DNA of 64,000 bases from Thiobacillus denitrificans (lineage in GTDB: Bacteria > Pseudomonadota > Gammaproteobacteria > Burkholderiales > Thiobacillaceae): contig NZ_LDUG01000025.1 of NCBI RefSeq assembly GCF_001530125.1, positions 1 to 64,000 of the forward strand, written 5' to 3'. Shown piece after piece: positions 1 to 64,000 of the stretch; position 1 is the first letter of the stretch; every line of letters starts with the position of its first letter. A program made the position numbers and the translations under genes. The notes under the pieces were generated by a model that saw only the letters and a program-made list of their open reading frames with translations, did not search any database and had not been told where the DNA came from.

Positions 1-749
1 GCCCCCGCCGCCAGCAGAGCCGCACGCGCGGCCTGCTGCCAGGCGGTGTCGGCCAGCGCGGCGCGCGCCACCCAGCGCGACGGCGCGCTCACCGCCCACG
101 GCCCCAGCCGGGCCTCCAGCGCGTCGAGCAGGGCCGGCTCGGCCAGCACGAAACCGACGCGCGCGCCCGCCAGGCCGAAAAACTTGCCCAGTCCACGCAG
201 TACGATCAGCCCTTCGCGCGGACAGTCGGCGGACAGACTCGCCTCGGGCGTGGCGTCGATGAAGGCCTCGTCCACCAGCAGCCAGCCGCCGCGCGCCGCC
301 AGTTCGGCGTGCCAGGCCAGGAGATCGGCACGGTGATAGGTCTGTCCGCCGGGATTGTTGGGATGCACCAGCACCAGCACGTCGAGCGCGCCCACCCCCT
401 GCTCCGGCTGCCAGGCCGTCACCGTGTGTCCGGCGGCACGCCAGGCGTGGGCGTGTTCGGCATAGGCCGGATGCGGTACGCCGACCCGGTAGGCGGCGCG
501 CAGCCACGGCAGCGCCTGGATCGCGGCCTGTGAACCGGCCACCGGCAATACGCACGCGCTGCCGTAATACGCGGCGGCGGCCGACACCAGACCGTCCTCG
601 GCTTCGGGCAGGCGTTGCCAGACGGCTGCCGGGATGGGCGGCACCGGCCAGCCGGCGGGATTGATGCCGGTGGACAGATCGAGCCAGTCGGCCGGCTCGA
701 TGCCGTAGCGCTCGGCCGCAGCCAGCAATCTGCCGCCGTGTTCAAGCAT
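1..749 (-). CDS. cobC: Threonine-phosphate decarboxylase (CobC/CobD-type), 3' end outside the window
   Basis: A PLP-dependent aminotransferase-fold enzyme that would decarboxylate L-threonine phosphate to aminopropanol phosphate for the cobalamin nucleotide loop. The translation begins [19 protein letters not shown], continues with [12 protein letters not shown], has the HPNNPGGQ substrate/cofactor-loop motif and the [13 protein letters not shown] segment that holds the PLP-binding lysine and the GLAG-R signature of the family. About 250 residues are visible and the C-terminus lies beyond position 1. The ATG at 749 overlaps the end of cbiB by 8 bases, so the two are probably translationally coupled. 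The identity rests on these motifs plus the B12 operon context. A histidinol-phosphate aminotransferase is the main alternative, but context argues against it. Confidence 0.85.
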
Positions 750-1674
750 GGTTGACGCCCCACACAAGCAGCGCGGCCGCGGCGAATACCGCCAGCCACA
801 GCAAGGCGCCATGACGCACCAGCTTGAGGGCGCGCGCGATGTCGCCGCCCTCTGGCGCCGCACCCTGCCCCAGCGCGGGACGGGATTCGCTCTGCCCGTG
901 ATAGACCGCCGCGCCGCCCAGGCGCACCTCCAATGCGCCCGCGCCCGCGGCCATCACCGGGCCGGCGTTGGGGCTGTCCCATGCCGGCGCCTGGGTGCGC
1001 CAGCACGCCAGCGCGAGGCGGGTGCGTCCCAACAGCGCATAGCTCAGCGCGGTCAGCCGCGCCGGCGCAAAATTGAGGCCGTCGTCGAGCCGCGCCGCCG
1101 CCCAGCCGAAGCTTAGATACCGCGGCGTTTTGTAGCCCCACATGGCATCCAGCGTGTTGACCAGCCGATAGCCCAGCGCGCCCGCGGCGCCGGCGACGAG
1201 GAACCAGAACAGCGCGCCGAACACGGCATCGTTGCCGTTTTCCAGCACCGATTCGACGGTCGCGCGCGACACCCCTTCGGCATCGAGCGCGGCGGTGTCG
1301 CGGCTCACCATCATCGAGACGCCCGCGCGCGCGGCGTCCAGGTCGCCGCGCGCCAGCGCGGCCGCCACCGGCTCGGCATGCCGATGCAGGCTGTTCAGGC
1401 CGATCGCGGCATACAGCACCAACGCGCTGAACGCCGCGCCCACCACCGGCTGCTGCTGCAGCCAGCCGGCGAACGCGACCCCCGGCACCACCAGCAGCGC
1501 CAGCGCCGCCGCACCGTGCAATCGATGCCCGCGCCCATCGAGGTTAAACCGCGCTTCCAGCCAGACCGCCAGCCGCCCGAATCCCGCCAGCGGGTGAAAC
1601 CGGCGCGGTTCGCCGAGGAGGGCGTCGAGAAGCAGCGCCGCTGCAACCAGAAGCGCGCTCAGGTTTGTCCCCAA
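742..1674 (-). CDS. cbiB: Adenosylcobinamide-phosphate synthase (CbiB/CobD)
   Basis: Membrane enzyme that attaches aminopropanol (phosphate) to adenosylcobyric acid. The roughly 310-residue protein starts with a hydrophobic helix ([18 protein letters not shown]), then [11 protein letters not shown], and carries the family signatures [28 protein letters not shown] and [12 protein letters not shown]-terminal helix closes the protein. No ATG sits near the expected N-terminus. A TTG at 1674 or a CTG at 1662, both overlapping the 3' end of bluB, fit the family start, and I chose the TTG. A longer open frame exists upstream but lies inside bluB. Its position between bluB and cobC is that of the late cobalamin pathway. 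Function is confident; the exact start is not. Confidence 0.87.
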
Positions 1675-2306
1675 TGGTTCTCGAACAGGCAGTCGGCAAT
1701 GGCGCGGCGACGCTCCCAGCCTTCGCTTTCCAGCATCGGCACGTCGTAAAACGCATCGACCTGCCCCAGGCAGAGGATCGCCACCGGCTGCCCGCCGGGC
1801 GGGATGCCCAGCAACTGCGCGACCGCCTGCGGATCGAACAGCGACACCCAGCCCAGCCCCAGCCCCTCGGCGCGCGCCGCCAGCCATAGATTCTGGATCG
1901 CGCAGGCGACCGAGGCGAGGTCCATCTCGGGCAGGGTGCGCCGTCCCAGGATATAGGGCTCGCGCGCGTCCATCAGCGCCGCCACCCAGAGTTCGCCGCA
2001 GTCCAGGATGCCCTCGACCTTGAGCCGCATGAACGCATCGCCGCGCTCGCCCAGCGCCTCGGCGGTGCGGATGCGCTCGGCCTCGACCAGGGCGTGCAGG
2101 CGCTGGCGCAAATCAGTTTGGGTGATACGGATGAAGCGCCACGGCTGCATCAGGCCGACGCTGGGCGCGCTGTGCGCCGCCGCCAGCAGCCGCTGCCGCA
2201 CCTCGGGCGCGACCGGGCCGGGGCGAAAGTGGCGCATGTCGCGCCGCTCGCGGATGGCGCGATAGACCGCGTCGCGTTCGGCCGGGCTGAAGGCGTGGGG
2301 GCTCAT
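1659..2306 (-). CDS. bluB: 5,6-dimethylbenzimidazole synthase (BluB)
   Basis: Flavin-destroying nitroreductase-fold enzyme that converts reduced FMN to 5,6-dimethylbenzimidazole, the lower ligand of B12. From ATG 2306 the protein is 215 residues. Visible signatures are [15 protein letters not shown] at the N-terminus (FMN-phosphate-contacting arginines), [17 protein letters not shown], and [12 protein letters not shown] near the C-terminus. An upstream GTG at 2336 would overlap cobO and lacks family similarity, so the internal ATG is preferred. It lies 13 bases after cobO and overlaps the start of cbiB. Ordinary nitroreductases lack the SVGLMQPW context, which separates BluB from them. Confidence 0.92.
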
Positions 2307-2319
2307 CGGGCGTGGCGGT

Positions 2320-2928
2320 TCACAGGTCGATGCCACGCTGCGCCTTGACGCCGGCGCGATAGGCGTGCTTTTCGTCGGCGATGACCGACACCGTGTCGGC
2401 CAGCTCGATCAGCGCGTCGGACGCGCCGCGCCCGGTGACGATGACGTGCTGCATCGGCGGGCGGTTCGCCAGCGCATCCAGCACCTCGTCGGCGTCGAGA
2501 TAGCCGTAGCTCAGCAGATAGGTCAGTTCGTCCAGAATCACCAGCTGATACGACGCATCGCCCAGCATCCGCCTGGCCACCGCCCAGCCGCGCTGCGCGG
2601 TGGCGATGTCCTGCTCGCGGTTTTGCGTATCCCAGGTGAAGCCGTCGCCCAGCACATGCCATTCCACCCCGTGCTGCTTGCCGAAGAACGCCTCTTCGCC
2701 GGTATCGGTGCGGCTCTTGATGAACTGGCAGACACCCGCTTTCATGCCGTAACCGAGCGAGCGCGCCAGGGTGCCGAAGGCCGAGGTGGATTTGCCTTTG
2801 CCGTTGCCGGTGATGACGATGAGCAGGCCGCGCTCGATGGTGGCCGATGCGATCGCCGCGTCGATGACGGCCTTTTTGCGCGCCATGCGCGCCGCATGGC
2901 GCGCGTTTTTCGCCGGATCAGCGCTCAC
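2320..2928 (-). CDS. cobO: Cob(I)yrinic acid a,c-diamide adenosyltransferase (CobO/BtuR)
   Basis: Transfers the adenosyl group of ATP to cobalt in corrinoids. The 202-residue protein has the P-loop GNGKGKSTSAFGTLAR at about residues 41-56, the region GVCQFIKS, the VILDELTYLLSYGYLD Walker B-like segment and VIVTGRGA. The basic N-terminus (NARHAARMARKKA) is normal for CobO. Its ATG at 2928 overlaps the end of the BtuN-like gene by 11 bases. Within the operon it converts imported or synthesised corrinoid to the adenosylated form before CbiB and CobC act. Confidence 0.94.
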   Translation of the reverse strand: MSADPAKNARHAARMARKKAVIDAAIASATIERGLLIVITGNGKGKSTSAFGTLARSLGYGMKAGVCQFIKSRTDTGEEAFFGKQHGVEWHVLGDGFTWDTQNREQDIATAQRGWAVARRMLGDASYQLVILDELTYLLSYGYLDADEVLDALANRPPMQHVIVTGRGASDALIELADTVSVIADEKHAYRAGVKAQRGIDL

Positions 2929-3514
2929 GACGCGTTCCCATCAGCGTGCGCGGATCGCCATCGCGCCGGAAAGCCGCCGCCAGCGCCACGTGCACGGTTG
3001 CCGCCAGGCCCAGGTACAGCGCAAACGTGCCCAGCATGGGCGGGAAATATTTCTCAAGACGCAGGACGAGACCGGCCAGCGTCGGCTCGGCAAAGCGTCC
3101 CGAGTAGAAATAAAATCCGCCGGTGGTAAGCAACTGGGCCACCGCCACGGCCACCAGCGCAACACCGACCAGCCTGAACAGGCCAAGCAGGGACAGCCGG
3201 TGCCCGCGGGCGTAGAAACGCCCCCCGGCAAACAGCACCAGATAGGCCGGAATCAGCAGCCAGTAGGCCGGCGACACGCAGAAATCCGACACCCCGCCCC
3301 AGGTGATGGCGACGTAGTCGATGGCCACGCTGGCGGCGATCAGCGCGGGCACCACCCACAGCGCCCGCACGTACACGCCGAGCAGGAAAAAGATCGCCCA
3401 CGAGGCGTCGGGCAGGGAATGGATGCTGGCCCAGTGGTGGCTGCGGGTGAGCAGCATCATCAGGGCGAGCACGGCAACGATGCCGTATTGTTGGCGCGAA
3501 GTCAGGGTAAACAT
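2918..3514 (-). CDS. Hydrophobic membrane protein of the B12 operon (BtuN-like)
   Basis: A 198-residue integral membrane protein with about five or six hydrophobic segments, for example YGIVAVLALMMLL, ALWVVPALIAASVAI, YWLLIPAYLVLFAG and LVGVALVAVAVAQLL, and a basic C-terminus. It sits between btuB and cobO, in the place where betaproteobacterial B12 loci often encode a small membrane protein called BtuN in subsystem annotations. That name is a recollection of context, not a proven homology. A role in moving corrinoid across the inner membrane is inferred. No ATPase or periplasmic B12-binding gene is present here, so it may stand in for part of an ECF-like or other uptake route. Confidence 0.6.
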   Translation of the reverse strand: MFTLTSRQQYGIVAVLALMMLLTRSHHWASIHSLPDASWAIFFLLGVYVRALWVVPALIAASVAIDYVAITWGGVSDFCVSPAYWLLIPAYLVLFAGGRFYARGHRLSLLGLFRLVGVALVAVAVAQLLTTGGFYFYSGRFAEPTLAGLVLRLEKYFPPMLGTFALYLGLAATVHVALAAAFRRDGDPRTLMGTRRER

Positions 3515-3554
3515 ACGAGGTTTCCAGATTAAGGCCGCCCACGGGCGGCACGGT

Positions 3555-5372
3555 TTATTTGGGCTGATAGCGCACGGTCAGATACGCGCCGCGCCCCGGC
3601 TGGTTATAGCCAAAAGCGGTTTCGTAATCCACGTCGAACAGGTTTTCCAGCCGGGCGCCGAGCGACCAGGCAGCTGCCAAGCGGTATTCGGCGCGCAGGT
3701 CGAGCAGTGCATAGCCTGCCATACGGCGGGTATTGCTCTCGTTGTCGAAACGCTCGCCCTCGCCGCGCAACGTAGCGCCCAGACGCCAGACGCCAAGACG
3801 GCGGTCGATGTCGATGCGCAGGCTTTCCTGCGCGCGGCGCGGCAGCACCTTGCCCTGGTTCGCACCCGACGATGCGTTTTCCGGGTCTTGCAGCGTCAGG
3901 TTGACCGCGGCATCCCACGCACCGAAACGACGGTTGGCAGCCAATTCAAGGCCCCGGATCTCAGCACGGTTGATGTTGGCTGGCGGAAACCCTGCGATGA
4001 GATCGCTGATGCGGTTGTCGAACAGGGTAGCCGACCAGCGTCCGCCCGATAACCGACCGCCTAGGCCCAGCTCTATATTGCGCGAGGTTTCGGAGCGCAA
4101 ATTGGGGTTGCCAAAACCGGGGTAATACAGCTGGTTGAAGGTCGGTGCCTTGAACGCGGTGCCATAGGCCAAGCGCAGATCGAGGTTTGTCATCACCGGA
4201 TAACCCCACGCAACATTGCCGGTGGTGTGACGGCCGAACTGACTGTTATCGTCGCCGCGCAGGGCAAGTTGCACGCGGTGCTTGTCCCATTGGCCCTGAT
4301 ATTCGGCAAAAACGCCGGTGGTGTCGCGCCGGGTAACGGCATAGGCAGCATTGCTGCGGACATGGTCTTCTTGGCGATCCAGCCCCAGCGTCAGCAGATG
4401 ATCCCTCCCCAAGCTGAAATCGTTTTGCATCGAAGCGCTGTTGCGGCGTGTATTGAAAGTGCTGCTGTACACGCCGTTCTTGAAGTTGTCGGATTCGTCG
4501 CGCCCCTGCCCGGCGCTGAGCTTGACTCGCCAAGCCTCATTGAAGCGGTGCGTGATGCCCGCGCCGATGACCTGTTGCACGAATTCCGACTGATTCTGGA
4601 AAGTACCGTCGAACTCGTTGTCGCCCTGCGCCCGCAACGCGTGCAGATCGAGTTCGCTGCCCGGCGCAAAACGGTAGCCGCCGCGTAGGGTAAACGCTGT
4701 ATTGCGATAACCGTCGTTATCAGGCTCGTTAGTAAAACAGGCCACGCCGGGCAAGCCCTTGCAGGCATTGAACCCGTCGGTGCGGGTATGCGCCACCCCA
4801 GCGTTGAACCAGCCCTGCTCGCCACCGCCAGAAAGTCCCGCCGTGGCGCCGCGCGTGTTGTTGCTGCCCACGGTCAAGCTCGCACGCGGGGTGAGCGCGC
4901 CGCCACCTTTACGGGTAAAAATCTGGATCACCCCGCCAATGGCTTCCGAGCCGTACAAACTGGAAACCGGCCCGCGTACCACTTCGATGCGCTCGATCAG
5001 ATGCATCGGAAAATCCTGAAACGCCGCGGTGCCTGTGGTGGCTGAGCCAATCTTCACACCGTCGATCAGCACCAGCACATGATCGCTGTTGGCGCCGCGC
5101 AAGAATATCGACGTGCCCTTGCCCTCCCCGCCATTGTTGGCCAGCGTAACGCCGACCATCCCCTGCAGCACATCGGCCAGCGAACGCGCCTGCAGGCGCT
5201 CGATGTCGCTGCGGGTAATGACGCTCACCGAGGCGAGGCTGTCATCCACGGTTTGCGCCGTGCGGGTAGGTGTCACCACGATGGTTTCGCCGACGAATTC
5301 CGGCAGGGTTTCCGCGTAGGCGAATGGGATGAAAGCAACGCCCAGGGCGAGCGCGAGAGTAGTTTGACGCAT
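3555..5372 (-). CDS. btuB: TonB-dependent vitamin B12 outer-membrane receptor (BtuB)
   Basis: A 605-residue outer-membrane receptor for cobalamin. The signal peptide MRQTTLALALGVAFIPFAYA is followed by a TonB box (ETIVVTPTRT) and a plug domain with SDIERLQARSLADVLQGMVGV, IFLRGANSDHVLVLIDGVKI and RIEVVRGPVSSLYGSEAIGG. A long beta-barrel follows, ending YNQPGRGAYLTVRYQPK with a closing aromatic strand. Length and order match BtuB (about 600 residues). It is the first gene behind the cobalamin riboswitch, with the biosynthetic genes downstream, so uptake and remodelling are co-regulated by B12. Confidence 0.94.
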   Translation of the reverse strand: MRQTTLALALGVAFIPFAYAETLPEFVGETIVVTPTRTAQTVDDSLASVSVITRSDIERLQARSLADVLQGMVGVTLANNGGEGKGTSIFLRGANSDHVLVLIDGVKIGSATTGTAAFQDFPMHLIERIEVVRGPVSSLYGSEAIGGVIQIFTRKGGGALTPRASLTVGSNNTRGATAGLSGGGEQGWFNAGVAHTRTDGFNACKGLPGVACFTNEPDNDGYRNTAFTLRGGYRFAPGSELDLHALRAQGDNEFDGTFQNQSEFVQQVIGAGITHRFNEAWRVKLSAGQGRDESDNFKNGVYSSTFNTRRNSASMQNDFSLGRDHLLTLGLDRQEDHVRSNAAYAVTRRDTTGVFAEYQGQWDKHRVQLALRGDDNSQFGRHTTGNVAWGYPVMTNLDLRLAYGTAFKAPTFNQLYYPGFGNPNLRSETSRNIELGLGGRLSGGRWSATLFDNRISDLIAGFPPANINRAEIRGLELAANRRFGAWDAAVNLTLQDPENASSGANQGKVLPRRAQESLRIDIDRRLGVWRLGATLRGEGERFDNESNTRRMAGYALLDLRAEYRLAAAWSLGARLENLFDVDYETAFGYNQPGRGAYLTVRYQPK

Positions 5373-5447
5373 GATGTGGTCCGGTTTTGGCGCCCGCTTC
5401 CCCGCAGGCGCGTTGCACGATCCGCTGCGCGAATTCGTCGCGTCAGG

Positions 5448-5628
5448 GCTCAGGCCGGTATCCGGGCTCGCGCTTGTAAGACCATCGCCTTCCCGGGCGA
5501 ACCCAGTGGCGGTGTGATGGACCGTTTAGCGCTTACCGTTGCGGGGGCAGCACAGGCATGGCAGCGAATCGCCGCGCACCTGTTTCCCGTTTATCCTCAG
5601 CGGCGGAAAGCCGCGTCGGCACCTGAAG
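5448..5628 (-). promoter_or_regulatory. Cobalamin riboswitch upstream of btuB
   Basis: The minus strand carries the conserved cobalamin aptamer blocks: GCCACTGGG (complement at 5502-5510), GGGAAGGCG, and the B12 box AGCCCGGATACCGGCC (complement at 5453-5468), preceded by a GC-rich paired region around 5600-5628. It ends about 75 bases before the btuB start, leaving room for an expression platform over the ribosome-binding site. Known members repress B12 uptake and synthesis genes when adenosylcobalamin is abundant. Outer boundaries are estimated. Confidence 0.93.
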
Positions 5629-5715
5629 CCGCGCATTATAACCATGCAAGCGCCGCCTGCGCGCGCCTTTCGCCGACCGATTGACCGCCCGCACATCGCC
5701 CCCTATAGTCCCGCC

Positions 5716-5913
5716 ATGCAAGCTGAACTCGATACCCTCGAAACCAAGATCCGCCAGGTGGCCGAGCTGTGCCACACGCTGCGGCAGGACAACATCGCCC
5801 TGCGCCAGCAGCTGCTGACCGCGCAGCGTGACAACAAGCAGCTGACGACCCGGCTGGATGCCGCCAAGACGCGGCTGCAAACGCTGCTCGACACCCTGCC
5901 GGAGGACGTCTGA
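5716..5913 (+). CDS. ZapB-like / TIGR02449-type small coiled-coil protein
   Basis: A 65-residue, almost entirely helical protein (MQAELDTLETKIRQVAEL ... LRQDNIALRQQLLTAQRDN) with a continuous heptad pattern, typical of the small coiled-coil proteins encoded just upstream of zapA in many proteobacteria. The ATG at 5716 is preceded by a clear gap from the riboswitch. The stop codon overlaps the zapA start (TGATG). A role at the division site alongside ZapA is inferred from the coupling and the coiled-coil nature; ZapB itself is only an analogue. Confidence 0.8.
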   Translation: MQAELDTLETKIRQVAELCHTLRQDNIALRQQLLTAQRDNKQLTTRLDAAKTRLQTLLDTLPEDV

Positions 5914-6215
5914 TGGCGGGCCCGCGCTCCATCGAAATCCACATTCTGGGCCGCGCCTACAAGGTGGCGTGTTCGCGCGAGGAGGAATCGGCGCTGATTG
6001 CGGCGGCCGATTATCTGGACGAAAAAATGCGCGAAATTCGCGAAAGCAGCAAGGTGATCGGCGCCGAGCGCATCGCCATCATGGCGGGGCTCAACCTGGC
6101 GCACGAACTGCTGACCCAGGGCGGCGGCGGCCGGACCGAGGAAACACGCGCCCGGCTGACGCACTGCAACGCCCTGCTCGATACAGTACTGGAAGATCAG
6201 GACAAACTCTTCTAA
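5913..6215 (+). CDS. zapA: Cell division protein ZapA
   Basis: A 100-residue FtsZ-ring stabiliser. The N-terminal domain has IEIHILGRAYKVACSREEE and AADYLDEKMREIRESSKVIG, followed by ERIAIMAGLNLAHELL and a C-terminal coiled coil rich in Glu/Arg, as in ZapA. Its start overlaps the preceding coiled-coil gene by one base. The 6S RNA gene begins about 10 bases after the stop, the conserved zapA-ssrS-fau arrangement of gamma- and betaproteobacteria. Confidence 0.92.
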   Translation: MAGPRSIEIHILGRAYKVACSREEESALIAAADYLDEKMREIRESSKVIGAERIAIMAGLNLAHELLTQGGGGRTEETRARLTHCNALLDTVLEDQDKLF

Positions 6216-6224
6216 ACTGGCGTT

Positions 6225-6406
6225 GCTCCCTGCGGTGTTCGAGGCTGGTTGCTATTTCTCTGAACCAATGCATACGTGCAAGGCTGCGATCTATTCCGAT
6301 GCGGGTGTGCGCGTGACACGTTTCATGTGCCCAAAGCGTCTTTGAGCGCGGCCGTCTTGGACCCAGGTTCAAGAGTCTGCGGCCAGTCACGGCACAGGCG
6401 GGGAGC
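6225..6406 (+). ncRNA. ssrS: 6S RNA (SsrS)
   Basis: The 190-base gap between zapA and fau can fold into one long hairpin. The 5' arm starting GCTCCCTGC at 6225 pairs with the 3' arm GCGGGGAGC ending at 6406, with an internal region around 6290-6340 that can form the open, promoter-like bubble of 6S RNA. Location zapA-ssrS-fau is the canonical genomic context. 6S RNA binds sigma-70 RNA polymerase and dampens transcription in stationary phase. Ends are estimated from the terminal pairing. Confidence 0.85.
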
Positions 6407-6417
6407 ACTACCCCTTC

Positions 6418-7026
6418 ATGACCAAATTCAATCTCAGGCGCCAGCTCAAGGCTGCGCGCAACGCGCTCAAACCCGCTGATCGCCACAAGGCTGCGCGCGC
6501 CTCCCTGCGGCTGGCGCTGCGCCACGGCCTGTTGCTGCGTTCGCAACGCATCGGCTTTTATCTGCCGCAAGGCGGCGAATTCGACGCCCACCCCCTGCTC
6601 AACCAAGCCCTATGGATGCACCGTGAGTGTTTCCTGCCGATGCTGCCGCGGCGTGGCCGGGTAATGCGGTTCGGGCGGGTGGGCCGCAACACACGCATGA
6701 AGCCTAACCGCTTTGGCATCCCCGAACCCATCGATGCGAAACCCCTGCGCGCGCGCCAACTCGACCTGCTGCTGATGCCGCTGGTGGGGTTCGATCTCGA
6801 GGGCAACCGGCTGGGGATGGGCGGCGGCTTTTACGACGCAACGCTGGCCTTCATGCGGCACCGGCGCCTGTGGCGCAAGCCGCGCCTGGTTGGGATCGCC
6901 TACGAATGCCAGCGGGTGGATGCGTTGCCGCACGAGCCCTGGGACATGCCGCTCGATGCGGTGCTGACCGAGCGCCAGCTGTACCGCTTCAACTCAAGCC
7001 ACCCTGGCGTTTATTCGCCCAGATAG
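6418..7026 (+). CDS. fau: 5-formyltetrahydrofolate cyclo-ligase
   Basis: A 202-residue enzyme that converts 5-formyl-THF to 5,10-methenyl-THF using ATP. It has the basic N-terminal LRRQLKAARNAL, the RIGFYLPQGGEFDAHPL region, GIPEP, and the strongly conserved LLLMPLVGFDLEGNRLGMGGGFYDATLAF substrate/ATP region near residues 118-146. ATG 6418 lies 11 bases after the 6S RNA end, so co-transcription with ssrS is likely, as in E. coli. The stop at 7026 overlaps the convergent livF stop by 16 bases. Confidence 0.93.
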   Translation: MTKFNLRRQLKAARNALKPADRHKAARASLRLALRHGLLLRSQRIGFYLPQGGEFDAHPLLNQALWMHRECFLPMLPRRGRVMRFGRVGRNTRMKPNRFGIPEPIDAKPLRARQLDLLLMPLVGFDLEGNRLGMGGGFYDATLAFMRHRRLWRKPRLVGIAYECQRVDALPHEPWDMPLDAVLTERQLYRFNSSHPGVYSPR

Positions 7027-7724
7027 GCTTGACGCACGGCGGGATTGGCTGCGAGATCGGCAGCGTTTCCACTCAGCGTGATGACCCCGTTTTCCAGCAC
7101 GTAGCCGCGCGCGCAGGTTTTCAACGCCAGATGGGCATTCTGCTCGATCAACAGCACCGCCACGCCGCCAGCCGCAATCTGGCGGATGATGTCGAACACC
7201 GCCCGTACCATCAAAGGTGCCAGCCCCATGCTCGGCTCGTCCAGCAACAGCAGGCGCGGGCGCGCCATCATCGCGCGCCCCAAGGCCAGCATCTGCTGTT
7301 CGCCGCCGGACAACAGCCCGGCAAGCTGCGTGCGACGCTCGGTCAAACGGGGCAGCAGCGTATGCACCTGATCGAGATCGCGGGCGATCGCCGCGCGATC
7401 GCGCCGGCTGTAAGCGCCCATCATCAGGTTTTCGGCAACCGACATGCGAGGGAACACGCCGCGGCCTTCGGGCACCAGGGCGAGTCCGCGCCGCGCGACT
7501 TGGTGCGCAGGCAGCCGGGTGAGCGGCTGGCCGTCGAAATGCACGCTGCCGGAATGCGGCGCGATGAGGCCGCTGATGGCTTTGAGGGTGGTGGTCTTGC
7601 CCGCGCCGTTGGCGCCGATGAGGCAGACCATTTCGCCCGGCGCAACCTCCAGGCTGAGATCGCGCACCGCCTGGATCCCGCCATATGCCACCGACAACTG
7701 GCTGACTGATAGCAGCGGGTTCAT
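7011..7724 (-). CDS. livF: Branched-chain amino acid ABC transporter ATP-binding protein LivF
   Basis: A 237-residue ABC ATPase of the HAAT family. Walker A GANGAGKTT, the LivF-specific Q-loop and helical region (ENLMMGAYSRRDR), signature LSGGEQQMLALGRAMM, Walker B LLLLDEPSMGLAPL and switch histidine in LLIEQNAH are all present. I start at ATG 7724 (MNPLLSVSQLSVAYGGIQAV), since the further upstream residues come from an adjacent repeat. It is the last gene of livHMGF and is separated from livG by a 132-bp dispersed repeat, which may affect its co-expression. Confidence 0.93.
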   Translation of the reverse strand: MNPLLSVSQLSVAYGGIQAVRDLSLEVAPGEMVCLIGANGAGKTTTLKAISGLIAPHSGSVHFDGQPLTRLPAHQVARRGLALVPEGRGVFPRMSVAENLMMGAYSRRDRAAIARDLDQVHTLLPRLTERRTQLAGLLSGGEQQMLALGRAMMARPRLLLLDEPSMGLAPLMVRAVFDIIRQIAAGGVAVLLIEQNAHLALKTCARGYVLENGVITLSGNAADLAANPAVRQAYLGE

Positions 7725-7736
7725 CGCGTCAAACCT

Positions 7737-7868
7737 TTCACCACAGAGACACAGAGGCACTGAGAACCCCTCAAATTCCCGTGTCGTAGCGCTTCAACGC
7801 CTAGCTTTTCCTCTGTGTCCCAAGGGATACCGTTCCTGCGGAACATATCTCCGTGCCTCTGTGGTGAA
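7737..7868. repeat. Dispersed intergenic repeat with CACAGAG ends
   Basis: A 132-bp element filling the livG-livF gap. The left end reads TTCACCACAGAGACACAGAG and the right end GTGCCTCTGTGGTGAA, forming an imperfect terminal inverted repeat. The short tract ACAGAGACACAGAGG with its reverse partner is a widely seen intergenic repeat type in environmental bacteria. It contains no plausible gene. Inside it lies a secondary CCTCTGTGTCCC block near 7810 that partially repeats the ends. Confidence 0.75.
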
Positions 7869-7884
7869 GTTTTTTTACTTAGGG

Positions 7885-8703
7885 TCATATCGCCTCGTCC
7901 CCCAGATAAGCGGCAATCACCTTGGGGTCGCGGCTGACCACATCGGGGGTGCCCTCGGCGATTTTCACGCCGTAGTCGAGCACCGCCAGCCGGGTGCACA
8001 GCCCCATCACCAGTTTCACGTCGTGTTCGATCAGCAGCAGCGTCAGGCCGTCAGCCTGCAGCTGCAGCAGCAGTTCGCGCAGCGCCGCACGTTCGGCCTT
8101 GTTCATCCCGGCGGCAGGTTCGTCGAGCGCCAGCAGGCTCGGTTCGGTCGCCAGCGCGCGGGCAATTTCGAGCCGCCGCTGGTCGCCGTAGGGCAGGTTC
8201 TTGGCAAGACGGTCGGCGTGCTGTGCGATGCCCACGCGGCGCAGCAGGGCAGCTGCGCGCTCGCGCGAATCGGCTTCTTCGCGGCGCGTGCCGGGCAGGC
8301 GCAGCACCGCGCCGACGACGCCGCTGGTGGTGCGCGCGTGGCGCCCGACCAGCACGTTTTCGAGCGCGGTCATCTCGGCAAACAGGCGGATGTTCTGGAA
8401 GGTGCGCGCCAGCCCCGCGTGCAACACCTGGTGCGGCGGCCGCCCGTCTAGGCGGGCGTCGTTGAGGCGGATCTCGCCGCGGTCGATCGAGTACAGGCCG
8501 GTGAGCGCGTTGAACAGCGTCGTTTTGCCCGCGCCGTTGGGGCCGATGAGGCCGAAAATTTCGCCCGCGTGAACCTGCAGCGAAATGTCGGATAGCGCCT
8601 GCAAGCCGCCAAACGCCTTGCTCACGGCGGTAACGGTCAGCAGCGGTGTCAACTCTGCATCGAGCTTGCTCGATAGGAGATTGCCTACCTTTGGTGCGCT
8701 CAT
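7885..8703 (-). CDS. livG: Branched-chain amino acid ABC transporter ATP-binding protein LivG
   Basis: A 272-residue ABC ATPase. Walker A GPNGAGKTTLFN, the LivG hallmark GLARTFQNIRLF, the long insertion (GRHARTTSGVVGAVLRLPGT), signature LPYGDQRRLEIARAL, Walker B LLALDEPAAGMN and LLIEHDVKLVM are present. ATG 8703 (MSAPKVGNLL) overlaps the livM stop by four bases (ATGA), showing translational coupling. It pairs with LivF to energise the LivHM permease. Confidence 0.94.
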   Translation of the reverse strand: MSAPKVGNLLSSKLDAELTPLLTVTAVSKAFGGLQALSDISLQVHAGEIFGLIGPNGAGKTTLFNALTGLYSIDRGEIRLNDARLDGRPPHQVLHAGLARTFQNIRLFAEMTALENVLVGRHARTTSGVVGAVLRLPGTRREEADSRERAAALLRRVGIAQHADRLAKNLPYGDQRRLEIARALATEPSLLALDEPAAGMNKAERAALRELLLQLQADGLTLLLIEHDVKLVMGLCTRLAVLDYGVKIAEGTPDVVSRDPKVIAAYLGDEAI

Positions 8704-9758
8704 CCCTTGGCGTCGGCGAATTCCTGGCGGCGGCGCGCCGAGGGAATCAGCCCGGCGGGGCGATACAGCATGACCGCAACCAGCGCCACGCCGAACAGCA
8801 GCATGCGCAAATCCGCCGGGTCGACGTAGATCTGGCCGAACAGGTTGCGCTGCCAGTCGCCGGTGTAGCGCAGCGCCTCGGGCAGCAGCGTCAGCAGCAG
8901 TGCGCCGAAAATCACGCCGGGGATATGCCCCATGCCGCCGAGCACGATCATGCACAGAATCATGATCGACTCCATCAGGTTGAACGATTCGGGGCTGATG
9001 AAGCCCTGAAAGCTGGCGAACAGGCCGCCCGCCAACCCGCCGAAGGTGGCGCCCATGGCGAACGCCAGCAGCTTGAGATTGCGCGTGTTGATGCCGGTCG
9101 CGGCGGCGGCGATCTCGTCCTCGCGGATCGCCACCCAGGCACGCCCGATGCGCGAATTTTCCAGCCGCATCGAAATGAAAATCACCGCCAGCGTCAGCAG
9201 CAAAAACAGGTAATAGGTGAGATGGACGCCGGTGAAGGTGAAACCGAAGAGGGTATGCGGCTGGCTCAGGCTAAAGCTGCCCAGGCGCACCGGGTCGATC
9301 AGGTTGATGCCCTGCGGGCCGTTGGTGAGGTTGACCGGCGCATTTAGGTTATTGAGGAAAATGCGGATGATTTCGCCGAAGCCCAGGGTGACGATGGCGA
9401 GGTAATCGCCGCGCAGCCGCAGGGTGGGCGCGCCCAGCAATACCCCGAACAGCCCGGCCAGCGCCGCGCCCAGCGGCAGGATCGCCCAGAACGGCAGGTG
9501 CAGGCCGAAATGCGGGCTGGCAAGCCAAGCGTAGACATACGCCCCCAGGGCATAAAACGCGACGTAACCCAGATCGAGCAGGCCGGCGTAGCCGACGACG
9601 ATATTCAGCCCCAGCGCCAGCATCACATACAGCAGCGCCAGATCGAGCAGCCGCACCCACGAGCGCCCCAGCCCCGCGTCCACCAGAAACGGCAGCAGCG
9701 CCAGCCCCAGCGCCAGTAGCGAAAAAGCGAGCCAGCGCGACTTAAGCACGCTCGACAA
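8700..9758 (-). CDS. livM: Branched-chain amino acid ABC transporter permease LivM
   Basis: A 352-residue inner-membrane permease with about nine hydrophobic helices. The family region GLNIVVGYAGLLDLGYVAFYALGAY is near residue 50, the conserved loop TLRLRGDYLAIVTLGFGEIIRI follows, and the EAA-like cytoplasmic loop GINTRNLKLLAFAMGATFGGLAGGLF is near residue 225. The C-terminus RPAGLIPSARRR is typical. It overlaps livH by 17 bases and livG by 4. Confidence 0.94.
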   Translation of the reverse strand: MSSVLKSRWLAFSLLALGLALLPFLVDAGLGRSWVRLLDLALLYVMLALGLNIVVGYAGLLDLGYVAFYALGAYVYAWLASPHFGLHLPFWAILPLGAALAGLFGVLLGAPTLRLRGDYLAIVTLGFGEIIRIFLNNLNAPVNLTNGPQGINLIDPVRLGSFSLSQPHTLFGFTFTGVHLTYYLFLLLTLAVIFISMRLENSRIGRAWVAIREDEIAAAATGINTRNLKLLAFAMGATFGGLAGGLFASFQGFISPESFNLMESIMILCMIVLGGMGHIPGVIFGALLLTLLPEALRYTGDWQRNLFGQIYVDPADLRMLLFGVALVAVMLYRPAGLIPSARRRQEFADAKG

Positions 9759-10671
9759 CGCGCGCTCCCAGCAGGCCGGACGGGCGGAACACCAGCACCG
9801 CGATCAGCACGAAAAACGCGAACACGTCCTGGTAATGGCTGCCGAGGAAACCGCCGGTGAGGTCGCCGATATACCCCGCGCCGAACGATTCGATCAGTCC
9901 CAGCAGCAGGCCACCCAGCATCGCTCCGCCCAGATTGCCGATGCCGCCCAGCACCGCCGCCGAGAAGGCCTTGAGGCCAAGCAAAAAGCCCATGTAGTAG
10001 TGCGCCAGGCCGTAATACGCGCTGACCATGACGCCGGCCACCGCCGCCAGCGCCGAGCCGATCACGAAGGTGGACGCAATCACCCGGTTCACGTCCACCC
10101 CCATCAGGCTCGCCACCTGCCGCGATTGCGCGGTGGCGCGCATGGCACGGCCGAGCCGGGTTTTCTGCACCACCAGGATCAGCATCAGCATGATGCTCAT
10201 GGTCAGCAGCAGGATGGCGATCTGCACATCGGTGATATGCGCGCCGAGCACTTCATGCCGCCCCTGCGGCAGCACGGCGGGAAAGGGAATGTACTGCTTG
10301 CCCCAGATCAGCATGGCGATGTTCTGCAGGATGATCGACACGCCGATCGCCGTGATGAGCGGCGCCAGACGCGGTGCATGCCGCAGGGGCCGATAGGCGA
10401 CGCGCTCGATCAGCAGGCCCAGCGCCATGCACACCGGAATCGCCACCACCAGCCCTGCCCCGAGCACCAACACGCCCGGCAGGCCGGGCGCCGCCAGCGC
10501 CAGCGCGCCGATCACCGCCAGCGCCACCATCGCCCCCATCATGGTGATTTCGCCATGGGCGAAATTGATGAGTTCGAGGATGCCGTACACCATGGTGTAG
10601 CCCAGCGCCACCAGCGCGTAGACGCTGCCGAGCACCAGGCCGTTGATGAGTTGTTGCAGGAAGATGTCCAT
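9742..10671 (-). CDS. livH: Branched-chain amino acid ABC transporter permease LivH
   Basis: A 309-residue permease partner of LivM. Family hallmarks are QQLINGLVLGSVYALVALGY at the start, MVYGILELINFAHGEI, the loop GRAMRATAQSRQVASLMGVD around residue 173 and AFSAAVLGGIGNLGGAMLGG. The MITE-like element begins one base beyond its start codon, so transcription and translation signals for livHMGF must lie inside that element or come by read-through from livK. Confidence 0.94.
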   Translation of the reverse strand: MDIFLQQLINGLVLGSVYALVALGYTMVYGILELINFAHGEITMMGAMVALAVIGALALAAPGLPGVLVLGAGLVVAIPVCMALGLLIERVAYRPLRHAPRLAPLITAIGVSIILQNIAMLIWGKQYIPFPAVLPQGRHEVLGAHITDVQIAILLLTMSIMLMLILVVQKTRLGRAMRATAQSRQVASLMGVDVNRVIASTFVIGSALAAVAGVMVSAYYGLAHYYMGFLLGLKAFSAAVLGGIGNLGGAMLGGLLLGLIESFGAGYIGDLTGGFLGSHYQDVFAFFVLIAVLVFRPSGLLGARVVERA

Positions 10672-10672
10672 T

Positions 10673-10865
10673 AGCCCGGATGTTTCATGAATTCGCGTGA
10701 TGCCCTAAAGGATACCGAGCTACGCCCATAATCGCGCAGGATTTTGTTTTGTAGGGGGATTTTGTGAAGGAGCGGCGTAGTTATTCATACGCCCGACTGA
10801 GCAAAATTTCCATACGAAAGAAAAGACCAGCGAGGGCACGCGTTAATTTATGAAATATCCGGGCT
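10673..10865. mobile_element. MITE-like element between livK and livH
   Basis: A 193-bp non-coding element with imperfect terminal inverted repeats of about 26 bp. The left end begins AGCCCGGATGTTTCATGAAT and the right end is TTATGAAATATCCGGGCT; the match is good apart from two substitutions and a small gap before the shared CGCGTG. An internal hairpin GGCGTA/TACGCC lies at 10774-10793. No coding capacity, AT-richer than its flanks. It occupies essentially the whole livK-livH spacer. No unambiguous target duplication was found. Confidence 0.7.
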
Positions 10866-10904
10866 CGTGCGCGGCGCGCCCAGCCCGGTTGAATTCAGCT
10901 CAGC

Positions 10905-12056
10905 TTAGTTGCCGCTCTGCACGGTTTCGAGCGTCTGCCATTTGCCGTCTTTCACCTGATACAGCGTGACCGCGCCGCCGGTAATGTCGCCCTTGACGTC
11001 GAAACGGATCCGCCCGGTCACCCCCTGATAATCGGTCCTGGGCAACTCGGCCAGATACTTGGCGGGGTCGCTGGAATCGGCGCGTTTCATCGCGTCGATC
11101 AGCACATGCATGGCATCGTAGGCATAGGGGGAATAGTTCTGGATCTTGCCGTATTTGGCTTCGAACTTGGCCTTGAACGCGTTACCGCCCGGCATCGCGT
11201 CGAGCGGCAGGCCGGGGTTGGACGCCAGCGCGCCCTCGGCGTCGGCGCCGGCCAGTTCGATCAGCTTGGGCGTCTGCGCGCCGTCGCCGCCCAGAAACTT
11301 CGCCTGCATCCCGAGCTGTTTCATCTGCCTGATCATGGGCGCGGCCTGCGGATCCATCCCGCCGAAGAACACGAGGTCGGGCGCCTTGCCCTTGATGGAA
11401 GTGAGAATCGCCATGAAGTCGGTCGAGCGGTCCGATGTGTATTCGCGCGCCACCACTTCGCCGCCCGCGGCCTTGGCCGCCTTCTCCACTTCGTCGGCCA
11501 GTCCCTGCCCGTAGGCAGTGCGATCGTCGATGATGGCGATTTTCTTCGCGCCCAACTGGGTCACTGCGTAAGTTCCCAGCACGGTACCCTGTTGCGCGTC
11601 GTTGGTCATCACGCGATACGCCGTCTTGAAGCCGGATGCCGTATAGGCCACTGCGGTGGCCGAGGGTGAAATCTGCGGAATGCCGTTGTCGGAATAGATC
11701 TTGGAGGCCGGGATCGTGGCGCCCGAATTGAGATGGCCGATAACGCCCGCCACCCCTTCATCCACCAGCTTGGTTGCCACCGTGGTGGCGGTTTTGGGGT
11801 CGGCCGCGTCGTCTTCGCTCTTTAATTCGAGCACGACTTTCTTGCCGCCCAGCGTGAGCCCGGCAGCGTTGATTTCATCGAGTGCCAGGCGCGCACCGTT
11901 TTCGTTGTCCTTGCCCAGATGCGCCTGCGGACCGGTGAGCGGGGATGCCTGGCCGATCAACACCACCTGGTCGCCATTCTGCTGCGGCTTGTCGCCGCAT
12001 CCCGCAACCAGCGCCGCTACTGCTACTGCCACCCAGCCTAGCGTGTGCCCCGTCAT
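10905..12056 (-). CDS. livK: Branched-chain amino acid ABC transporter substrate-binding lipoprotein
   Basis: A 383-residue periplasmic binding protein of the Leu/Ile/Val family. A lipoprotein signal peptide ends in LVAGC (lipobox), after which the mature protein begins GDKPQQNGDQVVLIGQASPLTGPQAHLGKD. The family region ENGARLALDEINAAG and VAGVIGHLNSGATIPAS follow. ATG 12056 has GGGGAAG about seven bases upstream, which decides it over a TTG at 12077. Being lipid-anchored is a variation on the soluble E. coli LivK. It is upstream of livHMGF on the same strand, separated by the MITE-like element. Confidence 0.92.
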   Translation of the reverse strand: MTGHTLGWVAVAVAALVAGCGDKPQQNGDQVVLIGQASPLTGPQAHLGKDNENGARLALDEINAAGLTLGGKKVVLELKSEDDAADPKTATTVATKLVDEGVAGVIGHLNSGATIPASKIYSDNGIPQISPSATAVAYTASGFKTAYRVMTNDAQQGTVLGTYAVTQLGAKKIAIIDDRTAYGQGLADEVEKAAKAAGGEVVAREYTSDRSTDFMAILTSIKGKAPDLVFFGGMDPQAAPMIRQMKQLGMQAKFLGGDGAQTPKLIELAGADAEGALASNPGLPLDAMPGGNAFKAKFEAKYGKIQNYSPYAYDAMHVLIDAMKRADSSDPAKYLAELPRTDYQGVTGRIRFDVKGDITGGAVTLYQVKDGKWQTLETVQSGN

Positions 12057-12136
12057 CTCGGTCTTCCCCGTAATCAAACTGAAACGCGGGATTTATACCA
12101 TAAAGCTTGCCGTGGCCGGCTTTCCTGGAAGCCAGA

Positions 12137-12172
12137 AAACACAAGGCCGACGCAAACGCCGGCCTTGTGTTT
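12137..12172 (-). terminator. Rho-independent terminator after the cytochrome c gene
   Basis: Hairpin with arms AAACACAAGGCC and GGCCTTGTGTTT around a 12-base loop. It follows the stop of the minus-strand cytochrome gene by 15 bases and precedes livK. Confidence 0.8.
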
Positions 12173-12186
12173 GACGCAGTGGCGAA

Positions 12187-12498
12187 TTATTTCAGGCTCA
12201 GCACCCAGTCGATGATCTTGCTGGCATCTTCCGCCTTGACCTGCGGGTTCGGCGGCATGGGAATGGGGCCCCACACGCCCTTGCCGCCGGTCTTCACCTT
12301 GGCCACCAGCATGTTATGCGCGCTTTTATCGCCGGCGTATTTAGCGGCCACTTCCTTGAAGGCCGGGCCAACGATTTTCTTGTCGATGCCGTGGCAGGAC
12401 ATGCAGGCGTTCTTCTGGGCCAGCGCCTGGTCGGCGGAAGCCGCGCCGGACATCAGCAGCAACGCAGCAGATGCTGCTGTCATCATCAGTTTCATCAT
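12187..12498 (-). CDS. Class I c-type cytochrome (c551/c552-like)
   Basis: A 103-residue periplasmic monohaem cytochrome. A signal peptide MMKLMMTAASAALLLMSGAASA precedes the mature DQALAQKNACMSCHGIDKKIVGPAF, with CMSCH the covalent haem site. The axial methionine is in GPIPMPPNPQVK, and the C-terminal helix SKIIDWVLSL completes the c551 fold. ATG 12498 has GGAGA seven bases upstream, and a downstream ATG at 12495 is also possible. It resembles the small electron donors to nitrite reductase or cytochrome oxidases, but nothing nearby identifies a partner. Confidence 0.9.
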   Translation of the reverse strand: MMKLMMTAASAALLLMSGAASADQALAQKNACMSCHGIDKKIVGPAFKEVAAKYAGDKSAHNMLVAKVKTGGKGVWGPIPMPPNPQVKAEDASKIIDWVLSLK

Positions 12499-12630
12499 TA
12501 CATTCTCCGTGGAGGGGTCGGGTTGACAAGGCACTTCTACATGCCAGCAGTATTCAGGGAAAACCCTTCACGCGCAATATAAGTAATTGGTTTTTTGCTA
12601 CCAATCCTCGTAGCACTTTGTTGTTCGAAC

Positions 12631-13428
12631 CTATTCGCGCTCGACCAGTCCGCGGTAGGCATGCCAGCTGGCGTGCCCCAGCCAGGGGAAAATCACCGCC
12701 ATGGCAATGAAGTTGGTCGCCACCCCGACCGCGATCAAGACGGCGATCAACGCGCCCCACAGCAGCATCACCGGGAAATTAAGCCGCGTTGCCATGAAGC
12801 TGGTGACCAGCGCGGTGGCGAAGTCGACCTTGCGGTGCAGCAGCATCGGCAGCGACACCACCGAGAGGCTGAACATCATCAGCGCCAGCACGCCGCCGAA
12901 GGCCAGGTAGGCCAACACAAAATTGGTATGTTGCTGCACCGCATTCAGCGTCAGCAGATCAGAGAGGCCGCCAATGCCCGATCCGCCGAGAAACAGGCCG
13001 ACCAGAATCGCCGAAATGCGCTCCCATGAGATCAGGACGAACACCAGCATCAGGGCGAACAGCCCCAGCGAGGCAGGGTTGGCGCGCCATGACAGCAGGG
13101 GGACAAACAGATTGGGCAGCTTGTGATGGTGTTCCAGCCGGTGGCTCAGAAAATAAAACACCGTGGCCAGCAGCGGCGCGACGAACAGGAAGCCGGAGGT
13201 CAGCGCCATCGCCAGATGGGGCTTGCCCCACGCGCCATGCACCAGGCCATAGCCGAGGAGCGCAAAGATGACGCCATAGAACAGGCTCAGCGGCCAGGCA
13301 CGGGCCAGATCCTGCGCGCCGGCTCGCAACCAGTGAAGCGGCTGAGCGAATGTCACCTTGCGGATGCCCGGCAGATTCATTTGGGCTGTCCGTGGATGGA
13401 AAACGGCGGGTTCAGTGTGCGTGCTCAT
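12631..13428 (-). CDS. DUF2189 integral membrane protein
   Basis: A 265-residue membrane protein with about six transmembrane segments, for instance LSLFYGVIFALLGYGLVHGA, GFLFVAPLLATVFYFLSHRLE and MLLWGALIAVLIAVGVATNF. The early R-V-L/WLRAGAQDLARAWP region and the pattern of a polar cytoplasmic N-terminus before the first helix fit DUF2189. ATG 13428 has GGGAG just upstream and gives the family-like N-terminus. Function unknown; it is often annotated as a cytochrome c oxidase-adjacent membrane protein, and here a cytochrome c gene lies downstream on the same strand. Confidence 0.8.
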   Translation of the reverse strand: MSTHTEPAVFHPRTAQMNLPGIRKVTFAQPLHWLRAGAQDLARAWPLSLFYGVIFALLGYGLVHGAWGKPHLAMALTSGFLFVAPLLATVFYFLSHRLEHHHKLPNLFVPLLSWRANPASLGLFALMLVFVLISWERISAILVGLFLGGSGIGGLSDLLTLNAVQQHTNFVLAYLAFGGVLALMMFSLSVVSLPMLLHRKVDFATALVTSFMATRLNFPVMLLWGALIAVLIAVGVATNFIAMAVIFPWLGHASWHAYRGLVERE

Positions 13429-13510
13429 GATGGCTCCCGATGACAAACCGACTGCTTGTTTGATAGCAGGTGCCGCCGCGGGTTCCAAATAGCAAATGCT
13501 GATAGGCCCC

Positions 13511-15526
<2,016 letters not shown>

Positions 15527-15614
15527 GATGGGTAGCACGCGGCGGCTAATAGTTGATTAAATCAGTCAACAATTGTACGCTTGCCGCACTCTCATACAAC
15601 TGCAGGAGCGCACC

Positions 15615-16193
15615 ATGTCCCAGGAATTATTCGCTGCCGCCCAGTCGGGCGATGCCGATCAAATCAAGACGCTGCTTGAAGCCGGTGCCGATCACGCCGC
15701 CGCCGACGAAGCCGGCGAAACCGCGCTGATGCATGCCGCCCGCAACGGCCATGTCGCGGCGGTGCAGCTGCTGATCGCGGCCGGCGCCGACGTCAACGCC
15801 AAATCGCCGCAGGGCTGGACCGCACTCGCCAAGGCCGCCTACAACGGCGACACCGAGCGCGGCTATGTCGAGGTCATCGAGGTGCTGCACGAGGCAGGCG
15901 CCACCCTCGACGAGCGCATTTTCTTCGGCATCACGCCGCTGATGCTGGCGGCCGGCGGCGGCGACGCCCCGGTGGTGGAATGGCTGATCAACAACGGCGC
16001 CGACGTGCTCGCCGCCAACGAAGGCGGCCGCACCGCGCGCATGATGGCGAACGACAAGTTCTATGTCGACGTGATCAACCTGCTGAACGAAGCCGAGCGC
16101 CAGTTGGGCGTGCAGGAAGACGGCTCATGCTCGTCGACCAAGAGCATGGTCAAGCCGCAGGTGGTCAATCTGATGAAGCCGACCACGCACTAG
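15615..16193 (+). CDS. Ankyrin-repeat protein
   Basis: A 192-residue protein made of about four ankyrin repeats: LFAAAQSGDADQIKTLLEAGAD, GETALMHAARNGHVAAVQLL, GWTALAKAAYNGD...VIEVLHEAGA and GITPLMLAAGGGDAPVVEWL. It has no signal peptide. The C-terminal tail carries SCSSTKSMVKPQ. ATG 15615 follows GCAGGAGCG with good spacing. It is divergent from the DUF255 gene. Ankyrin repeats mediate protein binding; the partner is not evident from context. Confidence 0.85.
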   Translation: MSQELFAAAQSGDADQIKTLLEAGADHAAADEAGETALMHAARNGHVAAVQLLIAAGADVNAKSPQGWTALAKAAYNGDTERGYVEVIEVLHEAGATLDERIFFGITPLMLAAGGGDAPVVEWLINNGADVLAANEGGRTARMMANDKFYVDVINLLNEAERQLGVQEDGSCSSTKSMVKPQVVNLMKPTTH

Positions 16194-16224
16194 GCAACAC
16201 CAAACGTTGCCTCGATAACCGGAA

Positions 16225-16302
16225 TGTAGGAGGCCCGCCCCCGGGCCGATTTGCGCACCGATGCAAGCTCCACGGCATCGGGCCGAGGGCGACCCTCCTA
16301 CA
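16225..16302. repeat. REP-like palindromic repeat (copy 1)
   Basis: A 78-bp element with ends TGTAGGAGGCCCGCCC and GGGCGACCCTCCTACA forming an imperfect palindrome. Its centre (CCGATTTGCGCACCG ... CCACGGCATCGG) recurs near 48.03 kb. It lies between convergent ankyrin and parA genes, where it can also act as a hairpin between their ends. Confidence 0.75.
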
Positions 16303-16309
16303 GCGGGGG

Positions 16310-16915
16310 TCAGCGTTCCAGCCAGTCGATCAATTCCTGCCACTGTTCCACGTCGCGCTCGGCGATATGGGGCGGCAAATCAAACAGGCTTTTGCCCTCG
16401 AACGCGGCGTTGACGTAATGCTGGGTGTTGCGCAGATAGGCCAGCACCGGCAGATCCTGCTGTTCCATGAACTGCTCCAGGGTCACCCCGGCGCGGGTGC
16501 GCGGATCGACGCGCATGCCGACCACGCCGACAAAGGCATGGCTCTTGCGCACCGCTTTCTCGGCATGCAGCGCGGCCAGAAAATCCTGGCTGGCGCGGAT
16601 GTCGAACAGCGAGGGGGCGATCGGCACCACCACCTTGTGTGCGAGCTTCAGCGCGCGTTCGAGGTTCTTGCCGTGCAACCCGGCGGGTGAGTCGATCACC
16701 AGCCAGTCGCTGTCGTCCTTCTGCCCTTCACGCAGCAGCTCGATGTCCGGCAGCACCATGTCGCGCATCGCCAGCCAGTGGGTGGCGGATTTCTGCCGGT
16801 CCAGGTCCAGCATCGCCACGCGCTCGCCCGTTGACGCCAGATAGCCGGCCAGGTTGATCGACAGCGTGGTCTTGCCGCTGCCACCCTTGGGATTGGCCAC
16901 CAGAATCACGCGCAT
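16310..16915 (-). CDS. Orphan ParA-family ATPase
   Basis: A 201-residue ParA/MinD-type P-loop ATPase. It has the deviant Walker A (ANPKGGSGKTTLSINLAGYL) at residues 8-27, switch I (LDLDRQKSATHW), Walker B WLVIDSPAGL and VVPIAPS. It ends with a short tail (QWQELIDWLER). No parB, parS or chemotaxis gene is next to it; it starts 18 bases after the ilvD-fusion stop on the same strand. This size class positions proteins or plasmids in other systems; what it partitions here is unknown. Confidence 0.85.
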   Translation of the reverse strand: MRVILVANPKGGSGKTTLSINLAGYLASTGERVAMLDLDRQKSATHWLAMRDMVLPDIELLREGQKDDSDWLVIDSPAGLHGKNLERALKLAHKVVVPIAPSLFDIRASQDFLAALHAEKAVRKSHAFVGVVGMRVDPRTRAGVTLEQFMEQQDLPVLAYLRNTQHYVNAAFEGKSLFDLPPHIAERDVEQWQELIDWLER

Positions 16916-16933
16916 GGTTGTTCTCCCTTTCGA

Positions 16934-19711
16934 CTACAGCGCTTCCACGCCATACGTCACCGCCAGCGTGTGCGTCTCGCCCGGCGCCACGGTGACGACG
17001 TTGTCCATCGCGTTGACGGATTCGACGCAGACCATTTCGCGCCAGCCGGCACCGGACTTGCCTGTGCCCATGTCGCCCATTTTCTCGGCCTTCTCGGTCC
17101 ACGGCGTCCACACCACGGTGGACAGCGAACCGCTCTTGGCGATGCGGATGCGGCGATTGAGGCCGGCGTCCTCGATCACACAGTCGGCAGTTGTATCGAC
17201 GTAGACGCGGTCAACCTCGCCCGAGAAGGTGATCGCGCCATGCTGCTTCCTGCGCGCCGGGGGGCCGACCTTGTCGTGGTAGCCGCAGCCTTCGAGGCCC
17301 GTCACTTTTACTGTGGCCAGGTCGCTGATGTGCAGATAGGTGTGCAGCGCCTCGCCGATCTGCACCAGCGCATCGCCCAGATTGGTGGTGGCCAGCCGCA
17401 TCTCCAGCTTGTCGCCCACCACCACGGTCAGCGTCAGCCGGGTGGGATGCGGCCATTGCGCGCGGGTCTGCGGGGTGTCGACCAGTTGCAGGGTGATCTC
17501 GGTCTTGGCGTCGTTGCGACGGCGCGTGCCAGTGACTTCCCAGTCCACGGTGCGCGCGAAACCGTGCGCGGGGTAGCTCGCTTCCGTGGCGTGCGCGCCG
17601 AACCACGGCCAGCACACCGGCGCGCCGCCGCGGATGGATTTGCCCGGCGCGAAGGCGGCGGCGTCGGACACCCACACCACCGGCTCCTGCTGCGATTTGG
17701 GCCGGAAGCTCACCACGTGCGCACCCTGCAGACAGATCGTCGCGCGGCCGCCGTGGTTGTCGATGTCGGCGTAGGTCAGGCCGCCGGCGCCGGTGCGGAA
17801 AACCAGCTGGCCGGGGATGGCGAAGCGCGCCAGCGGGTCGGCGTGCGCCTGCGCCGCGGTCGGATGCTCGACCTGCGACACATCGCGCACCGCGCCGAAG
17901 GCGGCAGACGTCGTCATCGCGGCATAGGCGCGCAGCGCGGCCGACACCTCGCGCACGCGGTTGACCGGCTTCCATGCCTGCGCGCCTTTCGCGTCCATCG
18001 CGGCGCGGCGGCGCGCGAGTTCGGCGTCGTCCAGCGCGACGTTGATGCTGCGCTTGGGAATGTCGATTTCGATCGTGTCGCCTTCTTCGACCAGGCCGAT
18101 GTTGCCACCTTCGGCCGCTTCCGGCGAGGCGTGGCCGATGCTCAAACCCGAGGTGCCGCCGGAGAAGCGGCCATCGGTCACCAGCGCGCAGGCTTTGCCC
18201 AGGCCCTTGGACTTGATGTAGCTGGTCGGATAGAGCATTTCCTGCATGCCGGGGCCGCCGCGCGGGCCTTCGTAGCGAATCACGACGACGTCGCCGGCGA
18301 CGATCTTGTCGCCGAGAATGGCTTCGACCGCGGCATCCTGCGATTCGAACACGCGCGCCGGGCCGGAGAATTTGAGGATGTGCTCGTCGACGCCGGCAGT
18401 CTTGACGATGCAGCCGTCCTCGGCGAGGTTGCCGACCAGCACGGCCAGCCCGCCGTCCTTCGAATAGGCGTGCTCGATGTCGTGGATGCAGCCGTTCACG
18501 CGGTCGTCGTCGAGCTTGGCGAAACGCCGATCCTGCGAGAACGCGGTCTGCGTCGGCACGCCGCCGGGCGCGGCGCGGAAGTAGTCCTTGACGTCCTTGT
18601 CGGTGGTGCGGCGGATGTCGTAGAGGTCGATCTGTTCGCCCAGCGTTTTGCACAGCACGGTCGGCAGGTCGCGGTGGATCAGGCCGCCGCGTTCGAGCTC
18701 GCCCAGAATCGCCATCACGCCGCCGGCGCGGTGCACGTCTTCCATATGATAGGTCTGGATCGACGGCGCGACTTTCGACAGGTGCGGCACGCGGCGGCTC
18801 ATGCGATCGATGTCCTTCATCGTGAAATCGACCCCGGCCTCGTGCGCGGCGGCCAGCAGATGCAGCACGGTGTTGGTCGAGCCACCCATGGCGATGTCGA
18901 GCGCGATGGCGTTCTCGAAGGCGTCGAAGCTGGCGATCGCGCGCGGCAGCACGCGGGTGTCGCCGTCGTCGTAGTAGCGCCGCGCGTTCCTGACGATCAG
19001 GCGGCCAGCGGCGAGGAACAGGTTTTTGCGGTCGGCGTGGGTCGCCAGCATCGAGCCATTGCCGGGCAAGGAGAGCCCCAGCGCCTCGGTCAGGCAGTTC
19101 ATCGAGTTGGCGGTGAACATGCCGGAGCACGAACCGCAGGTCGGGCAGGCCGAGCGTTCCAGCTGGTCGACCTTTTCGTCGCTGAAGCTCGCATCGGCCG
19201 CCGACACCATGGCGTCGACCAGATCGAGCTTGATGACCTTGGATTCCCACACCACCTTGCCCGCTTCCATCGGCCCGCCGGAGACGAACACCGTCGGGAT
19301 GTTGAGGCGCAGCGCGGCGTTCACCATCCCCGGCGTGATCTTGTCGCAGTTGGAAATGCACACCAGCGCGTCGGCGCAGTGCGCGTTGACCATATACTCG
19401 ACCGAGTCGGCGATGAGGTCGCGGCTCGGCAGCGAATACAGCATGCCGCCGTGGCCCATCGCGATGCCGTCGTCGACCGCGATGGTGTTGAATTCCTTCG
19501 CCACGCCGCCCGCCGCCTCGATCTCGCGCGCGACCAGCTGGCCCATGTCCTTCAGGTGCACGTGGCCCGGAACGAACTGGGTGAACGAGTTGGCAATCGC
19601 GATGATCGGCTTGTTGAAGTCGCCATCCTTCATGCCGGTGGCGCGCCACAGCGCACGCGCTCCCGCCATGTTGCGGCCGCGGGTGGTAGTCCAGGAACGG
19701 TAGTCAGGCAT
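16934..19711 (-). CDS. ilvD: Dihydroxy-acid dehydratase fused to a D-hexose-6-phosphate mutarotase-like domain
   Basis: A 925-residue protein. Residues 1-610 match full-length IlvD, which dehydrates 2,3-dihydroxy acids in valine/isoleucine synthesis: [20 protein letters not shown], the Fe-S cysteines in [11 protein letters not shown] and [41 protein letters not shown] and [14 protein letters not shown]. The usual IlvD end (GAVRDV) is followed without a stop by a linker and a mutarotase-like domain from about residue 622: [28 protein letters not shown], the AHGFAR active-site motif, [11 protein letters not shown] and MVCVES. Both halves look complete. ATG 19711 gives the canonical IlvD start. 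parA follows by 18 bases. A missing stop by sequencing error would require restoring both a stop and a start. Confidence 0.9.
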
Positions 19712-19783
19712 GATGGTCACTCAGGCAATCTATAATCAGTCAGCCATTTTACCTGCGCTTTGACTTCCCTGAATCCTGACCCC

Positions 19784-20566
19784 ATGCTCATACATCCGCA
19801 ATTCGACCCCGTCGCCCTCCAGCTTGGTCCCGTCGCCATCCACTGGTACGGCCTCATGTACCTCATCGCCTTCGTGCAGGTCATCCTGCTCGGGCGCTGG
19901 TGCATCGCGCATCGTCCGTGGTCCGGCTGGACCGTGAACATGCTCGACGACGTGCTGTTCTACGGCGTGCTCGGCACCATTCTCGGCGGGCGGCTCGGCT
20001 ACGTGCTGTTCTACAAGCCGATGGAATACCTGGCCCATCCGCTCGACATCTTCAAGCTGTGGGAAGGCGGCATGAGCTTCCACGGCGGCTTTCTCGGCGT
20101 CATCATCGCGATGGCGCTGTTCGCGCACCGCCACAAGCTGCGCTGGCTGGCGGTCACCGACTTCATCGCCCCGCTGGTACCGCTAGGGCTGGCCGCCGGG
20201 CGGCTCGGCAACTTCATCAACGGCGAGTTGTGGGGCCGCGCCACCGACCTGCCGTGGGGCATGGTGTTCCCGCAGGCGGGCGACGGCATTGCGCGCCACC
20301 CCTCGCAGCTGTACCAGTTTGCCGGCGAAGGCGTGCTACTGTTTGCCATCCTGTGGTGGTTTGCGCACAAGCCGCGCCCGGTCGGCGCCGTCTCCGGCGT
20401 GTTCCTCATCGGCTACGGGGCTTTCCGCTTCCTCGCCGAATTCGCCCGCGAACCCGACAGCTTCCTCGGCCTGCTGGGCCTGGGCCTCTCCATGGGGCAA
20501 TGGCTGTCGCTGCCGATGGTCGTTGCCGGCGTGCTGATGGTTCGCTGGGCACAGCGCCAGGCATGA
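19784..20566 (+). CDS. lgt: Prolipoprotein diacylglyceryl transferase
   Basis: A 260-residue inner-membrane enzyme that attaches diacylglycerol to the lipobox cysteine of prolipoproteins. About seven transmembrane segments are seen. The signature HGGFLG is in [21 protein letters not shown], and [25 protein letters not shown] is the second conserved block. The ATG at 19784 is used; a TTG at 19760 would add eight residues. Divergent from ilvD, with VanZ-like gene overlapping its stop. Confidence 0.95.
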
Positions 20567-20967
20567 TCGACCGGGCCTGGCGCCAGATTGACTGGGCGCG
20601 CCTGTGGCGCATGGCCGGCTGGCTCGGCATCGCCATCACCCTGGTGGTCTCGCTGATGCCACCCGCGCTGGGCGACGACAGCGGTCACGCCGACAAGCTC
20701 GTGCATCTGTTCGGCTATGCGCTATTGATGTTCTGGTGGGCGCAGCTCGTTACCCGGCAACGCTGGAAACTCGCCGTTGCGGTGGTGCTGTTCGGCATCG
20801 CCATCGAAGGGCTGCAAGGCCTCACCCCCGACCGCCAGCCCGACCTGCTCGACGCGCTGGCCAACAGCAGTGGCGTCCTGCTCGGCTGGCTCGTCGCACG
20901 TTTCCTGCCCAATCTTCCCCAACACCTCGCCGCTCGCCGCGCGGTACTTCCCGCGCCGCATCGCTAA
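20563..20967 (+). CDS. VanZ-family small membrane protein
   Basis: A 134-residue protein with three or four hydrophobic segments ([65 protein letters not shown]). The motifs [12 protein letters not shown] and EGLQ...[20 protein letters not shown] match the VanZ-like family. Its ATG overlaps the lgt stop (ATGA), so it is co-translated. Role unknown; VanZ itself affects teicoplanin resistance in Gram-positives, but Gram-negative members have no defined job. Confidence 0.82.
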
Positions 20968-20976
20968 AGCTATAAT
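20948..20976 (+). promoter_or_regulatory. Promoter of tRNA-Ala
   Basis: A consensus -10 TATAAT at 20971-20976 lies 11 bases upstream of the tRNA. A weak -35 (TTCCCG) sits 17 bases further upstream, inside the 3' end of the VanZ-like gene. Confidence 0.6.
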
Positions 20977-20986
20977 TCGCCACGTC

Positions 20987-21062
<76 letters not shown>

Positions 21063-21129
21063 CATACACAAAAACGATGTTGGGCCGAGCCCGACGCACC
21101 TTCACACTGGACAGAGGCCTATACGCGGC

Positions 21130-22767
21130 ATGAGCCAAGAAGGGCAACTGGTCGATAAAAAATCCCTGCGCGCCATCGCCGGCCGAAATCCCGACTGGGA
21201 TGCACTCGCCAAAGACTGCGTCGCCTTTGCCAATGCCCAGGGTGGGCGCTTGCTCATTGGCATTGAAGATGATGCCGACACCCCTGTACCTGACCAGCGT
21301 ATCGATCCCGTATTAGCCGACACCCTGCGGCGCAAAATCAGCGAACGCACCGTAAACGTCACTGTCCTGCCCGACATTCGTCGTGCCGACAACGGCGGCG
21401 AGCTCCTCGAATTGGGCATCCCTCGCGCAATGTCAGTCGCCTCCACCACGGATGGCCGCTATTTTTTGCGTATCTCCGACGTAAGCAAGCCAGTTGTCGG
21501 TGACGATGTCATGCGGCTTGCCTCCGAACGTTCAGCCCTGCCATGGGAAACCCAAACCTCACTGCATGTTCCACGAACCCGGCTTGATGAGCTGAAGCTG
21601 ACTGCTCTAGTGGCTGCCATTCGTGCCTCCGACCGTGTCAAGGACTCAGTCAAGGAAAAATCCGAGCACGAACTGCTCGACCATTACCTGCTCGCACAAG
21701 ACGACTGGCTCACTCATCTTGGTGTGCTGTGCATCGGCAAACGCGAAGACCGCGCCAACCTGGGCACTGCACCAGTCATTCAGTTCATCAAGTACGACGA
21801 ACTTGGTCAAAAGGTCAACAAGCTCACATGGGACGACTTCAGCCTGAACCCGATGGAGCTCATCGAAGCGATATGGCGGGAAGTACCGGATTTCCGTGAG
21901 CGTTACGAACTGCCGGATGGCCTTTACCGCCAGAACGTGCCCGCCTACGACGAGATCGTCGTGCGCGAACTGCTCGTCAATGCACTGGTGCATCGCCCCT
22001 ACACGCAACGGGGCGACATTTTTCTGAACCTGCATCCGGATCGCCTGGAGGTGGTTAACCCTGGTTTGCTGCCGCTGGGCGTAACACCGGCCAACATTCT
22101 CCACACCACCGTTCGGCGCAACGAACACCTGGCCCGCCTGTTCCACGATCTCAAACTGATGGAGCGCGAGGGCAGCGGCTTCGACAAAATTTACGAAGTG
22201 CTGCTTTCGCAGGGGCGCCCGGCTCCCGAACTGGTCGAGGAACACGACCGCGTCCAAGTCACGGTACGCCGGCGCATCCTCAAGCCCGAGGTGATCGACT
22301 TCATCGCCAAGGCCGATCAGACCTACCAGCTCACACAACGCGAGCGCATCGCTTTGGGCCTGCTGGCACAACATGACGCACTGACCGCGCGCGAGTTGGC
22401 CGCCTTGCTTGAGCTGCCCTCGGCAGAAGCCTTGCAGCCCTGGCTGTCGCGCCTCCTCGATTGGAGCATCGTCAAAAGCGCAGGCCGAACTCAGGCAACA
22501 CGCTACTTTATCGAGCCGAGCCTGCTGGACAGCCTCGATTTCTCGGCAACGACCACCCTCAAACGGATCGAGTCACACCGGCTTGCTGCACTCATCCTGG
22601 AGGACGTGGCACGCTACCCCAAAACCAAGATGGGCGACATTCATAAGCGAATTGGCCTGGAAATACCGCGCTCGCGCATCCGGCGAACCGTCGAAGAACT
22701 GGTCGCGTCCGGCAAACTGCTTTCGGAGGGAATACGCAGTGGCACACGCTACACAGTCGCCGGCTGA
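21130..22767 (+). CDS. AlbA_2/Schlafen-type ATP-binding transcriptional regulator-like protein
   Basis: A 545-residue protein of the COG2865 type. The N-terminal AlbA_2-like domain has CVAFANAQGGRLLIGIEDD followed by ISERTVNVTVLPDIRR. A GHKL-like ATPase region follows, with YDEIVVRELLVNALVHRPYTQRGDIFLNLHPDRLEVVNPG and the ER-EGSGFDKIYEVL loop near residue 350. The C-terminal third has winged-helix-like segments (TARELAALLELPSAEAL, ...KMGDIHKRIGLEIPRSRIRRTVEEL). It starts 68 bases after tRNA-Ala. Likely a regulator of the island; the four TTTGGCTCAAA-type motifs just after its stop are possible binding sites. Other members accompany restriction and defence genes. Confidence 0.75.
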   Translation: MSQEGQLVDKKSLRAIAGRNPDWDALAKDCVAFANAQGGRLLIGIEDDADTPVPDQRIDPVLADTLRRKISERTVNVTVLPDIRRADNGGELLELGIPRAMSVASTTDGRYFLRISDVSKPVVGDDVMRLASERSALPWETQTSLHVPRTRLDELKLTALVAAIRASDRVKDSVKEKSEHELLDHYLLAQDDWLTHLGVLCIGKREDRANLGTAPVIQFIKYDELGQKVNKLTWDDFSLNPMELIEAIWREVPDFRERYELPDGLYRQNVPAYDEIVVRELLVNALVHRPYTQRGDIFLNLHPDRLEVVNPGLLPLGVTPANILHTTVRRNEHLARLFHDLKLMEREGSGFDKIYEVLLSQGRPAPELVEEHDRVQVTVRRRILKPEVIDFIAKADQTYQLTQRERIALGLLAQHDALTARELAALLELPSAEALQPWLSRLLDWSIVKSAGRTQATRYFIEPSLLDSLDFSATTTLKRIESHRLAALILEDVARYPKTKMGDIHKRIGLEIPRSRIRRTVEELVASGKLLSEGIRSGTRYTVAG

Positions 22768-22768
22768 C

Positions 22769-22897
22769 TTGGCTCAAACCACGCCCTATCTGGCCCATTT
22801 GAGCCAAACCACCGGCGAAAAGCACCCCAAAAGTCGTCGTAACCCATTGACTCACTTGGGATTCCGCTTTGGCTCAAACAGCCGGCCTGAGCCAAAG
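22769..22897. promoter_or_regulatory. Four operator-like repeats upstream of mod
   Basis: Copies of an 11-base motif occur at 22769-22778 (TTGGCTCAAA), 22798-22808 (TTTGAGCCAAA), 22868-22878 (TTTGGCTCAAA) and 22887-22897 (CTGAGCCAAAG). Orientations alternate forward, reverse, forward, reverse, forming two inverted pairs across a 175-bp gene-free gap between the regulator-like gene and mod. This suggests dimeric regulator binding over the mod promoter; no binding has been shown. Confidence 0.6.
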
Positions 22898-23656
22898 CGC
22901 GCAGAGAAGAACATGTATGTGACCCCCTTTAGCAACTGACCCATGCCGACACTAAACTGGATCGGCAAAGATGCCGTCGTCAAACACCACAAGGATGTGC
23001 CGTTCCGCCTGCTGGAGCCGGTGCCCGAACTGTCCTGCGGCGATGCCGACACGGGAAACCTGATCGTGCAGGGCGACAACCTGCATGCGCTGAAGGCGCT
23101 GCTGCCGCGCTACGCCGGCCAGGTGAAGTGCATCTACATCGACCCGCCATACAACACCGGAAACGAAGGCTGGGCCTACAACGACAACGTAAACAGCCCG
23201 GAAATCCGCCGCTGGCTGGGCGAAGTGGTGGGCAAGGAAGGCGAGACCCTGGACCGCCACGACCGCTGGCTGTGCATGATGTATCCGCGGCTGGTGCTGC
23301 TGAGACAGTTTTTGCGCGATGACGGAGTGATATTGATATCCCTCGATGATGTAGAGGCTGGCCACTTGCGACTGCTTCTGGATGAGGTTTTTTGGATTCA
23401 AAAACCGCATCGCAACGATTGTTTGGAATACAAGAAACACCGACAACAGAATCAAGACGAGGCTTTCACCTGATCACGAACACATATTTGTTTATGGCAA
23501 GTCTGAGCAGGCTGCAATTGAAGGAAGGATCATTGATCGGTCAGATTTTAAGAACCCTGACAATGATTTGCGGGGTCCATACGTAACTGACCCATTGAAG
23601 GGCAAGGCGACGGCAAGCGAGCGCCCTAACCTGCATGATTACAGTATGCAGCAGCC

Positions 23657-23667
23657 TGGGACAGAAC
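23657..23667. repeat. Left target-site duplication of the IS (11 bp)
   Basis: TGGGACAGAAC immediately left of the IS (one extra C at 23668 lies between it and the IR). The same 11 bases occur to the right at 25131-25141. Confidence 0.85.
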
Positions 23668-23668
23668 C

Positions 23669-25130
23669 AATGCTGTTCACTTAGCATGAATCTCATTACA
23701 CTACCCCGGTACGCAGATCATACCGAGGGCGAATCATGGCGGGGAAAGCTGCAGCACTGACAGGACAGGTTCGTGTTTCCGACTATTTGAGCGTGGGACT
23801 TCTCGCCCGTCTGGTTCCGCCCTCACTGGTTGATGAAGCGCTCACCACACACAATCGCCACAGCAAGCGGCAACGAGACCTACCCGCACATGCCGTCGCT
23901 TATTACGTCATGGCGCTCTCCCTCTATCGTGGCGTGAACACCGAAGAAGTCCTGCGCGTCGTCACCGAAGGCATGGATTACCTGGGTGATGCGGCCATCC
24001 GCCGCGAAGTCGGCAAATCGGCTATCAGCGCAGCCCGTACCCGCTTGGGTGCCGACGTCATGCATTATCTTGCCGAGCAGGCTTTGACCCCTTTGGCGCA
24101 ACCTCAGTCGGCGTGCGCTTTTTATCGCGGCTTGAGGATCGTGAGCATCGATGGCACGACGCTGGAAGTGGCCGATGAGGTCGGCAACCGGGAAGCATTC
24201 GGCGTGCCTGGCAGCGGGCAAGGGCAAACGGGCTACCCGCAAATTCGCTGTGTGGGACTGCTGGAGAACGGCACCCACGCCCTCTTCGGCGTGGCGCTGG
24301 GCGGCTACAAAGATTCGGAAGTGAGCTTGGCGCACCTTGCGCTACAGAACCTCAAACCGGGCATGTTGTGTCTGGCGGATCGCGGCTTCTCAGGATACCC
24401 GCTGTGGCAGGCGGCCAGTCAAACCGGCGCACAATTACTCTGGCGCATCATCAAGAATAGAAAGCTGCCCGTACTTGAGCGGTTCAGGGATGGTTCGTAT
24501 TTGAGTCAAATCAGCCCGGCACCGGCAACCCTCAAGAAGATGCGCGACCCAACCGCACCCGCGATGACTGTACGCGTCATTGATTATCACTTGCCCGGCG
24601 TGAGCGACGCCGAGCCAGTGTATCGGCTGATAACCACCTTGCTGGATGTCGAACGCTATCCGGCCGATGAGCTGGCCGCGCTCTACCATGAGCGATGGAG
24701 CATCGAGACCGCATTTGCCGAAATCAAGACCACGCTCAAAGGCGCAGACATTGTGCTGCGTAGCAAAACGCCAGAGTTGGTGCGCCAGGAGTTCTGGGGG
24801 TTGTTGTTAGCCCACCATGTGGTGCGCAAACTGATGCTGGAGGCAGCGCTCTCACGCCAGCGAACGCCTGATACGCTCAGCTTCAAACACAGCCTGTCAT
24901 TGATCCGCCGCAAACTTCCAGACAGCGGCGCCGTTCCCCCCAGAGGGCTTCCAGAAGTGGTGGTTGGCGTTGATTAAAGCCGCAGCCAGCGGCAGGCTGA
25001 CCAGTCCAAAAGGACGATCAAATCCTCGCGTGGTCAAGCGACGAACCAAGCAACATCCGCCGCGCAAGGGCGATGAAATTATGAATATCCGTCAGGATTG
25101 GACACCGGTGATTGTTAAGTGAACAGCATT
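23669..25130 (+). mobile_element. IS4-family insertion sequence
   Basis: A 1462-bp element with terminal inverted repeats: left AATGCTGTTCACTTAGCA, right ends TTAAGTGAACAGCATT. The inward-read ends match over AATGCTGTTCACTTA. It encodes one DDE transposase and sits in mod with an 11-bp target duplication (10 bp if the terminal base is assigned otherwise). Duplications of 10-13 bp are normal for the IS4 subgroup. No exact name can be assigned from sequence alone. Confidence 0.9.
23736..25122 (+). pseudogene. IS4-family transposase with a C-terminal frameshift
   Basis: DDE transposase of the IS4 family. Features: VSIDGTTLEVADE (first D), LCLADRGFSGYPLW (second D), and the YREK-type signature YHERWSIETAFAEIK, which carries the catalytic E. 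The frame as written ends at 24977 with PRGLPEVVVGVD. An alternative frame continues to 25122 as FQKWWLALIKAAASGRLTSPKGR ... WTPVIVK, the tail expected for this family. Removing one C from the C6 run at 24936-24941 restores it. So the protein lacks its normal tail. The catalytic residues are all upstream of the lesion, so activity is uncertain. Confidence 0.85.
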
Positions 25131-25141
25131 TGGGACAGAAC
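25131..25141. repeat. Right target-site duplication of the IS (11 bp)
   Basis: TGGGACAGAAC directly abutting the right inverted repeat; equals the left copy at 23657-23667. Confidence 0.85.
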
Positions 25142-26044
25142 ATGTTTGGAAACCAGATCCCGCCAAGGGATGGATCACTAACAGGGTCGGCTATGAGGCG
25201 CTACTCAAGGAAGACAGGATTTGGTGGCCACCCAACCCCCAAACGGGTTGGCCGAGAAAAAAACGCTTTCTATCCGAAACCCAGGAGCGAATGCCGGCAT
25301 CAACTTTTTGGCCAGAGTTCAAAACACAATCGGGAGCAAGGGAGCTGGACGAGATTCTGGATGAGAGAGTGTTCGCATTTCCAAAACCGACTGCTCTCAT
25401 TCAGCGGGTCATTGGCTATTGCGCCCCCCCGGGATGCTTGGTCCTTGACTCATTTGCAGGGTCTGGAACTACCGGCCACGCCGTGCTTGCAACTAATACC
25501 AAGGACGGTGGCAACCGCCGCTTCATCCTCGTGGAAATGGACGACAACATCGCCCGCACCGTCACCGCAGAGCGGGTCAAACGCGTCGCCACCGGCTACA
25601 CCAACTCCAAAGGCAATGTCATCGAAGCATTGGGCGGCGGCTTCCAGTTCTGCCGCCTGTCTCCTGAGCCGCTGTTCACCGCCGAAGGCCAGATTCGCCC
25701 CGACGTGCGCTTTTCCCAACTGGCCGAGTTCGTCTGGTTTGCCGAAACCGGGACGGGGTACACCGGCCGCGCCGACTCGCCACTGCTAGGCGTGCACGAG
25801 GGCCGCGCGGTCTATCTGCTCTACAACGGCATCCTCAAGGACAAGTCCGTGAGCGGCGGCAACGTGCTCACCGGCCCGGTGTTCGACGTGCTGCCGGTAT
25901 TTGCTGGCCCCAAGGTGATCTACGCCGCCGCCAACCGCATGGGCGCGCGCGCCGCGCGCGAGGGCATCACCTTCAAGCAAACGCCTTACGCGCTGGAGGT
26001 GTAAAGTGGCGATGGTTTTTCGAACGGAAAGCGGGGTCCTTATC

Positions 26045-26251
26045 ATGAGCACGACCGAAGTCATCGAACAGGCACTCAGGCTGAAGGCCGCCGAGCGCTA
26101 TTTGCTTCTCGAACTCCTGCATCAAAGCCTGGACAAGCCAGACCCGGAAATCGATACAGTTTGGCAACAAGAGGCATTGCGACGCTTGAAGGCCTATGAC
26201 GAAGGCCGCCTGGAATGCGTTTCCATGGAAGAGGTATTTCGGGATTTGTGA
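26045..26251 (+). CDS. Addiction-module antitoxin (TIGR02574-type)
   Basis: A 68-residue protein (MSTTEVIEQALRLKAAERYLLLE ... WQQEALRRLKAYDEGRLECVSMEEVFRDL), matching the short antitoxins annotated as putative addiction module component. The helical first half and the C-terminal helix ending in the EEVF motif are typical. The stop overlaps the toxin start by one base. It sits 40 bases after mod and is the first half of a toxin-antitoxin pair embedded within the mod-res operon. Confidence 0.82.
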   Translation: MSTTEVIEQALRLKAAERYLLLELLHQSLDKPDPEIDTVWQQEALRRLKAYDEGRLECVSMEEVFRDL

Positions 26252-26547
26252 TGGAGCTCATTTTCGCCAGACTCGCCCAAGCCGAGATAGACGAAGCCAG
26301 GCGCTATTACGAACGGCAACAACGCGGCTTGGGCGACGAGTTTCTGCGCGAGGCATCGTTGTCCGCCAAGCGTATTCGAGAGCAGCCTCTCGCCTGGCAG
26401 GTTGAAATCGAACCGGTCAGGCGGTTCCTGTTCAACCGATTCCCGTACAAGATGTTGTATGCGATACGCGAGGAGCGCATCGTCGTATTGGCCGTTGCCC
26501 ATCAGCATCGCGACCCCGAATACTGGGTTGACAGGATCGTTGCATGA
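26251..26547 (+). CDS. RelE/ParE-family toxin
   Basis: A 98-residue toxin of the RelE/ParE superfamily: FARLAQAEIDEARRYYERQQRGLGDEFLREA, IEPVRRFLFNRFPYKMLYAIREERIVVLAVAHQHRDPEYWVDR. The YYE and RFPY..LY blocks and the C-terminal HQHRDP are the ParE-like pattern. It is intact, unlike the paralogue between gltB and gltD. Its stop overlaps the res start (ATGA), so toxin and restriction subunit are translationally coupled. Confidence 0.85.
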   Translation: MELIFARLAQAEIDEARRYYERQQRGLGDEFLREASLSAKRIREQPLAWQVEIEPVRRFLFNRFPYKMLYAIREERIVVLAVAHQHRDPEYWVDRIVA

Positions 26548-29267
26548 CCGCGTTTCAGCCCAAAACCTACCAGTCGCAGGTGCTCGAAAGCGTCGAGGCG
26601 TATTTCCAGGCCTGCCACGAACTGCCGTCGCCCTCGATTGCCTACACCGCCACCACCGAACGCCTGTGGGGGCGCGGCCTGGCCTACAACCCGCTGTCGG
26701 GCTTTCCGACCGATATGCCGTATTTCTGCCTGCGCGTGCCCACCGGCGGCGGCAAGACCTGGCTGGCGGCAAAGAGCGTGGCGCTGGTCAACACGCATCT
26801 GCTGCGCGGCGAGCATAGCGTCATCCTGTGGCTGGTGCCCTCGAAGCCGATTCGCGAACAGACGCTGCGCGCCTTGCGGAATCGCCAGCATCCCTACCAC
26901 ACGGCCTTGCGCGAAGCCGGGCCAATCACGGTGATGGATCTGGACGAGGCGAAGAGCGTGACCCGCGCCACGCTGGATACCTCGACCACGGTCATCGTGG
27001 CCACGCGGCAGGCGTTTCAGGTGGAAGACGAGGAATGCCGCAAGGTGTACCAGTCGAGCGGCGCGCTGATGCGCCACTTCGACAACCTCGCGCCGGCCCA
27101 GCGCGACGAGTTGCTGAAAGATGGCCAGGGCGCCGAACAGACCACGCCGTATTCGCTGGCCAATGTGCTGCGCCTGCGCCGGCCGTTTGTGGTCGTCGAC
27201 GAGGCGCACAACAGCCGTACCGAACTGGCGTTCGACATGCTCGCGCGCTTCCGCCCCAGCGGGGTGATGGAGTTGACCGCCACACCCGATCTGGAGCGCA
27301 CCCCGTCGAACGTGCTGCACAGCGTGTCGGCCGCCGAATTGAAGGCAGAGGAGATGATCAAGCTGCCGGTGGTGCTGGAAACCGAACCGAACTGGCAGCA
27401 GTGTCTGGCGGATGCTATCGGGCGCCGCGATGCCCTGCACAAGCTGGCCGACGAAGAGCGCCGTGCGGGCGCGGCCTACCTGCGGCCGATTGTATTGATT
27501 CAAGCCGAGCCGCGCCGGGCTGGCGTCGAGACCCTGGACTTCGAGCGGGTGCGTATTGAACTCATCACCAACCATCACATTCCGGCCGGGGAGATCATCG
27601 TCGCCACGGGCGAGGAAAAGGGGCTGGAAAAGATCGAGGCCGATTACAAGCTGGGCATTGCCGACCCGGCTTGCCCAGTGAAGTTTGTCATCACCCAGAA
27701 GGCACTGGCCGAGGGCTGGGATTGCCCCTTTGCCTATATTCTGGTCAGCATGGCCTCGCTGCATTCGGCCACGTCGGTGGAACAATTGCTCGGGCGGGTG
27801 CTGCGGCAGCCGGGCGCCAGCCATCGGGTAAACCAGCCCCTCAATCAGTCCTATGCCTTCGTGGTGTCGCGCAACTTCGCGGAAACGGCGAGCGCGCTAC
27901 GCGACCGGCTGGTGGCCGGTGCCGGATTCGAACGGCGCGAGGTGACCGAGTTTGTGATCGCCGCCCGTGCCGAGCAGGCACGGTTTGATTTGAATAATGG
28001 CCATGTGGTGTTCCAGCCTGTGCCTGTGTCCTTGAGCGAAAAGCCCGATTTCAAGGCACTGCCAAAAGTCATCAAGGACAAATTGCACTGGGAGCCGAAG
28101 CTCAACACCCTGACCATCAGCGCGCCGCTGACCGAAGAAGAAACGGAAACACTCCAGGCTACGGTGAAGTCCGAAGCCGCAGTTGCGGCGATTGCTGAGG
28201 CGGCCGAAGTCAGTCGCACCACGGCCATCGAGTTTTTCCAGACACCCGCCGAGTTGGGCGAGCGCTTTCGCATTCCGCAACTCGCGCTGCGCGTTCAAGG
28301 CCAAGATGGATTGGAGCAGTTGCAGCTATTCGATGACCCGGAGGTGCTGGATTACCCGTGGGATCTCTCGCCTTTCGATGCTGTCCCGACCGCCGACGAC
28401 CTGGCGGCGATGGGGGCCGGCCTCAAGGTTTCGGAGGGCGGCGAAATCGACGTGGACGACGCCAGCGGCAAGGTCGTTTCACGTTTCCTGCCAGAATTGC
28501 AACGTGACCTGGGGCTGGTGTACCAACCCGAAAACTGGGATGCGGTACGCCTGGCCACCTGGCTGTGCCGCAACCTGCCCGAGCCCTCGCTCACCTATGC
28601 CAGCAAGCAGGCCTTCGTGGCCGCCTGGCTGGCCGAACTGCTGCGCCGGGAGGATTTCACGCTGGCCCGCGCCAATCTGCAAAAATTCCTGATCCGCAAT
28701 CTGATCGAGGCACGCATCCGCGACATGCGCAAGCTGGCAGTGGGCAAAGCCTTTCAACAAACCCTGTTCGGTGACGATGCGGCTTCGCGCGTGGCAGTCA
28801 GCGACATATATGCCTTCGACTTCCAACCGCAGGCCTATGCGCCCAGCCGCGACTACGTTCCAGGAACATCGGAGTTTGGCTACTTCGATTTCCGCAAGCA
28901 CTTCTACGGGCGGATAGGCGATTTCGACAGCAAGGAAGAATTCGAATGCGCCTGCTGGCTGGATACGCAGGCGCAGAAAGGACGACTCCAGTTCTGGGTG
29001 CGTAACCTGGTTCGGCGCGAAGGAAGTTCGTTCTTCCTGCAAAAGGCGGACGGGCGGTTCTACCCGGACTTTCTGTGCCAGCTTCCCAGAAAAGACGACA
29101 TGCCCGGACCGATCCTCGCTGTCGAATACAAGGGTGCCGACCGCTGGTTATCGGCCGAGGATGACCGATTGATTGGTGGGCTGTGGGCCAATCTTTCCGA
29201 GGGGCGCTGCCGATTCGTGATGGTCAAGGACAAGCGCTGGGACTGGATTGAGGAGCATCTGGCGTGA
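26544..29267 (+). CDS. Type III-like restriction endonuclease subunit (Res)
   Basis: A 907-residue SF2 helicase-nuclease. Helicase motifs: Walker A VPTGGGKTWLA (about residue 70), DEAH in VVDEAHNSRTEL, TATPDLERTP, ITQKALAEGWDCP and QLLGRVLRQPGA (motif VI). The C-terminus carries a PD-(D/E)xK nuclease in DGRFYPDFLC ... AVEYKG, preceded by DFDSKEEFECACWLD. Partner mod is broken, so the endonuclease may lack a matching methyltransferase in this strain. The type III pairing is by architecture and context. Intact as written; ATG 26544 overlaps the toxin stop. Confidence 0.9.
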   Translation: MTAFQPKTYQSQVLESVEAYFQACHELPSPSIAYTATTERLWGRGLAYNPLSGFPTDMPYFCLRVPTGGGKTWLAAKSVALVNTHLLRGEHSVILWLVPSKPIREQTLRALRNRQHPYHTALREAGPITVMDLDEAKSVTRATLDTSTTVIVATRQAFQVEDEECRKVYQSSGALMRHFDNLAPAQRDELLKDGQGAEQTTPYSLANVLRLRRPFVVVDEAHNSRTELAFDMLARFRPSGVMELTATPDLERTPSNVLHSVSAAELKAEEMIKLPVVLETEPNWQQCLADAIGRRDALHKLADEERRAGAAYLRPIVLIQAEPRRAGVETLDFERVRIELITNHHIPAGEIIVATGEEKGLEKIEADYKLGIADPACPVKFVITQKALAEGWDCPFAYILVSMASLHSATSVEQLLGRVLRQPGASHRVNQPLNQSYAFVVSRNFAETASALRDRLVAGAGFERREVTEFVIAARAEQARFDLNNGHVVFQPVPVSLSEKPDFKALPKVIKDKLHWEPKLNTLTISAPLTEEETETLQATVKSEAAVAAIAEAAEVSRTTAIEFFQTPAELGERFRIPQLALRVQGQDGLEQLQLFDDPEVLDYPWDLSPFDAVPTADDLAAMGAGLKVSEGGEIDVDDASGKVVSRFLPELQRDLGLVYQPENWDAVRLATWLCRNLPEPSLTYASKQAFVAAWLAELLRREDFTLARANLQKFLIRNLIEARIRDMRKLAVGKAFQQTLFGDDAASRVAVSDIYAFDFQPQAYAPSRDYVPGTSEFGYFDFRKHFYGRIGDFDSKEEFECACWLDTQAQKGRLQFWVRNLVRREGSSFFLQKADGRFYPDFLCQLPRKDDMPGPILAVEYKGADRWLSAEDDRLIGGLWANLSEGRCRFVMVKDKRWDWIEEHLA

Positions 29268-30313
29268 GCGATGGCGAAAAAAAACTGATTCGCAACAGCA
29301 CGGCCGAGTTCCTGATCTTTACCGGTCAGGCAGGTGAGCAGAGTATTGAAGCCCGCTACGAGGACGAAACCGTCTGGCTGACGCAGAAGCTGATGGCCGA
29401 ACTCTTTGCCGTGGACGTCCGCACCGTCAGCGAACACCTGAAAAATATCTATGAAGTCGGCGAAGTCCAGCACGAGGCAACTATCCAGAAATTCCGGATA
29501 GTTCAAACCGAAGGCAATCGGGAAGTCGGACGCAACATCGACTTTTACAACCTCGATGCCATCATCTCAGTGGGCTACCGGGTCAACTCCCTGCGCGCTA
29601 CCCAGTTCCGGCAATGGGCGACACGGGTACTGCGCGAGTTCGCTATCAAGGGCTACGTCCTTGATAAAAAGCGCATGGAGAACGGCACTTTTCTCAGGGA
29701 AGATTATTTCGAGCGCTTGCTCGCAGAAATCCGCGAGATTCGCCTCAGCTAACGCAAGTTCTACCAGAAGGTTACCGACATCTATGCCACGGCGGTCGAT
29801 TACAACTCGGATGCCCCTACGACCCGGGCGTTCTTCGCCAGGGTGCAGAACAAGCTGCATTTCGCCATTCACGGTCACACCGCTGCCGAGCTCATCGTAC
29901 AGCGTGCCGACAGCGGCAAGGAGCGCATGGGTCTGACCTCTTGGGAACATGCCCCGGACGGGAAAATCCTCAAGACCGATGTGGTCGTCGCCAAGAACTA
30001 CCTCAATCACGACGAGTTGGAATCCCTCGGCCGCATTGTCAACGCCTACCTCGACCTGGCCGAAGAGCGTGCCCGGCGAAAAATCCCCATGACCATGGAG
30101 GACTGGGCGCAACGGCTGGATGCCTTTTTGGAATTTACCGACCGCGAGATTTTGCGCGATGGCGGCAAGGTATCAGCTGAAATTGCGAAAGCCCACGCTG
30201 AAAGTGAGTTCGAGAAATATCGCATCGTGCAGGATCGGCTATTTGAGAGTGATTTCGACAGGGTGATCAAGCAAATCGGGGCTGAACACAAGCCCGGCGG
30301 CGATGGGGAGTAA
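29264..30313 (+). pseudogene. RhuM-family protein with one in-frame stop codon
   Basis: Encodes a RhuM-family protein (virulence-associated Fic-like neighbour family): VWLTQKLMAELFAVDVRTVSEHLKNI, IVQTEGNREVGRNIDFYNLDAIISVGYRVNS and FRQWATRVLREFAIKGYVLDKKR. At 29750-29752 a TAA interrupts LLAEIREIRLS-RKFYQKVTDIYATAVDYN, but the same frame continues for 187 further codons to 30313 with an intact family C-terminus. The family usually has a Glu here (GAA), so a single G-to-T change explains it. GTG 29264 overlaps the res stop. The family is common in restriction loci; its role is unproven. Confidence 0.85.
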
Positions 30314-30321
30314 GGCAAGGA

Positions 30322-30867
30322 ATGGCCACCAAGAAAAAATCCGCCTCGTGGAGTGACGTCAAAACCAGACTGACCGATTTCGACCGCGCTGGATTGCTTG
30401 GGCTGCTGCAAGACCTGTACGCGGCCAACAAGGATAACCAAACCTTTCTGCACGCCCGTCTCAGTCTGGGCGACGACGTGCTCAAACCGTACAAAACCAT
30501 CATCGACCGTTGGCTGTGGCCCGATGTGTTCAAGAATCAGGACACCTCTGTCGCCAAGGCAAAAAAGCCTATCGCCGATTACAAGAAAGCCATCGGCCAA
30601 CCGGAGGGTCTGGCCGAACTGATGGTGTTCTATTGCGAACGTGCCGCGGGGTTCAGCAATGATGTCGGCCTGCAGGATGAGGGCTACTTCGATGCGCTGG
30701 TGCGAATGTTTGAGCAGGCCTTGAAAACCATTTCCAATTTAGGCGAGGGGCAGCGCCTGCCGTTGTGGGAAAGGCTTCGTGTCGTATATCGAATCTGTCG
30801 AAACTTTGGATATGGCGTGAGCGATGACATGGGCGACCTGCTTGCCGAGTACGGGGCCGATGATTGA
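30322..30867 (+). CDS. Hypothetical island protein, possibly DUF6155-like
   Basis: A 181-residue soluble, mostly helical protein with no signal peptide. Visible segments: SWSDVKTRLTDFDRAGLLGLLQDLYAANKDNQTFLHARL, YKTIIDRWLWPDVFKNQDTSVAKAKKPIADYKKA and LMVFYCERAAGFSNDVGLQDEGYFDALVRMFEQALKTI. I think it resembles DUF6155, but only by recollection. It is 8 bases after the RhuM pseudogene and overlaps the next gene's start (ATGA-like, GATGATTGA), so it is coupled to the primase-helicase. Function unknown; the coupling makes it a candidate partner. Confidence 0.6.
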   Translation: MATKKKSASWSDVKTRLTDFDRAGLLGLLQDLYAANKDNQTFLHARLSLGDDVLKPYKTIIDRWLWPDVFKNQDTSVAKAKKPIADYKKAIGQPEGLAELMVFYCERAAGFSNDVGLQDEGYFDALVRMFEQALKTISNLGEGQRLPLWERLRVVYRICRNFGYGVSDDMGDLLAEYGADD

Positions 30868-33220
30868 ACGCAATCAGTTGGCTGCGCTGCAAGCCGAAAA
30901 CGCCCGCCTGATTGCCCTACTGAAATCTCACGGCATCGAATGGCGCTTGCCGCCTGAGCCTGTGGCACCTGTTGCCAAGCAGGAATCCTCAAGGCTTTCC
31001 GCCGCCGAAAAAGTGGCGCTGTTTCGTGGGCTGTTCCGCGGGCGCACGGACATCTACCCGATCCGCTGGGAAAGCAAGACCACTGGCAGGACCGGCTACG
31101 CGCCGGCCTGTGGCAATGAGTGGCTTGCCGGTGTTTGCGAGAAGCCGCGCATCAAATGTGGGGAATGCAATAACCGTTTGCTGATCCCATTGTCGGATAC
31201 GGTCATCTACGAGCACCTTACCGGTAAACGCACCATTGGTGTCTATCCGCTGCTGGCTGACGACCATTGCCATTTTCTCGCGGCTGATTTCGATGAGGCG
31301 GAATGGCGAGAGGATGCCAAGGCGTTTTATCAGTCGTGTCACGAACTGGGTGTGCCGGTCGCCCTTGAGATATCGCGCTCCGGTAACGGTGCGCATACCT
31401 GGATTTTCTTCACCGGCAGCGTATCGGCTCGAGATGCGCGCCGACTCGGCACGGCCATCATCAGCCACACCTGCACCCGCACTCGCCAACTCAAGCTCGA
31501 ATCCTACGACCGCTTGTTCCCCAACCAGGATTCGATGCCAAAAGGCGGTTTCGGCAATCTGATCGCGCTGCCGCTGCAGAAGCATCCGCGTGAGAACGGA
31601 TGCAGTGTGTTCGTGGACGGTGATTTGCGTCCTTACCGGGATCAGTGGGCCTTTCTGGCCACCATCCTGCCGATGCCTGCACACGATATCGAGCCCACCA
31701 TTCTGAGAGCGACGGGAAACGCGCACCCACTCGATGTAACGTTCATCGACGAGGAAGACCAAAAGGAGCCTTGGAAGCGATCTGCATCCGTCACCAAGCA
31801 TATGGTCGGACCGATGCCGAAGTCACTCACGGTGACGCTAGCCAACCTAATCTATTTCGAGAAGGCGCAACTCCCGCAGCCACTGGCCAACCGACTGATT
31901 CGTTTGGCGGCCTTCCAGAATCCGGAGTTTTACAAAAAGCAGGCGATGCGTTTCTCGGTGTGGGATGAACCGCGCGTAATTGGCTGTGCCGAGAACTACC
32001 CCAATCACATCGCGCTTCCGCGTGGTTGCCTGGATTCCGCGCTGGAGTTGCTTCGTGACAACGCTATTGGCTGCGAGCTGGTCGACGAGCGATACGCGGG
32101 GTCGCCGCTGGACGTCGCGTTTGCCGGTACTTTACGGCTGGATCAAGAATTCGCCGTGGCCGCCATGCTGCATCACGACGCAGGGGTTCTGTGCGCGCCG
32201 ACTGCCTTTGGCAAAACGGTCACGGCTGCTGCGATGATTGCGCGCCGTGGCGTGAACACGCTGGTTCTGGTGCATCGAACCGAACTGCTCAAGCAATGGC
32301 AGGAGCGCTTGCAATCATTCTTGGGCGTTGGCAAAGGTGTGGTCGGCACCATCGGTGGCGGCAAGGCCAGGCAGACAGGCAAAATCGACATCGCGGTGAT
32401 GCAATCGCTGTCGCGTCAGGGAGAAGTTAATTCGCTGGTCGAAAATTACGGTCACGTGATTGTGGACGAATGCCATCACGTCGGCGCGGCGTCGTTCGAC
32501 GCGATTCTGAAGCGGGCAAAAGCCAAATATGTGCTCGGCCTGACTGCAACACCGATTCGCCGCGATGGCCAGCAGCCGATCATTTTCATGCAGTGCGGGC
32601 CAACTCGCCACACCGCCGTCAAGCCCACGAGTGCGCCGTACGACTTGGCTGTCACGCCGTGCACATTGCATTCGCGGATTGATTTGCCGCAGGAAGCGGG
32701 GATTCAGGATGTATTCCGGCACCTTGCCATTGACCAAGCCCGAACGGACGCGATTGCTGCCGAGGTCGAAAACGCCTACGGCCAGGGCCGGAAAGTGCTG
32801 GTGCTGACCGAGCGCACCGAACATCTCGATGCCATCCAAACCGCCTTGGACGGCAAGGTTCCATCGTTGTTTGTCCTGCACGGACGGATAGCCAAGAAGC
32901 AGCGCGCCACACTGATCGCGGAACTCAATGCGCTTCCACCCGATGCACCGCGCGTTCTGCTGGCGACAGGCAAGCTGGTCGGTGAAGGATTCGACCATCC
33001 ACCCCTCGACACTTTGGTGCTGGCAATGCCGGTTTCGTGGAAGGGGACGTTGCAGCAATACGCGGGCCGACTGCACCGCGAACACGCCACCAAGACCGAT
33101 GTGCGCATTATCGACTTCGTCGACACCGGTCACCCGGCGCTGCTGCGGATGTGGGAAAAACGCCAGCGCGGCTACCGGGCGATGGGCTATCGGATGGCGG
33201 AAGAAACGGGTGCAAATTGA
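30860..33220 (+). CDS. Archaeo-eukaryotic primase / SF2 helicase fusion of the TOTE conflict type
   Basis: A 786-residue protein. The N-terminal ~330 residues carry an AEP-primase-like domain: LFRGLFRGRTDIYPIRWESKTTGRTGYAPAC, a Cys cluster (CEKPRIKCGECNN), HCHFLAADFDEAEW with the catalytic-type DxD-like acidic residues, and ALEISRSGNGAHTWIFF. The C-terminal helicase has APTAFGKTVTAAA (Walker A-like), VDECHHVGAASFD (DExH), TATPIRR and GEGFDHPPLDTLVLAMP, QYAGRLHRE. This primase plus helicase architecture is what is described in TOTE conflict systems. ATG 30860 overlaps the preceding gene. A defence role is inferred from family and island context. Confidence 0.85.
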   Translation: MIERNQLAALQAENARLIALLKSHGIEWRLPPEPVAPVAKQESSRLSAAEKVALFRGLFRGRTDIYPIRWESKTTGRTGYAPACGNEWLAGVCEKPRIKCGECNNRLLIPLSDTVIYEHLTGKRTIGVYPLLADDHCHFLAADFDEAEWREDAKAFYQSCHELGVPVALEISRSGNGAHTWIFFTGSVSARDARRLGTAIISHTCTRTRQLKLESYDRLFPNQDSMPKGGFGNLIALPLQKHPRENGCSVFVDGDLRPYRDQWAFLATILPMPAHDIEPTILRATGNAHPLDVTFIDEEDQKEPWKRSASVTKHMVGPMPKSLTVTLANLIYFEKAQLPQPLANRLIRLAAFQNPEFYKKQAMRFSVWDEPRVIGCAENYPNHIALPRGCLDSALELLRDNAIGCELVDERYAGSPLDVAFAGTLRLDQEFAVAAMLHHDAGVLCAPTAFGKTVTAAAMIARRGVNTLVLVHRTELLKQWQERLQSFLGVGKGVVGTIGGGKARQTGKIDIAVMQSLSRQGEVNSLVENYGHVIVDECHHVGAASFDAILKRAKAKYVLGLTATPIRRDGQQPIIFMQCGPTRHTAVKPTSAPYDLAVTPCTLHSRIDLPQEAGIQDVFRHLAIDQARTDAIAAEVENAYGQGRKVLVLTERTEHLDAIQTALDGKVPSLFVLHGRIAKKQRATLIAELNALPPDAPRVLLATGKLVGEGFDHPPLDTLVLAMPVSWKGTLQQYAGRLHREHATKTDVRIIDFVDTGHPALLRMWEKRQRGYRAMGYRMAEETGAN

Positions 33221-33316
33221 CGTGAAGTCCGCACCGTTCCTCGCAATCCCGCGCTATTGCCTGCAATCTTGGGAGTCCACAGATCGCTTGGTCAGCCACC
33301 CTCCACCATGACATCC

Positions 33317-33354
33317 AAAAAAGCGCTTCCAAATCATCGGAAGCGCTTTTTCTT
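33317..33354. terminator. Bidirectional terminator at the right island edge
   Basis: Hairpin arms AAAAGCGCTTCC and GGAAGCGCTTTT around an eight-base loop, with A-tract on the left and T-tract on the right. It separates the primase-helicase from the convergent EEP gene. Confidence 0.85.
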
Positions 33355-33362
33355 TTCCAGGC

Positions 33363-34211
33363 TCAGGCCAACTCGACCCACACTGGCTGATGGTCGGACG
33401 CCTCGGTCGCGGCATCGATGCCATGCGCCTTGAGGCGGCTTGAAAGCCCCTCGGTCACGAAGACAAAATCGAAGCATTCGGGCTGCTTGACGAAATCGAC
33501 CCGGTGGATGCCGACGGTAGGGGCGTGCGTTTCGCCGGGGTGCAGCACCGACCAGGCATCGCGAAAACCCGGTTCCCCACCCGCAAACGGCACGAGGATT
33601 TGCGATCGCTCGGGCGCCGAGGCCGGGAAGTTCATGTCGCCGCACAGCAGCGCCTCGGCAGGCCGGGGAAACACCTCGAAGGCACCACCCGCTTCTTCAG
33701 CCAGCGGCGAACGCGCCGACATGGCGCAGGCCTCGGCATGCAGGCGGCGGATGGCGTCGATCTGGACCTGGCGCTGGCGTTGCGAGTAGTACTCGAGGTG
33801 GGTGGTCAGCACGCGCAGCGGGCCGACGTCTGCAGTCACCACGGCTTCCACCAGCACCCGCTGCATGCTGGGTATGCCGGGCTCGGCCGGCCACGGCAGG
33901 AGATGCCGCCACACCTGGCCGACGGGCAGGCGGGAGAAGATGGCGTTGCCGAACCGGCTGCGGCCGCCGCGGCCGTCGGGCACATCGGTCGCCGCGCCGT
34001 AGATGACGGTGTAGCCGGGCAGGCCGGCGGACAGTTCGGCGACCTGATTCTCGCCGCGGCTGCCGGGCAGGCCGGGGAAGTTGATCGCGACTTCCTGCAG
34101 GCAGATGACGTCGAAATCGCCCAGCTGATGGATGGCCCCAAGGGTGCGCGCGAGGTCGACCCGGCCGTCCAGGCCGCACCCCCATTGGATGTTCCAGCTT
34201 AATAGCTTCAT
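33363..34211 (-). CDS. Endonuclease/exonuclease/phosphatase (EEP) family protein
   Basis: A 282-residue EEP-fold hydrolase. It has MKLLSWNIQWGCG, DVICLQEVAI (metal-binding Glu), LRVLTTHLEYYS (catalytic His in TTHLE), LLCGDMNFPAS (Asp/Asn) and EASDHQPVWVEL (catalytic Asp/His), the five-part EEP signature. No signal peptide. The substrate (DNA, sugar phosphate or other phosphodiester) cannot be read from sequence. Not part of an evident operon. Confidence 0.88.
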   Translation of the reverse strand: MKLLSWNIQWGCGLDGRVDLARTLGAIHQLGDFDVICLQEVAINFPGLPGSRGENQVAELSAGLPGYTVIYGAATDVPDGRGGRSRFGNAIFSRLPVGQVWRHLLPWPAEPGIPSMQRVLVEAVVTADVGPLRVLTTHLEYYSQRQRQVQIDAIRRLHAEACAMSARSPLAEEAGGAFEVFPRPAEALLCGDMNFPASAPERSQILVPFAGGEPGFRDAWSVLHPGETHAPTVGIHRVDFVKQPECFDFVFVTEGLSSRLKAHGIDAATEASDHQPVWVELA

Positions 34212-34465
34212 GGTCCGTTTCTTTCGGCTTGTGCCCTCTTCACAGGATAGGCAAGTCGGGCATTCATTTCGGAATCCCAGGAATTTCCACGGGCAATCCC
34301 ACTCCCACCTTCAGTTCCGGCCTGTGCGGAAACCCTAGCGCCGCCAAGGCCTTGGCGCGGCAATCATTGCCGCACGCGGCCTCAGGGATTAAAATGCCAC
34401 ACTTTTCGCTTAAATTTTTGCGGCTTGCCTGTGGGCAGGCCGCTGTTGCCTGAGCATACGGAACC

Positions 34466-37400
34466 ATGGAACGACAACGCTGGCTGGACGGGACACTGTA
34501 TTCGCCCGATTTCGAACAGGATAGCTGCGGCTTCGGCCTGATTGCGCAGATCGACAATCAGCCCAGCCACACGCTAGTGCAGAACGCGATCGGCTCGCTG
34601 GCGTGCATGACGCACCGCGGCGCGATCGCGGCCGACGGCTTGTCGGGCGATGGCTGCGGCCTGTTGTTCAAGAAACCGGATGCGTTCCTGCGTGCAGTGG
34701 CGCGCGAGGCCGGCTTCACGCTCGGCGGGCTGTATGCCGCTGGGCTGCTGTTTTTGTCGCGCGACGCCGCGCCGCAGGCGCATGCGCGCACCACGCTGAA
34801 AACTTCGCTGGAAGCCCAGGGCTTGACCGTCGCCGGCTTCCGCCTGGTGCCGACCAATTCTTCCGTCTGCGGCGAGTCGGCGCTGGCCTCCTTGCCGCAT
34901 ATCGAGCAGGTGTTCGTCAACGCGCCGGTCGGGATCTCCGAGGACGATTTCGAGCGCAAGCTCTACGTCGCGCGCCGCCAGGCCGAAAAGGCGCTGGAGC
35001 CGAGCGACCCGGTGTTCTACCTGCCAACGCTGTCGTGCCGCGTGATCAGTTACAAGGGCCTGGTGATGCCGGACAACCTGCCGGTGTTCTACCCCGACCT
35101 CGACGACGCACGCTTCGCGTCCAGCCTGGCGGTGTTCCACCAGCGCTTCTCGACCAACACCTGGCCGCAGTGGCGGCTGGCGCAGCCGTTCCGCTATCTG
35201 GCGCACAACGGCGAGATCAACACGGTGCAGGGCAACCGCAACTGGAGCCGCGCGCGCGAGCAAAAATTCGTCACCCCGCTGATCCCGAACATGGACGACG
35301 TCCGTCCCATCGTCGGCACCAAGGGGTCGGACTCGATGAGCCTCGACAACATGGTCGAAGGCCTGGTGATGGGCGGCGCGGGCCTGTTCCGCGCGCTGCG
35401 CCTGGTGATCCCGCCGGCGTGGCAGAACGTCGAGTCGATGGACGCCGACATCCGCGCCTTCTACGAATACAACTCGATGCACATGGAGCCGTGGGACGGC
35501 CCCGCCGGCGTGGTGCTGACCGACGGCCGCTACGCCGTCTGCACGCTCGACCGCAACGGCCTGCGCCCCGCACGCTGGGTGCTGACCAAGGACCGCATCC
35601 TCACCATCGCCTCCGAAGTGGGCGTGTGGCAGATCGATCCGGCGAATGTGGAACGCAAGGGCCGCGTCAAGCCCGGCCAGATGATTGCCGCCGACCTCGA
35701 CACCGGGCGCTTGCTGATGCCGGAAGACATCGACAATGAGCTGAAGGGCGCGCAGCCCTACCGTGAATGGCTGAAGGCCAGTGCGGTGAAGCTGGAACTC
35801 TCCATCAACCAGGACGCCGACCTGCCGGTGATGGACGCGGCCAGCCTGCTAACCCACCAGAAACTCTTCAACGTCAGCTTCGAGGAGCGCGACCAGATCA
35901 TCCGCGTGCTGGCCGAGGATGGAAGCGAAGCGATCGGCTCGATGGGCGACGACACGCCGATGGCCGTTTTGAGCCAGAAGGTGCGCTCGCCCTTCGACTA
36001 CCTGCGCCAGCAATTCGCGCAAGTCACCAACCCGCCGATCGACCCGATCCGCGAGGCGATCGTGATGTCGCTCAACACCAGCTTCGGCCCCGAGCGCAAC
36101 CTGTTCGAGGAAACCGCGGCGCACGCGCACCGGGTGGAAGTCCACACCCCGCTGCTGTCGAAGGAAGCCTTCGACAAGCTCATGAACCTGAACGATCCGG
36201 CGTTCGCTTCGGCCGCGCTCGACCTGCACTACGACCCGGCGACGACCACGCTGGAAGCCGCGATCCGCGACCTCAACGCACGTGCCATTGACGCAGTGAA
36301 GTCAGGCAAGGTGATCCTCGTCCTGTCGGACCGCAACCTCGCCCGTGATCGCCTGCCGATCCACGCGCTGTTCGCCACCGGCGCGGTGCACCACGCGCTG
36401 ATCGCCGCCGGCCTGCGCTGCAACGCCAACATCGTGGTGGAAACCGGCAGCGTGCGCGACCCGCACCACTACGCCTGCCTGATCGGCTACGGCGCGACCG
36501 CGGTGTATCCGTATCTGGCCTACCAGGTGATCGGCGAATTCGTCAAAACCGGCGAGATCAAGCCCGGCCTCGACAAAGCGCTGTCCAATTTCCGCAAGGG
36601 CATGGACAAGGGTCTGTACAAGATCCTCTCGAAGATGGGCATTTCGCTGGTGGCAAGCTATCGCGGCGCGCAGCTGTTCGAGGGCGTGGGCCTGCATGAG
36701 GAGGTGGTCGAGCTGTGCCTCAAGGGCACGGTGTCGCGCATTTCCGGCGCCAATTTCGACGACTTCGAATCCGACCAGAAACTGCTGCACAAGACGGCGT
36801 TCAACCCGCTGCGCCCGCTGTCGGCCGGCGGCCTCCTGAAATTCATGTTCGGCGAGGAGTTCCACGCCTACAACCCGGATGTGGTGCAACAGTTGCAGAA
36901 GGCAGTGAAGGAAGGCGACTACGCCGAGTTCAAGAAATACTCCGAGACCGTCAACAGCCGCCCGGTGGCGATGCTGCGCGATCTGATGAAGCTGAAGACC
37001 GGCATCGCACCGATCCCGCTGGACGAAGTCGAGCCGCTGGAAACCATCCTCAAGCGCTTCGACTCCGCCGGCATGTCGCTCGGCGCCTTGTCGCCAGAGG
37101 CGCACGAGGCGCTGGCCGAAGCGATGAACCGCATCGGCGGCCGCTCCAACTCGGGCGAAGGCGGCGAAGACCCGAAGCGCTACGGCACCTCCAAGACGTC
37201 GAAGATCAAGCAGGTCGCGTCCGGCCGCTTCGGCGTGACGGCGACCTATCTGGTCAACGCCGAGGTGCTGCAGATCAAGATCGCGCAGGGCGCCAAGCCC
37301 GGCGAAGGCGGCCAGCTGCCGGGCGACAAGGTGTCGGTGATGATCGCCGGCCTGCGCCACTGCAAGCCGGGCACCCCGCTGATCTCGCCGCCGCCGCACC

Positions 37401-38950
37401 ACGACATCTACTCGATCGAGGATCTGGCGCAGCTGATTTTCGACTTGAAGCAGGTCAACCCCGATGCGCTGGTGTCGGTGAAGCTGGTCTCCGAACCCGG
37501 CGTCGGCACCATCGCGGCAGGCGTGGCCAAGGCCTACGCCGACCTCATCACCATTTCCGGCTACGACGGCGGCACCGGTGCCAGCCCGCTCGCCAGCGTG
37601 AAATACGCCGGTTCGCCGTGGGAGCTCGGTTTGAGCGAAGCGCAGCAGGTGCTGCGCGCCAACGGTTTAAGAGGAAGGGTTCGCGTGCAGACCGACGGCG
37701 GCCTGAAAACCGGCCTCGACGTCATCAAGGCTGCGATCCTCGGCGCGGAATCCTTCGGCTTCGGCACCGGTCCAATGGTCGCGCTGGGCTGCAAGTACCT
37801 ACGCATCTGCCACCTGAACAACTGCGCCACCGGCGTCGCCACGCAGAACGAAACGCTGCGCCGCGACCACTTCATCGGCCTGCCCGACATGGTGGTGAAC
37901 TACTTCAAGTTCGTCGCCGAGGAAACGCGCGAGCTGATGGCCAGCCTCGGCATCAGGAAGCTGACCGACCTGATCGGCCGCACCGACCTGCTCGACCTGT
38001 CGGCCGGCGACACGCCGCGCCAGGGCCGTTTGAAGCTCGACGTGCTGCTCTCGCAGGGCGACATCCCCGCCGACGCGCCGCGTTTCGCGCAGCAGGAACG
38101 CAACCCGTCGTTCGACAAGGGCGAACTGGCCGAGCAGATGGTGGCTGACGCGCTGGCCTCGATCAAGGCCGGCACGCCGATTGAACTCGCCTACACGGTG
38201 CGCAACGTCAACCGCTCGATCGGCGCACGCCTGTCGGGCGAAATCGCCAAGGCGCATGGCGGCCGTGGCCTGCCGGACGACACGATCCGCATCCAGCTCA
38301 CCGGCTCGGCCGGCCAGAGCCTCGGCGTGTGGAACCACCGCGGCCTGACGATCTCGCTCGAAGGCGACGCCAACGACTACGTCGGCAAGGGCCTGGGCGG
38401 CGGCCGGCTGGTGATCTATCCGCCGCGCGTCGCCACTTATGAGGCGCACCGCAACACGCTGATCGGCAACACCTGCCTGTACGGCGCCACCGACGGCGAG
38501 CTCTACGCCGCGGGCATGGGCGGCGAGCGCTTCGGCGTGCGCAACTCCGGCGCGCTGGCGGTGGTGGAAGGCATCGGCGACCACGGCTGCGAATACATGA
38601 CCGGCGGCACCATCATCGTGCTGGGTGACACCGGGCTCAACTTCGGCGCCGGCATGAGCGGCGGCATGGCTTTCGTGGTGGACGAGGCCGGCGATTTCGT
38701 GTCGAAGACCAACAAGGAAATGGTCGAGCTGACCCGCATCACCAGCGACGAAACCGAGCCGTTCCGCGTCTTCCTCAAGGCGCAGGTCGAACGCCATCTG
38801 GCGCTCACCGGCAGCGCCCGCGCGAAAGCGCTGCTGGCCGATTTCGACACCACCTTGTCGCGCGTCTGGCTGATCAAGCCGAAGCGGATTTCGATTGAAG
38901 ATCTGGTCGAGGACATTCCCGGCACAGCGCGCGAAGCCGCGACGATTTGA
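34466..38950 (+). CDS. gltB: Glutamate synthase (NADPH) large subunit
   Basis: A 1494-residue protein in the length range of alpha-GOGAT. The mature glutaminase domain starts at Cys21 in [14 protein letters not shown] after a propeptide, with [21 protein letters not shown]. The central FMN-binding part has [11 protein letters not shown] and [19 protein letters not shown]; the 3Fe-4S cluster cysteines are in [18 protein letters not shown]. The C-terminal GXGXG-rich beta-helix ([39 protein letters not shown]) is complete. In most relatives gltD follows at once; here an addiction module of about 500 bases intervenes. Confidence 0.95.
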
Positions 38951-38961
38951 AAGGAACTCAC

Positions 38962-39183
38962 ATGGATATCGACCTGCTGGAAGAAGCGAAAAAGCGGCCT
39001 TTTGCCGAAAAACTGCAACTGGTGGAAGACCTGTGGGACGCGATTGCGGCGGAGGCGGCGCAGAAACGCCTTTCCGACGCGCAACGACAATTGCTCGAAG
39101 CCCGCCTGCGCGAAAGCGATGCCAATCCGGACGACGGCAAGCCCTGGGATGAAGTCCGGGCGGAAATCGAACGTTCCCTGTGA
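38962..39183 (+). CDS. Addiction-module antitoxin between gltB and gltD
   Basis: A 73-residue protein (MDIDLLEEAKKRPFAEKLQLVEDLWDAIA ... DDGKPWDEVRAEIERSL) of the short antitoxin type, with the KLQLVEDLWDAIA helix and W/EEV C-terminus. It begins 12 bases after the gltB stop, and its own stop overlaps the toxin start by four bases (GTGA). It sits between gltB and gltD, an operon that normally has no insert. Confidence 0.82.
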   Translation: MDIDLLEEAKKRPFAEKLQLVEDLWDAIAAEAAQKRLSDAQRQLLEARLRESDANPDDGKPWDEVRAEIERSL

Positions 39184-39467
39184 AGCTCGTCGTCAGCACC
39201 AAGGCGCAACGCGAAATTCGGGACGCGACGGCATGGTACAAAGAACAGACGCGGGGGTTGTCGGCGGAATTTTTTCGCGCGATCGAATTGAATCTCGGCT
39301 ACGTGCAACGTAACCCGTTGCTGTTTGCGGAAACGCTGCCGGGCGTGCGCAGAATTGGTTTGCGACGGTTTCCTTACTGACTTTTCTATCACATGCGCGA
39401 CGAAAAAATCACTGTCCTGGCCTGCCTGCACCAGCACCGTGACCCGCAGGACTGGCCACACAATTGA
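39180..39467 (+). pseudogene. ParE/RelE-family toxin with an in-frame stop
   Basis: The N-terminal 66 residues (MKLVVSTKAQREIRDATAWYKEQTRG ... RRIGLRRFPY) match the toxin at 26.3 kb, ending at TGA 39378-39380. The same frame continues: LFYHMRDEKITVLACLHQHRDPQDWP, ending at 39467, which is the missing RelE/ParE C-terminus. The family normally has a hydrophobic residue at the stop position. So a nonsense mutation appears to have killed the toxin, or TGA is a sequencing error. GTG start overlaps the antitoxin stop. Confidence 0.83.
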
Positions 39468-39474
39468 ACGATGA

Positions 39475-40938
<1,464 letters not shown>

Positions 40939-41016
40939 TCCCGCGGCGGGCGCGGTGGCAGTTCCACCATCGCGACCGCCCTATCGAGGTACGCTGAGAC
41001 ATTGCCACCCACCCCC

Positions 41017-42456
41017 ATGCTTACTGGCCCTTACTACCCCCGCTCCTTCACCATTCTGGTCATCGTCGCCATGGGTGTGCTGATCGTGCCGCTGGCCAGC
41101 GGCCTGATCAACGCGGTGCATGTGCTGCAGGGTGTGGCCGACACCCAGCGCCAGTTCACTCGCACCAGCCTCGCCATCACGCGCGACGTGCGGCAGATCG
41201 CCGAGTCGGTGAGCCAGTTGCAGCGCACTGCCGGGCAGTACCATCTGCTGCAGGACGCCGAATTCGCGCCCGCCCTGCGAACCCGCTACGACGAACTTCA
41301 AACCCTGTTGGCGCGACTCGACGGCGAACTCGTCGACGCGCCGGCGCGCACCACGCTGGACGCGTTCGGGACACGCAGCCGCACCCTGTACCGCCAGCTG
41401 CAACCCGGCGCATTTCTCGACAGCGCGCGCTTCAATGCGCTCGACCCTGTGTTCGACGCGCTGCATGGCGACGCGCGCAGCCTGCTCGCCGAGGCCGACG
41501 CTGCGGTGCAAAGCGAATTGCAGGCGCTGGAAGCGACCGTGCAAGCCACCCGCCAGCGGCTGATCGTGCTGGCGCTCGCACTGATTCCGCTGACGCTGCT
41601 TTTGGCCGCGGTGTTTTCCTGGATGATCAACCGCCCGATCAAGCAGCTCAAGGCCTCGATCCAGCAGCTCGGCCAGGCCGACCTGCGCCCGCTGCAGGCG
41701 ATCAGCGGACCGCAGGACATCGTCGAGCTGGGGCGCGAAATCGACTGGCTGCGCCAGCGCCTGCAGGCGCTGGAGGAACAGAAACTGCGCTTTTTGCGCC
41801 ACGTCTCGCACGAACTGAAAACCCCGCTGGCGTCGCTGCGCGAAGGGGTGGCGCTGCTGGGCGATGAACTGGCGGGCAGCCTCAACGCACGCCAGCGCAG
41901 CATCGTCGCCATCATGGACAGCGCCAGCCGCGACCTGCAAAAACGCATCGAAGACCTGATCCGCTACAGCGGCATGATGCGCGATGCCACCCTGCGGCCC
42001 GCCGCGCCGCACGCGCTGGCCGACGTGCTCGCCGGCGCGCTGGCGCGGCAGCGGCTGGCGCTCGACGCGCGCGGCTTCCAGGTCGAGACGCAGCTGAACG
42101 CCCCCACCGTGCACTGCGACCGCAGCCAGTTGGAAACCGTGCTGGACAACCTGCTGTCCAATGCGATCAAATTCAGCCCCGAGGGGGGGCACATCCTGGT
42201 GAAGAGCGAGCCTCTCGACGCCGCCGTCGCGGTGTGGGTGTGCGACCAGGGCGAAGGCATTCCTGAAGCCGAGCGCAGCCGCGTCTTCGAGCCGTTTTTC
42301 CAGGGTGCGCGCCAGCCCGCCAGCACGGTCAAGGGCAGCGGGCTGGGCTTGTCGATCGTGCGCGAATCGCTGCTGGCTGCGGGCGGCAGCATCGAGGTGG
42401 TCGATTGCCCGCCGTGGTCGACCTGTTTTCGTTTAACCTGGCCGATGCCACAATGA
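41017..42456 (+). CDS. glrK: Sensor histidine kinase of the QseE/GlrK type
   Basis: A 479-residue inner-membrane sensor kinase. TM1 lies at SFTILVIVAMGVLIVPLASGL and TM2 at LIVLALALIPLTLLLAAVFSW, enclosing a periplasmic coiled region; a HAMP domain (NRPIKQLKASIQQLGQADLR) and dimerisation/phosphoacceptor helix with HVSHELKTPLASL follow. ATPase motifs N (DNLLSNAIKFSP), G1 (DQGEGIPEAE) and G2 (GSGLGLSIV) are present. It opens a three-gene operon, overlapping glrK-linked lipoprotein by four bases. A TTG at 41002 is a possible earlier start. Confidence 0.9.
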   Translation: MLTGPYYPRSFTILVIVAMGVLIVPLASGLINAVHVLQGVADTQRQFTRTSLAITRDVRQIAESVSQLQRTAGQYHLLQDAEFAPALRTRYDELQTLLARLDGELVDAPARTTLDAFGTRSRTLYRQLQPGAFLDSARFNALDPVFDALHGDARSLLAEADAAVQSELQALEATVQATRQRLIVLALALIPLTLLLAAVFSWMINRPIKQLKASIQQLGQADLRPLQAISGPQDIVELGREIDWLRQRLQALEEQKLRFLRHVSHELKTPLASLREGVALLGDELAGSLNARQRSIVAIMDSASRDLQKRIEDLIRYSGMMRDATLRPAAPHALADVLAGALARQRLALDARGFQVETQLNAPTVHCDRSQLETVLDNLLSNAIKFSPEGGHILVKSEPLDAAVAVWVCDQGEGIPEAERSRVFEPFFQGARQPASTVKGSGLGLSIVRESLLAAGGSIEVVDCPPWSTCFRLTWPMPQ

Positions 42457-42923
42457 CATTTAAATCTGTATTTCTTGCCGGGCTGTTATTGACGCTGGGC
42501 GCCTGTACCATCCCGCTCGAACGCCCGACTTTCACCGCCCCGCAAACCGGACTGGGCGCGTCAGCGCTGTTGAGCGAGTTGACGCGGGTGGCGGCGCTGT
42601 CACCCGAGCAGCGGCGCCGCGAACTGGCCGGGCTGGAAGGCGAGCGCCGCCTCGACGACGCCCGGCGTTTTCAGTTGGCCGCCCTGCTGGAGCGCGAGGA
42701 CAGCGTGGAAGCGCTTGAACGTGGCCTGAAAAGCCTGAGCGCAATCACCGACTTCGATGCCCGCGCCCAGCCGTTGGCCGAACTGATGAAAAAATCGCTC
42801 AAGGCGCGTCTCGAACTCAAGCAGCAGACTGCGCGCGCGCAGGAATTGCAGGAGAAGCTCGACCAGATCAAGGCGCTGGAAAAATCGCTGCAACAGCGCA
42901 ACACGCCGGACAAGACACCATGA
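42453..42923 (+). CDS. QseG/YfhG-like outer-membrane lipoprotein
   Basis: A 156-residue lipoprotein with signal peptide TFKSVFLAGLLLTLGAC; the lipobox LGAC is at residues 14-17 or so. The mature protein is helical and charged, with a C-terminal coiled coil (LKARLELKQQTARAQELQEKLDQIKALEKSLQQ). The ATG overlaps the kinase stop (ATGA) and the next gene overlaps its stop. By position and coiled nature it corresponds to QseG/YfhG, which contacts and modulates the sensor in enterobacteria; sequence match to that protein is weak by eye. Confidence 0.75.
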   Translation: MTFKSVFLAGLLLTLGACTIPLERPTFTAPQTGLGASALLSELTRVAALSPEQRRRELAGLEGERRLDDARRFQLAALLEREDSVEALERGLKSLSAITDFDARAQPLAELMKKSLKARLELKQQTARAQELQEKLDQIKALEKSLQQRNTPDKTP

Positions 42924-44275
42924 AAAAACCGTGCATTCTGGTGGTTGACGACGACGACGCGCTGCGCGAGCTGATCACGCTGCGGCTGGAGGCCAATGGC
43001 TTCAGGGTCGAAGCAGTCGACAGCGGCGAAGCCGCGCTGGCGCATCTGGCGCTGACGCGGCCCGATGCTGTGCTGACCGACATGCAGATGGCCGGCATGG
43101 ACGGCATGGCGCTGTTTCGCGCCATTCATGCGCGCGACCCGGCGTTGCCGGTGATCGTGCTGACTGCGCACGGCACCATTCCGGACGCGGTGGCCGCCAC
43201 CCAGCAGGGGCTGTTCGGCTACCTGACCAAGCCCTATGACGCGCCCACGCTGATCGATCTGCTGAAGCGCGCCACCCGCCTCACGGGCAGCAGCCCCGAA
43301 GCCAGTCAGGACAGCGACAGCTGGCGCAGTGAGATCGTCACCGCCAGCCCGGCGATGGACGCGCTCTTGGCCGAAGCCCGGCTGGCCGCGCAAAGCGACG
43401 CGTCGGTCTTGATCCAGGGCGAGTCGGGCACCGGCAAGGAACTGCTGGCACGCGCCATTCATCGCGCCAGCCCGCGTCACGGCAGGCCCTTCGTCGCGAT
43501 CAACTGTGGCGCGATTCCGGCCGAACTGCTCGAATCGGAGCTGTTCGGCCATATGAAGGGCGCCTTCACCGGCGCGGGGCGCGACCACGCGGGCCTGTTC
43601 CAGAGCGCCGAGGGCGGCACCGTGCTCCTCGACGAGATCGGCGACATGCCCGCTCAGCTGCAGGTCAAGCTGCTGCGCGTGCTGCAGGAAGGCGAGGTGC
43701 GGCCGGTCGGCGCGACCGAAACGCGGCCCGTCGACGTGCGCATTTTGTCGGCCACCCACCGCAATCTGGAGGAGGCGATCGCCAGCGGCGAATTCCGCGA
43801 AGACCTGTATTACCGTCTCAACGTCGTCACTCTGACGCTGCCGCCACTACGCGAGCGGCGCGAGGACATTCCGCTACTGGCCCGGCATTTCCTCACCGTG
43901 CTGACGGAAAAATACCGCCGCCGCATCCATGGCTTTGCGCCCGACGCGCTCGACATGCTGACGGCGGCCGACTGGCCGGGCAACATCCGCCAGCTGCACA
44001 ACGTGCTGGAGCAATGTGTCGCGCTGTGCACCACGTCCACCATTCCAGCGAGCCTGGTGGCGCGCGCGCTGCGTGACAAGCCGGCCGAGATCCAGCCGCT
44101 GGCCGAGGCACGCTCGACATTCGAGCGCGATTACCTGATTTCGCTGCTGAAGCTCACCCGCGGCCAGGTCAGCGAAGTGGCGCGGCTGGCCGGACGCAAC
44201 CGCACCGAGGTATACCGACTGCTGCAACGCCATGGTCTCACCCCCGCGCTGTTCAAGGACCGCGACGACAGTTGA
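42920..44275 (+). CDS. glrR: Sigma-54-dependent response regulator (QseF/GlrR)
   Basis: A 451-residue NtrC-family activator. The receiver domain has [14 protein letters not shown] and the phospho-acceptor in [12 protein letters not shown]. The AAA+ domain has Walker [16 protein letters not shown], the sigma-54 loop GAFTGA ([16 protein letters not shown]), and [27 protein letters not shown]-terminal Fis-type HTH ([25 protein letters not shown]) is present. It overlaps the lipoprotein gene by four bases. Two candidate binding sites and a sigma-54 promoter lie just downstream. Confidence 0.94.
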
Positions 44276-44294
44276 GTGTCAGGCATCGGCGACG
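44250..44294. promoter_or_regulatory. Two candidate GlrR binding sites
   Basis: TGTT-N10-GACG at 44250-44267 and TGTC-N10-GACG at 44277-44294, each one or two bases off the TGTC-N10-GACA half-site pair known for enterobacterial GlrR. They are 27 bases apart and about 100 bases upstream of the sigma-54 promoter. Confidence 0.5.
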
Positions 44295-44367
44295 CCTTCC
44301 CTGCCGTGCGGGCGGCCGATTCCCGCGCCGCCATGTTATCCGTTTGATTCAAAACCATTTTCTTGAT

Positions 44368-44383
44368 TGGCACGGCCTCTGCT
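44368..44383 (+). promoter_or_regulatory. Sigma-54 promoter upstream of the DUF1328 gene
   Basis: TGGCACGGCCTCTGCT: the invariant GG (44369-44370) and GC (44381-44382) are separated by exactly ten bases, matching the -24/-12 consensus TGGCAC-N5-TTGC with one mismatch. Expected start is near 44394, about 43 bases before the DUF1328 start codon. Confidence 0.7.
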
Positions 44384-44436
44384 TCATGGGAGATACCGCC
44401 TTTTGGCGCGTTGATCAACCCCGAGAGGAGAACACC

Positions 44437-44604
44437 ATGTTTGGATGGGCCGTTACATTTCTGATTGTCGCAATCATCGCCGGAATTTTCGGCTTTGCCG
44501 GGCTGGCCGGCACCGCCGCCGGGATCGCCAAAGTGCTATTCGTCGTCGGTCTGGTGGTATTTCTGGTGCTGCTGGTCACAGGCCGCCGCCCGCCCGCCCT
44601 TTAA
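44437..44604 (+). CDS. DUF1328 small membrane protein (YtjA-like)
   Basis: A 55-residue protein with two hydrophobic helices ([17 protein letters not shown] and [16 protein letters not shown]) joined by GTAAGI, the DUF1328 pattern (YtjA). The ATG is preceded by GAGAGGAG at 44422-44429. The sigma-54 promoter, the GlrR-like sites and the position directly after the regulator suggest it is the regulator's own target. No terminator separates it from that promoter. Such proteins are linked to envelope stress in some species. Confidence 0.85.
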
Positions 44605-44905
44605 AAGGCTTGTTGCACAGGAGGAGGGGGGGGCTTGCTCCCCTTTTTTATTGCCGGTCTTCCCGGCTTGTCGCAGATGGCCGACAAAATAGTGCAATAA
44701 AAACAACTGCTTGATAAACCCCTTCTGGATCCGTCGCCGACAGGCGACATATCGGCCGCCCAAGCGGGTGCAACCCCGCACCCAACGCCGCGCAAATCAC
44801 CCATCTACATGTTTTTATTGCTGAAAACAGAGCTGGCACGGTCGTCGCTTTACCCAGCTTGAGTGCACCTGCATTCGTACTGACTCAATCATTAAGGAGC
44901 TAAAC
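44605..44905. other. Gene-free gap after the DUF1328 gene
   Basis: 301 bases, containing a G-rich hairpin with T-run at 44620-44646 (terminator of the DUF1328 unit: AGGGGGG pairing with CTCCCCT, then TTTTTT), then sequence with no convincing coding potential. The last 15 bases before 44906 hold the ribosome-binding site AAGGAG of the first EF-hand gene. Confidence 0.7.
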
Positions 44906-45202
44906 ATGAAATCCATTCATCCCCACTTTTTGACCCTCACGCTTGCCGGTTTACTGAGCGCCGCCTCGGCGTCTGCCCTGGCCCAGCCCATGCCCGAGGC
45001 CGCGCCGGGGGGCGCCGCCCCCACCGCGGGTGCGCCCAGCTTCAAAAGCATCGACAGCAATGGCGACGGCAAGATCAGCCTGGAGGAATTCAAGGCTCAG
45101 GGTGGCCAGGAGCAGACCTTCACCGAACTCGACGCCAACCAGGACAAGAACCTGAGCAAGGATGAATTCTCCAAGCTCGGCAAGCCCAGCACCAAACCCT
45201 AA
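44906..45202 (+). CDS. Secreted EF-hand protein, tandem copy 1
   Basis: A 98-residue secreted protein. The signal peptide MKSIHPHFLTLTLAGLLSAA runs to about ALAQ, followed by a Pro/Ala-rich linker and two EF-hand loops: DSNGDGKISLEE and DANQDKNLSKDE, each with the DxDxDG-type calcium ligands. It is 350 bases upstream of an almost identical gene. Ribosome-binding site AAGGAG is present. Calcium binding is predicted; partners unknown. Confidence 0.87.
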   Translation: MKSIHPHFLTLTLAGLLSAASASALAQPMPEAAPGGAAPTAGAPSFKSIDSNGDGKISLEEFKAQGGQEQTFTELDANQDKNLSKDEFSKLGKPSTKP

Positions 45203-45255
45203 CTGACTGCTTGAGCATTCATTTTGTTGAACCATTACATTGATAGGAGCTAGAC

Positions 45256-45552
45256 ATGAAATCCATTCACCCCCACTTTCTGACCCTCACGCTTGCCGGT
45301 CTGCTGAGCGCCGCCTCGGCGTCTGCCCTGGCCCAGCCCATGCCCGAGGCCGCGCCGGGGGGCGCCGCCCCCACCGCGGGCGCGCCCAGCTTCATGAACT
45401 TCGACAGCAATGGCGACGGCAAGATCAGCCTGGAGGAATTCAAGGCTCAGGGCGGAGGTGGGCAGCTCTTCGCCGAAATCGACGCCAACCAGGACAAGAG
45501 CCTGAGCAACGATGAATTCTCCAAGCTAAGCAAGCCCAGCACCAAACCCTAA
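45256..45552 (+). CDS. Secreted EF-hand protein, tandem copy 2
   Basis: A 98-residue copy of the preceding protein: same signal peptide and linker, EF-hand loops DSNGDGKISLEE and DANQDKSLSNDE. Differences lie mainly around the loop junction (PSFMNFDSN vs PSFKSIDSN and QGGGGQLFAEI vs QGGQEQTFTEL). The ribosome-binding site is AGGAG. The near-identity at DNA level over the first 130 bases shows a recent tandem duplication. Confidence 0.87.
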   Translation: MKSIHPHFLTLTLAGLLSAASASALAQPMPEAAPGGAAPTAGAPSFMNFDSNGDGKISLEEFKAQGGGGQLFAEIDANQDKSLSNDEFSKLSKPSTKP

Positions 45553-45603
45553 CTGACTACTTGAGCATTCATTTTGTTGTTGAACCATGAACGGGAGATC
45601 AAC

Positions 45604-46086
45604 ATGAAACACCCCAAACACCGCTTGCTGAAGCTGGCGCTTGCCGGTGTGCTGGGCGCCGGCTCGGCGTCCGCCCTGGCCGTTCCGACAATGCTGGGTT
45701 TCAAGACCTACGACAGCAACGGCGACGGCAAGATCAGTCTGGAAGAATTTCAGGCTCAGGGCGGCCCCGTAAAGGCTTTTCACGATGCTGACATCAACCG
45801 TGACTTGCAGCTGGACACGGACGAGCTTGTCAATGCAAGTGTCCATAATGAGCGTATTTTGTCCGGCAAATACATCGAAGACGCATGGATCACCACGAAA
45901 GTGAAAGCGATGCTGCTGAAAAACGACATCGTAAAAGGCCTCAGCGTGAACGTGGAAACAACCCAGAGCACGGTTCAATTGTCGGGCTGGGTCGACAGCG
46001 TGGCACAGATTGCCGAGGTAGAAAACGTCACACGCAATATTGAAGGCGTGAAGCACGTCAGAAACGACCTGCTGATCAAACGTTGA
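45604..46086 (+). CDS. Secreted EF-hand protein fused to a BON domain
   Basis: A 160-residue protein. The signal peptide MKHPKHRLLKLALAGVLGAG ends in SALA. A single clear EF-hand (DSNGDGKISLEE) and a degenerate second (DINRDLQLDTDE) match the two upstream genes. From about residue 85 the C-terminal half is a BON domain: EDAWITTKVKAMLLKNDIVKGLSVNVE ... VQLSGWVDSVAQIAEVENVTRNIEGVKHVRNDL. BON domains bind membranes or phospholipids. This suggests an EF-hand unit duplicated from its neighbours and joined to a BON protein. Confidence 0.86.
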   Translation: MKHPKHRLLKLALAGVLGAGSASALAVPTMLGFKTYDSNGDGKISLEEFQAQGGPVKAFHDADINRDLQLDTDELVNASVHNERILSGKYIEDAWITTKVKAMLLKNDIVKGLSVNVETTQSTVQLSGWVDSVAQIAEVENVTRNIEGVKHVRNDLLIKR

Positions 46087-46158
46087 TTCACAAACGGCCC
46101 CCAGCCGACGGCGGCATTCGCTGCAGCCGGCTGAGCGACCGACACCCAGGAGAATTAC

Positions 46159-46518
46159 ATGCACAAGACCATGCCACACCTCAATGACGAACACATGCAG
46201 CTCTATGAATGGAGCGGGACCGGAAGCGGCATATCAATTCCAGCCAAGTCGAAACGCACCCACCCCTGGCGAGCCTCCTACGCCGTGCTGGGCGTACTGA
46301 CCAGCCTGCTGGTCCTGAACGGCTGCGACAACCAGGACTCAGCAGAGCAGGCGAGCGAGCAGATCGAGCAGAAAATGAATGATCAGCCGCTATATGACGA
46401 CGACGCCGCCAGCCAGCCCATGCCCGAGGCGGAGGCGGGCGGGCCGGCTGCGGACGAAGCGCCCGAGCCACCCGGCGAAAAGATCGAGCCACCCGGCGAA
46501 GACCCGCAAAAGCCGTGA
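46159..46518 (+). CDS. Hypothetical lipoprotein-like protein
   Basis: A 119-residue protein with a 35-residue polar N-terminus, then a single hydrophobic segment AVLGVLTSLLVLNGC and a lipobox-like LNGC. The mature part is acidic and Pro/Glu-rich (EAGGPAADEAPEPPGEKIEPPGEDPQ), resembling the Ala/Pro linker of the EF-hand genes. The 5' extension is unusual for a lipoprotein signal; a later start may exist but none is strong. Ribosome-binding site AGGAGA precedes the ATG at 46159. Confidence 0.65.
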   Translation: MHKTMPHLNDEHMQLYEWSGTGSGISIPAKSKRTHPWRASYAVLGVLTSLLVLNGCDNQDSAEQASEQIEQKMNDQPLYDDDAASQPMPEAEAGGPAADEAPEPPGEKIEPPGEDPQKP

Positions 46519-46538
46519 TCAGCTGCGCCAATAAAAAA

Positions 46539-46563
46539 GGCCGGGTGCATGATGCGCCCGGCC
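46539..46563. terminator. Terminator between the lipoprotein-like gene and the FadL-like gene
   Basis: Hairpin GGCCGGGTGC / GCGCCCGGCC with loop ATGAT, flanked by A- and T-tracts (TAAAAAA on one side, TTTC on the other), likely working in both directions. Confidence 0.85.
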
Positions 46564-46587
46564 TTTCACGTTCATGCCATCAGCCGA

Positions 46588-47742
46588 TCAGAACTGATGG
46601 CTGTACATCAGCTGCCAGTTGACCTGGCTGTGCTCGATGGTCATCCCGCCATTACCGTTAGGCGGTGTGGGGCCCGTTCCCGTTACTGATACTTCCGGCG
46701 CATAGCTCAGGCCGAAATTAAGCGCTGACTGCTTGCTGAACGCGTAGCCGAAGCCCACCGTGTAGTGGTCTTCCATAATCGCCGGCCACAGGTAGTTGAC
46801 GTTTTGATCCGGGATCGGATTCTTGCCGTGGTTATAGCCAATGCGGCCGGTGAAGGCGTCGCTGAGCCGGTAGGCCAGGCCCAGCGACAGCACGATCTGG
46901 TCGTCCCAGTCCTGCTGGAACGGCGCAACGACAGTGCCATTCTGGTAAATGGTCACGGTGTTCATGCTGCTGCCCCACATCACGTCCTTGACGTCGGCCG
47001 CGACCATCAGGCGGTCGTTCGCCTGCCAGGCCAGGCCTAGCCCGAGAACAGGCGGCATGTCGAAGCCTCCCACCTTGTAGCCGTCGCCCTTGAGGTCGGG
47101 CAGGTTGCCGGCCGTCTGGTAAACGCCGCCGACCGTGAGCGCATCGCTGGGCTTGTAGGTGAAGCCCAGCTTGGCCGCCACGCTGTAGCCCTTGGCTGCG
47201 CCGGTGAAGCCGCTGTCATCCTTGAAGTCGATGCCGAAACCCGTCACCACCAGGTCCATCCCCGCCCACACGATGTCGACGCTGCCGCCGATGTTGAAAC
47301 GCTCGTTGACGCTGTAGGCGAGCGGGAAGATCACCCGGCCCACGCCAACCTGCGCCATGTCGCCGTTGGCGTATTCAGTGCCCATCCCGCCCTGTCCGTA
47401 GATGCCCACACCGTAGGCCAGCTTGCCCTGTTTCCTCACATAGCCGATTGCAGGCATGTAAAAGGCATCGGCCTGGGACTTGCCCATTTCCATGGACGTT
47501 TCCACATCCGGGCCGACGAAACCCACCATCACGTCGAGCCGGCTGCCCTCCGCCATCAGGCCCAGCGTGGCCGGGTTGTTGGCCAGCGCGGCGCTGCCGT
47601 TGTCATAGGCCATGGACGCGCCGCCCATGCCCGCTGCGATCGGGCCGTAAGCCTCCATGACCATGCCGTTGGTGGCCACGGCCAAGCTGGGCACAGCCAG
47701 TCCCACCGCGGCAAGCGTGGCCGAAAGTTTGTTCATTTGCAT
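46588..47742 (-). CDS. FadL/OMPP1-family outer-membrane porin
   Basis: A 384-residue outer-membrane barrel of the FadL family. After the signal peptide MQMNKLSATLAAVGLAVPSLA, the mature N-terminus begins ATNGMVMEAYGP (the NGM-like start of OMPP1/FadL), followed by GMGGASMAYDNGSAALANNPATL, the conserved FadL hatch region. The barrel continues with many alternating strands and ends QLMYSHQF with a closing aromatic. Such proteins carry hydrophobic substrates such as fatty acids or aromatics. Substrate is not determinable here. Confidence 0.87.
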   Translation of the reverse strand: MQMNKLSATLAAVGLAVPSLAVATNGMVMEAYGPIAAGMGGASMAYDNGSAALANNPATLGLMAEGSRLDVMVGFVGPDVETSMEMGKSQADAFYMPAIGYVRKQGKLAYGVGIYGQGGMGTEYANGDMAQVGVGRVIFPLAYSVNERFNIGGSVDIVWAGMDLVVTGFGIDFKDDSGFTGAAKGYSVAAKLGFTYKPSDALTVGGVYQTAGNLPDLKGDGYKVGGFDMPPVLGLGLAWQANDRLMVAADVKDVMWGSSMNTVTIYQNGTVVAPFQQDWDDQIVLSLGLAYRLSDAFTGRIGYNHGKNPIPDQNVNYLWPAIMEDHYTVGFGYAFSKQSALNFGLSYAPEVSVTGTGPTPPNGNGGMTIEHSQVNWQLMYSHQF

Positions 47743-48280
47743 CAGGGCCTCCTGAGGATGCGGGTTAATTATTAGAAAAACCGAAAATTCTAACTCATTA
47801 ACGTATCACGCCACCAAACTCGAATCCCTTCCTTGTGAACTTCGGTGCCAACGGGGAAGTTTTGCCGCAAACGCGACCTCCCGGGCGCGGTTACATAGCG
47901 TTACACCTTGTTACCCACCCCAAACATGCCGCTTACACGGCGCCCCTACAGTGCAGGTGTCCGCTGAGGAAACGAAAGGCTCTTTCATCGTTATTTGTTG
48001 GTATTGGCCAGCGCTGTGGGCGGGGCGCCCTCGCCCCGATTTGCGCACCGTCGCAACCGCCACGGCATCGGCCCGGGACGGGCGTGCGTGGTTGTTGCCG
48101 ACGCGTCGGCTTTTACAACCACGGCCTCCTCCTCGCGGGGGCTCCTACAACAGCAGACCCCTGCAGGAGGCCGAAGAACAGGGGCCTCATCAGAGGGGAC
48201 AAGACATGACTTCAACAACTAGCAGTGACATAGCCAAACGAAACGACAGCGACACCCCACAACTGAAGAGGCGCGACACC
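47743..48280. other. Gap with the 48.0-kb repeat
   Basis: 538 bases of largely non-coding DNA. The first 70 bases are AT-rich and hold the FadL-like gene's promoter region. A palindromic repeat occupies 48015-48149. Open frames here are low-quality shadows without family similarity. The last stretch precedes a pseudogene at 48281. Confidence 0.6.
48015..48149. repeat. REP-like palindromic repeat (copy 2)
   Basis: Begins TGTGGGCGGGGCGCCCTCG and ends GCTCCTACA. It shares the block CCGATTTGCGCACCG and CCACGGCATCGG with the element at 16225-16302, but is longer, with an added section GTGGTTGTTGCCGACGCG. Confidence 0.7.
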
Positions 48281-48693
48281 ATGAAAAGCAATCTGATGAA
48301 AAAAACCTTCGGCGTACTGGCGCTGGGCATCCTGGGCCTGACGGCAACCGGCGCACAGGCTGCTTGGGACCGTGGCGGCCAGGGGCACAAGCAGGCTTAC
48401 CAGCAAACCAGGGCGTATAGCCAGCAGATCAACGCAGCCAGGATCGGCAGAGGCAACGGATCCAGGTCGGCGCGCGTGCACGCCAACTGACCCGCGCCGA
48501 ATTCCGCGAATTGATGCAGGAGCAAAACAACATTCGCGCCATGGAACAGCATTTCCGCGCAGATGGCAGGATCGACGCACGCGAATTCAGGCGCCTCGAT
48601 CGCGCGCTGGATATAGCAGATCGCAATATCCGGGCGGAAAAACATGGCCGCCAGGCGCACCAGGCTTACGACCAAAAACCCAGGCTCAACTAG
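48281..48693 (+). pseudogene. Small secreted protein gene, frameshifted
   Basis: Signal peptide MKSNLMKKTFGVLALGILGL ... GAQAA leads to a helical region. The written frame stops at 48490 as ARIGRGNGSRSARVHAN. In another frame the sequence reads QDRQRQRIQVGARARQLTRAEFRELMQEQNNIRAMEQHFRADGRIDAREFRRLDRALDIADRNIR, the expected continuation of a protein with an EF-hand-like C-terminus. A one-base loss near 48431-48441 explains it. A GAAGAGG ribosome-binding site precedes the ATG. Confidence 0.78.
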
Positions 48694-48787
48694 CCGGCAC
48701 GGCGCGCGGATAGCGCGCCTGCCGCTACAGTTGGGCGGTGCTGAGTCGTTAAACCGCAATCCCGATGACAATATCAAGGAGCATGCA

Positions 48788-49349
48788 ATGAAGCTCCCCC
48801 TCACGTTGGCCCTAGCCGCATTGACCGGCACCGGCCCGACATTCGCCGACCCACGCGCCCGCCCACGGCTATTACAAGAAGCATCCGGCCGATGACCGCA
48901 AGAAACCCAGCCAAGCCCGGCATTATCAGGGCAAAAGCGGGGTGGCCTATGTCGACGACTACGGCATTTCGGCCGGCCACTGCAACCGCGACGAGATCGG
49001 CGCGGTGATCGGCGGCGTCACTGGCGCGGTGATCGGCGGGCAGATTGCCGGCCGCGACGATCGAGTGGTCGGCATGGTGGTCGGCGGCATGCTCGGTGCG
49101 GTGCTGGGACACGCCATCGGCGACCGCATGGACGAGCGCGACCGCGCCTGCATGGGCCACGCGCTGGAACTCGGCCGCCCCGGCGTGCCGGTGGAATGGC
49201 GCAGCGCGGGCCACGCCTACCAGTTCACCCCGCGCGGCGATGCGCGCGATGGCTGCCGCAACGCCACGCTGGTGGTCGACGGCCGCATGCTGCGCGACGT
49301 GCTGGCCTGCCCGTCCGGGCGCGGCGAGTGGCGCTTTCGCAGCATCTGA
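48788..49349 (+). pseudogene. Glycine-zipper surface-antigen-like protein, frameshifted
   Basis: The start MKLPLTLALAALTGTGPTFAD (signal peptide) is read in one frame, and a second frame continues HAPAHGYYKKHPADDRKKPSQARHYQGKSG ... YVDDYGISAGHCNRDEIGAVIGGVTGAVIGGQIAG. It goes on with VGMVVGGMLGAVLGHAIGDRMDERDRACMGHALE, a glycine-zipper 2TM domain as in RT0821/Lpp0805-type outer-membrane proteins. An extra C near 48849-48853 would account for the break. AAGGAG precedes the ATG. The protein is probably not made as such unless the indel is a sequencing error. Confidence 0.8.
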
Positions 49350-49418
49350 TCCACCGCTGCCCCAAGGCCAGGGGCGCCAAGCCTGCTAAAATGCCGGTTT
49401 TGCGTCTTGGCCTGCCCC

Positions 49419-50486
49419 ATGTCTGCCCTCAAGAACGATACTTTCCTGCGTGCGCTGCAGCGCCAACCCACTGAATACACGCCGATGTGGCTGATGCGCC
49501 AGGCCGGCCGCTACCTACCGGAATACAACGCCACCCGCGCCCGCGCCGGCGACTTCCTGACCCTGTGCAAGACGCCGGACCTGGCGACTGAGGTCACACT
49601 GCAGCCGCTGGCGCGCTATCCGCTCGACGCCGCCATCCTGTTTTCCGACATCCTCACCGTGCCCGATGCGATGGGGCTGGGCCTGTATTTCTCGCAGGGC
49701 GAAGGTCCGCGTTTCGAGCGTCCCCTGCGCGACGAATGGGAAATCCGCGACCTCTCCGCACCCGACCCCACCGACAAGCTGGGCTATGTGATGGACGCGG
49801 TGAAAAGCATCCGCCGCGCGCTCGACGGCTCGGTGCCGCTGATCGGCTTTTCCGGCAGCCCCTACACGCTGGCCTGCTACATGGTCGAAGGCGGCGGCTC
49901 GGACGACTACCGCCACATCAAGACCATGCTGTACAGCCGCCCCGACCTGCTGCACCGCATCCTGGAAGTGAACACCCGGGCGGTGATCGACTACCTCAAC
50001 GCGCAGATCGAGGCCGGCGCGCAGGCGGTGATGATTTTCGATTCCTGGGGCGGCAGCCTCACCCCGCACGCTTACCGCGAATTCTCGCTCGACTACATGG
50101 AGCGCATCGTCGCCGGCCTGATCAAGGAACGTGAAGGCCGCCGCGTGCCCAGCATCATCTTCACCAAGGGCGGCGGCAACTGGCTGGAAGCCATGGCCGG
50201 CATCGGCGCCGACGCGGTGGGACTGGACTGGACGCTCGACATCGGCGAAGCACGCCGCCGGGTCGGCGATAAAGTGGCACTGCAGGGCAACCTCGACCCC
50301 TGCGCGCTGCACGGCACGCCGGAGAGCATCCGTACCGAAGCTGCCCGCGTCATCGACAGCTACGGCAACCACCCCGGCCATGTGTTCAACCTCGGCCACG
50401 GCATTTCGCAATTCACCAACCCGGACAACGTCAACGTGCTGGTCGAAGCGGTGCACAGCCACAGCCGCGCGATTCGCGCAGCCTGA
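49419..50486 (+). CDS. hemE: Uroporphyrinogen decarboxylase
   Basis: A 355-residue enzyme that decarboxylates uroporphyrinogen III to coproporphyrinogen III in haem synthesis. Signatures: [31 protein letters not shown] at the start (catalytic Arg), [14 protein letters not shown] (Asp), [28 protein letters not shown] and [17 protein letters not shown] at the C-terminus (His). ATG 49419 gives the canonical start. Upstream is the glycine-zipper pseudogene; downstream is the Tim44-like gene. Confidence 0.95.
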
Positions 50487-50541
50487 TTTTCTGCCCGGCA
50501 CCTCAACGACCACGCTTGTTCTTCATTCATCAGGAAACACC

Positions 50542-51375
50542 ATGAAACCTATTTTGCTCAGCCTGTTTGCCGTCTTCCTCAGCTTCGCTTTCATGATGCC
50601 GGACGCCGACGCCCGCCGCATGGGCGGCAGCAAATCCTTCGGCATGCAGCGCACCGCGCCCGCCAAGCAGAATGTCGCACCGGCGCCGCAGCGCCAGCAG
50701 ACCGGCACCGCGCCGACCACTGCCCCGCAGAAGCGCTCGTGGATGGGGCCAATCGCCGGCCTCGCCGCGGGTTTGGGTCTGGCCGCGCTGTTTTCCCATC
50801 TCGGGCTGGGCGAGGAAATGGCCAATTTCTTGATGCTGGCGCTGCTGGCGATGGCTGTCTTCATGCTGTTCCGCTTCTTCATGCGCCGCAATGCGCCCGC
50901 CGCACCCGCGATGCAGTACGCCGGCATGTCGCAGCAGGAACCCGCCGCATTTGATCAAACTCCCGCCGCATTCGGCGGTAGCGCCGCGGTCGGCACGTTC
51001 CCGCCCGGCTTCGACGCCGACGCCTTCGCGCGCGAAGCCAAGCTCAACTTCATCCGCCTGCAGGCGGCATTTGACGCCGCCAACCTGGACGACCTGCGCG
51101 CCTTCACCTCGCCCGAAGTGTTCGCCGAAATCAGCATGCAACTGGCCGAACGCGGCGACGCCGCCCAGACCACCGACGTCATGATGCTCGACGCCGAGGT
51201 GCTGGAAGCGGTCGACGAGGGCAACCGCCACGTCGCAAGCGTGCGCTTCACCGGCCAGGTGCGCGAAGCCGCCGATCAGGACGCCTTGCCGATCGACGAA
51301 ATCTGGCATCTCACCAAACCGGCCAGCGGTCAGGGCGGCTGGGTCATTGCCGGCATCCAGCAGCAACAAAGCTAG
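50542..51375 (+). CDS. Tim44-like domain membrane protein
   Basis: A 277-residue protein. A signal/anchor segment ILLSLFAVFLSFAFMMP, a Gln/Pro-rich linker, then a membrane stretch SWMGPIAGLAAGLGLAALFSHLG...FLMLALLAMAVFMLFRFF. The C-terminal 150 residues (DADAFAREAKLNFIRLQAAFDAANLDDLRAFTSPEVFAEIS, VDEGNRHVASVRFTGQVRE, WHLTKP) form the Tim44-like domain. Such proteins are common next to hem genes in proteobacteria; role unclear. A strong hairpin follows at 51384. Confidence 0.87.
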   Translation: MKPILLSLFAVFLSFAFMMPDADARRMGGSKSFGMQRTAPAKQNVAPAPQRQQTGTAPTTAPQKRSWMGPIAGLAAGLGLAALFSHLGLGEEMANFLMLALLAMAVFMLFRFFMRRNAPAAPAMQYAGMSQQEPAAFDQTPAAFGGSAAVGTFPPGFDADAFAREAKLNFIRLQAAFDAANLDDLRAFTSPEVFAEISMQLAERGDAAQTTDVMMLDAEVLEAVDEGNRHVASVRFTGQVREAADQDALPIDEIWHLTKPASGQGGWVIAGIQQQQS

Positions 51376-51383
51376 AAATAACA

Positions 51384-51415
51384 AGGCCTTGCGCACTGGA
51401 AAGTGCGCAAGGCCT
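51384..51415 (+). terminator. Hairpin after the Tim44-like gene
   Basis: Perfect 14-bp stem AGGCCTTGCGCACT / AGTGCGCAAGGCCT with loop GGAA, starting nine bases after the stop. No T-run follows, so it may rely on other factors or act as an RNA-stabilising hairpin. Confidence 0.7.
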
Positions 51416-51711
51416 GATAAAATCGACTAAAGAAGCATTGACTTATGCACAATTCTGGCGCAAGAGAACTTTTTTTGTTTCAATTACTTGACAGCCAAGC
51501 CAAATTTACAGGTCATTGAAAAACAACAGTTTTCTTGTTTGCCTGCTTTTTAGCCTGTGATGCCCGCCCGCCTGAATACGGGCGTTTGACGGCAGTCAAC
51601 ACAAACCGCCCACACAATTATCCACAGCTTGCGTGGACAAGACAAAATAAGGCTTGGCAAACAGCCACTTAGTGAATTTTTCCCGACACCCGTTCAAGAT
51701 ACGCCGCTAAC
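51416..51711. other. AT-rich gap upstream of priA with DnaA-box-like sites
   Basis: 296 bases without a gene and clearly poorer in GC than its flanks. It contains TTATGCACA (51443-51451), TTATCCACA (51618-51626) and, in reverse, CGTGGACAA (51632-51640), which fit the 9-base DnaA box with at most one mismatch. T-rich stretches occur between. No dnaA/dnaN gene or other oriC landmark is nearby. Confidence 0.5.
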
Positions 51712-53871
51712 ATGCCGTCTATCCTCCAGGTCGCGCTCGATACGCCGCTGCACCGGTTGTTCGACTATCGCCTGCCGGACAGCGCAGGCACGGTGCAGCC
51801 GGGCAGCCTGGTCGAAGTCCCGTTCGGCCGCACCCGCCAGGTCGGCATCGCGCTCGGCCCGGTGGCCGACAGCACGGTCGGGGCAGACAAGCTGCGCGAG
51901 GTGATCCGCGTGCTGGATGACCGCCCCGCGCTGTCGCCCGACATCCTCCGCCTGGCGCAGTTTTGCGCCGACTATTACCACTATCCGCTAGGCGCGATCC
52001 TGCTCGCCACGCTGCCGCCGCGCCTGAAGAACGCCACGCCCTTTGTCGCGGATACGCCCTGGCTGGTGCTGACCGAAGCCGGGCAGGTAGCCGAACCCGC
52101 CGCCCGCGCCCGCGCGCAGCGCGCCCTGCTCGACGCCTTGCGGGCAGCGCCGCAGCCGCGCGAAACCCTGCGGGCGCAAAAGCAAGGCCGCCACGCCGCC
52201 GCGCTGGTGGCGGCCGGCTGGGCGGCGTGGACAAGCGTTCCCCCTCCATCAGCCGTCGCGCCCCGGACGGCCGAGTCGCCCCCGGCCACCGCCGGGCAGC
52301 AAGCCGCGCTCGATGCGCTGCTGCCTGCGTTGGGGAAATTCGGCGTCCATCTGGTCCACGGCGTCACCGGCAGCGGCAAGACCGAACTGTATCTGCGCCT
52401 GATCGACGCGGTGCTCGCGCGCGGCCTGCAGGCGCTGGTGCTGATTCCCGAGATTGCACTGACCCCGCAGCTGGAACAGCACTTCCGCCGCCGCTTTCCC
52501 GGGCGCCGCTTCGCCACGCTGCACAGCGGGCTGGCCGAATCGGCGCGCACCGAGAACTGGCTCGCAGCGCCCGACTGCGACGTCCTGCTCGGCACCCGGC
52601 TGTCGGTGTTCGCACCGCTGTCGCGGCTGGGGCTGATCGTGGTGGACGAGGAGCACGACGCCTCGTTCAAGCAGCAGGACAGCCTGCGCTATTCGGCGCG
52701 CGACGTCGCCATCGCGCGCGGCAAGCAGCGCGGCGTGCCGGTGGTGCTCGGTTCGGCCACGCCCTCGCTGGAAAGCTATGCGCAGGCCATCAACGGGCGC
52801 TACCAGTTGATCGAGCTGAAGCAGCGCGCCATCAGCCAGGCGCGGCTGCCGGCGATCGAACTGGTCGACCTCAAACACATCCCGGTCGACAACGGCCTCA
52901 CCCGCCCCGCCCTGCAGGTGCTCACCGATACCCTGGCGCGCGGCGAGCAGAGCCTGGTCTTCCTCAACCGGCGCGGCTACGCCCCGGCACTGTATTGCCC
53001 GAGCTGCGGCTGGGTGTCGCCCTGCCCGCACTGCTCGGGGCGACTGGTGCTGCACCGCACTTCACACCGGCTGAAATGCCACCACTGCGGTTTGGAGACG
53101 CGCATCCCGAGCGAATGTCCCGGTTGCGGCAATCCCGACCTCAAGCCGCTCGGCCAGGGCACCCAGCGGCTCGAGGAAACGCTCACCGCGCTGCTGCCCG
53201 CCGCGCGCATCCGCCGCATCGACCGCGACACCATGCGCCCGCGCGCCTGGGCCGAACTCGGGGCAGCGGTGCACGGCGGCGAGATCGACCTCCTGGTCGG
53301 CACTCAGATGCTGGCCAAGGGCCACGACTTCCCCAACATGACGCTGGCGCTGATCCTCGACACCGACGGCGCGCTCTACAGCCCGGATTTTCGCGCCACC
53401 GAACGTCTGTTCGCCCAACTGATGCAAGTGGCCGGACGCGCCGGGCGCGCCGACAAACCCGGTCGCGTGCTGATCCAGACCGCCTTCCCCGACCACCCGC
53501 TGTTCCGCTACCTGCAGCGCCACGATTATTCCGGTTACGCGCGGGCGCTGCTGGCCGAGCGCAAACAGCTCGACCTGCCGCCGTTCACCCGTCAGGTGCT
53601 GCTGCGCGCCGAAGCGCCGACGATGGCGGCGGCGCTGGCCTTTTTGCAGCGCGCCGCCGCGCTGGCACCCGCCACGGCCGACGTCAGCGTGTTCGCCGCC
53701 ACCCCGGCGCCGATGGCGCGCGTGGCCAACCTGGAACGCGCGCAGCTGCTGATCCAGTCGGCGCAGCGCCAGGCCCTGCAGGCTTTCGTGCGCGACTGGC
53801 GGCCGCAGCTCGACGGCATCCGGCCGCGCGTGGCGCGCTGGTCGCTCGACGTTGATCCGCTGGTGTTTTGA
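51712..53871 (+). CDS. priA: Primosomal protein N' (PriA helicase)
   Basis: A 719-residue replication-restart helicase. N-terminal DNA-binding PSILQVALDTPLHRLFDYRLP; helicase Walker A in HGVTGSGKTELYLRLIDA, DEEH (VVDEEHDASFKQQDS), GSATPSLES and GTQMLAKGHDFPNM. Eight zinc-binding cysteines in CPSCGWVSPCPHCSGRL and CHHCGLETRIPSECPGCG. The length is as in other PriA. The gap upstream with DnaA-box-like sites is next to the start. Confidence 0.95.
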   Translation: MPSILQVALDTPLHRLFDYRLPDSAGTVQPGSLVEVPFGRTRQVGIALGPVADSTVGADKLREVIRVLDDRPALSPDILRLAQFCADYYHYPLGAILLATLPPRLKNATPFVADTPWLVLTEAGQVAEPAARARAQRALLDALRAAPQPRETLRAQKQGRHAAALVAAGWAAWTSVPPPSAVAPRTAESPPATAGQQAALDALLPALGKFGVHLVHGVTGSGKTELYLRLIDAVLARGLQALVLIPEIALTPQLEQHFRRRFPGRRFATLHSGLAESARTENWLAAPDCDVLLGTRLSVFAPLSRLGLIVVDEEHDASFKQQDSLRYSARDVAIARGKQRGVPVVLGSATPSLESYAQAINGRYQLIELKQRAISQARLPAIELVDLKHIPVDNGLTRPALQVLTDTLARGEQSLVFLNRRGYAPALYCPSCGWVSPCPHCSGRLVLHRTSHRLKCHHCGLETRIPSECPGCGNPDLKPLGQGTQRLEETLTALLPAARIRRIDRDTMRPRAWAELGAAVHGGEIDLLVGTQMLAKGHDFPNMTLALILDTDGALYSPDFRATERLFAQLMQVAGRAGRADKPGRVLIQTAFPDHPLFRYLQRHDYSGYARALLAERKQLDLPPFTRQVLLRAEAPTMAAALAFLQRAAALAPATADVSVFAATPAPMARVANLERAQLLIQSAQRQALQAFVRDWRPQLDGIRPRVARWSLDVDPLVF

Positions 53872-53955
53872 TGCACCGCACACGGCGCTTATAATCCGCG
53901 GCTAACCCTTTCGAACACTGAGGCCCCGCGCTTGCCGCGTTCTCTTTGTAATCCC

Positions 53956-55629
53956 ATGTCCGACACCCATCCGCTCAAAGACCAGATCGCCCTGCTGATC
54001 GGCATCGCCCTCGAAACGGTGGCGCCCGACGCGCCGGTGAGTCTCGAAATCGAACGTCCGAAGAATCCCGACCACGGCGACTTTTCCAGCAACGCCGCGA
54101 TGCAGCTCGCGCGGCCGCTGAAGCGCAACCCGCGCGAACTGGCACAGTTGATCCTGACCGAGCTGCCGGCGTCCCCGCTGATCGCCAGGACCGAAATCGC
54201 CGGCGCCGGCTTCATCAATTTCCACCTCACGCCCGCGGCCTGGCACGGCATCGTGCGGCGCGTCCGCACCGAAGGCGCGCAATTCGGCCGCGGCGACGCC
54301 GGCAAGGGGCGCCGCGTGCTGGTCGAGTTCGTCTCGGCCAACCCGACCGGTCCGTTGCACGTCGGCCACGGCCGCCAGGCGGCGCTCGGCGACGCGATCT
54401 GCAACCTGTACGCGGCGCAGGGCTGGGAGGTGTGTCGCGAGTTCTACTACAACGACGCCGGGGTGCAGATCGCCACGCTCGCCAACAGCGTTCAGGCGCG
54501 CGCACGCGGCCTCAAGCCGGGCGACGCCGAGTGGCCGGAAACCGCCTACAACGGCGACTACATCGCCGACATCGCGGCGGATTTTCTGGCGAAAAAGACC
54601 GTGAAGTCGGACGACCGCGAATACACCGCGAGCGGCGACGTCGACGATCTCGATTCGATCCGCCAGTTCGCCGTCGCCTACCTGCGCCGCGAGCAGGACC
54701 TCGACCTCAAGGCCTTCGTGGTGCAGTTCGACCACTACTATCTGGAGTCGAGCCTGTACACCAGCGGCCGCGTCGCGGCGACGGTGCAAAAGCTCATCGA
54801 CGCCGGCAAGACCTACGAGCAGGACGGCGCGCTGTGGCTCAGGACCACCGACTACGGCGACGATAAGGACCGCGTGATGAAGAAGTCCGACGGCACCTAC
54901 ACCTATTTCGTGCCCGACGTCGCCTATCACATCGCCAAGTGGGAACGCGGCTACGAGCGCGCGATCAACATCCAGGGCACCGACCACCACGGCACCATTG
55001 CGCGGGTGCGTGCAGGCCTGCAGGCCGCCAACGTCGGCATCCCCGAGGGTTATCCCGACTACCTGCTGCACACCATGATCCGGGTCATGCGCGGCGGCGA
55101 AGAGGTCAAGATATCCAAGCGCGCCGGCAGCTATGTCACCCTGCGCGACCTCATCGACTGGACCAGCAAGGACGCGGTGCGCTTCTTCCTGCTTTCCCGC
55201 AAGGCCGACACCGAATACACTTTCGACGTCGATCTGGCGGTCGCCAAGAACACCGACAACCCGGTGTACTACGTGCAGTACGCCCATGCGCGCATCTGTC
55301 GGGTGTTCGAGGAATGGGGCGATACGCCCGCCGCACTGGACGCTGTCGACCTCGCGCCGCTGGCCGCGCCGCACGAGCTCACGCTGATGCAGCGCCTGGC
55401 CGAATACCCCGAGGTCGTCGCCGGCGCCGCGCGCGACCTGGCGCCGCACTTGCTGGTGCATTACCTGCAAATGCTGGCGGGCGACTTCCACGCCTGGTAC
55501 AACGCCGAGAAATTCCTCGTCGAGGATACGGCGACCAAGCTCGCCCGACTGGCACTGGCCGAGGCCACGCGCATCACGATCGTCAACGGCCTCGCCTTGC
55601 TCGGCGTATCCGCTCCGGAGAAAATGTAA
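53956..55629 (+). CDS. argS: Arginyl-tRNA synthetase
   Basis: A 557-residue class I synthetase. Additional N-terminal domain and then the HIGH-like signature in [17 protein letters not shown]; the KMSKS-like site is [12 protein letters not shown] near residue 385. The DALR anticodon-binding domain closes the protein. Start at ATG 53956 ([14 protein letters not shown]). Directly followed by the SPOR-domain gene, three bases after the stop. Confidence 0.95.
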
Positions 55630-55631
55630 CG

Positions 55632-56162
55632 ATGGCACAACCCGCATCCCGCAACACCCGCCGCTCGGGCGGCAATTCCATTTTCACCGGCGTCCTGATC
55701 GGCCTCACCGTCGGCGCGGTGCTCGCCGTGGGCGTGGCGCTCTGGATCACCGGCAGCAATCCGTTCACCTCCGCCACCCCGCCGGCAGTCCCCAGCCAGC
55801 CGGTACCCGCCACGCCCGAGGCCGCGCCCAGCTTCGATTTTTACAAGGTCCTGCCGAGCGACACGCCAAGCGAGCTGCCGCCGTCCGCCGTGCCCACCGC
55901 GGCCGCCCCGCGCTATTACCTGCAGGCGGGCGCGTTTCAGAATGCAGACGATGCCGACAACCTGAAGGCGCAATTGGCGATGCTGGGCGTCGAAGCCGTC
56001 ATCCAGACCGGCGAGGTCGCCGACAAGGGCGTGTTCCATCGCGTGCGCGTCGGCCCCTTCAATGCCATGGATGAAGTGAATCGCACCCGCAGCCTGCTGA
56101 CGCAGAACGATATCCCGGCCACGTTGGTCAAAGAAATTCCCAACCCACAGGAGACGCCTTGA
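55632..56162 (+). CDS. SPOR-domain protein (FtsN-like)
   Basis: A 176-residue protein with one N-terminal transmembrane helix (IFTGVLIGLTVGAVLAVGVALWI), a Pro-rich linker, and a C-terminal SPOR domain (YYLQAGAFQNADDADNLKAQLAMLGVEAVIQ ... FHRVRVGPFNAMDEVNRTRSLLTQNDIPATLV) that binds denuded peptidoglycan at the septum. Topology and location after argS fit FtsN-like proteins of betaproteobacteria. The stop overlaps the dsbA start. Confidence 0.88.
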   Translation: MAQPASRNTRRSGGNSIFTGVLIGLTVGAVLAVGVALWITGSNPFTSATPPAVPSQPVPATPEAAPSFDFYKVLPSDTPSELPPSAVPTAAAPRYYLQAGAFQNADDADNLKAQLAMLGVEAVIQTGEVADKGVFHRVRVGPFNAMDEVNRTRSLLTQNDIPATLVKEIPNPQETP

Positions 56163-56812
56163 TGTTCACCCGCGCTTTGGCTTTTTTGGCCGCCACCGTC
56201 CTTTCCCTGTCTGCCCTGGCTGCCGCCCCGGAAGCCTTCGAAGGACACGAATACACTCGCCTGAAGAATGCGCAGCCGGTCGCCACCGGCAACAAGGTCG
56301 AGGTGCTGGAGTTTTTCTGGTATCGCTGCCCGCACTGCTTTCAGCTCGAACCCGGCCTCAACGCCTGGGTGAAGACCCTGCCCAAGGACGCCCAGGTGCG
56401 GCGCGTGCCGGCGGTGTTCCGTGACGACTGGATGCCCGGCGCCAAGCTCTATTACACCCTGGAGCAGATGAACCTGCTCGACCGCCTGCACCACAAGGTG
56501 TTCGATGCCTACCACGTGGAGAACATCAACCTCAACGACCCGGCGATGCTGGGCGGCTGGATCGCCAAGCAGGGCGTCGACCGCAAGAAATTCGAAGGCA
56601 TCTACAACTCCTTCTCCACCCAGTCGAAAGCCACCCAGGGTGCGCAGCTGGCCACCACTTACGCCATCAGCGGCGTGCCCGCCTTCATCATCGACGGCAA
56701 ATACACCACCTCGGTGTCGATGGCCGGCAGCCAGGCGCGCCTGTTCGAAGTGCTCGACCAGCTGATCGTCAAGGCACGCGCCGAGCGCGGCAGCAAGAAG
56801 CCCGCGAAGTAA
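56162..56812 (+). CDS. dsbA: Thiol:disulfide interchange protein DsbA
   Basis: A 216-residue periplasmic oxidase. Signal peptide FTRALAFLAATVLSLSALAA, then the thioredoxin-fold with active site FFWYRCPHCFQLEP (CPHC) at about residue 55, a helical insertion, and the cis-Pro loop ISGVPAFIIDGKY. Introduces disulfides into exported proteins. ATG 56162 overlaps the SPOR gene stop (TGATG). Confidence 0.94.
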   Translation: MFTRALAFLAATVLSLSALAAAPEAFEGHEYTRLKNAQPVATGNKVEVLEFFWYRCPHCFQLEPGLNAWVKTLPKDAQVRRVPAVFRDDWMPGAKLYYTLEQMNLLDRLHHKVFDAYHVENINLNDPAMLGGWIAKQGVDRKKFEGIYNSFSTQSKATQGAQLATTYAISGVPAFIIDGKYTTSVSMAGSQARLFEVLDQLIVKARAERGSKKPAK

Positions 56813-56817
56813 ATCTG

Positions 56818-57606
56818 TTGCCGACCGTCCCGCCCAAGGTTCTGAATAGACCCCTACGGGTTTTCATCACTGGCGCGAGTTCCGGTCTCGGCACGGCGCT
56901 GGCGCGGCATTACGGCGCGCAGGGCGCGCAACTGGGGCTGTCCGGCCGCCGGCTCGACGGTCTGCAGAACGCGGGCGCCGGACTGGACGCGCGGCTGTAT
57001 CCGGCCGACGTGCGCGACGCTGCCGCCATGCAAGCGGCGGCCACGGCGTTTTTGAACGAGGTCGGCCCGCCCGACATCGTCATCGCGGCGGCAGGCATCA
57101 GCATCGGCACCCTGACCGAGGAGGCGAGCGACGCCGCGGTGTTTCGCGCGGTAATGGACGCCAACGTCCTGGGGCTGGTGCACACCTTCCAGCCCTTCAT
57201 CGCCCCCATGCAAACTCACGGCGGCGTGCTGTGCGGCATTTCCAGCGTAGCCGGGGTGCGCGGCCTGCCGGGCGGCAGCGCCTACTCGGCCTCGAAAGCC
57301 GCCGCCACCGTCTATCTCGAAGCCTTGCGGCTGGAGCTGAAAGCGCGCCGCATCGCCGTGGTCACGGTGGCGCCCGGCTACATCGACACGCCGATGACGC
57401 AGGTCAACCCCTACGTCATGCCGTTCAAAATGAGTGCCCGGGTGGCCGCGGCGAAAGTGGCGAACTGCATCTCGCGGCGCCAGGCCTACACCGTCATCCC
57501 CTGGCAAATGGCCTGGGCCGCGCGGCTGCTGAAATGGCTGCCCATTCCGGTTTATGATGCAGCATTCGAAAAGGCACCCCGCAAGCCACGCGGTCTGCCT
57601 ACTTGA
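56818..57606 (+). CDS. Short-chain dehydrogenase/reductase
   Basis: A 262-residue SDR with TGASSGLGTALARHYG (NAD(P)-binding glycine motif), VIAAAGI (NNAG-like), SSVAGVRGLPGGSAYSASKAA (catalytic Ser, Tyr and Lys in YSASK) and PGYIDTPM. The start is TTG 56818, six bases after the dsbA stop, with no nearby ATG. Substrate unknown. Probably co-transcribed with argS-dsbA. Confidence 0.88.
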   Translation: MPTVPPKVLNRPLRVFITGASSGLGTALARHYGAQGAQLGLSGRRLDGLQNAGAGLDARLYPADVRDAAAMQAAATAFLNEVGPPDIVIAAAGISIGTLTEEASDAAVFRAVMDANVLGLVHTFQPFIAPMQTHGGVLCGISSVAGVRGLPGGSAYSASKAAATVYLEALRLELKARRIAVVTVAPGYIDTPMTQVNPYVMPFKMSARVAAAKVANCISRRQAYTVIPWQMAWAARLLKWLPIPVYDAAFEKAPRKPRGLPT

Positions 57607-57636
57607 TCAGCGTTACTCAAATACAGCGGAGAAACC

Positions 57637-58269
57637 ATGCCAACCCCCCTGAACATCATCCTCATCGACGATCATCCGCTGCTGCGCATGGGCGTGGCGG
57701 GCTACATCGAGCAGGAGCCGGATCTGACGCTTACCGCGCAACTGGCCAACGCCGCCGAGCTGCGCGCCTGGATGGCCGCGGGCAACACGGCCGATGCCGC
57801 GCTGCTCGACCGCTCGCTGCCCGATGCCGACGGCCTCGACCTCGTGTCCGACCTGCGCGACCTCGGCATCAAGGTCATCATGCTCACCATTGCCGACTCC
57901 GACGAGGAAATCTCCGAGGCGATCTCGTCCGGCGTTGACGGCTATGTCATTAAGTCCAGCGAGCCCGACCAGGTGCTGGCCGCCATCCGCAGCGTATGCG
58001 ACGGCCAGAGCAGCTTTCCGCTCAACATCATGCAGAAGATGGCGCGCGGCGAACTCAACAACAGCGCACTGTCCGCATTGACCGCGCGCGAAATGGAAAT
58101 CGTCAACCATGTGAAGGAAGGCCTGTCCAACAAGGCCATCGCCTACCAGATGACCCTGTCGGAAAACACCGTGCGCAACCACCTGCGCAACATCATGGAA
58201 AAGCTCGGCTTGCGCAACCGCGTCCAGGTCGCCACCCTGGCACTGAAGGAAGATCACAAGCGGCACTGA
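57637..58269 (+). CDS. LuxR-type (NarL/FixJ family) response regulator
   Basis: A 210-residue response regulator. Receiver domain with LIDDHPLLRMGV, the phospho-acceptor in ALLDRSLPDADGLDL, and the conserved Lys in VIKSSEPDQVL; C-terminal LuxR HTH with LTAREMEIVNHVKEGLSNKAIAYQMTLSENTVRNHLRNIMEKLGLRNR. No histidine kinase gene lies next to it, so its partner is elsewhere. Confidence 0.92.
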   Translation: MPTPLNIILIDDHPLLRMGVAGYIEQEPDLTLTAQLANAAELRAWMAAGNTADAALLDRSLPDADGLDLVSDLRDLGIKVIMLTIADSDEEISEAISSGVDGYVIKSSEPDQVLAAIRSVCDGQSSFPLNIMQKMARGELNNSALSALTAREMEIVNHVKEGLSNKAIAYQMTLSENTVRNHLRNIMEKLGLRNRVQVATLALKEDHKRH

Positions 58270-58324
58270 GCCCCTTCCAGTCTAGCCACGCGGCATTGCG
58301 CCGCGGGGATTATTGCCTTATTCC

Positions 58325-58496
58325 TTGCCTATCCGGTTTGTTGCCAAAACCAATTCCCTATAGGGCGGATGAGCGCAGCGTTATCCGCCGAATGAGCGAC
58401 CCACATTCGGCGGATAACGCTTCGCTTTTCCGCCCTACGAAGGCCAATACCGCCTTGGGTACGCTCAATCACTTTGGCAACAAACCGGATAGGCAA
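58325..58496. mobile_element. 172-bp MITE at the 3' end of glmS
   Basis: Perfect 24-bp terminal inverted repeats (left begins TTGCCTATCCGGTTTGTTGC, right is its exact reverse complement) flanked by a 10-bp duplication GCCTTATTCC at 58315-58324 and 58497-58506. The right copy spans the glmS stop codon (58500-58502). Inside is a second palindrome from TAGGGCGGAT (58361) to CGCCCTA (58437), including a perfect 12-bp stem ATCCGCCGAATG/CATTCGGCGGAT. It has no coding capacity. Confidence 0.87.
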
Positions 58497-58499
58497 GCC

Positions 58500-60329
<1,830 letters not shown>

Positions 60330-60331
60330 AG

Positions 60332-61708
60332 TTAGCCTTCCTTTTTCTGTTTGATCGGCCGCTTCCAGCCGCTGAGGGTGAGCTGTTTCGCCCGTGACAG
60401 GGTGAGCTCGCCGGCGGGCGCATCTTTCGTCAGCGTAGTGCCGGCGCCCAGGGTTGCGCCGCGACCGACGGTGACCGGTGCCACCAGCTGGGTGTCGGAA
60501 CCGACGAACACCTCGTCCTCGATCACCGTGCGGTGCTTGTTGGCGCCGTCGTAATTGCAGGTGATGGTGCCGGCGCCGATGTTGACCTGCTTGCCCATGG
60601 TGGTGTCGCCGACGTAGGACAGGTGGTTGATCTTGGAGCCGTCGTCGATCTGGCTGTTCTTGATCTCGACGAAGTTGCCCACGTGCACACCGCGCGCCAG
60701 CGTGGTGCCCGGTCGGATGCGCGAGAACGGCCCCAGCCGGTTGACTTCACCGATTTTCGCATCGTCGATCAAGGTAAAAGCGTCGATGCGCGTGCCCGTC
60801 GCCACCGTCACGTTGCGCAGCACGCAGTTAGCGCCCACTTGCACGTTGTCGCCCAATTCCACTCGGCCTTCGAATACACAATTGACGTCAATGACGACGT
60901 CGCGCCCGCACGTCAGCACGCCGCGCACGTCGAGCCGCGCCGGATCCATCAGGGTCACCCCGGCGTCGAGCAGCGCCTGCGCGATCTCGCTCTGGTGGAC
61001 GCGCTCGAGTTGGGCCAGCTGCGATTTGCTGTTGACCCCCAGCACTTCCCACTCGTACGCCGGCTGGTAAGTGTCCACGTCGACCCCGTCGCGCACTGCC
61101 AGCGCAATGATGTCGGTAAGGTAGTACTCGCCCTGCGCGTTGTCGTTTTTCAGCTCGTCTATCCACCGTTTAAGTTGACGGGTCGCCACCGCCAGAATGC
61201 CGGTATTGACTTCACGGATCGCGCGTTCGGCGGGCGTCGCGTCCTTGTGCTCGACGATGCGGGTGACCTTGCCAGCTTCGCGCACGATGCGGCCATAGCC
61301 GTCCGGCTGCGCCAGATTCACTGTCAGCAGCCCCAGCTTTCCGGCCTGCGCAGCCGCCACCAGCGGCTGCAGGGTCGAGACGTGGGTCAGCGGCACATCG
61401 CCGTACAGCACCAGCGTCACGCTGTCGTTTGCAAGCTGTGGCAACGCCTGCTTGACCGCATGACCGGTGCCGTGCTGTTCAGCCTGAAGCACGAACGTCA
61501 GCTTGTCGTCAGCCATCGACTGCGGCACGGCGTCACCGCCAAATCCATACACCACGCAGACCTGCGCGGCACCAAGCTCATGGGCCGTGTCCACCACATG
61601 CCCGAGCAGGGGTTTGCCCGCCAGTTTGTGCAGCACCTTGGGCAGGTCGGAGCGCATGCGGGTGCCCTTGCCCGCTGCAAGTATCAGGATTTCAAGCATG
61701 GAATGCAT
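60332..61708 (-). CDS. glmU: Bifunctional N-acetylglucosamine-1-phosphate uridyltransferase/acetyltransferase
   Basis: A 458-residue bifunctional enzyme making UDP-GlcNAc. N-terminal uridyltransferase signature [25 protein letters not shown] and the pyrophosphorylase core; C-terminal left-handed beta-helix with hexapeptide repeats ([55 protein letters not shown]) and the acetyltransferase active site region. ATG 61708 or 61699 (MLEILIL) could start it. In betaproteobacteria atpC-glmU-glmS is a typical order; here two OmpA genes are wedged between atpC and glmU. Confidence 0.94.
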
Positions 61709-61831
61709 ACGTGTCAGTCTGGATGGTGAACCACATCAGCAATATGGTTGAGCAAAACGCGCGCCAAGTATAAAGCCTGAGCGCGACTGTATATCGCGTC
61801 TGCTCACACGCTTCTGTGCCGCAACAAATAA

Positions 61832-61855
61832 TTACGGGGACCGAAGTCCCCGTAA
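61832..61855 (-). terminator. Terminator after the first OmpA-domain gene
   Basis: On the minus strand TTACGGGGAC-TTCG-GTCCCCGTAA, a near-perfect stem with a TTCG tetraloop, followed by TTATTTGTT. A sibling copy occurs after the second OmpA gene at 62789-62813. Confidence 0.85.
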
Positions 61856-61878
61856 CTGGCTTGAATGGAAACGCGCGA

Positions 61879-62535
61879 TTACTTCAGCGGGGCCAGTTCG
61901 ACACGACGGTTCTTGAAGCGACCCTCTTCCGTCGCGTTATCCGCAACCGGCTGAGATTCACCGTAGCCCTTGGCGGTCAGACGATCTGCAGCGACACCTC
62001 GGCTAATCAGGAAATTACGTACAGCTTCTGCGCGCTGCCTGGACAAATTCATGTTGTATTTGTCACTGCCCATGCTATCGGTGTGGCCCGCCACTTCAAT
62101 GTTCACATCGCCCCATGCCTTCAACGCCTCGACGTTCTTGTCGAGCTCAGAGACATCTTCCTGGCGCAGAGTGGCTTTGTCGAAATCAAAATTCACGCCT
62201 TCGAGCACCAGTTTTTGCGGCGCTTCAGGTTGGGGCGCGACATAAGCAGCCGGCGCGGGTGCGGGTGCGGGTGCGGGCGCGACATAAGCCGGTGCAGGCT
62301 CAGGCTCAGGCGCAACGGCAATCTTCTCGGGCGCAGGTGCCGGACAAGGCGTATCAAGAAGGCCCCGTCCAGGACAACCGATCGTCCTGAAAAGCTCGTG
62401 ACCGATCGTTTTTCCGGTCGGGCTGGCGGCGTTGGACGGGTTGTAAAAGACACCTTCAGCCGCGTGTGCGCTGATCGCCCCGGCAGAAATCAGGGTTGCG
62501 CCAAGGATGCTGAAAAGAAAAGGGGTTGTGCGCAT
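61879..62535 (-). CDS. OmpA-domain outer-membrane protein, paralogue 1
   Basis: A 218-residue secreted protein. Signal peptide MRTTPFLFSILGATLISAGA ... AHA; a linker rich in Ala/Pro ([14 protein letters not shown]); and an OmpA-like peptidoglycan-binding domain LVLEGVNFDFDKATLRQEDVSELDKNVEALKAWGDVNIEVAGHTDSMGSDKYNMNLSRQRAEAVRNFL with the canonical HTD Asp and the R of SRQRAE. It resembles its tandem partner closely. The region before the domain also shares GFTIG/ELFRTIGCPGRGL with it. Confidence 0.9.
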   Translation of the reverse strand: MRTTPFLFSILGATLISAGAISAHAAEGVFYNPSNAASPTGKTIGHELFRTIGCPGRGLLDTPCPAPAPEKIAVAPEPEPAPAYVAPAPAPAPAPAAYVAPQPEAPQKLVLEGVNFDFDKATLRQEDVSELDKNVEALKAWGDVNIEVAGHTDSMGSDKYNMNLSRQRAEAVRNFLISRGVAADRLTAKGYGESQPVADNATEEGRFKNRRVELAPLK

Positions 62536-62834
62536 ATTAAAGCTCCTATTAAAGATTCAAGCAAAACTCGATGGGCATCCTGAAAACGGATTGTGCTTAC
62601 AGGATGTTTGGAAAAAACGATACGTTAATAATACTCAAAAGCGCCCGCCGATTCTGTGCGCTAGCGAACATAACACTGCATTTTCCGAACGCGGACGAAG
62701 AACACAGGCAAAACGCATGCCGGGGAGCGTTTTGCGTGTCATGAAAAACGAGGCCGGCGCCATTCTACGCTACGCCACGGCAAAAATGAATACGGGAACC
62801 GAAGTCCCCATACTCAACCTGAGTGGCGCCGCAG
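62536..62834. other. Gap between the OmpA paralogues
   Basis: 299 bases with no gene, holding the promoter region of the paralogue-1 gene (on the minus strand) and the terminator hairpin of paralogue 2 at 62789-62813. Confidence 0.7.
62789..62813 (-). terminator. Terminator after the second OmpA-domain gene
   Basis: On the minus strand TATGGGGAC-TTCG-GTTCCCGTA with a T-rich tail; clearly related to the hairpin at 61832-61855. Confidence 0.8.
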
Positions 62835-63500
62835 TTATTTGTACCGTACCAGTTCGACGCGCCGGTTCTGAGCGCGGCCCTCGCGCGTATCATTGCTGAC
62901 AGCCGGCCGGGATTCACCGTAACCCTTGGCGGTCAGACGATCTGCCGAGACGCCCTTGCTAATGAGATAGTTACGAACAGCCTCGGCGCGGCGCTGCGAC
63001 AATCCCAGATTGTAAGCTTCCGTGCCAATGCTGCACGTGTGGCCCGCAACCTCCACATCCACATCGCCCCATGTCTTCAAAGTGGTGACGTTCTGGTCGA
63101 GTTTGGCGTAGTCTCCCGGCCGGATGACTGCCTTGTCGAAATCAAAATTCACGCCTTCCAGCACGAGCGTCGCGACGGGTACGGGTTCCGCCACAGGAGC
63201 AAGCGGCGCAGGCTCAGGCGCTGCGGCAACGGGTGCGGGTGCAAGCGGCGCAACGGCAGGCTCGGGTTCGGGCGCTGCCGCAACCGGTGCAGGCGGCGGC
63301 GGTACCGGGCAAGGCGTATCAAAAAGACCGCGGCCAGGACAACCGATCGTCCTGAAAAGCTCATAACCGATCGTAAATCCAGTCGGGCTGGCAGCATTGG
63401 TCGGATTGTAGAAAGGGGCTTCAGCCGCGTGTGCCGTTACAACCCCGGCAGAAAGCAGGATCGTCCCGACGATGCTGAAAAGAAAGGGGGGGGTACGCAT
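62835..63500 (-). CDS. OmpA-domain outer-membrane protein, paralogue 2 with Cys at the DAP-binding Asp position
   Basis: A 221-residue paralogue: MRTPPFLFSIVGTILLSAGV signal, Pro/Ala/Glu linker (APEPEPAVAPLAPAP), and OmpA domain LVLEGVNFDFDKAVIRPGDYAKLDQNVTTLKTWGDVDVEVAGHTCSIGTEAYNLGLSQRRAEAVRNYL. The GHTD motif reads GHTC (codon at 63033-63035), replacing the Asp that contacts meso-DAP in OmpA-like proteins; the Arg of QRRAE is kept. Peptidoglycan binding may therefore be altered. Confidence 0.88.
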   Translation of the reverse strand: MRTPPFLFSIVGTILLSAGVVTAHAAEAPFYNPTNAASPTGFTIGYELFRTIGCPGRGLFDTPCPVPPPPAPVAAAPEPEPAVAPLAPAPVAAAPEPAPLAPVAEPVPVATLVLEGVNFDFDKAVIRPGDYAKLDQNVTTLKTWGDVDVEVAGHTCSIGTEAYNLGLSQRRAEAVRNYLISKGVSADRLTAKGYGESRPAVSNDTREGRAQNRRVELVRYK

Positions 63501-63838
63501 GTTTATTCTCCTATTTCAAAGAACCAAGAAAAATTTGGCGTGCAGTGAAAAACCATCGTGATCCCAGTCAACCTCATCCAATCAACCGGATTGGAAATCC
63601 AGTATGGCTAATCGTCGGTAGCCATACCCGAAATCGAAAATTAGCTATCCATCTCATTTATTAAACGTCCACTACTTAAAAACTAGTCCAAGTATCCGTT
63701 TAGTCAACTATTGCTTGCCCCCCGCGATCATGATGTAGCCATCGCCACAGGCTTGGGCTCATGTCCTTGAAGTACACACTGCCGCCCGTCATTTCTCGAT
63801 AAGGCGCATTTTGGCTATGCTGCATTCCCCTTTTCCAA
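63501..63838. other. Gap upstream of the second OmpA gene
   Basis: 338 bases with no gene. A 9-bp perfect inverted repeat GTATGGCTA-N8-TAGCCATAC at 63602-63627 lies about 100 bases upstream of the start codon of the second OmpA-domain gene, a possible operator or small hairpin. The right part precedes the atpC terminator. Confidence 0.6.
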
Positions 63839-63868
63839 TAAAAAAGGCAACCGTTCGGTTGCCTTTTT
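63839..63868 (-). terminator. Terminator after atpC
   Basis: Hairpin AAAAGGCAACCG / CGGTTGCCTTTT with T-tract on both sides, 17 bases after the atpC stop. Confidence 0.85.
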
Positions 63869-63885
63869 GTTAGCGCCTGCCGTGT

Positions 63886-64000
63886 ATCAGGTCAGCTTGC
63901 GCAGCTTCTTGATCGCAGCCAGCTGAGCCACCGCCTGGGCCAGTTCGGCCTGTGCTTGCGCGTAGTCGATGGTGGCGGCCTTGTCTTTCATCGCTTCTTC
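63886..64000 (-). CDS. atpC: ATP synthase epsilon subunit, C-terminal end only
   Basis: The right edge encodes about 37 residues ending [37 protein letters not shown] on the minus strand, the usual C-terminal helical hairpin of the F1 epsilon subunit. The start and most of the gene lie beyond position 64000. atpC-glmU adjacency in betaproteobacteria supports it. Confidence 0.85.

Follow-up and report, generated by a model that had tools for sequence, protein, structure and literature searches.

The primase-helicase gene on a genomic island of Thiobacillus denitrificans and the small gene before it, encoding a 181-amino-acid protein that we call U181, form a conserved, overlapping, and co-diverging two-gene unit that is mostly inherited as a pair. 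The unit lies within a window of 64,000 nucleotides (the whole stretch of DNA analyzed; contig NZ_LDUG01000025.1, positions 1 to 64,000), and all of its genes described below are on the forward strand. Relatives of the primase-helicase are often encoded directly behind unrelated toxin genes, a pattern of gene neighborhoods that suggests a system with an exchangeable part.

A genomic island at a tRNA gene

The island spans positions 21063-33308 (12.2 kb) and holds a broken mod gene, a broken RhuM gene, and an open U181/primase-helicase cassette. The insertion site is a tRNA-Ala(cgc) gene (20987..21062, detected with ARAGORN). An 8-bp direct repeat, CTCCACCA, is present at both island ends, once at the 3' end of the tRNA gene (21055..21062) and once at the end of the island (33301..33308). 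In a congener (L291), the same tRNA-Ala gene is followed directly by the right flank. The direct repeats and this empty site in a relative identify the region as a tRNA-inserted genomic island. An earlier note on this DNA had placed the island at 22943-33220; the island itself was confirmed, with wider bounds. No CRISPR gene was found among the island genes scanned.

All genes named by the earlier note are present in the order it gave, as judged by domain and family matches. A gene for a SLFN_AlbA_2/RecG-C-like (HATPase_c_4) protein (21130..22767, domain matches) also precedes this mod-res pair in two other loci (L104 and L256). The type III mod gene consists of a 5' part (22943..23668), with a frame change near 23390-23400, and a 3' part (25135..26004, with an ORF at 25291-26004). 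The mod-res interval encodes an antitoxin-like protein (26006..26251; Unstab_antitox, PF09720/TIGR02574) and a ParE-type toxin (26215..26547, family match). The type III res gene (26544..29267) is an open frame of 907 amino acids, and RhuM (29264..30313; PADLOC candidate PDC-S05) has an in-frame TAA at 29750-29752. We set aside the predicted RhuM structure (mean pLDDT, 38.8). Within mod lies an IS4-type insertion element (23669..25130) with 18-nt inverted repeats (23669-23686/25113-25130) and a transposase gene (23736-24977; Nterm_IS4 plus DDE_Tnp_1), which the earlier note did not mention.

The description of the island as decayed was borne out by the frame change and insertion in mod and by the in-frame stop in RhuM. 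Tight packing was likewise seen, with overlaps between the antitoxin and ParE genes, ParE and res, res and RhuM, and U181 and the primase-helicase, and a gap of 8 nt between RhuM and U181. The locus resembles type III restriction-modification in that both mod and res match, but no intact pair is present: mod is broken while res is open, and res lies outside the U181 cassette. The island observation stands above chance because the primase-helicase frame is full, with its motifs, and because the pair recurs in many genomes.

U181 and the primase-helicase as a two-gene unit

The primase-helicase gene (30860..33220) encodes 786 amino acids, with an AEP-TOTE primase fused to an XPB/RadD-like SF2 helicase, and it overlaps the U181 stop by 8 nt (ATGATTGA). 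The AEP-TOTE domain (PF22548) matched with an E value of 8e-98 and 327 bits against a cut-off of 27 and is the sole copy in the genome. The reading frame is complete and retains its motifs, the residues of which are kept in 95/95 to 97/97 proteins (H179 and D224 in 96/97). A start at 30824 was rejected since relatives conserve the 30860-type start. Position 30860 is therefore the most likely start, predicted from sequence conservation, and with it the overlap between the small gene and the primase-helicase proposed by the earlier note holds.

U181 (30322..30867) is all-helical in its AlphaFold2 model (pLDDT, 88.8). It had no family match at an E value of ≤0.01, DUF6155 (PF19652) included, and no match to a toxin or antitoxin family. 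In a profile-profile comparison with DUF6155-type proteins (hhalign), homology was detected with a probability of 99.7, an E value of 6.7e-27, and 24% identity; the comparison used four proteins, three of which were scanned, and all three matched PF19652 (E values of 4e-22 to 9e-4, with the weakest match falling short of the cut-off). By this profile homology U181 is a remote relative of DUF6155, although it lacks a direct Pfam match. Pfam lists DUF6155 as a family of unknown function. Fold searches of PDB and BFVD with U181 gave nothing at an E value of ≤0.001, and any role assigned to it is for that reason a guess; the PDB fold matches listed, which included several TPR or 14-3-3 entries, all had E values of 0.077 or worse. 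The two matches of the U181 profile to PDB sequences were at chance level. None of 61 pattern matches in viral contigs was confirmed as U181, and a single phage record matched, at 27.7%. In the literature open to searching, with subscription papers mostly outside reach, we found no description of U181 or of primase-helicases behind toxin-antitoxin genes, and the name DUF6155 did not appear in the accessible full texts.

To characterize the pairing, we used the best 80 of 170 confirmed U181 relatives (two assemblies contribute two loci each, L038/L043 and L077/L081). Primase-helicase (TOTE) sequence lies downstream of U181 in 58 of these 80 loci: it is intact in 34, broken in 16, and cut by the contig end in 8. 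In L113, one of the broken loci, just the C-terminal third of the primase-helicase can be recognized, in its usual position. U181 occurs without the primase-helicase in 14 of the 80 loci; seven more, including L107, which ends at the contig, were counted as unreadable. The 8-nt overlap is retained in 39 of 47 scored pairs, and the distance matrices of the two proteins agree (r = 0.854; 35 pairs; 0/2000 permutations). In a draw from the class, 13 of 369 genomes had a U181 match, with the primase-helicase beside it in only 4, and three of the five plasmid U181 loci fetched had the primase-helicase.

The earlier note had suggested that res, U181, and the primase-helicase may be one system, to be checked by conservation of the res-RhuM-U181-primase-helicase set in other genomes. 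The U181/primase-helicase part of this proposal stood; res as a third part was rejected. None of eight close res homologues with readable downstream DNA in other genomes was followed by RhuM, U181, or the primase-helicase, and res of this type was found within 10 kb upstream in only 5 of the 80 U181 loci. Among 399 genomes of the order, 22 had the primase-helicase (E ≤ 1e-100) and 16 had res, with only two (G000 and G616) in common, and the res of G616 is a distant one; the two 399-genome searches appear to be the same draw. RhuM is a frequent yet loose neighbor of U181. It lies upstream in 29 of the 77 U181 loci having more than 1.1 kb of upstream DNA, and in L196 it is directly 5' of the primase-helicase without U181.

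Upstream partners and likeness to known systems

Across the clade, the primase-helicases have varied 5' neighbors, among which AbiEii toxin genes and U181 are the most frequent. We examined 54 fetched regions plus our own (55 regions, 50 with readable starts), leaving out partial or broken TOTE hits (e.g., G174, G196, G218, G250, and G404). The gene directly upstream was a toxin or HigA-like antitoxin gene in 17 of these 50 loci (AbiEii, 9; ParE, 3; HipA, 1; PIN, 1; Fic, 1; HigA-like HTH, 2) and U181 in 8. Counts for single families are minimum values, as the upstream-ORF rule took the wrong frame in L194, where BLAST identified U181. The Fic locus (L169) is a 5' fragment only; setting it aside removes Fic from the list and gives 16/49. 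L209 was counted because its start is overlapped by an HTH_3 (HigA-like) gene; the small gene before that one matched no toxin family. Half of the loci (25 of 50) lacked both U181 and a toxin or HigA-like gene in the directly upstream position, and the rule applied gave no upstream ORF in 8 of the 50. Other upstream genes included one for a NERD plus S1CSD-TOTE-2 protein, directly 5' in L206, and one RNA_ligase match in the tally was not traced to a locus.

Among the 42 loci with an upstream ORF, nine had AbiEii as the adjacent 5' gene (five scanned singly, the other four taken from the tally and by likeness), and the genes before AbiEii are putative AbiEi antitoxins. As a control we used 100 proteins of this genome from ten stretches, with the first 25 of 136 families listed, so that single toxin matches are possible. 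AbiEii was not among the 17 families with two members and therefore occurs at most once in the control. On one quick tree, with hand-assigned partner labels and 25 of 97 rows ("other") left out, we counted at least 19 partner changes, the minimum possible for 13 kinds being 12.

The AbiE and other toxin-antitoxin genes take the place of U181 before related primase-helicases, but U181 itself resembles none of them by family match. TOTE conflict systems are named for TPR, OB, TBP, and Effector (Aravind, Iyer et al. 2022, as cited in PMC12458937). The likeness to them lies in the Pfam AEP-TOTE domain and in the S1CSD-TOTE-2 neighbor in L206; the difference is that the partner here is U181 and elsewhere often a toxin gene. 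TBP (PF00352) had no match in this genome, while four archaeal control genomes gave matches. For the OB part (S1/CSD-TOTE, PF22707, one model) nothing exceeded the cut-off in this genome, the best match reaching 21.8 of 27 bits about 92 kb away. As to the TPR part, U181 had no Pfam match, its model is all-helical, and the TPR entries among its listed PDB matches were no better than an E value of 0.077. The term "TOTE-type" in the earlier note fits the domain; with TBP and the OB part not found in this genome, we rejected a TOTE system in the strict sense.

The AEP domain also resembles CRISPR-associated primase-polymerases, with matches to NCBIfam PrimPol_Msp and PADLOC PrimPol and with PDB 7nqd and 7nqf as its nearest solved sequences. 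We take 7nqd to be a CRISPR-associated primase-polymerase; its PDB record says TPR_REGION protein. The NCBIfam match, however, reached 86.5 of the 200 bits of the cut-off, and the protein here is fused to an SF2 helicase. The helicase half matches the XPB and RadD repair helicases (NF045503, NF053632, PDB 6p4f, and 6jde), but below both curated cut-offs and with a primase fusion.

What the cassette may do

The explanation that we tentatively favor, at somewhat under an even chance, is that the primase-helicase is a working enzyme acting on invading or stalled DNA, with U181 as its regulator or targeter and the genes in front as an abortive arm or as addiction. The XPB/RadD-like helicase would unwind such DNA, and the polymerase domain would prime or copy it. 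U181, translated from the same mRNA, would bind the primase-helicase and regulate or target it. The abortive arm, or an addiction device ensuring that the cassette is retained, would come from the toxin-antitoxin or restriction genes that precede it. Decay has reached the restriction and RhuM components in this genome; those that could still be active are U181, the primase-helicase, res, the ParE/antitoxin pair, and the AlbA_2 gene.

Because toxin-antitoxin genes accumulate in islands in any case, their adjacency to the primase-helicase can be hitch-hiking. A mobile, promoterless primase-helicase would then settle behind well-expressed toxin-antitoxin or restriction operons, and its partners would be functionally unrelated. 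This somewhat unlikely alternative is consistent with partners that are unrelated in sequence, with known toxin-antitoxin pairs that can act alone, with the other genes that precede the primase-helicase (HsdR, 330 nt 5' in L210; YgjP in L201), and with an agreement between RhuM and U181 divergence (r = 0.477; 18 pairs; 8/2000 permutations) weaker than that between U181 and the primase-helicase. However, all nine AbiEii genes end 20 to 47 nt before the projected primase-helicase start, they are of at least three kinds (by eye), and the U181 overlap is kept across deep divergence, all of which speaks for selection on the arrangement. A role in replication or repair of mobile elements, in which the enzyme would prime plasmid, transposon, or island DNA after transfer and the toxin-antitoxin genes would be ordinary stabilizers, appears quite unlikely. 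Primases of the AEP type are known from mobile elements (PMC5862659). The primase-helicase matched 350 plasmid records (some in the helicase half only), 91 of them with at least 80% coverage. It lies between a resolvase and a Tn3 transposase in L145 (and in L146, with a transposase fragment), beside conjugation genes in L269, and in an AlpA-YfjI context in L272, and such plasmid copies in Tn3 transposons and conjugation regions fit a housekeeping role for mobile elements. Yet the island genes scanned included neither a relaxase nor an integrase, many copies are chromosomal and adjoin restriction genes, and none of 1262 matching phage records covered 80% of the protein.

A harmful primase-helicase with U181 (or RhuM-U181) as its antidote would agree with the intact U181 in 15 of the 16 loci with a broken primase-helicase and with the survival of U181 alone. 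We rejected this decay asymmetry as proof, since U181 was the seed used to collect the loci and the primase-helicase is a target four times longer; the asymmetry is thus partly expected. Moreover, in L150 a primase-helicase that is about 90% identical and has an in-frame stop is accompanied by HipA and not by U181. We consider the antidote reading highly improbable.

Returning to the favored working-enzyme explanation, a broader and doubtful model would make the TOTE-type AEP/SF2 primase-helicase the invariant core of a modular system directed against invaders, with an exchangeable first part (AbiE, HipBA, ParDE, HigBA, VapBC, Fic, or U181 as a dedicated helical adaptor related to DUF6155). 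The core would handle foreign or stalled DNA, the coupled first gene would decide the outcome, and toxin-antitoxin pairs regarded as "solitary," together with DUF6155 genes, would in many cases be parts of such systems. The DUF6155-like proteins gain a testable context from these neighborhoods, and the AEP-TOTE domain gains one beyond the TPR-OB-TBP operons behind its name. A functional exchange of partners would mean that several toxin-antitoxin types, restriction systems, and an unnamed protein family are connected through a single enzyme family, and it would offer a direct handle on why toxin-antitoxin genes so often adjoin DNA-processing genes.

A small gene overlapping the primase-helicase

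Scanning GTDB contigs for U181 (30322-30867, plus strand), we confirmed 170 places and retained the best 80. Of these 80 loci, 58 carried sequence of the TOTE-type primase-helicase (TOTE; 30860-33220, plus strand) 3' of U181: 34 intact copies, 16 broken ones, and 8 truncated at a contig end. One further locus had an intact TOTE 334 nt off, 14/80 had none, and 7/80 were unreadable (including L107; L numbers denote loci fetched from other genomes or plasmids). Of the 47 pairs scored, 39 had an overlap of exactly 8 nt, and U181 and TOTE distances were correlated (Mantel r 0.854; 35 pairs; 0/2000 permutations). RhuM and U181 distances agreed less (r 0.477; 18 pairs; 8/2000 permutations). RhuM lay 5' of U181 in 29 (19 whole, 10 partial) of the 77 loci with >1.1 kb of upstream DNA. 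Among the 25 listed of 103 Pfam families in 70 ORFs upstream of U181, RhuM occurred 25 times, YhcG nuclease 5, Fic 3, and ResIII and ParE 2 each.

Wider U181 relatives are bound less closely to TOTE: in the class draw, U181 was matched in 13 of 369 genomes, 4 of these 13 with an adjoining TOTE, and TOTE was missing from two of the five plasmid U181 loci fetched. At L051, L068, L072, L076, L101, and L108, the primase-helicase had large internal losses with both flanking pieces retained, and U181 was open. In two small-genome relatives, a Zeta_toxin-like ATPase gene stood ~200 nt 5' of a diverged U181 (L226, 1416-2015, by Pfam; L228, by likeness). The U181 of L100 had no primase-helicase with it; ~1.3 kb downstream, an ORF starts with what we take to be a Cas9 motif.

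U181 itself had no match in Pfam, NCBIfam, or PADLOC at E <= 0.01. Profile-profile comparison linked it to DUF6155-type proteins. Its AlphaFold2 model has nine helices (pLDDT 88.8, pTM 0.73), for which a fold search gave no confident match. The primase-helicase is 786 aa long counted from the start at 30860, with an AEP-TOTE domain at residues 50-278 (closest solved sequences, 7nqd/7nqf) and an SF2 helicase at about 425-740 (closest, XPBII, with RadD lower on the list). In a comparison of 97 clade proteins, the residues that we presume to be catalytic from AEP and SF2 motifs were conserved: D143 and D145 in 95/95, H179 and D224 in 96/97 each, and K452 and D536/E537 in 97/97 each.

Exchange of partners across the family

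Whole-protein relatives of the primase-helicase came from three draws: 369 genomes of the class, 399 of the order, and 398 of the phylum. The start was readable in 50 of 55 loci, 42 of which had an upstream ORF by a fixed rule. U181 was directly 5' in eight (the window, L016, L017, L019, L194, L226, L227, and L228) and AbiEii in nine (L151, L152, L155, L162, L180, L197, L200, L204, and L205). Other direct neighbors were ParE (L156, L168, and L225), HipA (L150), a HigA-like HTH (L209 and L163, the latter with a HigB_toxin gene before it), PIN (L208), a Fic fragment (L169), AlbA_2 (L164 and L165), YgjP (L201), RhuM without U181 (L196), NERD plus S1CSD-TOTE-2 (L206), a DUF4143 ATPase (L167), and an SNF2 helicase, itself behind HipA (L153). 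At the remaining loci, the upstream gene was of another kind, unassigned, or absent. A tree built from 97 primase-helicases implied 14 changes for U181, of which well-supported branches forced 8, and 6 for AbiE, 4 of them forced in this way; the 13 known partner kinds together required 19, the minimum possible being 12.

The strongest rival explanation is that the primase-helicase hitch-hikes behind well-expressed operons. AbiEii was tightly packed, 20-47 nt from the primase-helicase in all nine loci. Spacing was looser at L150 (HipA, 138 nt), L168 (ParE, 164 nt), and L169 (Fic, 165 nt). Among 100 control ORFs upstream of other genes of the window's own genome, chosen by the fixed rule, none of the 17 families represented twice was a toxin family. 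The second rival holds that the primase-helicase is a housekeeping gene for mobile DNA. Plasmid copies repeat the varied-partner picture: HigB plus a regulator in Acinetobacter, NYN-LOTUS in Aeromonas, and U181 in Azotobacter, Cupriavidus, and Massilia. A Sinorhizobium plasmid has conjugation genes around the primase-helicase and no tight partner. In Escherichia albertii plasmid L145, a resolvase (recombinase family) and a Tn3 transposase flank it, as they do in Pantoea stewartii plasmid L146, where the Tn3-family transposase is a fragment.

The layout of L145 and L146 is as if the primase-helicase were cargo of a Tn3-like transposon. In Escherichia coli plasmids L147 and L272, it is strung with AlpA and YfjI/DUF3987 genes, reminiscent of phage satellites. 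An SNF2-type helicase of 800-860 aa repeatedly stands beside the primase-helicase, in the orders AbiEii-TOTE-SNF2 or HipA-SNF2-TOTE. It was identified by Pfam in L153 (9416-11821, minus strand), L200 (11218-13716), and L204 (4197-6773, minus strand) and by eye from N-terminal similarity in L152 (5382-7853) and L160 (8269-10776).

The island and its res gene

The earlier note listed the genes of this island correctly. The island extends from the 3' end of tRNA-Ala(cgc) to 33308, and the direct repeat CTCCACCA forms the final bases of the tRNA (21055-21062) and recurs at 33301-33308. In the congener stretch L291, the right flank follows the tRNA directly, with no island between. Another, L290, keeps the AlbA_2 gene (DNA 92% identical) and the first bases of mod on the left and 92 bases near the primase-helicase 3' end, with unrelated sequence between these remnants. 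This suggests that the island predates this species and is eroding in different ways. The right-flank gene was present in 6 of 11 genomes of the genus draw (own genome counted). Of five congener stretches fetched, two included the tRNA; the remaining three had the right flank beside other neighbors or at a contig end.

In the window, similarity of mod to its relatives falls into three blocks, two reading frames 5' of an insertion sequence (18-nt inverted repeats, IS4-type transposase) and one 3' of it. RhuM is a single reading frame broken by TAA at codon 163. Open reading frames are retained for U181 and the primase-helicase, as well as for the AlbA_2 gene, res, and ParE with its antitoxin.

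The earlier note had proposed that res, U181, and the primase-helicase may form one system. Its U181-primase-helicase pair is borne out by the adjacency, overlap, and distance data; res was rejected as a part. RhuM, U181, and the primase-helicase were found downstream of none of eight close res genes (71 to 85% identity by tblastn, >7 kb readable each; a ninth stops at a contig end), nor of six distant ones, one with only 589 bases searchable. Of 399 genomes drawn from the order, 16 carried res at E <= 1e-100 (own genome counted); the primase-helicase occurred at this cut-off in 22 genomes of apparently the same draw, the two lists overlapping only in the own genome (G000) and survey genome G616. 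Since close res genes lack the cassette genes and only these two genomes are shared, we regard res as a neighbor. Window-type res lay <=10 kb upstream of U181 in 5/80 loci (L039, L050, L092, L097, and L104), L049 had res fragments downstream, and in a separate search a more distant res (40% identical) preceded U181 in L016.

An antitoxin/ParE pair stands between mod and res in the window (26006-26547) and in L050 and L253 (42 to 45% identical to the window's) and is missing there in L252 and L254-L256. L165 strings together an AlbA_2 gene, a primase-helicase that shares only ~46% identity with that of the window, and type III mod and res genes; an intervening gene presumably resembles Abi_2.

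Relation to TOTE systems

PMC12458937 expands TOTE as TPR, OB, TBP, Effector; this genome has, by the tests made, the effector domain alone. We found no description of the U181 pair or of partner exchange in the literature searched, which included passages of PMC12458937, PMC5512222, PMC5862659, PMC11980606, PMC8649781, and PMC7315799. In the reading that we favor, the primase-helicase would act on DNA, U181 may regulate it, and there would be a role in defense or maintenance. The primase-helicase is shown as an intact ORF with a small overlapping partner, and across the family its partners change.
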